Below the pieces are notes generated by a model that was not told where the DNA came from, searched no databases, and worked only from the letters and a program-made list of their open reading frames with translations. Shown here piece by piece: positions 1-26,322 of a stretch of DNA of 26,322 bases. Every line of letters starts with the position of its first letter. The stretch's first letter is position 1. The position numbers and the translations under genes were made by a program. Location: positions 1 to 26,322 of IMG/VR virus record IMGVR_UViG_3300037228_000171, one strand, 5' to 3'. The DNA is from a virus.

Positions 1-327
1 ATGGACCAAAACGACGTAGCGTGGAAAATTGCTGAGGCCACCCTCGCATCGATAAACACCGGTCCGGATACGCTAGATACGGCCCTCACCGATCTGAAGG
101 CGAGCGCGAAGGACATAGCTCGGGCTTACGCGCTCTGCCTTACGAACAGGACGCCATTCGGCTCTGAGGCGAATCGCCTCATCCTCAACACACGCCTGCA
201 GCTTGCACTCATGCAGGAGCACGTGGCAGCACAGAAGCGCATGGGACTTACGATCAACATCCTGACTACGGTGCTTGTTGTGCTCACCGTAGTGCTGGTG
301 ATTTTCGGTAGCGGTGCCTGTCCGTGA
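1..327 (+). CDS. Small membrane protein, unknown function
   Basis: This 108-aa protein has a soluble, mildly acidic N-terminal part of about 78 residues and a C-terminal hydrophobic helix of about 20 residues (ILTTVLVVLTVVLVIF), so it is probably a tail-anchored inner-membrane protein. The ATG sits on the first base of the window, so an upstream start and the ribosome binding site cannot be judged. The stop at 325-327 overlaps the beginning of a ParB-like gene fragment in another frame. No family was recognised. It could belong to the flanking chromosome or to the mobile element. Confidence 0.5.
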   Translation: MDQNDVAWKIAEATLASINTGPDTLDTALTDLKASAKDIARAYALCLTNRTPFGSEANRLILNTRLQLALMQEHVAAQKRMGLTINILTTVLVVLTVVLVIFGSGACP

Positions 328-499
328 TCATCTCACCGCCGGCCAGCGCACCATGATCGTGGCGAAGATTTATCCGGATCCGCAGAAGCTGAAGCGGAAA
401 GGAAGTTCCGTCGCGGAACAACTAGGCTTCGGTAAAGGCAAGCTCTCTGAAGCCCGTCTCGTGCTCAAGGTTATGCCAGAACTGGCTGATGCTGGTCTA
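314..499 (+). pseudogene. Fragment of a ParB-like DNA-binding gene
   Basis: This reading frame encodes a stretch starting VRDHLTAGQRTMIVAKIYPD and continuing through a helix-turn-helix-like segment (VAEQLGFGKGKLSEARLVLK) to PELADAG. It resembles the central part of ParB-like partition or regulatory proteins of plasmids and phages, where 'hLT.gQramivA.iYP' precedes an HTH. The N-terminal ParB nuclease-like domain is missing. Similarity stops at about 497, where the frame becomes antisense to the metallopeptidase gene. It is therefore a truncated remnant. The family match is from memory of typical sequences, not a search. Confidence 0.45.
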
Positions 500-1138
500 C
501 AACGATTGTATGTCAGCGACCACCACGCAATGCTGCCGCGCCAACTCCAGCGAGCGTGCACGCGGAATGTCGAACTCGCGTTCCCACAACTCGACCATGC
601 CGGCGCACCAGCCCGGGCCGTGTTGTTCGTGAACGTGGCACAAGTGCATCAGTTCGTGCGCCAACCAAGCTGGCTTGCAGTGGCATTGATCGATCAACAC
701 GCGATGCTGCAGGGCCTTTGCTCTCGCGCCGCCTACGGCCTCAGCCTCGCCCAGAACGCAGATTTCAGGCACGCCCGAAAAGTACGGCTCAAAGCGCGGC
801 GCGTATCTGCGCCACAGTTCTGCGGCGTAGTCCTGCGCCTCGGTGGCACCCAGTAGCGGCGCCTGATCGAGCCCAGCATCCGCCCAGATCCGCGACTCCC
901 ACGCGAACACGGCCTGATCGTATGGCTTGCAGCCATCGCCATATCTGGCCGTGCGTGAGTGCATGATGCGCACGAGGCGCGGGTGCTTGCGTTCTAGTTG
1001 CCATGTGGCGGCGTCAGGATCCGGCCGCACTGGACGCGGCCATGATGGCTTGTGACCGCCGTATGCGGCCCAAGTGACGTGTTTGCGCCCCGAGCCGTGT
1101 CTGTGCCCGGGTGCTGGTATCGCGGCTGCCGTGTTCAC
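497..1138 (-). CDS. Putative SprT-like zinc metallopeptidase
   Basis: The 213-aa protein carries HELMHLCHVHEQHGPGW at about residues 161-177. This gives the zinc-protease HExxH motif (H161, E162, H165), and a following HGPxW whose histidine (H173) could be a third ligand. This spacing is typical of SprT-like and related small metallopeptidases of phages and actinobacteria. The N-terminal third is basic and rich in proline and histidine. Several cysteines (70, 127, 152, 154, 167) may add a metal site. The start is GTG at 1138. It lies downstream of the leftward phage operon in the same direction, but decayed DNA separates it. The substrate is unknown. The fold assignment rests on the motif only. 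Confidence 0.6.
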   Translation of the reverse strand: MNTAAAIPAPGHRHGSGRKHVTWAAYGGHKPSWPRPVRPDPDAATWQLERKHPRLVRIMHSRTARYGDGCKPYDQAVFAWESRIWADAGLDQAPLLGATEAQDYAAELWRRYAPRFEPYFSGVPEICVLGEAEAVGGARAKALQHRVLIDQCHCKPAWLAHELMHLCHVHEQHGPGWCAGMVELWEREFDIPRARSLELARQHCVVVADIQSL

Positions 1139-1199
1139 TTACGCCTCGCCACGAATGACGCCGTCAGCCAGCTCGGGCAGCGGCGGACAGACAGATTGA

Positions 1200-1480
1200 T
1201 TGCCAGCGCTGGCAAGTAAATGCGCGTTTCGCCGCATCGGTGAGCTGAGCCGGGAACTGGAGAAGGCCGAGCGACAGCGGACCGATCTGCATCCCAGCGG
1301 TGGGAAGCAGACAAAGACCGCCGCACTCAAAGCCGCCGGGAACTGGAGAAGGCAGAACCATTAAAGGCAAGGGTGCTGGTGTTGCCAGCGCTGGCAAGAC
1401 CAAAGTGGTGGTCGGCATGCCAGCACTGGCAAGCCGACAAAAGAACCCAAAAGCTACTCTTGCCAGCGCTGGCAAGAGTA
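1200..1480 (+). repeat. Four dispersed copies of a TTGCCAGCGCTGGCAA palindrome
   Basis: The 16-base palindrome TTGCCAGCGCTGGCAA occurs perfectly at 1200-1215 and 1382-1397. A one-mismatch copy of its core lies at 1418-1431. The copy around 1468 is extended to a perfect 26-base palindrome (1455-1480). In the plus frame the copies read 'ASAGK', so they may be amplified pieces of a decayed coding sequence rather than operators. Protein binding is also possible because the spacing and symmetry are striking. Confidence 0.6.
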
Positions 1481-1545
1481 AGGCCGCCGCGCTCAAGGCC
1501 GCTGCGCTCACCTCAGCGGCTGCGTTTTCGGACCCTGACGGTGCA
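1206..1545 (+). pseudogene. Decayed, internally duplicated phage/plasmid gene remnant
   Basis: One plus-strand frame reads RRIGELSRELEKAERQRTD, then PSGGKQTKTAALKAAG. After a second copy of the bases for 'RELEKAE' (from about 1339) the frame is lost. Another frame resumes with GVASAGKTK and LASAGKSKAAALKAAALTSA. This resembles a common phage/plasmid protein with the pattern 'RRiGEl.rele... lps.GK.kaaaLkaAGis.s.A'. The direct repeat of GGGAACTGGAGAAGGC (1251-1266 and 1338-1353) shows internal duplication. No continuous frame, start or full length remains. The 3' end runs into the antisense of the gene at 1508-2152. Confidence 0.45.
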
Positions 1546-2152
1546 GCGCCCGGATTGCCTTCGTGGCTTCGTCGGCGGCGTCATCATCCTGATCACTCTG
1601 CCGGGGCAAGCTTGCATGCTCGGAATCAGCATGGCGCGAGCCGAACTGGCTGGTGCTCTGCGAACCCGGCGCTGCTTCATTCGTGACATCACGCGCGTCT
1701 ACAGCGCCCCATGTGGACGGTGGCGGCGGATCGTCGGTTGCGTTCGAGCTTTGCAGCCCGATACCGCTGGCGCCTTTGCGCACTCGCCGAATGGTGGCCA
1801 GATCGCGCATGGAGAAGGTCACCTGCTTCGCGCCTATGTCGGCAGCGCTGCTCGCCGACGCCTTGTGCGCCTCCGGCAGTAACAGCCCGGCACCAGTAGG
1901 ACCGCGAGCGTGAATCTTTCGAATCGAGTCCAGCGCATCGGTGCCATTGGACTGGCGCTCATCGGTAGTCAACAGCATTTTTCTGATCTGCGCATCGTCC
2001 ACGACGTTGCTCGCTCGCTTCGCGAGTGATCCGGGCTTAGTCGGGCCGCGCCTGTGAATTTTGCGCAGCTGATCAAGCAGGCCGATGCGGCCATCACTTG
2101 GCGCAGATTCGTTGCGCTTTGAGAGAAACTGATCCCTGTATGCGTGCTGCAT
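1508..2152 (-). CDS. Phage-operon protein with IRKIHxRGPT repeats
   Basis: The predicted 214-aa protein contains a recurring short motif: LLDQLRKIHRRGPTKPG (about 25-41), ALDSIRKIHARGPTGAG (73-89), a weak copy ATIRRVRKGASG (119-130) and ATKAIRALHRQGPKTQP (196-212). The linkers are polar and low in complexity, with Ser/Ala/Asp-rich stretches and a PPPP run, so the protein is probably largely disordered with spaced binding motifs. I chose the ATG at 2152, preceded by GAGG. A TTG at 2167 would add five residues. It follows the large terminase and a 111-aa gene in the same direction. Its position suggests a packaging or structural role, but no family was recognised. Confidence 0.6.
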   Translation of the reverse strand: MQHAYRDQFLSKRNESAPSDGRIGLLDQLRKIHRRGPTKPGSLAKRASNVVDDAQIRKMLLTTDERQSNGTDALDSIRKIHARGPTGAGLLLPEAHKASASSAADIGAKQVTFSMRDLATIRRVRKGASGIGLQSSNATDDPPPPSTWGAVDARDVTNEAAPGSQSTSQFGSRHADSEHASLPRQSDQDDDAADEATKAIRALHRQGPKTQPLR

Positions 2153-2173
2153 TTGGATTGACCTCAAAACAAG

Positions 2174-2509
2174 TTAGTGGAAAAGGTGCCTGCCGACACC
2201 AGCGAGGACCACTTGCGCGCAGGCTCTCGGGGTAACCAGCCCCGAGCCGATCGCCACGCCGGGGACAAAGCCGGCCGCAACCACTCGACCATTCGCTGGA
2301 GACGGACGTGTCGAGCTTTGCCAGACGTGGGCGCCGATGTCCGCGCCACGTCGAACAAACCAAAAGGTGGGCGCCGTGGCGTTGCGGATCGCCCGCGCCC
2401 GCTCGCGCGCCGAATCGTGGAAGACGGCGCACGAGATCTCCGAGCGATTGCCGGCATGGAGGAAATGCCGTCCAGCGCTCGAAAACGATAAAGCAAGATT
2501 CGCGTTCAT
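2174..2509 (-). CDS. Hypothetical 111-aa protein coupled to the terminase gene
   Basis: The ATG at 2509 overlaps the stop of the large terminase gene in the form ATGA, the coupling seen throughout this operon. This selects the frame among several overlapping open frames here. The protein begins MNANLALSFSSAGRHFLHAG and is small, basic and without recognisable domains. An alternating aliphatic C-terminal half (VVAAGFVPGVAIGSGLV) could be a beta structure or a weak hydrophobic segment. Position after terminase suggests a phage structural or packaging accessory, but this is inference only. Confidence 0.5.
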   Translation of the reverse strand: MNANLALSFSSAGRHFLHAGNRSEISCAVFHDSARERARAIRNATAPTFWFVRRGADIGAHVWQSSTRPSPANGRVVAAGFVPGVAIGSGLVTPRACAQVVLAGVGRHLFH

Positions 2510-4092
2510 ATGTCCTTGACCACCCCGCCGATCTTCAGCGCGCGGCGCCAAAGCGCGCCGGGCTCAGGCGCAGGCCGCGAAAGTTCTGCGCCTTTCTGAT
2601 CGTGCTGATGAAGTAGATTTGTAGTCGGTGCGGCTGACGTGGGCGGCGCGGCCGGCGGGGCTTTCAATTCTGCAGCGTAGTAAGCGAGCAGACCCGCCCC
2701 GGGCGGCCGCCTGATGCGTTCCTGAAGGCTATAGCGTAGGGCGTCAATCGTGTGATCGTTCCCGGGTTTTGGATCCGGCAACACTTCGCCTGTCGTGCGA
2801 TCAACCTTATAGCTGTAGAGCTTAGCTTCTTGCGCCACATGCTCACAGCGCGTGTGAATCACGATCTTCGCGAAACTGCGCAACGTCAGGATTCCGTCTT
2901 GAACGCTGCCGTCCCATTTTGCACAGCTCCTGACGTTTTCGTAATCGTGACCGCGTAAGTGATTGATGATCTCCGGACGTGAATTGTCGGCATAAATCAC
3001 GCTGTCGCGACTGCCGGGCACGGTGCCGAGCAACTTCGGCAGGCGGTCCAATGGCAGCTCGATCGCGTAGGCTTCATGAGTCACATACAACGTATTCGTT
3101 GCCGCATCGAGGAAGGATTTAATCAACGCCGTGGGATCAACCGAGAATCCAAAATCAAGACCCATGAATGGCCCGGCCCAGTCCGAGCTGATCTCGAAGT
3201 CCGCGATTTCGTACTTGCCTTTCAATACCTGAGCATCAGAGTGCTGGCGCAATTCACCGGCCCAAACATGGTTGTAGCTGTCCAGATCGACGCGCTTGAG
3301 ATAGTTGGCCTCGGCCAGCGTCTCGATCGAGACCCACGGATTGTCGGTGTAGTTCAGTGAGGCGCTGATTGTGTTCGGCGGCGTGTTCAACCTGAAGCGC
3401 ACATAATTTGGGTCATCGCTTAAATCTGGGTTTGATGTCATTAAAATCATCGAGCCGGGTTTTCTAATTGTTGGCAACAGCACGCTCCAGCTCGCCTCGC
3501 TCAACTGCTCGGCCTGCTCGACCCAGCAAACGTCAATGCCTTCGAGCGACTTGATCCTCTGGACGTTGGCGTACATTCCCTCGAATAAAAACAGCGCACC
3601 AGTGTGCGACGTGATGCTGTTGGCCTGCACCTCGAAGTAGCGGTCGAGGTTCATCACTTCGATCTGATCTGCGAGCAGGCGCAGTGCGCTGTCCTTAAGT
3701 GATCGTTGTATTTCACGCAGACACAAGACGCGAATCGGTTCCACAAGTCCGCGCAGCAATAAGGCACGCACTGTCGCCCACGACTTGGTGGAGCTGCGGC
3801 CGCCGAACAAATCAATGTTACGTGCGTGGTGACTGGGGTGCAGCGCCGCGAATGCCTTGGGCGCGAATGTCACGCTCTGCGTGCCTTCTGGCACATCAAA
3901 GCCGAAAGGAACGGCACACAAGACTCGGCCGGTCCAGTTACGCCGCAGCCCGCGAACGCGAGCGCCGAAACGCTCTGCTGACTCACCGATTGCAGCCCAC
4001 ACCACGATCGGCGAGGTACGCGCGCTCTCACGCGCCGAGATCACTTGCTGTGCGCGCTTGATGATGGCGGCCGGATTGGACAGTGGCATCAT
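2506..4092 (-). CDS. terL: Phage terminase large subunit (PBSX/Terminase_3 type)
   Basis: This is the packaging motor, which pumps phage DNA into the prohead with ATP and cuts it. Of 528 residues, the ATPase part shows Walker A GGRSSTKS (97-104; the more usual form is GGRGSGKS), Walker B IDVCWVEQAE (186-195) and coupling motif ILMTSNP (216-222). The nuclease part shows GLDFGFSVDP (D313), YADNSRPE (D369) and NDHTIDALRY (D447, D450), a complete acidic set. About 75 N-terminal residues precede the usual start of homology, and no later Met offers a better start. The C-terminal 60 residues are proline- and alanine-rich. It follows a 229-aa gene by 11 bases and overlaps the next gene. No portal gene follows, which is unusual. 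Confidence 0.93.
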   Translation of the reverse strand: MMPLSNPAAIIKRAQQVISARESARTSPIVVWAAIGESAERFGARVRGLRRNWTGRVLCAVPFGFDVPEGTQSVTFAPKAFAALHPSHHARNIDLFGGRSSTKSWATVRALLLRGLVEPIRVLCLREIQRSLKDSALRLLADQIEVMNLDRYFEVQANSITSHTGALFLFEGMYANVQRIKSLEGIDVCWVEQAEQLSEASWSVLLPTIRKPGSMILMTSNPDLSDDPNYVRFRLNTPPNTISASLNYTDNPWVSIETLAEANYLKRVDLDSYNHVWAGELRQHSDAQVLKGKYEIADFEISSDWAGPFMGLDFGFSVDPTALIKSFLDAATNTLYVTHEAYAIELPLDRLPKLLGTVPGSRDSVIYADNSRPEIINHLRGHDYENVRSCAKWDGSVQDGILTLRSFAKIVIHTRCEHVAQEAKLYSYKVDRTTGEVLPDPKPGNDHTIDALRYSLQERIRRPPGAGLLAYYAAELKAPPAAPPTSAAPTTNLLHQHDQKGAELSRPAPEPGALWRRALKIGGVVKDI

Positions 4093-4103
4093 GGGTGTGA
4101 CGT

Positions 4104-4793
4104 TTACTCCCGCGACGCGAGCAGCTTGGCGCGCAAGTTATCGATCGCTTTGTCCAGCTCGCGGCCTTCTGCATCACGCGCCGCTTGTGCTGCTTCTGGC
4201 GCGCTCGGGTAGCGCCGAAAGGCCGGGTGAGCTTGTGACTGATCGGCAGGATTCAACGGCCGAGCAACATACGTGCGGCCATATTCACCGTATCCAAAAA
4301 ACAAGCCGGTGTGTCGGCTAAGCGAGATCTGATCGCAAAGCCCAGCGGCTGCGAAAACCCTGAGCTGGATAGCCAGCAACGCCGCTTCGGCCGCCATGAA
4401 GGCCGGCGCGAGCGCGATCAGCTCCTCGGCTGCCGCTTCACGCATCAGTGGCTCAGTCTTTTCGGCATGCTGGTTGCGTTGCGCCTGCAGTGCGGCGAGA
4501 TCGCCAGACGGACGCAGTTGATCTCGTGCGTGCTCGGCGTCGATAAGCTCGCGCTGATCGTCGCCAAGTGGCGCAATCGAACCACGGAAGTCCCGCGCTT
4601 CGAGCTTGTCAGCGAGCTTGGCCTTGAGCGCAGTGACACGTTCCTCAGCCAAGCGGTATGGCGCTGACCTTGCGGTTTCAGCGAGGATCCGCTCAAGCAT
4701 CGCATCGCCTTCGCGGTTGTGCTCACTCAGTGCTGCGGCGTGAGGCTGCGCCGGCTCGGCAGTCTTGCGAAGTAATCTCAGTGGGTTGACCAT
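4104..4793 (-). CDS. Hypothetical 229-aa helical protein upstream of terL
   Basis: The protein is rich in Ala, Glu, Arg and Leu and is predicted by eye to be mostly helical with coiled-coil stretches (about 30-150). A glycine/tyrosine segment GLFFGYGEYGRTYVARPL lies near residues 165-182. The ATG at 4793 has a clear GGAGG upstream. It lies immediately before terL. This position is often held by a small terminase or packaging accessory gene, but I see no HTH in it and recognise no family. Confidence 0.65.
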   Translation of the reverse strand: MVNPLRLLRKTAEPAQPHAAALSEHNREGDAMLERILAETARSAPYRLAEERVTALKAKLADKLEARDFRGSIAPLGDDQRELIDAEHARDQLRPSGDLAALQAQRNQHAEKTEPLMREAAAEELIALAPAFMAAEAALLAIQLRVFAAAGLCDQISLSRHTGLFFGYGEYGRTYVARPLNPADQSQAHPAFRRYPSAPEAAQAARDAEGRELDKAIDNLRAKLLASRE

Positions 4794-4826
4794 GATGAAT
4801 CCTCCAGTGTTGAAAATGGCAGCCAG

Positions 4827-5063
4827 CTACGTTGGCGATCCGTTGGCAGCGATGTGGTTGAGCACCACTTCGGTATGAACGCCGAGCGCGGCCGATATAT
4901 CGGTAGGCAGCAAGCCAGATCGATGCAGCCTGCGAGCTTCGGCGGCGACCAAAGATTGATGCAGAGTCGATAGCGCCGCGTAGCCAGCCAAGCCGATTTC
5001 GCCGCCGATGGCAGAGGTTGTATTACTACCTCTGTCAGTGAACCGGTTGGCGCGAGCAGTCAT
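4827..5063 (-). CDS. Small HTH-like protein (78 aa)
   Basis: The C-terminal half contains a helix-turn-helix-like pattern, GLLPTDISAALGVHTEVVLNHI (about 50-71 in this 78-aa protein), suggesting DNA binding. The ATG overlaps the stop of the preceding gene as ATGA. It lies between the endonuclease VII-like gene and the packaging genes. A small-terminase-like role in recognising packaging sites is conceivable, and a regulator is equally possible. The family is not recognised. Confidence 0.55.
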   Translation of the reverse strand: MTARANRFTDRGSNTTSAIGGEIGLAGYAALSTLHQSLVAAEARRLHRSGLLPTDISAALGVHTEVVLNHIAANGSPT

Positions 5064-5251
5064 CGAGCACCGCCAGCACTGGTGCAGATGCGCTTAACGT
5101 CTTGCATGCTGATGCCCAGCAGCGTGCACACCCTTTCTGGCGAGACGCCTGCACCGAGTAACTGCAGAACGCGCCCGTCCTGTTCGCTCACTTCGACGTA
5201 GTCGAGATCTGGCGCCTGATCGAGCGCATCGAGGATGCGTGGATCGATCAC
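5060..5251 (-). CDS. Small HTH-like protein (63 aa)
   Basis: I chose the GTG at 5251 because it overlaps the endonuclease stop as GTGA and has GGAGG a few bases upstream. A TTG at 5287 would give 75 residues. The protein reads VIDPRILDALDQAPDLDYVE, followed by an HTH-like segment RVLQLLGAGVSPERVCTLLG then ISMQDVKRI, typical of sigma-like or resolvase-like DNA-binding helices. Its stop overlaps the next HTH gene. The two small HTH proteins are probably cotranslated and may work together. Confidence 0.55.
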   Translation of the reverse strand: MIDPRILDALDQAPDLDYVEVSEQDGRVLQLLGAGVSPERVCTLLGISMQDVKRICTSAGGAR

Positions 5252-5775
5252 GCGGCCTCCGATGTACGCGCCTGACGTGCACGCCAACTAACGAGGTAAT
5301 CGATAGCCTTGTACATGAGGCCAACGTTATCGCGCAGGTATCCGATGCCAGTATTGCAGGCATTGCATAGCAGCCCACGGATGCAACTACCGCACGACTT
5401 CTGACCCGGGCAACATGAATGGTCGTGGTCTATATGCGCGCCGCGTGAGTGTGGACCGCGCTTTCCAGCCTCTTTATGCTGATCGAACGCTCGCGCAATG
5501 GCATTGCCGCAGATGGCGCAACGGCCATGCTGTGCCTCGTACAGATCCGCATATTGTTCGATCGTGAGACTGTGCAAAGCCCTAAGGTTTGAGCGGACAA
5601 CCCGCTCTCTGCCTTTATGCGTCAACCGCGAGCGCCGCTGATATTCGCGGTGCCATTCCCTCGTGTTCGAAGGCGCTATACCCTCAAGGCGTGTGCTCGG
5701 CTTCCAATCTGCCATTGTCACTAGGCGCTGAGGCGCGGCCAGATCGAGCACGCCATTAGTGAGTGGATCGCTCAC
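5248..5775 (-). CDS. Recombination endonuclease VII-like HNH nuclease
   Basis: The 175-aa protein matches the Endonuclease VII family, which resolves branched DNA such as Holliday junctions and trims packaging substrates in phages. The core runs from LTIEQYADLYEAQHGRCAIC (71-89ff) through AHIDHDHS (113-120) to RGLLCNACNTGIGYLRDN (133-150). CAICG and CNAC supply zinc ligands, and HIDHDH is the His-Me finger catalytic motif. An extra cysteine cluster (CCPGQKSCGSC, 121-131) sits between the catalytic motif and the second zinc pair and could bind another metal. The GTG start at 5775 overlaps the preceding stop as GTGA. Its place in the packaging operon fits a role in DNA maturation. Confidence 0.88.
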   Translation of the reverse strand: MSDPLTNGVLDLAAPQRLVTMADWKPSTRLEGIAPSNTREWHREYQRRSRLTHKGRERVVRSNLRALHSLTIEQYADLYEAQHGRCAICGNAIARAFDQHKEAGKRGPHSRGAHIDHDHSCCPGQKSCGSCIRGLLCNACNTGIGYLRDNVGLMYKAIDYLVSWRARQARTSEAA

Positions 5776-5930
5776 TGCGCTGCCTCAACTTTATGCATGG
5801 CGAGCCTGTTAGGCGCGGAATATGCACGGCGAAAAGAGGCTAAGTCATTGATTGTGGCATCGGAAACGCCATTCCATTTAACATAAAAGCCCTTCCACGA
5901 AGTAGCGCTGTGCTGCATCAAAGTGCTCAT
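5772..5930 (-). CDS. Hypothetical 52-aa protein
   Basis: The ATG at 5930 has a good AGGAG five bases upstream and overlaps the stop of the 60-aa gene before it. The stop overlaps the GTG of the endonuclease gene. The protein (MSTLMQHSATSWKGFYVKWN at the start) includes a short aromatic patch and a C-terminal basic stretch. Coupling at both ends argues that it is real. No function is recognised. Confidence 0.55.
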   Translation of the reverse strand: MSTLMQHSATSWKGFYVKWNGVSDATINDLASFRRAYSAPNRLAMHKVEAAQ

Positions 5931-6109
5931 GCGCGCTCCTCCAGCGGCCGGCGCCGTGGCCTCTTCAATGGCTGGTGCAGCTTCGCGCGCAAGATCTCCT
6001 CGATCGTTTCGCGCTCGAAGCGAGCGTCTGCGCGCTGCTTCGCAGTGACAGCGCGTTGCTCGATGACGCGGCACGCACGAATGCAAATGTCGAGGCCGTA
6101 CACGTCCAT
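5927..6109 (-). CDS. Hypothetical 60-aa basic protein
   Basis: The ATG at 6109 directly follows the TAA of the gene before it, and its stop overlaps the ATG of the next gene. The protein is rich in Arg, Glu and Ala, begins MDVYGLDICIRACRVIEQRA and ends in a very basic tail (LKRPRRRPLEERA). It probably folds as one long helix and may bind nucleic acid. No family is recognised. Confidence 0.55.
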   Translation of the reverse strand: MDVYGLDICIRACRVIEQRAVTAKQRADARFERETIEEILRAKLHQPLKRPRRRPLEERA

Positions 6110-6508
6110 TTACGTTGAAGCCTCTGCTGTGCCAGCGTCGGCATCGATCGTCGCCGTAGCGACGCCTGCGTCTGCGTAATCGAAAGGCGAGCGCTCACGC
6201 TGTTCGAGCAGTTGCTTGGCTTGCACTTCGAGATTCGCAGCATGTTCACGTAGCCGCTCGTGCTCGACGCTCGTGAGAATGCCCGCATGCACCGCAAGAC
6301 CTTTAATTCCAGCCATGTAAGAGCCGCGATCGAGCATGCCGCGTTTCCATGCAACGTACAGCGATGCAGATTCACGCGCAGTGCCGGTCAAGCTGCGCAA
6401 GGACGGCCTTCTGCCTCGGAATCTCGGCAACAGCTCCGCATTCGGACTGCAAACCGTCAACGCGTTGTCGTTGCTGCTCGAATTGTCGTTCTCGGTGTCC
6501 ATCAACAT
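6110..6508 (-). CDS. Hypothetical phage protein (about 132 aa)
   Basis: The frame is open from 6559, but I prefer the ATG at 6508 (MLMDTENDN); ATG 6502 is the alternative. After a polar N-terminus rich in Asn/Ser/Asp come RGRRPSLRSLTGTARESASL and a helical region up to about residue 115, ending in an acidic Ala/Thr tail. The middle resembles phage proteins in which a short 'TG.a.e...ly' motif precedes a helical region, but I cannot name the family. It is the first gene after a 220-base gap in the leftward operon. Confidence 0.55.
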   Translation of the reverse strand: MLMDTENDNSSSNDNALTVCSPNAELLPRFRGRRPSLRSLTGTARESASLYVAWKRGMLDRGSYMAGIKGLAVHAGILTSVEHERLREHAANLEVQAKQLLEQRERSPFDYADAGVATATIDADAGTAEAST

Positions 6509-6728
6509 GGCCTGAAGGTGCTCATAAGCGCGAATTTTGGTACGCGGTAAGGCGTGCACCTAATTTCGCTATCGGGTTTCGGCTCATCGCCAAACGGATT
6601 TCTGCGGGGGATGGCGTGGTATGGCAGGGGATGTTTTCTCGCTGCGCCGCCAAACTGTCACTTGTTCCTGACACTTCGCCCGCGTCAAGACAAACGACCC
6701 CCCGCGTGGCCCGCTATCCCCCGCAATT
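6509..6728 (-). other. 220-base gap in the operon with small open frames
   Basis: No clear gene fills this gap. Two minus frames are open and look protein-like. One is GTG-initiated at 6674 and ends at 6522 (50 aa, VSGTSDSLAAQRENIP at the start). A second overlaps it without an ATG, GTG or TTG start and reads LPYHAIPRRNPFGDEPKPDS. A plus frame (6554-6742) is also open. Conflicting frames with no good ribosome binding site suggest a conserved non-coding or remnant segment, though a small gene is possible. Pyrimidine/purine-biased runs such as GCGGGGGATAGCGGG are present. Confidence 0.3.
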
Positions 6729-8294
6729 TCATTTTTCCTTGAGCCTCCAGACGGCGGTTTTCTTGTGTTTGTCGTCGCGGTTGATCAGTTTGAATCCGCC
6801 CGTCACCCGGTCGCGGTTGCTGCGCAGCCAGTGCCCGATGCTGTTGGCGTCGTTGGCATCTCTGCACCCGGCGGCCCCCAACGCCGCGCGCAGATCGGCG
6901 GCGACGACTCCCATCTCCCCGGTAATCTGTTTGGCGGTGAATTCGCCCGTGCCGTACAGAGCCTCGATTGCGGCGAACGCCTCTTGCAACGCATCGCCCT
7001 CGTCATCGGTCTCAGTCTCTTGAGTCTCTACCGGATCGGCCATGCCGAGCCACACCAGCGGATCACGAATGGCGTGTGCCCAGCTCTCAAACGACTCTAT
7101 GGCGCGCACGCCTTCGATCTTGGGTGCTCCCGCGACGGCATACGCCTTGATGATGGTGAGCGCGGCCACAAGTAACTCGGCCCGGTGTTCGCTGACATGA
7201 TCCTTGAGATTCGCGATCCTGAACGTGCGGCCACGGGCTGATTCGGCGTTGATATCCAGTCGGCACACCAGAGCGCGCCGCGCCAGATCCCCGCATGGCG
7301 TGATGTTGTTGCCGGTCACGCTCACCAGCAGAGTGTTCACCAGACTGGTGCTGTCGCTCTCGCCGAGCTTGCGGTCGCCATAGACTGACGCGGTGGCGAA
7401 GGCGCAGAGAACCGATGATCTAAATTTGGCGCCGTTGGGCACGTTGTCGATCAGTAGACTCGCATCCCCCGCCAGAAGCGATCCGAGCAAAACCTTGCGC
7501 CGTTCCTCTTCCTGCGAAGCATACGGCCGCACTGCCGGCAAGTTGCCGGTGGCGATCAGGCTCGCCACTTCACATAGCAGAGTCTTGCCGTGCGCCGCAC
7601 TGGGCGCGCTGTAGACCAGCACCGGGCTTGTCGGCAACGTCGCGCGCACCACTGCGGTAAGAATATGCGCGATGAACACACTTTCGGCCGCCGATGTCTT
7701 GGCGAACGGGAACTCATCGAACGGCGCGCGCAATACGTTGAGCGCCGCTTGCGCGTGCTCTTTTGTAGGCGACTGCGGTATCGGTGGGAATGCTTGCGAC
7801 GGCTCGTAATAGATTCCTGTCGCTGCGTCATAGCCTGCCGTCTCGCACACGCTAAAATCTGGACGCAGAAACGGTGCTCGTGCAATGGCGGTCAATGGCC
7901 GCCAGTGTCTTGACTCGGCCACGTTGGCGATGTTCGTGGCCAGACTTGTCGGACAGTCCATGCCGAACCATTTTTTGCCGCGAGCATCGTATCGTTGGAA
8001 GCGTGCGCGGCGTGTCAGCTCGCGGCGCAGATAGTCCACGTTCACGGCCACCATCACCGACTGGCAATCGTGGCGCACGATCCCCAGTGCTTTGGGCAGC
8101 TCCACTGCTTTGCCCAGTCGCACCAGTGCGCCGCCGCGCAGATACACATCGGGTGCCATGACGGCCTCGGCGGCGTCTGCACTATTGTGCAGCTGCCCGG
8201 CCCGAATACGAATCACAGGCAGCTCATCATCCGCATACGCATCGTCGGGCGTGCGCTCGAAGTCATCCGCGCCGATGTCTGGCTTGGTGCTCAT
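6729..8294 (-). CDS. Phage/mobile-element replication ATPase (AAA+, primase-helicase-like)
   Basis: The 521-aa protein has a central AAA+ core. Walker A-like YSAPSAAHGKTLL lies at about 228-240 (GKT 236-238), Walker B ASLLIDN at 278-284, a sensor-1-like segment LLVSVTGNN at 322-330 and an arginine-finger-like LARRALVCRLD at 337-347. The TGNN...GDLARR...RLD pattern is typical of ATPases in phage and plasmid replication proteins that follow a primase domain. No catalytic primase motif is obvious in the N-terminal 190 residues. The C-terminal 100 residues look like a winged-helix domain. The ATG at 8294 overlaps the previous stop. The likely role is helicase loading or unwinding at the element's origin. 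Confidence 0.78.
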   Translation of the reverse strand: MSTKPDIGADDFERTPDDAYADDELPVIRIRAGQLHNSADAAEAVMAPDVYLRGGALVRLGKAVELPKALGIVRHDCQSVMVAVNVDYLRRELTRRARFQRYDARGKKWFGMDCPTSLATNIANVAESRHWRPLTAIARAPFLRPDFSVCETAGYDAATGIYYEPSQAFPPIPQSPTKEHAQAALNVLRAPFDEFPFAKTSAAESVFIAHILTAVVRATLPTSPVLVYSAPSAAHGKTLLCEVASLIATGNLPAVRPYASQEEERRKVLLGSLLAGDASLLIDNVPNGAKFRSSVLCAFATASVYGDRKLGESDSTSLVNTLLVSVTGNNITPCGDLARRALVCRLDINAESARGRTFRIANLKDHVSEHRAELLVAALTIIKAYAVAGAPKIEGVRAIESFESWAHAIRDPLVWLGMADPVETQETETDDEGDALQEAFAAIEALYGTGEFTAKQITGEMGVVAADLRAALGAAGCRDANDANSIGHWLRSNRDRVTGGFKLINRDDKHKKTAVWRLKEK

Positions 8295-8560
8295 GTGAAG
8301 CGCTCCAGCGCCTTGCGAATGATGGCCAGACGCCCGGTGGCGGCGTCCACGGCCACATCGGACAGGCCGGCGTGATCGAGCAGCGTTTGTAAGTCAACTA
8401 CGGCAACCAGGGCGGCTCGGACGGCTGCGGCATCGCCGCGCCAATACTCGATCACGCGTACCAGCGGCGCCCGGGATGCACGCAGCAAGGTTTCACGTGC
8501 CCAGCGCTGCAGGGCGCTCTCGCGCTCAGGCCGCGTGCTCACTTGTGCAGTGGCGCTCAT
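8291..8560 (-). CDS. Hypothetical 89-aa protein between methyltransferase and ATPase
   Basis: Both ends overlap neighbouring genes as ATGA, so translation is probably coupled to the methyltransferase and the ATPase. The protein is basic at the N-terminus (ALQRWARETLLRASRAPLV) and then forms Ala/Val/Leu-rich helices. It has no predicted membrane segment and no recognisable domain. Tight linkage to replication genes suggests an accessory role. Confidence 0.6.
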   Translation of the reverse strand: MSATAQVSTRPERESALQRWARETLLRASRAPLVRVIEYWRGDAAAVRAALVAVVDLQTLLDHAGLSDVAVDAATGRLAIIRKALERFT

Positions 8561-9534
8561 GCTGCGGCGTCCACCGTGCGCAGGATGGCCCCGAATGCCT
8601 GGAATACCTTGTGAAACTCAGCAGTGCGCGCGCCAAAGTAAAAAAAAGTCTGACCCTGAAGCGGTCCCGACATGGCGCCGTCTGGACTGACAAAATTTAT
8701 TCGCCCGCGTGGGAAGCACAGCAACGCGGCGGCCGTCATGGCACAGTGAAACCACGCGGTATCGCTCGAATTGTTGGTCAGCAGGACTGCTTGCGAGACG
8801 CCCCCGGCCGCGTGCTCGGCGATCAGCTTCTCGATGAACTGGCCGATCAGCGGCTGTGAGTATGGCGGGTTGAGCCACACGTTACCGTGCCATGGGTGGG
8901 CCAGCCCGTCGTCGCTGGCGGCGTAGAAGCGCGTCGCGCGTACCGTTACGTTCGCCTGCGCGGTGCTCGCAGGATCAAGGTCGATGCTGCCCATCACCTC
9001 TCGCGCCGCATCAAGATATTGTGGCGGCGTATACCATTCGCAATCACCTGTGCCGCGAGCCAGATGCGGGGTCGAACGTTCACCCGGGTAGACCCTGCCG
9101 TCGCTGGTCTGGCGCGAGCATTGGGGAATCGCGCCAATGCCCTCTAACTCATGGCGCACGACGCCCACGACCTTGTGATCCGTCCCGAGCCCGTCAGCGA
9201 TCTGCCTGTCGCTCACCTGCGGAGTCTCGCGCAGCTGGCTGGCGATGAGTGCGCGGCGCTGCTCCTGGTTCAAATGACGGCGCGCCAGATTGAGCTTGCG
9301 TGCATGCAGGAGCTTGTCGGCTTCGGACAGCCCCCGGCGCACCACGCGCGGCCATTCAGAAATATTAAGCTCGCGGCAGATCGCCACTCTGTGGTGGCCG
9401 TCCAAGATCTCGCCAGCGTCGTCGTACTCGACCGGGATCATCACGCCGCGCTCGGCAATGTCGGCCCGCAAGTCCGCATACTCATCCGCCGTCAGTGCCG
9501 GCAGCGGTTGGTACCGGTTCACAGCGGCGCTCAT
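8557..9534 (-). CDS. ParB-like domain fused to phage DNA N6-adenine methyltransferase
   Basis: The N-terminal part (about residues 5-130) is ParB/Srx-like. It has LRADIAERGVMIPVEYDDAG, then EILDGHHRVAICREL, the expected 'DGhHR' core, followed by an HTH segment (DRQIADGLGTDHKVVGVVRH). The C-terminal part is a phage Dam-type methyltransferase: EWYTPPQYLDAA (166-177), SIDLDPAS (183-190) and the catalytic NPPY in NVWLNPPYS (about 218-226). The enzyme would transfer a methyl group from S-adenosylmethionine to adenine N6, with the ParB part giving DNA or nucleotide binding. ParB-methyltransferase fusions are known in phages. I chose ATG 9534 because it overlaps a 21-codon upstream ORF; ATG 9540 is the alternative. 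The target site is unknown. Confidence 0.85.
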   Translation of the reverse strand: MSAAVNRYQPLPALTADEYADLRADIAERGVMIPVEYDDAGEILDGHHRVAICRELNISEWPRVVRRGLSEADKLLHARKLNLARRHLNQEQRRALIASQLRETPQVSDRQIADGLGTDHKVVGVVRHELEGIGAIPQCSRQTSDGRVYPGERSTPHLARGTGDCEWYTPPQYLDAAREVMGSIDLDPASTAQANVTVRATRFYAASDDGLAHPWHGNVWLNPPYSQPLIGQFIEKLIAEHAAGGVSQAVLLTNNSSDTAWFHCAMTAAALLCFPRGRINFVSPDGAMSGPLQGQTFFYFGARTAEFHKVFQAFGAILRTVDAAA

Positions 9535-9596
9535 GACCATGCCCCGGTGGCTGGAAGTTGCGCCGGGCGTCGGTCGCGGTAAAATTGCGCACTCAC
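9531..9596 (-). CDS. Possible 21-aa leader ORF coupled to the methyltransferase gene
   Basis: A GTG at 9596 opens a 21-codon frame (VSAQFYRDRRPAQLPATGAW plus Ser) whose TGA overlaps the methyltransferase ATG at 9534. The geometry matches the coupling used by the rest of the operon, and it lies just downstream of a strong hairpin. No good ribosome binding site is visible. It could be a translated leader that controls methyltransferase synthesis, or chance. Confidence 0.25.
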   Translation of the reverse strand: MSAQFYRDRRPAQLPATGAWS

Positions 9597-9608
9597 GTTC
9601 GCGTTCTA

Positions 9609-9640
9609 GCGCCCGGTTCCGATGCCAGTCGGCCGGGCGC
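9609..9640 (-). promoter_or_regulatory. Strong hairpin between AlpA-like and methyltransferase genes
   Basis: GCGCCCGG (9609-9616) pairs with CCGGGCGC (9633-9640), and inside it CCGA (9619-9622) pairs with TCGG (9629-9632). This gives a 12-base-pair stem with a two-base bulge and a six-base loop. No T-run follows on the minus strand, so it is probably not a simple terminator. It may be an RNA processing, stability or attenuation element separating the regulator from the rest of the operon. Confidence 0.45.
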
Positions 9641-9658
9641 GTTCATGTGTACTCATGG

Positions 9659-9901
9659 TTACGCCGTGGCCACTGCCTTGGAACGGTAGCCGGGGCGGCG
9701 TACCTTCGGCGCTGTGTCACCCATGGCCGCCAGATTGCGGTCCAGCACTGCAACGGCAGTAGCCGTCCACCTCACGCGCGACTGAGCCAGATTGCCGAAC
9801 TTGATCGGCGGCGGCAGTAGCCCGGCAGCTACCCAGTGATCAATGGTCTTCGGCGTGACGCCTTTGTCGGCGGCGATCTGCTGTTTACTGATGAGTTTCA
9901 C
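9659..9901 (-). CDS. AlpA-like/MerR-type HTH regulator
   Basis: The 80-aa protein begins MKLISKQQIAADKGVTPKTI, and the segment through DHWVAAGLLPPPIKFGN looks like the winged HTH of AlpA or excisionase proteins, which select genes for prophage excision or replication. The length is typical of the family. The start is GTG at 9901, with only a weak GGTG-type ribosome binding site. A hairpin follows the gene, so it may mark a regulatory break in the operon. Confidence 0.7.
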   Translation of the reverse strand: MKLISKQQIAADKGVTPKTIDHWVAAGLLPPPIKFGNLAQSRVRWTATAVAVLDRNLAAMGDTAPKVRRPGYRSKAVATA

Positions 9902-9998
9902 TTGTGTGCACCACGATGGCTAATTGGTGCGCATAGGTTCCCGCTGACGTTGCACTGAGAGCATTTTTTGCAATCGCGTGCGGTGTCGTGTTAGTCAC
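9885..9998 (-). CDS. Possible 37-aa ORF upstream of the AlpA-like gene
   Basis: The GTG at 9998 overlaps the stop of the 54-aa gene as GTGA. The frame (VTNTTPHAIAKNALSATSAG at the start) ends inside the first codons of the AlpA-like gene. Such coupling is the rule in this operon, but the product is short and unlike any family I know. It could instead be the untranslated leader of the AlpA-like gene. Confidence 0.3.
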   Translation of the reverse strand: MTNTTPHAIAKNALSATSAGTYAHQLAIVVHTSETHQ

Positions 9999-10159
9999 CG
10001 CGACCGGCGCCGCCGTGCCGCTGCCCGCCTGATCACCCGGGCCGATCTATACTTGCGAACCATGGCATCGAGCGCACGGCGCAGCTCGCGATCAATCCTG
10101 CGCATCCCCAGACGCAGGGCATCGCGGCCATCCTTCATGATGTCAGTGGCGTCGGTCAC
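9995..10159 (-). CDS. Hypothetical 54-aa basic protein
   Basis: The chosen GTG at 10159 overlaps the end of the DUF3102-like gene by 17 bases. ATG 10138 is an alternative. The product has a helical middle (DALRLGMRRIDRELRRALDA) and a very basic C-terminus (RRAAARRRRSR), suggesting nucleic-acid binding. The larger open frame upstream to 10321 is antisense-like and was not used. The function is unknown. Confidence 0.4.
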   Translation of the reverse strand: MTDATDIMKDGRDALRLGMRRIDRELRRALDAMVRKYRSARVIRRAAARRRRSR

Positions 10160-10859
10160 TGGTGGAGTCCGCCACCTCCCGGATCCCGGACGTGCCGGAT
10201 ACAGGCGGCGTGCTGACACGCAACCCATCGACGATTGCCCGCAGCTCGGCGGCTGTGAAGCGCTCACGCGCGGCGGCGACGAAGCCCTCAACTGTAAATA
10301 GCCGTTCGGCCTCTTCCTCAAGGCGCGCTTTAATCTCGTCCTCGCGTAGGTCCTGCAGCGTCCGTTTGACGCTGTTAATTGCTCTGCTGACTAGCCGGTC
10401 GAACTTCGTTTTGGCCGGTTCGGCTAGCTGGTCGCGGCACTCGGTTATGACTGCACTCGCAGCCTCGGGGATTGCTTTTGCGTTCTCGACAATCTTCAAA
10501 TACGCAGCAGTTGCGCTTTTGGCCGCCGCGATCGCCGCCAGCATGCCGCGAAAAGTCAATAGGTCGAACTCGTCGGCTCGCTCTGGATGGGCCAAAGCGT
10601 ACTTGGCGATCCGCATGTATACCTGTGCGGTTCGTTCGGATAACGAGCAGTTGGTTGCGAGCCACTGCAGCCAGCGGCCGTGCTTCTTCAGCTTCTGCTT
10701 AGCTTGCAGCAGCAGTTCCCCGGCGGCACGCGCCCGACGCGCGACCAAGCCAGCGTGCTCGCGCACTGCGTCATGTTCGGCCTTGATCCGAGCGGCCAGA
10801 GCATCGAGTGACAGAGCTTCCTCGTCAGGTGCCGTCGGCGCGACAATGACGGCGCTCAC
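10143..10859 (-). CDS. DUF3102-type protein
   Basis: The GTG at 10859 overlaps the stop of the preceding HTH gene as GTGA, giving 238 residues. The N-terminal half has the DUF3102 pattern: IKAEHDAVREHAGLVARRAR, then GELLLQAKQKLKKHGRWLQW and LSERTAQVYMRIAKYA. This family is common in phages and plasmids and is thought to bind DNA through its HTH-like helices. The C-terminal half is a long charged helix region (about 130-215), followed by a polar tail. Its place just after the first gene of the operon fits a regulatory or replication role. Confidence 0.7.
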   Translation of the reverse strand: MSAVIVAPTAPDEEALSLDALAARIKAEHDAVREHAGLVARRARAAGELLLQAKQKLKKHGRWLQWLATNCSLSERTAQVYMRIAKYALAHPERADEFDLLTFRGMLAAIAAAKSATAAYLKIVENAKAIPEAASAVITECRDQLAEPAKTKFDRLVSRAINSVKRTLQDLREDEIKARLEEEAERLFTVEGFVAAARERFTAAELRAIVDGLRVSTPPVSGTSGIREVADSTSDRRH

Positions 10860-11092
10860 GATGCACCGCCAGCGCGCTTGGGCGGCTGGGCCAGTCGCGC
10901 CAGCTCTCGGCCCGGCACATACACGCGCCTGCCGTCCTTGATTATTTTGAGCTTCTTGTCCTTGATGAGCCGGTGGACCCAAGCACGGCAACAGCGCAAG
11001 TACGCTGCCGACTCTGGCATTGAGTAACGCTGATTTTTATCAATTGCAGCGAGCCCGGCTTGGGGCGCTGCGGCCTTCGATGGTTTCGACAC
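10856..11092 (-). CDS. Excisionase-like HTH protein, first gene of the leftward operon
   Basis: I chose the GTG at 11092, which has GGAG six bases upstream. The annotatable alternative is TTG 11104. The protein has a lysine/alanine N-terminus and then a HTH_17-like domain: RYSMPESAAYLRCCRAWVHR, LIKDKKLKIIKDGRRVYVPG. Such small winged-HTH proteins act as excisionases or operon regulators. A related sequence is encoded at 13450-13680 (shared QRYS/T.PE, LK.I.DGRR.YVPG). It opens the leftward operon and faces the integrase gene across the att region. Confidence 0.7.
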   Translation of the reverse strand: MSKPSKAAAPQAGLAAIDKNQRYSMPESAAYLRCCRAWVHRLIKDKKLKIIKDGRRVYVPGRELARLAQPPKRAGGAS

Positions 11093-11312
11093 GTCCGTCT
11101 CCAAATGTGATGACGGACACCTACCCTATAGATCAGAAAAGGCGTGTCTATCGGCACGCTGTGCCGGTTTTCTGGCCGTGAACTCTATAAGTTCCTGAAT
11201 CCGAATAAGAAAACAAGCGAGGACAAGTTACGGTCAATGTGATTCTGAGTTACCGATAACTTTCCGAAGTTCGTATTACGAACTATCTAACTAACGTAAG
11301 ATGTTGATTAGA
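11093..11312. promoter_or_regulatory. Intergenic region with the presumed leftward promoter
   Basis: No gene is seen here. The region must hold the promoter of the leftward operon. A TATAGG-like -10 on the minus strand lies at about 11126-11131, but no well-spaced -35 was found. A plus-strand hairpin with stem CGGCAC/GTGCCG (11152-11157 and 11161-11166) is followed by GTTTTC and could be a weak terminator or an operator. The base composition is more AT-rich than in the surrounding genes. Confidence 0.3.
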
Positions 11313-11356
11313 TGGCGCTCCCTACGAGATTCGAACTCGTGTTACAGCCTTGAGAG
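11313..11356 (-). repeat. tRNA-Glu(CTC) 3'-half fragment: phage attachment site
   Basis: Read on the minus strand, the 44 bases match the layout of the 3' half of tRNA-Glu: a seven-base anticodon loop CTCTCAA (anticodon CTC), stem GGCTG, variable TAAC, T-arm ACGAG-TTCGAAT-CTCGT, acceptor strand AGGGAGC, discriminator G and CCA. The segment lengths equal those of a bacterial tRNA-Glu. The 5' half (acceptor GCTCCCT, D-arm, anticodon stem CAGCC) is not upstream, so this is not a functional tRNA gene. Fragments running from the anticodon loop to the 3' end are typical attachment cores of tyrosine integrases, and an integrase gene starts 145 bases away. Confidence 0.75.
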
Positions 11357-11368
11357 TGCTCCATGATG

Positions 11369-11500
11369 TAAACAGCCGCAAATTTGAGTAAGCGTAAATC
11401 ACTGTATTTATGGACTTTATGTAAGTAACAGTAAATTGTCGTAAACTTCTGGCAGCTGCGACACTTACCTAAACTTACCTAATCCGTAAGGAATACAGCC
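11369..11500. promoter_or_regulatory. GTAA-type repeats before the integrase gene (possible arm sites)
   Basis: This AT-rich stretch between the tRNA fragment and the integrase start contains many GTAA/TTAC motifs on both strands, including GTAAGCGTAAATC, GTAAGTAACAGTAAATT and GTAAACTT. It also holds a perfect tandem repeat ACTTACCTAA at 11463-11472 and 11473-11482. Integrase arm-type sites and excisionase sites usually lie in this position. AAGGA before the GTG at 11501 is the integrase ribosome binding site. Confidence 0.45.
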
Positions 11501-12709
11501 GTGCAAAAAACTGTACGCCTCGACACCCGAGAGCAGCGCAAGCGCCTGCCGTCGCGGCACGATCCCTACTACGTCGACGTGGCCAAAGGCGTGGCCATTG
11601 GCTATCGCAAGGGCGTGACCGCCGCAACCTGGTCGCTGCGCCGATATAACGGCTCGAGGTATCACAAGCGCGAGATCGGCCACGCGGACGATGACCAGCC
11701 TGCCGACGGAGTGCGTGTGCTTTCCTGGCCGGATGTCGTGAAGCTCGCTGTTGTCGAGCCCGCTCGGGCTGACGCCTACGCAGCGAAGTATTCGGTGAAA
11801 CAGTGCGCCGCCGACTATTTCGCGCACCGGCGCGCGCGCAGCCGCAGTGCAGAGTCGATTGCTATCGATGACGGCAAGGTCAAGTCGTTCGTTGAGAAAT
11901 TCGGCGCCGATCAGGTTTCATCCCTGACGACCAGCGACCTGCAGGCCTGGCGCGATCAATTGGTAGTCCAGCCTGCAGCCGATGCCACCGAGGCAGAGCG
12001 CAGGGACTCACTGCGCGCCTCCCAGGGCACCGCTAACCGCACTTGGTCGATTGTCCGCGCGGCCCTCAATCACGCATTCCGGAGCGGCCGCGTGGACAAC
12101 GATCTGGCCTGGCGGCGTATCCAACCATTCCAGGACGTTGATGAGGCGCGCCGGCGGTTTCTGTCGGTTGCTGAAGCCAACAGGCTGCTCGGAGCCTGCC
12201 ACGGGCAGTTCCGCGATCTGGTGCAGGCGGCGCTGCTCACTGGCCTGCGCCCCGGCGAGCTCGCGCGGCTCACGGTCGGGCAGTTCCAGAAGACGCGCCT
12301 CGAAGTGTCAGCGGGCAAGAGCGGTAAGAGCCGATTCGTGCCGCTCACTTCGCAGGGCGTCGCACACTTCAAAAGACTGGCCAGGAAGGGCGCACCGTCG
12401 AGCCTGATGCTCCCGAGCCCAAACGGGAGCGCCTGGTCTCGAATGCAGGTAGCGCGCGCTATGCGTGAGGCCACCGCCGCGGCCGAGCTCGACACCCCTG
12501 CCGTGTTCTATGACCTGCGGCGCTCCTACGGCTCGCTGCTCGCAAATGCCCAAGCCTCAGACGCCACGATCGCGCACGCGCTCGGGCACGCCGATACGCG
12601 CATGACCCGCCGGCACTATGCACACCTGCTAGACAGCGTGGTCGCGACCGAGCTGCAGGCGAAGCTGCCAACGTTCAGGGCGCGCGCCTCGCGCAAGGCG
12701 GCGACATGA
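11501..12709 (+). CDS. int: Tyrosine-type phage integrase
   Basis: The 402-aa enzyme integrates and excises the element by strand exchange at the att site. It has an N-terminal arm-binding region (about 1-100), a core-binding SAM-like domain (about 100-205) and a catalytic domain. Catalytic residues are R250 (TGLRPGE), K273 or K276 (AGKSGKSR), R340 (YDLRRSYGS), H363 (LGHADTRMT) and the nucleophile Y373 (RRHYAHL). The usual first histidine of HxxR is Y337, a substitution that seems tolerated in some integrases. The GTG start has AAGGA eight bases upstream. It reads away from the adjacent tRNA-Glu fragment and overlaps the next gene as ATGA. Confidence 0.93.
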   Translation: MQKTVRLDTREQRKRLPSRHDPYYVDVAKGVAIGYRKGVTAATWSLRRYNGSRYHKREIGHADDDQPADGVRVLSWPDVVKLAVVEPARADAYAAKYSVKQCAADYFAHRRARSRSAESIAIDDGKVKSFVEKFGADQVSSLTTSDLQAWRDQLVVQPAADATEAERRDSLRASQGTANRTWSIVRAALNHAFRSGRVDNDLAWRRIQPFQDVDEARRRFLSVAEANRLLGACHGQFRDLVQAALLTGLRPGELARLTVGQFQKTRLEVSAGKSGKSRFVPLTSQGVAHFKRLARKGAPSSLMLPSPNGSAWSRMQVARAMREATAAAELDTPAVFYDLRRSYGSLLANAQASDATIAHALGHADTRMTRRHYAHLLDSVVATELQAKLPTFRARASRKAAT

Positions 12710-13128
12710 ACCGGGCTCAGAATCGACAGTTCCAACTCTGCAACATCATCATGAGCCTGCAGGCGGATGGCCCGTTGGAATTGCACGTGGGCGATCGGCA
12801 TTGGCTTGCTGCCATTCTGACCAGTGCGGCCCGCGGGGAGGATATCCGCCGCGCCGTTGGATTCGTGGTGCAGCAAGGCAACACGAGGACGGAGCGGCCG
12901 TTCTGGATTGCCGCGCATTATCGTGCGCTGCGCGCGGGCAAGATCCCTCCGACCACGGCGCTGAAGGAAGTCGCGGTCGAGTGGAGAGTCGTCGGAGATA
13001 CGGTGCGCGAGTATTCCAAACATCACAGGATCGTGATCGACGAGACGATCAGACTATACGGGGCTTCAAAATTACTCTGCCTGGCCCGCTGGCGCGTCAA
13101 GATTGCGGAGAAGAAGGTGGTGTCCTAA
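12706..13128 (+). CDS. Hypothetical protein coupled to the integrase gene
   Basis: The ATG overlaps the integrase stop, so the two are cotranslated. The 140-aa protein starts MNRAQNRQFQLCNIIMSLQA and contains mixed helix and strand with no signal or membrane segment. A central RPFWIAAHYRALRAGKIPPT and a basic C-terminal third may suggest nucleic-acid binding. No family is recognised. Linkage to int could mean a role in integration control or host defence. Confidence 0.6.
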   Translation: MNRAQNRQFQLCNIIMSLQADGPLELHVGDRHWLAAILTSAARGEDIRRAVGFVVQQGNTRTERPFWIAAHYRALRAGKIPPTTALKEVAVEWRVVGDTVREYSKHHRIVIDETIRLYGASKLLCLARWRVKIAEKKVVS

Positions 13129-13129
13129 T

Positions 13130-13306
13130 TTGAAATTCACAACCGAGCGCTAAGAGCCACAAGAAGCGAAATTACTATCTATCGCTAAGGTGCTTGCGGC
13201 CGCGCTCAACGATGAAGGTATTGCTGCAGTGGCACAATTTATGCCAATCGCGCAGACCAACAACCATGAGGCGATCCACGTAGTCGTCGGCGAGAAGCCA
13301 AAATAG
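13130..13306 (+). pseudogene. Small ORF with in-frame TAA, possibly broken
   Basis: A TTG at 13130 starts LKFTTER, then TAA (13151-13153), and the same frame continues for 50 residues (EPQEAKLLSIAKVLAAALND at its start, ending HVVVGEKPK, stop TAG at 13304-13306). The downstream part looks like a real folded small protein by composition. It lies two bases after the previous stop, so the reading is either a gene broken by a nonsense mutation or a gene that starts later, for example at GTG 13190. It is antisense to the membrane-protein ORF at 13150-13425, and both cannot easily be functional. Confidence 0.4.
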
Positions 13307-13425
13307 CGGCGTTTGAGCCAAATTAGGACACTACCGAGAAGAATGCCAGCAACTGATAAGCGAAGGGGGTAGATAGTCGCTTTCTGTGCCTCCTTGTCAG
13401 GGGTTAGTCCTGCTATACCATCCAT
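13150..13425 (-). CDS. Possible small membrane protein, opposite strand
   Basis: The ATG at 13425 has a good AAGGA five bases upstream. The 91-aa product has two hydrophobic stretches, RLSVAGILLGSVLIWL (about 22-37) and TTWIASWLLVCAIGI (about 47-61), separated by a basic turn, so it could be a two-helix membrane protein. Its C-terminal half is antisense to a plausible plus-strand coding frame, and its start lies only 24 bases from the divergent HTH gene. If real, it may be a lysogeny-linked membrane protein. The evidence for translation is limited. Confidence 0.4.
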   Translation of the reverse strand: MDGIAGLTPDKEAQKATIYPLRLSVAGILLGSVLIWLKRRYFGFSPTTTWIASWLLVCAIGINCATAAIPSSLSAAASTLAIDSNFASCGS

Positions 13426-13449
13426 GACGTTCCTTTACGCGAGGGCGTC

Positions 13450-13680
13450 ATGGCAAAACCAAAGACTCGAAAGCATTCGGGCCGCAAGCGCGTGCCGCGG
13501 CCAGAGCGCATAGATCCCGGCCAGCGGTACACACTCCCAGAGACCGACGCGGCGCTCGGTCAGTCGCACGTTAAGACCTACCAACAAATAAAAAGCGGCG
13601 AGCTGAAGTCGATTGTCGACGGCCGCCGGCGCTATGTGCCAGGCGCCGAGATCATCCGCGTCTCGAGCCCGCGCGATTGA
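13450..13680 (+). CDS. Excisionase-like HTH DNA-binding protein
   Basis: The 76-aa protein has a very basic N-terminus (KTRKHSGRKRVPRPERI) followed by a small winged-HTH: QRYTLPETDAALGQSHVKTY, QQIKSGELKSIVDGRRRYVP. It resembles the protein at 10856-11092 and probably regulates or excises its own element. The ATG has GAGG five bases upstream. Its stop is followed 20 bases later by the replication gene. Confidence 0.7.
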   Translation: MAKPKTRKHSGRKRVPRPERIDPGQRYTLPETDAALGQSHVKTYQQIKSGELKSIVDGRRRYVPGAEIIRVSSPRD

Positions 13681-13699
13681 GCGCGCCGGCGCGCTGAAT

Positions 13700-14278
13700 A
13701 TGGCCCGCATTCGATGCGTCAAACCGGAAATCTTCCAGAGCCCGCAGGTGATGGACTTATCTCCGCTTGGGCAGATTTGTTTCCTCGGATTGATTTTCCA
13801 GGCTGACGACGCAGGCCGCGGCTCGGCGGATCCGCGCAAGATCAAGGGCACAACCTTCTGCGGCAATGACGAGGTGAACGGTGAACGCGTCGCCGAGCTG
13901 CTGAGCGAAGTCGCCAGTCGCGGTCTCTGCGTGCTCTACGACGCCCCCGATCATGGCAGGTTGTACGCGTTGCCGACGTGGAGCAAACACCAACGCATCA
14001 ATCGACCGAGTGCGAGTCGCTACCCGGCGCCACCTGATACCTCAGCGAGTGCTCACGGACAACGCACTGAGGACTCACTGAATCCTCACTGTGGATCTGA
14101 TCTGATCGGATCGGATGGAAAGGATCGGAAGGGAGGGGATCGGAAGGGGAACCAAACCGGCGCGCCCCCGGCTACTGGGCCGAAAGCCGGGCGCGGCGAG
14201 ATTGAGAAAAATCGCCGGCGGGCAATCATGGCGGCGATTGGCCGGTCGGTTGCCGAGATCCGAGAGCAGGAGCCATGA
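13700..14278 (+). CDS. Phage replication initiator-like protein
   Basis: The 192-aa protein begins MARIRCVKPEIFQSPQVMDL and runs through LSPLGQICFLGLIFQADDAG, then PRKIKG, a second helix region and LYALPTWSKHQRINRPSASR. This is the N-terminal winged-helix pattern of phage replisome organiser and O-like proteins ('RIR.vKPefw.de.. l....R.lfigLw..aDd.Gr'). The C-terminal third is a polar Gly/Asp/Lys linker, encoded by GATC-rich DNA repeats, followed by a basic helix. Lambda O likewise has its origin iterons inside its gene. The ATG at 13700 is chosen from the family start; its ribosome binding site is weak. Confidence 0.72.
   Translation: MARIRCVKPEIFQSPQVMDLSPLGQICFLGLIFQADDAGRGSADPRKIKGTTFCGNDEVNGERVAELLSEVASRGLCVLYDAPDHGRLYALPTWSKHQRINRPSASRYPAPPDTSASAHGQRTEDSLNPHCGSDLIGSDGKDRKGGDRKGNQTGAPPATGPKAGRGEIEKNRRRAIMAAIGRSVAEIREQEP
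14065..14148 (+). repeat. Iteron-like GATC-rich direct repeats, candidate origin
   Basis: Three CACTG-containing repeats at 14065, 14076 and 14087 are 11 bases apart. They are followed by six GATC sites in 48 bases (14094, 14099, 14104, 14109, 14123, 14138) and by three copies of GGATCGGAwGGr starting at 14108, 14122 and 14137. The array lies inside the replication initiator gene, as the lambda origin lies inside gene O. This makes it a candidate replication origin. Low-complexity coding DNA is the alternative. Confidence 0.5.
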
Positions 14279-14291
14279 GGCCTAGAGCGTC

Positions 14292-14492
14292 ATGACGAAA
14301 CGCACACTCAGGCCGACCGAGCTCACGCAGCGCCGCGATCCCGACTTCTGCAATATCTCCAATGCCGAGGCTGTGCGCCGCGTGCAGCTGCTGGTGCGCA
14401 TGGGGCTGCCCGAGGAGCTCGTGGGCTCGCTCTATGGTTGGGGCGCAAACGACGTGCGACGCGCCCTGGCCGATCGAGCGAGTCAGTCATGA
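14292..14492 (+). CDS. Small HTH-like protein (66 aa)
   Basis: The protein starts MTKRTLRPTELTQRRDPDFC and ends with an HTH-like segment, RRVQLLVRMGLPEELVGSLY then GWGANDVRRALADR, similar in layout to the tiny HTH protein at 5060-5251. It is preceded by a six-codon ORF (14275-14295) that bridges the replication gene and this one through ATGA overlaps. A role in transcription control or packaging-site recognition is possible. Confidence 0.5.
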   Translation: MTKRTLRPTELTQRRDPDFCNISNAEAVRRVQLLVRMGLPEELVGSLYGWGANDVRRALADRASQS

Positions 14493-14696
14493 GTCGCGTG
14501 AAGTAATTTCCGCTTCAGAAAATGGCAGCAAAAGTTGATTCGTGGCATCGATCGCGAGTCGCGCCTGGTGGCACAGCCGACACGGGCGACCGCTTCGCAC
14601 GAAGCGACCGGAACCGCCGCATGCCGGGCACACACGCACGGCTCTCTCGACGTGTATGCGCAGATCGACCATCAATGCTCTCTCCTGAGCGTTCAT
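14487..14696 (-). CDS. Small zinc-finger protein on the opposite strand
   Basis: The 69-aa reading from ATG 14696 contains CPACGGSG (about 25-32) and CRLCHQAR (about 42-49). The CxxC...CxxC pairs resemble a DnaJ-type zinc-binding hairpin, as in many small phage proteins. It lies antisense in a gap between two plus-strand genes and its end overlaps the 14292-14492 gene by six bases. No strong ribosome binding site precedes it. The clean zinc motif is the main support. Confidence 0.5.
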   Translation of the reverse strand: MNAQERALMVDLRIHVERAVRVCPACGGSGRFVRSGRPCRLCHQARLAIDATNQLLLPFSEAEITSRDS

Positions 14697-14755
14697 GTGG
14701 CTGATATTTACACGAAAATCGCTGCAGCGAGAAATTCCGCCGCCTGGCCGCAGCC

Positions 14756-15673
14756 ATGAGCGAGCGCATGCGACTGGCGAGCTACGCGCGTCACTTCGGC
14801 GAGCGCGTAGCTGGGCTCTCACCCAACACACGTGCGCGCTACGCATCAGAACTGCGCCGACACATCCTGCCGGCGCTCGGCGCACGCCCGCTCGAGCGAA
14901 TCGATGCTACCGTCGCGCAGCGATTCCTTGCGACGCTGCTGCAGCAAGAGAAACTCGCCGCTGCCACCATTTGCAGCGCAGGGCATCTGTTGCTGCGCGT
15001 ACTCAAATCCGCGGCCGCCGAAGGGCATCGGGCGCACGCGATCGATGCTCGTGCTCTCGTGTGGCCGCGCGAGCAACGCGCCAGAGCCGAGCCGCGCGCG
15101 TTTTCCAGAGAAGAAACGGCGCGCATCCTGGCTCACGCGCGCCCGAGCTGGATACGCACGCTTTTCGCGCTGTTGGCGATGACGGGTTTACGCGCCGGCG
15201 AGGGTTTGGGACTGGATTGGAGCCACGTCGAGCTCGAAAGCGCGATGCTGCACGTGCGACAGCAAGCCAGCCGCGGCCGACTGCGCACGCTCAAGTCACG
15301 CGTGAGTGCCGCGGATCTGCCGCTTCACCACGAGCTGCAGCCGATCCTGGCCGAGTTCTGGCGCGAGCAAGGCTCTCCCAGCGCTGGCCTGGTGTTTGCC
15401 GGCGCAGGCGGCCTGCCGCGAGCCGCCACGGGCATCGCGAGCCGACATCTGACACCGCTGCTCGTGAAGCTCCAGATCCCGCATGCGGGTCTGCATGCGT
15501 TTAGGCATGGCTTCTGCAGCGCGTGTTGGCAGGCAGGGTTGCCAGCCGACACGATCCGTCGCCTGATGCGTCACAGCACCCTGGCGATGACGTTGAGATA
15601 CAGCCACACCGCTGCGACGGAACTGCGCGCCGGCGTCGATCGACTGACCTGGCCGTTGAGCGCATCCACGTGA
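14756..15673 (+). CDS. Second tyrosine recombinase (XerC/D-like)
   Basis: The 305-aa protein has a core-binding domain (about 5-105, LSPNTRARYASELRRHILPA) and a catalytic domain with the full set R146 (TGLRAGE), K180 (TLKS), H247 and R250 (HAFRHG), H273 (MRHSTLAMT) and Y282 (LRYSH). Its length and lack of an arm domain make it more like Xer recombinases than like the 402-aa integrase upstream. It lies between replication and packaging genes rather than at an element end. It may resolve dimers of the element or be a remnant of an inserted second element. The ATG at 14756 was chosen as the first in frame. Confidence 0.88.
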   Translation: MSERMRLASYARHFGERVAGLSPNTRARYASELRRHILPALGARPLERIDATVAQRFLATLLQQEKLAAATICSAGHLLLRVLKSAAAEGHRAHAIDARALVWPREQRARAEPRAFSREETARILAHARPSWIRTLFALLAMTGLRAGEGLGLDWSHVELESAMLHVRQQASRGRLRTLKSRVSAADLPLHHELQPILAEFWREQGSPSAGLVFAGAGGLPRAATGIASRHLTPLLVKLQIPHAGLHAFRHGFCSACWQAGLPADTIRRLMRHSTLAMTLRYSHTAATELRAGVDRLTWPLSAST

Positions 15674-15790
15674 TGCCAACGCACGCCATAAACGCGCCGC
15701 ACAACAGGCGTGCCGCTGCAGCGCCAGTGCATCTGTTGTGCACCTCAATCTGGTAAACGCACTCGACACAAAAACGCAAGGAATCGACGC

Positions 15791-16108
15791 ATGAGCTCGC
15801 TCTCAGAACTCGATCTCGCCGAGCTTCGGCTCGAGGAGCGCTCCGAATTGGCCGCTCGCCGCGACGCAGCGGACCTCATGCTTCTCATCGTGTGCCAGTC
15901 GCTCGATCCCATGAATCGTGTTGACGACGAGTATGAGCTTCACTTGCTGGCGAACGCGCCGCTGGGCTGGCGCTGCCTGGCTGTGCGCCGATCGTGGGGC
16001 GGGCTGCGCCGCTTGCTCGAGGAGTGCGGTCGACCGATGTTCCTGCGCCGCCTGCATGAGCGAGCGAAGCCATGCGCGTTGCACGCGACAGCCGCGAGTC
16101 ACACGTGA
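15791..16108 (+). CDS. Hypothetical 105-aa protein
   Basis: The ATG at 15791 has AAGGA eight bases upstream, better than upstream in-frame starts. The protein starts MSSLSELDLAELRLEERSEL. It is acidic and helical in the N-terminal half and basic in the C-terminal half (LRRLLEECGRPMFLRRLHER). No motif or family is recognised. Its stop overlaps a 55-aa ORF as GTGA. Confidence 0.5.
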   Translation: MSSLSELDLAELRLEERSELAARRDAADLMLLIVCQSLDPMNRVDDEYELHLLANAPLGWRCLAVRRSWGGLRRLLEECGRPMFLRRLHERAKPCALHATAASHT

Positions 16109-16272
16109 GGCCGAATGCGATAGGCCTGGTGTTTCCAGGTTTGAATCGCTCGGGTCCTTATCGGCACCCCATCATGCCGCGGGTCGGGCGACCGCGATTC
16201 GCGACCTTCGATGATCAAAAAAAGTCACTGAATTCTGAGTTCTCGACATCAAATAGTCGGAGCACAGCGTGA
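16105..16272 (+). CDS. Possible 55-aa coupled protein
   Basis: The GTG at 16105 overlaps the previous stop as GTGA, and the TGA at 16270-16272 overlaps the GTG of the small-terminase gene in the same way. Coupling at both ends favours a real gene. The protein begins VRPNAIGLVFPGLNRSGPYR and ends in a Ser/Asn-rich tail. It lacks a recognisable domain. It may serve only as a translated linker. Confidence 0.4.
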   Translation: MRPNAIGLVFPGLNRSGPYRHPIMPRVGRPRFATFDDQKKSLNSEFSTSNSRSTA

Positions 16273-16847
16273 TACATCGCAAACGCGTCAAACAGCAGCG
16301 GCAGAAAGAGGCTGTAAAACGAGCCAAGAAGCGCGCATCGAATGAGCTTCGTGTGCCGCGCATCAACGCAAAGCAGCTCGCGCGGATCTTCGCTGTGAGC
16401 CAGGGCTTGGTCTCGACCTGGTTGAACGAAGGTCTCCCAGCGATTCGGCCAGGCCGAAGCGGCGCCGTGGTTTTGATCGATCTGATGCGCGCTTGCCCAT
16501 GGATCCTCGCGCGCACCGGCGAGGCAGCGCCCGATAGCGCACTGGGAATTGCGCGCGTGCGCTTCGAGACAGCGCGTGCGGAAAAGTTTGAACTCGAGAA
16601 CGCGCGAAGGCGCGGCGAGCTGGTGCTGCTATCGTACGTCAGCGAAATCATGAACGAGATGGCGGCCGACCTGGGCGCACGCCTCGATGCGATCTCGGGC
16701 CGCTGTGCCAATGAATTCGCCGGGATTACCGATCCCGCGCTACTGCGACAGCGACTCCTGCAGGAGTGCCGCGCCGTGCGTCTCGGTGCTGCCGAGCACG
16801 TTCTAAAGCTGGCCAATACTCCGCCCGCCGGCGAGGCCTCGAGCTGA
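16269..16847 (+). CDS. Phage terminase small subunit, Nu1-like
   Basis: The 192-aa protein has a basic N-terminus and a winged-HTH (INAKQLARIFAVSQGLVSTW, LNEGLPAIRPGRSG, about 33-65). A long helix follows, with the Nu1-type pattern RFETARAEKFELENARRRGE (about 98-117), then LVLLSYVSEIMNEMAADLGA and a C-terminal helical region. Lambda Nu1-type proteins bind cos DNA and recruit the large terminase. The start is GTG 16269 with GGAG six bases upstream. No large terminase follows. The only one in the window is at 2506-4092 and is of the PBSX type, not the lambda GpA type. Confidence 0.7.
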   Translation: MIHRKRVKQQRQKEAVKRAKKRASNELRVPRINAKQLARIFAVSQGLVSTWLNEGLPAIRPGRSGAVVLIDLMRACPWILARTGEAAPDSALGIARVRFETARAEKFELENARRRGELVLLSYVSEIMNEMAADLGARLDAISGRCANEFAGITDPALLRQRLLQECRAVRLGAAEHVLKLANTPPAGEASS

Positions 16848-16849
16848 TT

Positions 16850-17278
16850 GTGCACGCGGAAGCGATGCGCGTTGCGGAGGCCGCGGCCGAGCTTGGCGTG
16901 CGACCCGATACGCTGCGCGCCTGGATCCGGCGCGGTGCACCAGTTGTGCAGCCAGGCTCACCGGGACCAGGCCGCGGTGCCCTGGTCGATCTGGATGCTG
17001 TGCGGCGCTGGCGTGCTCGCGGCGCCGATGGCGCGCCGGCGCTGGCCATAGATGCCGAGCTCATTGCCCGGGGCGCTATGGCGGCGTTTCGTGATGGGAT
17101 GCACCGTGATTACGGTCTCACCGACCGCCAGGCCGCGGGCCTAATTTCGGAAGTCTGGGCCCACATCGTGCGCGAGGCGTCAGGAGGACACCCTCCGCGC
17201 GAACCGTGGCCCGAGCAAATCGCGACGCTCATCGCGATTGCGCAATCATCAATCATTGCGGTCAGCCAACTGGAATAG
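16850..17278 (+). CDS. Winged-HTH protein after the small terminase gene
   Basis: The N-terminal part, MRVAEAAAELGVRPDTLRAW then IRRGAPVVQP, is a HTH domain like those in Nu1 and MerR-type proteins, and a second acidic-basic segment is followed by a helical C-terminus. Starts at GTG 16850 and ATG 16865 are both possible; the latter has GGA close by. It begins two bases after the terminase stop. The tandem of two HTH proteins suggests that both recognise element DNA. Confidence 0.6.
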   Translation: MHAEAMRVAEAAAELGVRPDTLRAWIRRGAPVVQPGSPGPGRGALVDLDAVRRWRARGADGAPALAIDAELIARGAMAAFRDGMHRDYGLTDRQAAGLISEVWAHIVREASGGHPPREPWPEQIATLIAIAQSSIIAVSQLE

Positions 17279-17296
17279 CGTGGAGGACCAGATCGA

Positions 17297-17491
17297 ATGC
17301 CGATCACGATGGCCTATAACGCCGCCAAGCGCGAGGCGACGTTAAGCGAGGGCGACAGCGGCTTGACCTTCAAGGTGCGCAACGTGACCCTGGCGAAGGC
17401 GATCGAGTGGCGCGATAAGCACTCGCCAGAGTTCTTCCGCCGGCGATGCCGCATGCACTCGTTCGGCGGCACCGTCCAGCGCCAGGCCTGA
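17297..17491 (+). CDS. Hypothetical 64-aa protein before the capsid gene
   Basis: The ATG has GGAGG nine bases upstream, a strong site. The protein begins MPITMAYNAAKREATLSEGD, is charged and ends in a basic stretch (EFFRRRCRMHSFGGTVQRQA). No domain is recognised. It lies 54 bases before the capsid start, where scaffold or head-accessory genes often occur, but the product is too short for a protease. Confidence 0.5.
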   Translation: MPITMAYNAAKREATLSEGDSGLTFKVRNVTLAKAIEWRDKHSPEFFRRRCRMHSFGGTVQRQA

Positions 17492-17545
17492 CATGGCTAC
17501 GGCAAAGGATCGCACTCACTCGCTTTGGTCGTGAGGAATCACAAC

Positions 17546-18775
17546 ATGCTGCTAAACGAAAAAACAAGACACGACATCCTCGATGAGGCGCAGGCCGTAT
17601 CGGCATGGGAACGCATGAAGGGCGCGATCGAGTTTCTGCGACCGGCGGGGCGCCCGCGCTTCGCCGCCTCTCCTGCGGAGACGCTACCGGCCTTGGTCGG
17701 ACTGAGCGAGCGCGAGATCCGAAATTACTCCGTACTCTCCATGGTTCGGCACGTCGCGGCCAATCATGACGGCCGATGGCGAAAAATCCCGACGTTGGAG
17801 ACCGAGTGCACGCTGCAGATCGAAATGATGCTGAACAATCAAGCGCGCGCTACGGACGGCTTCTTCGTTCCTTACGAGATACAGCGCAGATCTTTTCCAA
17901 TGACGCGCGCGGACACGGTGGGCGTCGGTGCGGCCGGCGGCTACCTGGTGGCGACCGAGCTCGTGAGCTTCATCGATCTGCTGCGCAATCGAACGGTGGC
18001 TTTCCGGCTCGGCGCTTTTGCGCTCTCCGGACTGGCTTACCGGGCGGGCCAGGGCAACATTTCAATTCCGAAGCTCACGGGAGCCGCCACCGCATCCTGG
18101 CTCGCGAGTGAAACCGCGCAGGTCAATGGCGGCAATTCGAGTAACCAGGCGTTTTCGCAACTGTCGCTCTCGCCGCACAACGTGGGCGCCTACACCGAAA
18201 TCAGCCGGCAGCTGCTCATGCAGTCGACCCCGAGCGCTGAGGCACTCGTGATGTGGGATCTCGCAGCCGTCATTGCGATCGCTCTGGATGAGGCCGCGAT
18301 CAACGGACCAGGTACGGACGGCGCGCCTGTCGGCATCCTCAACACGCCGAACGTGCAAGCCTTCGGCGGCACTGTCTCGACAATTCCGTGGGCGAGTTTG
18401 CTTGCGATGGAAGCCGACCTGTTGACTAGCAACGTGCCCATGACCGCACCCGCATGGGCATCAACGGTAGCTATTGCGCAGGCGCTCGCAGATCGTCAGA
18501 CGTTCGCCGGCGGCTCGTTGCCGATCTGGGCGGGCTCACTCGTTGAAGGCACGATCAACGAAAACCGCGCAATGAGCTCTGGCCAAGTTCCGAGTGGGAC
18601 CCTCATCCTCGGCGATTGGAATCAAATGGTCATCGCCGACTGGGGGCAGCTCGAGATCGAGGTCAATCCGTACGCAAACTTCCAGGCCGGCCTCATCGGC
18701 GTGCGCGCGATTGCCGGTGTGGATATTGGACTGCGCAACCCCGCGGCGTTCTGTGTGGCAACTGGCGTGACATGA
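17546..18775 (+). CDS. HK97-fold phage major capsid protein
   Basis: The 409-aa product is the main shell protein of the phage head. The C-terminal 290 residues show the HK97-family course: VGVGAAGGYLVATELVSFID, then NISIPKLTGAATASWLASET, SQLSLSPHNVGAYTEISRQL, DEAAINGPGTDGAPVGIL and a terminal FQAGLIGVRAIAGVDIGLRN. The first 120 or so residues form the delta/scaffold-like region usually removed by a protease, but no protease gene is present. The ATG at 17546 has GAGGA eight bases upstream. No portal precedes it. A terminator-like hairpin follows. Confidence 0.88.
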   Translation: MLLNEKTRHDILDEAQAVSAWERMKGAIEFLRPAGRPRFAASPAETLPALVGLSEREIRNYSVLSMVRHVAANHDGRWRKIPTLETECTLQIEMMLNNQARATDGFFVPYEIQRRSFPMTRADTVGVGAAGGYLVATELVSFIDLLRNRTVAFRLGAFALSGLAYRAGQGNISIPKLTGAATASWLASETAQVNGGNSSNQAFSQLSLSPHNVGAYTEISRQLLMQSTPSAEALVMWDLAAVIAIALDEAAINGPGTDGAPVGILNTPNVQAFGGTVSTIPWASLLAMEADLLTSNVPMTAPAWASTVAIAQALADRQTFAGGSLPIWAGSLVEGTINENRAMSSGQVPSGTLILGDWNQMVIADWGQLEIEVNPYANFQAGLIGVRAIAGVDIGLRNPAAFCVATGVT

Positions 18776-18918
18776 GGTTTTTGTCCCCGGCGTGTCATCC
18801 GCCGGCGCGGTTGAGCCGATCGAGACCGTGGAGCATGAAACATCGACGGCTGCAGACGTGCGAGCGCCCTTCTCGATATCCGCCGCGCCGAACCTGCCGT
18901 TGATACACGAGACGATCA

Positions 18919-18960
18919 GGCAGAGGGTGCTAGCACGTGCTCATCCTCTGCCCCTTTTTC
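18919..18960 (+). terminator. Rho-independent terminator after the capsid gene
   Basis: GGCAGAGGGTG (18919-18929) pairs with CATCCTCTGCC (18942-18952) with one mismatch. The loop itself contains the palindrome AGCACGTGCT. CCTTTTT follows directly. This is a good intrinsic terminator signature 140 bases after the capsid stop. It would separate capsid from tape-measure transcription. Confidence 0.7.
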
Positions 18961-18997
18961 GAATTGACCGCACAAGCGCCGCGGCCAATGCCCGAAA

Positions 18998-19028
18998 CCC
19001 GGCGCGGCGCGGATCTAGCCGCGCCGGG
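18998..19028 (+). promoter_or_regulatory. Perfect GC-rich hairpin before the tape-measure gene
   Basis: CCCGGCGCGGC (18998-19008) pairs perfectly with GCCGCGCCGGG (19018-19028) around a nine-base loop. No T-run follows, so it is not a classic terminator. It lies 23 bases before the ATG of the tape-measure gene. It might control mRNA ends or translation. The 276-base capsid-to-tape gap holds this, the terminator and no convincing gene. Confidence 0.45.
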
Positions 19029-19051
19029 CGTAAGGCAATAAAGGACCGCAA

Positions 19052-21595
19052 ATGGCCGGCAGTAAAGACTTCAAATTAGCATTCGGCGTTGACATCAGCG
19101 AGCTCGCGTCCGGGCTCGCCAACGCGCAGGCGGCTGTCACCGAGGCGGCGTCCACCATGAAGGAGGCGCTTTCGGGAGTGCAAGAGGCCTTCAGCATGGT
19201 GGGGCAGGCGGCGCTAGCGGTCACGGCGATCATGGCGGGCGGGGCGGCCTTCAAGGAGATGGTCAGCGCGGCCGTCGGGCTCAATGTCTCCTCGATGGAG
19301 CTGGGCAAGCAGTTCGGCATATCAGCCACGCAGGCCTCCGTTCTGAAGGTCGCGCTCGGCGAGACCTTCCTCACGCAAGATCAGCTCGCCTCGGCCGGCC
19401 AGCGCATCACGCGCACTCTGAATACCAACGAGGGCGCATTCAAAAACCTGGGCGTCGCCACGCGCGACTCGAACGGCAATTTCCGCTCCACGCTCGATAT
19501 CATGACCGACGTCAATGCGCGTCTGCTCACCTTCAAGGAGGGGACTGACCGCAACGTTGAGGGCACTAAGATCTACGGGCGAGGGTGGGCCGAGGTCGAG
19601 CCGATCCTGCGGCTCGTAGCCGCGGCATTGGCGCAGGCTCAGAAGAACGCCACCGAGCTCAACCTCGCGGTTTCGGCCGAAGGGGAGGCAGCGACCAAGC
19701 GCTATCGCGATTCGATGGCGGCCCTCGATGAGGTAATGCAGGGCGTGCGCAACACCATCGGCGAGGCGCTGCTGCCGGTGCTGAGCTCGATCGGCGAGTG
19801 GTTCCGCGAGAACGGGCCGGCGGCAATCGTTATCACACGTGCCTCGATGGCGACTCTTGGGGCGGTGTTCATCACGATTCGCGAGAAGGGGCAGGAATTC
19901 GCAGACGCAATCTTCGGCGCTTTTCAGAATGTCAGCTCGCGCATGAACGAGCTCGTCTCGATCGTCATGACCGGCGCGCACCTGATTGTGGATGCCTTTA
20001 AGCTCGCCAAGACCGGCAGCACCGGAGACGTGTTCGGCAGCCACCAGGTGCTCGAAGACATGAAGCGCGATTGGGCGGAAGGAGCCGCGGCGCTCAAAGG
20101 CGGCACCGAGCAGCAGCAGGAGATCTACAAGCAATATCTGGCGAACATTCAGGCGGACCAAAAGACCGCGGCCGACTCGATGGCGGCGATGGAAGCGAAT
20201 ATCTTCCAGGACAAGACGCCGACGCAGAAGCCACCTCCCGGATCTACATCGGATGGCGGCGCGAAGAAGGCCTCGCTCATGGCGCAGTGGGAGAACGAGC
20301 TTGCGCAAGATAAGGTCGGCTACGAGCAGAAGGAGGCCCTGCAGGGTTCCTTTCAGGAATTCAGCAAGCAGATGGAGCTCGCCTTCTGGCAGGAGAAACT
20401 CTCGAGCGGGGCAGCCAAGGGCGCGCAGGAGGTCGAGCTCGAGAAGAAGGTCGCGGAGCTGAAGCTCGCCATCAACAAGCAGGCATTCGAGGCGCAGCTC
20501 GCATCGCTCAAGGAGCAGGAGGCCAGCTTCTCGAAGAACGCCGAGGCTCGCGTGGCAATTGCAAAGCGCGAAGCCGACGAGATCGGCGCGGCCTATGGCG
20601 CCATCAGCCCGCAATACGAGGCGGCGTTGAAGCACGTCACCGAGGTCGAGCGCCAGGCGCTCGAGCAGCAGCGCCAAATAGCAGAGATCTATCTGCACGC
20701 GGACCTGGAGCGCCAGCTCTCGAGCGTGGAGGCCGACGAGAAAGCGCTGCAAACGAAGTACGCCGATCACTTGATCTCCGCGCGCCAGCTCGAGGACTCA
20801 GAGATCGCGCTGGAGAATCGGCGCACCGAGATCTCCGAGGCCGGCATCCGTCAGCGCATGGCGCAGGTGGATCCGCAGCTCGACCCCGTGCTGTATGCGC
20901 AGCTTAATGCGCAGATCGAGGCGCTCGAGACGCAGCACCAGACTCGCCTCACGCAGATCGAGCAGACTTCCGTCAAGCAGCGTGAGGCCCTGGAGAAGCA
21001 GGGCTTCACCATGGTCGAGAACGACTTCAATTCCGCGATCAATTCTATGGTCAAGGGTACGATGACCTTTCAGAACGCGATGAAGTCAATGCTGCGCGAT
21101 GTCCTCACGGGGATCATGGACATGCTGCTCAAGTGGGCCGAGCAGTGGGCCATGACGCAGATCATGAACATGCTCTCGGCCAAGACCACGAATACGCAGT
21201 CCGTCGCGGGCCAGGCGGCCGTCGCCGGCGCCGCCGGCGTCGCGTCCTGGGCCGGCGCGCCCTGGCCGGTGGACATAGGCGCGGCTGGCTTTGGTGCGGC
21301 GATGTACGCCGATGCGATGGGTTATGCCGTGGCGGCGGCCGCGCAGAGCGGCTATGACATTCCAGCCGGCGTGTCCCCGCGCACGCAGCTGCACCCGCGC
21401 GAGATGGTGCTGCCGGCCGACCTGGCGGATGTCGTGCGCTCGGTGGCAGGCAGCGGCGGAGCTCGCGGGGGCACGACGAACGTGCGCATCGCGGCGCTCG
21501 ACGGCGCTTCACTTTATCGGGTGGTCACGAAGAATCCGGCACAGTTCGCCAAGGCAATGAAGCGCATCAGCGGCACCGGGCACAGCTTGCGATGA
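19052..21595 (+). CDS. Phage tail tape-measure protein
   Basis: The 847-aa protein would set tail length and help pass DNA into the host. The N-terminal part (about 1-100) is Ala-rich helical, GVDISELASGLANAQAAVTE onward, with hydrophobic stretches. About 370-680 is coiled coil rich in Glu, Gln and Lys (KKVAELKLAINKQAFEAQLA and similar). The C-terminal region has hydrophobic segments (LRDVLTGIMDMLLKWAEQWA) and an Ala/Gly stretch typical of tape measures. The ATG has AAGGA six bases upstream. Siphophage tape measures are often this length. No other tail gene such as a major tail protein is adjacent. Confidence 0.85.
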   Translation: MAGSKDFKLAFGVDISELASGLANAQAAVTEAASTMKEALSGVQEAFSMVGQAALAVTAIMAGGAAFKEMVSAAVGLNVSSMELGKQFGISATQASVLKVALGETFLTQDQLASAGQRITRTLNTNEGAFKNLGVATRDSNGNFRSTLDIMTDVNARLLTFKEGTDRNVEGTKIYGRGWAEVEPILRLVAAALAQAQKNATELNLAVSAEGEAATKRYRDSMAALDEVMQGVRNTIGEALLPVLSSIGEWFRENGPAAIVITRASMATLGAVFITIREKGQEFADAIFGAFQNVSSRMNELVSIVMTGAHLIVDAFKLAKTGSTGDVFGSHQVLEDMKRDWAEGAAALKGGTEQQQEIYKQYLANIQADQKTAADSMAAMEANIFQDKTPTQKPPPGSTSDGGAKKASLMAQWENELAQDKVGYEQKEALQGSFQEFSKQMELAFWQEKLSSGAAKGAQEVELEKKVAELKLAINKQAFEAQLASLKEQEASFSKNAEARVAIAKREADEIGAAYGAISPQYEAALKHVTEVERQALEQQRQIAEIYLHADLERQLSSVEADEKALQTKYADHLISARQLEDSEIALENRRTEISEAGIRQRMAQVDPQLDPVLYAQLNAQIEALETQHQTRLTQIEQTSVKQREALEKQGFTMVENDFNSAINSMVKGTMTFQNAMKSMLRDVLTGIMDMLLKWAEQWAMTQIMNMLSAKTTNTQSVAGQAAVAGAAGVASWAGAPWPVDIGAAGFGAAMYADAMGYAVAAAAQSGYDIPAGVSPRTQLHPREMVLPADLADVVRSVAGSGGARGGTTNVRIAALDGASLYRVVTKNPAQFAKAMKRISGTGHSLR

Positions 21596-21963
21596 TCACG
21601 GCGGAGATTCTAGTTTTTGATCGCGATCTGCCCGATCAATTGTTTGTGCTGCGGCGCCAAGCGACCAGGGCTCATGGGCCAGGCTTTTCGAAATGGCTGG
21701 CGAAGCTAGATCTGGGTCGCTTTCTCGTGGTCATTGATGGCGCCGAGCAGCCCTACGTCAATATTGCAGACGAGGCCGAGCTCGTCAGTGTCATCGGCCT
21801 GCAATACCTCGAGCTGATGAGGCGGGCCCGGGAAAATGGCGGTGATGGACGCCTCGACTTTCATATTCACGCCGGAGTTACGCCCGAGATCGAGGCGAAA
21901 CTTTCCCAGCTCTGGGAGTTGACTCAGAAGAAGTTCGCCGCCGGCGGAGGATCAACAGACTGA
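21592..21963 (+). CDS. Hypothetical 123-aa protein downstream of the tape measure
   Basis: The ATG overlaps the tape-measure stop as ATGA, so it is translated with it. The protein begins MITAEILVFDRDLPDQLFVL and appears mixed alpha/beta, with a helical C-terminal third (EIEAKLSQLWELTQKKFAAG). In siphophages this position is usually a minor tail or tail-tip gene, but I see no known motif. It is the last rightward gene before a convergent hairpin. Confidence 0.6.
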   Translation: MITAEILVFDRDLPDQLFVLRRQATRAHGPGFSKWLAKLDLGRFLVVIDGAEQPYVNIADEAELVSVIGLQYLELMRRARENGGDGRLDFHIHAGVTPEIEAKLSQLWELTQKKFAAGGGSTD

Positions 21964-22054
21964 TATCCGAACAGCGCGCGGTCTTGGCACTCGGCGTGAG
22001 GCGCTTCGGATTTTGCTTTCGACCGTGCCCGCACTGCTCGGTCGGAGCCGGAAG

Positions 22055-22080
22055 CCAGGCTGGAGTCCTGACCAGCCTGG
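22055..22080. terminator. Convergent hairpin, possible bidirectional terminator
   Basis: CCAGGCTGG (22055-22063) and CCAGCCTGG (22072-22080) form a perfect nine-base-pair stem with an eight-base loop. It lies between two converging genes (stops at 21963 and 22090). No T-run follows in either direction, so termination would be weak or Rho-assisted. Confidence 0.45.
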
Positions 22081-22089
22081 CGGTACGGC

Positions 22090-22971
22090 CTATCCCCCGC
22101 CGGCGAGCTGCTGAGCGCGCCGGTCATCGCGATCGAGCCTGCCGGCGATGTAGTAGTACGCCGAGTCGAGCCGCTTCCAATACGTAGGCACTGAGATATT
22201 CAGCTCGCGCGCCTTGCGCCAGGCTCGCCCCGAGGCAATGAAGTGAGCGAACAGGATCTCCCGCACTTCCAGCGGTGCATCCGAGTAGATGCGCCAGATC
22301 GTAAGTCCGTCTCCCGTATAGACCTCGTCGAAGCGCTGCCGCTTCGCGCTGCCGACCCCCTGGAAGACGCCGGCGGTCGCGCTCGTGGAATTAAATCCGT
22401 CGACATGCACGCTACCGTCGGCGAAGCGGCGCACCCCAGACATCGCTCGCTTTTTCTGCGCGGCCCAGCACCGCAGCATCGCTGGCACGTAGTCTCTCGG
22501 GTGAATCGCGGCGCTCCCATTCGCTACTGCGCGGCGCGAGTTTAGCGCAGCGCCGCTCAGCGCTGGTGCCACCAGGCGCTCAGCACCAGCAGCAGCAATA
22601 GCACAGCAGTAACCAGGTGAGGCCGTCGCTGCGACGCCGCCCTGGCGCGGCGCTGTCCGAACGAGCAGCTGGCAGCGTCGCTTGGCGTACTTGTAGAGCA
22701 GATCGATGCTCTCCGGGTCGGAGGTGATCTCGTTGATGCGGTCAACAGCATCCTCGTAGTCAGTATCAGCGCCGTCGCGCCAATTCTTACGACGCGGTTT
22801 CCAATGCCGTACCGCTTCGGCGCCGGCATAGTTCGCGATCGCATGGCGCAGTAAGAAGGCATCCTCGGCATACAAGCGCAGGTTGGCCACGTCGTCATCT
22901 TTCTCGCCTGGCGCCGCTGCAGCGTTGCCGTACTCTGCGTGCCTCGATACTCCGTCTGTTGTGGCACTCAC
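22090..22971 (-). CDS. 293-aa protein with C-terminal Q/sigma-like HTH
   Basis: The GTG at 22971 overlaps the previous stop as GTGA. The N-terminal half contains LRLYAEDAFLLRHAIANYAG and a charged region. The C-terminal part (about 225-285), LEVREILFAHFIASGRAWRK, ARELNISVPTYWKRLDSAYY, looks like the sigma region 4-type HTH found in antiterminator Q and related phage late-gene regulators. It could therefore control late transcription. The central Ala/Gly-rich region is low in complexity. The exact family is not certain. Confidence 0.55.
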   Translation of the reverse strand: MSATTDGVSRHAEYGNAAAAPGEKDDDVANLRLYAEDAFLLRHAIANYAGAEAVRHWKPRRKNWRDGADTDYEDAVDRINEITSDPESIDLLYKYAKRRCQLLVRTAPRQGGVAATASPGYCCAIAAAGAERLVAPALSGAALNSRRAVANGSAAIHPRDYVPAMLRCWAAQKKRAMSGVRRFADGSVHVDGFNSTSATAGVFQGVGSAKRQRFDEVYTGDGLTIWRIYSDAPLEVREILFAHFIASGRAWRKARELNISVPTYWKRLDSAYYYIAGRLDRDDRRAQQLAGGG

Positions 22972-23264
22972 GGCTCTTCGACGCGTTGGCCAATCATCTC
23001 GGATAGAACCCTCGCCGCCATGGCCAGGTCGCCGACAAGGTCGTCTTCGCGGCAGCCATCGGAGACCGCGGCCCTATCAAGCGCCGTGCACACGCCTCGC
23101 AATCCGTTTATGGCGTCCAGCGTGGTGAAGCTCTCCCCATCGCCAGCATATAGAAGCCCGAGCATGCGGCCTCGAGCCTTGCGCGCTCGCCTCGGTGGCT
23201 TCGGTTCGCCACCAGGTGGCTGAGTGTCAGTAGCTCGGATCGGTGTAACGTTGTCGGTAGCCAT
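22968..23264 (-). CDS. Hypothetical 98-aa protein
   Basis: The ATG at 23264 lies eight bases after GGAG; ATG 23270 and GTG 23273 are less well spaced. The protein begins MATDNVTPIRATDTQPPGGE with a basic linker (PPRRARKARGR), followed by a helical segment (GLLYAGDGESFTTLDAINGL). A cysteine-containing C-terminal region is rich in acidic residues. It is coupled to the Q-like gene. The function is unknown, though a regulatory partner is plausible. Confidence 0.6.
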   Translation of the reverse strand: MATDNVTPIRATDTQPPGGEPKPPRRARKARGRMLGLLYAGDGESFTTLDAINGLRGVCTALDRAAVSDGCREDDLVGDLAMAARVLSEMIGQRVEEP

Positions 23265-23330
23265 GGTCATCACTCCTGATGATGGTTGTGGTAGGCCCTC
23301 GGCGGTGTCACTAACATCGCCGGAGGCCGC

Positions 23331-23492
23331 TTACCGCTTGGACTCGGATGCCTTCAGGTACTGATCGACGGCCCGGCGAATCAATTCGCTCACCGGCGCG
23401 CCAGTCTTTTCATTGAGCTTCTGCAGCCGCTCGTGCTGCTCGTGCGTCAGGTACACGTTGACCTGTTTGACGTTGACCGGTTGTGCTGCCAC
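23331..23492 (-). CDS. Ribbon-helix-helix (CopG-like) protein, 53 aa
   Basis: A GTG at 23492, preceded by a perfectly placed GGAGGT (six-base spacer), opens a 53-codon gene ending in TAA (23331-23333). The product, VAAQPVNVKQVNVYLTHEQH, ERLQKLNEKTGAPVSELIRR, AVDQYLKASESKR, has the ribbon-helix-helix layout: a beta strand (QVNVYLT), a first helix and a second helix with the SELIRRAV signature. Such proteins are small repressors, often antitoxins or phage or plasmid regulators. It sits between an HTH gene and the 98-aa gene in the leftward cluster, probably as a regulator. It was found by reading the minus strand directly. Confidence 0.75.
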   Translation of the reverse strand: MAAQPVNVKQVNVYLTHEQHERLQKLNEKTGAPVSELIRRAVDQYLKASESKR

Positions 23493-23536
23493 CGTGATAC
23501 CTCCGTGCGAAGACCTGATGAATCCGAAGCCGTCGT

Positions 23537-23932
23537 CTAGTCTTCGATGTGTGCGTTCCGTTTGATCGTGGCGATGAATTCGTCGACTGCCTTGCGCTCA
23601 CTGGCGCCGGGTACGGCAGCTACTGCTACGGAGCTTGCGCTCGTGCTCTTTCGCGAGTGTTCGCTCTTTTGTGCCTGTCGACTGGCGAACTTCTCGACCG
23701 CCGAGCGTGAAGCGGCACCGCCAATACGAGCTTGGGGTGTTGAACTTTGGGGTGTCGATAGAAGCACGCGAGATGGGCGGCCAAATTCCTTGAGTTCGTC
23801 TTCTACGAATCGCCACAAACGCCCGACCCGGCGAGCCGGGATCTTGCCGGCCTTCGCCCAGGTACGCACGGTGTCGGGTTTGACGCCCAAAATAGCTGCG
23901 GCAGCTTCAGGGGTTAGGAAACTCAGGGCCAT
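23537..23932 (-). CDS. Excisionase/MerR-type HTH protein
   Basis: The 131-aa protein opens MALSFLTPEAAAAILGVKPD followed by TVRTWAKAGKIPARRVGRLW RFVEDELKEF, a classic HTH_17 domain (residues about 5-52). The remainder is a Ser/Ala-rich, probably disordered tail with a basic helix near the end. The ATG has AGGAG ten bases upstream. The leader shares GGAGTGATGACCA with that of the 98-aa gene. A promoter-like pair lies just upstream. It probably acts as excisionase or regulator of the leftward cluster. Confidence 0.75.
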   Translation of the reverse strand: MALSFLTPEAAAAILGVKPDTVRTWAKAGKIPARRVGRLWRFVEDELKEFGRPSRVLLSTPQSSTPQARIGGAASRSAVEKFASRQAQKSEHSRKSTSASSVAVAAVPGASERKAVDEFIATIKRNAHIED

Positions 23933-23963
23933 TTGGTCATCACTCCTTCCTCGAACGTAGCTA

Positions 23964-23992
23964 ATACTATCCAAGGCTAGCAAGTCCGGCAA
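23964..23992 (-). promoter_or_regulatory. Candidate promoter of the leftward cluster
   Basis: On the minus strand TTGCCG (23987-23992) is separated by 17 bases from TAGTAT (23964-23969). These match the sigma-70 -35 and -10 consensus at four of six positions each with ideal spacing. The ATG of the HTH gene lies about 30 bases downstream with its AGGAG between. It is the only good promoter for the RHH/HTH cluster. Confidence 0.45.
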
Positions 23993-24060
23993 CCGGCACG
24001 GCGGCGAGGCTCGAGCGCTGGCGCCGGGGGGCCGACTTAAAGCGCGCTCTCGTCGCTGCC

Positions 24061-24339
24061 ATGCTCGAGCACATCGATGCGGGTTGGCAGCTCGGGGAGT
24101 TCAGTTCCACGGGCGCCGTATTCTTCTGCACGAAGGGCGTCGAGCGGCGCATGGTCGAGATTTCGCCGAGCGATCCCGGGCCCGTGGCGACACGCTTGAA
24201 AAACTACACACCGATTGCATCAGGGCGCGATCGGTTCGGCGATGCGGGCAGACTGGCGAAGATGATCGAGCCGCGGTCAAATGCGTTCTGGGTCGCGGAC
24301 TTGCGCGCCAGCAATGGCTTGGACGGGGGCGGCTGCTAA
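24061..24339 (+). CDS. Hypothetical 92-aa protein
   Basis: The protein starts MLEHIDAGWQLGEFSSTGAV and is mixed in composition with no membrane segment. The reading frame is open upstream of the ATG (LERWRRGADLKRALVA) as far as a TAA near 23960, but this stretch offers no ATG, GTG or TTG. There is no ribosome binding site before 24061, so the gene may be a 5'-truncated remnant. No family is recognised. Confidence 0.4.
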   Translation: MLEHIDAGWQLGEFSSTGAVFFCTKGVERRMVEISPSDPGPVATRLKNYTPIASGRDRFGDAGRLAKMIEPRSNAFWVADLRASNGLDGGGC

Positions 24340-24377
24340 GATGCCGTCGGCTTCATCAAGCTCAGGGGCCAAAACGG

Positions 24378-25130
24378 GTGAAATCCGATATTTATAAATT
24401 CCGGATCGACAGCTTTACCCCCGGAACTCTCCCCATGGCGCGGCTCGCGATCTACCTAGCCGAGCTCGCGAAGCTCCTCGGCAATGAGTCCTCGGTCCAT
24501 TTTCGCGAGATTACCCGCGGGAGCGCCGTGCTCGTCAGCGAAGTCGAGCCAGTAGCGGTCCCGAAGGTGCGAGACCGGCTGAGTCGAGCAGAGGGAAAAC
24601 TCTCGCGCTCTGCGATCGAGAGCGATGAGACGGCAGACCCCTTCCGTAAGTTGAATGCCATGCTCGCGGCCGACAACGCGGTCGGAAACCTGCGGCGCGG
24701 CACGGCGACCATTCTTCGATTCCCCGGACGTGAAGCCGCGCGCGTAAAGATCGGCCCGGTCACGCAGCCGACGAACCTCGTCGGGCAGCTCGTCCGCATT
24801 GGTGGCCGGGACAGCAGCGCGCACGCCCAGGTCGAGGACGTTGAAGGGCGCAGCTGGACCATCGCCATGACGAGAGATCAGGCGCGCTTACTAGCGCCAC
24901 ACCTCTACGGCGATGCGATGCGCTTCAACGGGGTCGGGCGCTGGTTCCGGATGGAAGACGGAACATGGGAGCTCGACGAGATGAAGCTGCACGACTGGGA
25001 GAAACTCAAGAACGAGACGTTGCGCGAGAGCGTGACTGAGCTTCGGCTGATCGAGGGGAGCGATTGGAGCAAGCAGTCCGATGCTGCCGCGGATATCGCG
25101 GACATCCGTGAGGGGCGCCGGGCGCGCTGA
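24378..25130 (+). CDS. Conserved-type 250-aa protein paired with a PIN gene
   Basis: The GTG at 24378 opens VKSDIYKFRIDSFTPGTLPM, ARLAIYLAELAKLLGNESSV. A region around 60-95 is rich in charged residues, and the C-terminal half (NLVGQLVRIGGRDSSAHAQV, then RLLAPHLYGDAMRFNGVGRW) looks like beta structure. Proteins beginning in this way are common in proteobacteria, and I recall them as uncharacterised. It ends three bases before a PIN gene. A role as partner or regulator of the PIN protein is likely but unproven. Confidence 0.65.
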   Translation: MKSDIYKFRIDSFTPGTLPMARLAIYLAELAKLLGNESSVHFREITRGSAVLVSEVEPVAVPKVRDRLSRAEGKLSRSAIESDETADPFRKLNAMLAADNAVGNLRRGTATILRFPGREAARVKIGPVTQPTNLVGQLVRIGGRDSSAHAQVEDVEGRSWTIAMTRDQARLLAPHLYGDAMRFNGVGRWFRMEDGTWELDEMKLHDWEKLKNETLRESVTELRLIEGSDWSKQSDAAADIADIREGRRAR

Positions 25131-25133
25131 TGT

Positions 25134-25673
25134 ATGGTCGTCTTCGACTCGGATTTTCTACTGGCCGCTCTGGATGCCAAGGCCTCGCTGCCCAGAGACC
25201 CGAAGACTGGTAAGGCGATCGGCAAGGCTCGCGAGCGCGTCGAGCATCTGATCGATACCTTGTCGAGCTCGAGGACGCGCATGCTTATCCCGGCGCCGGT
25301 CCTGGCCGAGGTTCTGGTGAACGCGGGCAGTGCAGTCGGGGACTACATCAAGAACCTCCGTGCCGTCACGGCGATGCAGGTCGGTGACTTTGATATGCGA
25401 GCAGCCGTGGAATGCGCGCAGCTTGTCGGGGCCGCTATCAAATCTGGCGCGAAGCGCAGCAAGAGCGTCGCGGATCAGCCTTGGCAGAAGGTAAAAATTG
25501 ACCGGCAGATCGTTGCGATCGCCAAAGTCCACGGCGCGAAGACCATTTATACCTGCGATGAAGGACTGAGCGCTCTCGCCCGCGATGAAGGGCTGCAGGT
25601 ACTGCATGTTGCTGACCTACCGGTGCCACCGGTGAAGGATCAGCCGGATATGTTCGAGGAGACCAAGAGGTAG
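25134..25673 (+). CDS. PIN-domain protein, probable ribonuclease
   Basis: The 179-aa protein has the PIN catalytic acids D5 (VVFDSDFLL), E59 (IPAPVLAEVL), D123 (KIDRQIVAIA) and D142 (YTCDEGL). These would coordinate Mg for RNA cleavage as in VapC toxins. It is longer than typical VapC (about 130 aa), with a basic segment SGAKRSKS near 104-111 and a C-terminal tail of about 20 residues. It follows the 250-aa gene by three bases. The upstream gene is larger than ordinary antitoxins, so a type II toxin-antitoxin assignment is not certain. Confidence 0.8.
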   Translation: MVVFDSDFLLAALDAKASLPRDPKTGKAIGKARERVEHLIDTLSSSRTRMLIPAPVLAEVLVNAGSAVGDYIKNLRAVTAMQVGDFDMRAAVECAQLVGAAIKSGAKRSKSVADQPWQKVKIDRQIVAIAKVHGAKTIYTCDEGLSALARDEGLQVLHVADLPVPPVKDQPDMFEETKR

Positions 25674-25689
25674 AAGCCCCCTCTAAACC

Positions 25690-26322
25690 CTACGGAAGTT
25701 GCGTTATCGCCTTGACGACAAAGTGTTGCGCCATGGCGAGGGTGTCAGGACTCCACTGCCCGTCCCACGCGATATCCACGTAAAGTGGCTTGGACTGCAT
25801 CTGATCGCAGACGGCTACGAGTTCGAGTACTACACGGGTGTTCGGACGCACGGACGCGTCCAGGTTGTTTGGTGCGAAAACCAACTGGATTGCAGCGCCA
25901 ACGTTTTCGATAACGTTGACCAAGTCATAATTCGCGTCCGGCCCAATCGTGGCGAGGCGAGGAAGTGTGTGCTGATGTTGTCGAATGAGGGGGAGCGCGC
26001 CGGTGATTCCTTGCAATAGACCCACTTGAGGAAATTGGCCGTGACCGGTGGCGCGGATCAGCTTTGTCACCACCACATGTGCATTGGTTGCCACTGCGTG
26101 GGGTCGCCGGTTCTTGACGACGACGTGGTAATACCTGGCAGCTTGTCCGCCAGCCAGATTGATTGCTTCCCCAGCGGGATCGAGTAGGGAGAGCTCAAGC
26201 TCGGTGCCCACGAGACGGCGCCGAATGGGTTCGCCCCATGTGGCGAGTATGGCGACCGTGATTGTGCCTAGCGCTGCCGCGCCGGTTATGCACTCCTGGA
26301 TCAAAAATTGTTCCGGACTCAT
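25690..26322 (-). CDS. Single-helix membrane protein, unknown function
   Basis: The ATG is the last codon of the window on this strand, so the upstream region cannot be seen. Residues about 10-30 (ECITGAAALGTITVAILATW) form one membrane helix, and the remaining 180 residues form a beta-rich domain (YYHVVVKNRRPHAVATNAHV, LVNVIENVGAAIQLVFAPNN). The likely topology is N-terminal anchored. Proteins of this build occur next to mobile elements and defence genes. No enzyme motif is seen. It converges on the PIN gene. Confidence 0.6.
   Translation of the reverse strand: MSPEQFLIQECITGAAALGTITVAILATWGEPIRRRLVGTELELSLLDPAGEAINLAGGQAARYYHVVVKNRRPHAVATNAHVVVTKLIRATGHGQFPQVGLLQGITGALPLIRQHQHTLPRLATIGPDANYDLVNVIENVGAAIQLVFAPNNLDASVRPNTRVVLELVAVCDQMQSKPLYVDIAWDGQWSPDTLAMAQHFVVKAITQLP

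Follow-up and report, generated by a model that had tools for sequence, protein, structure and literature searches.

The 44 bases at positions 11313 to 11356 of the window (the whole 26,322-bp stretch of viral DNA analysed here) are the displaced 3′ half of a tRNA-Glu(CTC) gene, and sequence comparison supports them as the attachment-site core of the adjacent tyrosine integrase, which would target the anticodon loop of that tRNA gene. The attachment site itself is ordinary biology, here displayed in unusual detail. As to its setting, we consider it somewhat probable that the site is a tandem junction, that is, the seam of two mobile elements at one tRNA-Glu gene. The features of the site are as follows.

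11313..11356, minus strand: attachment core, the displaced 3′ half of tRNA-Glu(CTC), nucleotides 33–76 (exact matches to tRNA genes)
11350..11356, minus strand: CTCTCAA, the 7-nt anticodon loop and presumed strand-exchange (overlap) region, where the tRNA identity starts
11463..11482, minus strand: putative integrase-side doubled arm motif, TTAGGTAAGT-TTAGGTAAGT, 10-nt spacing (from comparison with relatives)
11248..11268, minus strand: putative distal-side arm pair, TTCGGAAAGTt-ATCGGTAACT, 11-nt spacing (from a matrix made of relatives only)
11501..12709, plus strand: tyrosine integrase (402 aa), cognate to the site (PF00589, E=1.7e-23)
14756..15673, plus strand: second tyrosine recombinase (305 aa; PF00589)

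Read on the minus strand, the core is CTCTCAAGGCTGTAACACGAGTTCGAATCTCGTAGGGAGCGCCA, and it spans the anticodon loop to the CCA of a 76-nt tRNA-Glu(CTC), with the anticodon at nucleotides 35–37. When about 85,000 GTDB species genomes were scanned for exact copies, 11 contained all 44 bases. Ten of these matches are intact tRNA-Glu(CTC) genes, in which the identity begins at nucleotide 33, where the anticodon loop starts; the eleventh, in G001:C13, is another displaced 3′ half without a 5′ half. Because ten intact genes and one displaced half match all 44 bases, a chance match is excluded. The preliminary description had read the fragment as the 3′ half of tRNA-Glu(CTC) lacking its 5′ half and adjoining an integrase gene, and both points hold: the identity to the 3′ part of the tRNA is 44/44, and a PF00589 gene starts at 11501, 145 bp away. 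In alignments with tRNA genes, the 5′ side of the core (TACATCATGGAGCA) does not continue into the 5′ half. ARAGORN finds no complete tRNA in the 26,322 bp, and no second copy of the 44 bases occurs there. The anticodon loop is flanked by a partial inverted repeat, AGC...GCT, and by analogy with the known (A) subsite (PMC4383910), the crossover would be placed at this loop. A 33-nt piece of the core has no match in viral contigs other than its own record, and no close DNA relative of the window was found among phages and plasmids.

The integrase of the window shares 42% of its residues, along the whole protein, with the one that adjoins these 44 bases in G001 and 44% with that of L069, a circular viral record described below. 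Its homologues adjoin tRNA-Glu halves in G001, in Steroidobacteraceae-family genomes and in viral contigs; in the latter two, a half of tRNA-Glu (CTC or TTC) commonly lies a few hundred bases upstream of the related integrase. The viral-contig relatives came from an alignment of several integrases, and single-protein scans of viral contigs with the integrase or primase gave no confirmed relative. Residue 337 of the window integrase, in the HxxR box, is Tyr, where six of six aligned relatives have His. The other positions that we take to be catalytic, as in tyrosine recombinases generally, are retained (R250, K273, R340, H363 and Y373), and an enzyme with such a sequence may be active or inactive. 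The second recombinase is unrelated to the first by BLASTP. A two-integrase system shared with G001 was considered and dropped, as the second integrases of the window and of G001 cannot be aligned.

The architecture to be expected around such a site can be read from three complete chromosomal relatives (G001:C13, G114:C5 and G114:C65), each of which consists of the displaced half, the integrase, the body of the element and then an intact tRNA-Glu on the same strand. This agrees with the preliminary description, which had proposed an attachment site with the element followed by the intact same-strand tRNA. In G001:C13, the intact tRNA-Glu(CTC) is at 48–123, 25.5 kb from the displaced half and at the other end of the element. 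The 25.5 kb encode BrxA, BrxL, PglZ, a BrxC-like protein and a methylase, together with two integrases and a VapE-like replication protein; the element is a BREX island whose exact limits are tRNA-Glu(CTC) at one end and the displaced half at the other. The T-stem reads CCGG in the regenerated tRNA and CGAG in the displaced half; this difference would follow from an element that supplied a 3′ half of its own, with the crossover 5′ of the T arm. The two other elements are smaller, 6.4 kb at a tRNA-Glu TTC (G114:C5) and 13.8 kb at a tRNA-Glu CTC (G114:C65). The sequence after the CCA often resembles AAATCAATGACTTACG in L006, L007, L011, L022 and L030, even at apparently unoccupied tRNA-Glu genes; such 3′ flanks may be scars left by past integrations.

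As the preliminary description had stated, both flanks of the site carry phage genes. We find a large terminase subunit on the left and a capsid protein and tape measure on the right. The principal genes, apart from the two recombinases, are listed here from left to right.

2506..4092, minus strand: terminase large subunit (TerL), left element (PF04466, phrog_3717)
6729..8294, minus strand: primase/helicase-like protein, left element (phrog_29234, phrog_19930)
10856..11104, minus strand: HTH_17 protein, first gene left of the site (PF12728, E=3e-9)
16269..16847, plus strand: terminase small subunit (TerS, Nu1-like), right element (phrog_57, PF07471)
17525..18775, plus strand: major capsid protein (MCP), right element (PF05065, phrog_617)
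19052..21595, plus strand: tail tape-measure protein (TMP), right element (phrog_2854)

The left genes are all on the minus strand and run, from the site outwards, through the HTH_17 protein, a DUF3102 protein, a ParB/Dam-like methyltransferase, the primase/helicase and an endonuclease VII to TerL. The HTH_17 protein is a candidate excisionase or regulator of the left element. A possible ORF at 1508–2167 contains three copies of a short IRKIHxRGP-like motif and has no family match. The right side carries the integrase, a replication-initiation-like protein, the second recombinase, the Nu1-like TerS, an HTH/TerS-like protein, the capsid protein, the tape measure and a PIN-domain protein. Family searches of the scanned right-side proteins recognised no portal, protease or tail-tube protein.

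Sites of the attP type typically carry arm-type integrase sites outside the core, and putative doubled arm motifs occur on both sides of this one, at −126 and +44. On the integrase side, the four complete elements (the three chromosomal ones and L069) have a doubled 10-nt motif 126–132 nt from the core, and the window has the 20-mer TTAGGTAAGTTTAGGTAAGT at 11463–11482, position −126. Only one other contig of the viral collection contains this exact 20-mer, namely L069, where it again adjoins half of a tRNA-Glu gene and a homologous integrase. None of 296 genomes in the order of G003, a Steroidobacteraceae MAG, contained an exact match to the 17-nt integrase-side arm pattern. On the distal side, a matching arm lies 43–46 nt beyond the CCA in the complete elements and 32 nt beyond it in the circle L069. 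The distal pair of the window, TTCGGAAAGTTATCGGTAACT, is 44 nt beyond the CCA, the same offset as in G001 and L006. It was revealed only by the matrix built from relatives, which gives P ~0.0001 for the expected position and 0.0009 for any position within the flank.

Because this arm pair sits at the offset and spacing of the relatives, the left flank is taken to be the end of an element, not plain host DNA. One could suppose that only the right-hand element integrated at tRNA-Glu and that the left flank consists either of an old, unrelated prophage or of host DNA with phage genes, given that the left module stops at TerL and is followed by non-phage-like ORFs, with no integrase seen among them. 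That would leave a significant arm pair at exactly the relatives' offset and spacing to be accounted for, and in three integrated elements no arm motif is present on the side of the displaced half that faces host DNA; we regard this explanation as very unlikely. The arms bear similarly on the possibility of a chimera, in which assembly fused two elements at the 44 bp they share. Short identical cores are natural misassembly points in metagenomes, but 44 bp is well under a typical read length and both arms are in register with the relatives, so that a chimera seems extremely improbable.

Whether the two flanks belong to one element or to two can be approached by comparing the arm sets with each other. 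The integrase-side and distal arms agree at 18–20 of 20 positions in the four complete single elements, while shuffles reach 15–16. The two arm sets of the window agree at 15 of 20, fewer than in any of the four single elements; as a direct comparison this is not significant, since shuffles there reach 16. The lower agreement suggests that the left arm comes from another member of the family. The ends of the record point in the same direction. Positions 1–3 are the ATG of a 108-aa plus-strand ORF, and at 26320–26322 a 210-aa minus-strand ORF has its start codon; of the remaining whole records that were compared, L070 alone has a gene boundary at each end. The record was probably cut as a provirus from a longer contig at gene boundaries, and we therefore count its ends against a free phage genome.

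The preliminary description had offered two elements in tandem or an unintegrated attP. Both have precedents, and it is the arm comparison and the trimmed record ends that favour the tandem arrangement over the attP of a single element. Such an attP would belong to one phage or satellite spanning both flanks, either circular or integrated elsewhere through the second recombinase at 14756–15673. Its precedent is L069 (IMGVR_UViG_3300050821_015984), an 8,809-bp circle with a 98-bp exact terminal repeat, in which a tRNA-Glu(CTC) half has element genes on both sides; as noted, its integrase is related to that of the window and the 20-nt integrase-side arms are identical. The presence of both arms at the correct spacing and of two recombinase genes in the window would also suit a single element. 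Against it, besides the 15/20 agreement and the trimmed ends, the window record has no terminal repeat, and the window has no unassigned ORF of typical portal size, as a complete phage would require. We think a single attP possible, although unlikely.

For the tandem junction, the precedent is in the IMG/VR records L085 and L089, which have another integrase gene directly on the far side of the displaced tRNA half, an arrangement consistent with tandem elements. By this scheme, the right element, X (integrase, replication gene, TerS, capsid, tape measure), would have integrated at tRNA-Glu(CTC), displacing the old 3′ half to its far end and leaving a regenerated tRNA-Glu to the right of the window. 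Immediately to the left of the core would come the distal arm of another element, Y (HTH, primase, TerL), related to X and either already present in the same tRNA gene or inserted there later. At the seam, Y's distal end would meet the displaced core of X. To the right of 26322, an intact minus-strand tRNA-Glu(CTC) would be expected, followed by distal arms near TTAGGTAAGTnTTAGGTAAGT, and Y's own fragment and integrase would lie to the left of position 1. Beyond the core identity, the integrase homology, the arms on both sides and the geometry in relatives, which are direct observations, we infer that the two sides are different elements and that the intact tRNA is outside the window.

Several observations run against the tandem junction. 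The window shows element-type DNA to the left and to the right of the fragment, with an arm pair and phage genes in each flank, but it shows one tRNA-Glu fragment with its integrase, and the left 11.3 kb contain neither another tRNA-Glu fragment nor an integrase that could belong to Y. The arms of a single element could have diverged; two of the four controls are at 18/20. Composition does not separate the two sides, the left-to-right distance being no larger than the distances within each side. Tandem arrays are also a minority in the Islander collection, 125 among 3,919 islands (PMC4383910).

The right element raises a further question about its gene content. Compact modules of capsid and tape measure, with TerS or a head protease, occur in three divergent elements: the window (16269–21963), L066 and L069. 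Neither a portal nor a tail tube was recognised in the compact modules of any of the three. In L066 (G207:C140, a chromosomal contig), the order is the same as in the window, with a helicase-like gene, TerS, an HTH gene, capsid, a small ORF, tape measure and another small ORF; in L069, a head (maturation) protease, capsid and tape measure adjoin one another. The closest relative of the capsid protein is in L107, at 67%, where TerS, a terminase-like 633-aa ORF (identified by eye) and the capsid gene are close together. L109, part of a 52.6-kb record, has homologues of the window's TerS, the small ORF at 17297, capsid and tape measure in the same order, spread over about 17 kb. It is conceivable, as a rather doubtful proposal, that the right element represents an undescribed satellite group with its own capsid and tape measure and no portal or tail tube, borrowing the rest from a helper, and integrated at tRNA-Glu in tandem with an element that carries TerL. 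Alternatively, the compact modules may have arisen by repeated deletion from ordinary phages such as L109. A literature search found no text on satellites with a capsid and tape measure but no portal. If they are real, such satellites would be a new way to divide virion parts between satellite and helper.

The nearest described satellites are the capsid-forming PICIs (cfPICIs), to which only the right half of the window bears likeness, in having an integrase, a replication gene, TerS and its own capsid gene. As generally defined, in part after PMC11389934, a cfPICI has its own head genes, including portal and protease, and no tail genes. The right half departs from this in having a tape measure and in the lack of any family match to portal or protease among the scanned proteins. 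The attP of the HE-PICIs (PMC10111431) is comparable in a different respect, since its crossover is bracketed by two doubled motifs at fixed distances; its motif, TGTATTGC, and its distances are not the same, and it targets prophage late genes.

The site provides a clear anatomy of core, doubled arms and spacings for an integrase family that uses tRNA-Glu genes, and the comparison of the arms on the two sides gives a hint, from letters alone, by which a tandem junction in a metagenomic record might be distinguished from a free attP. Through tRNA-Glu genes, the same integrase family moves BREX islands, satellite-like circles and phage modules. In the Islander set of tRNA-targeting islands and prophages with the (A) subsite (PMC4383910), which includes 2,083 anticodon-centred sites, the tyrosine integrase, the same-strand displaced 3′ tRNA fragment and the anticodon-loop crossover are alike, and tandem arrays are known there; here, by comparison, the intact tRNA is outside the record and the arms of the two sides differ. 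L069 shares the tRNA-Glu(CTC) half, the homologous integrase, the identical integrase-side arms and the capsid and tape-measure genes, and it differs in being an 8.8-kb circle with a head maturation protease, with TerS and TerL not recognised and with distal arms that match its own integrase-side arms. The island of G001:C13, in the Deltaproteobacteria MAG BP6.bin67, has the same 44-bp core, a 42%-identical integrase and the same geometry and arm offsets, but it carries BREX defence cargo in place of phage structural genes, and both of its ends are visible.
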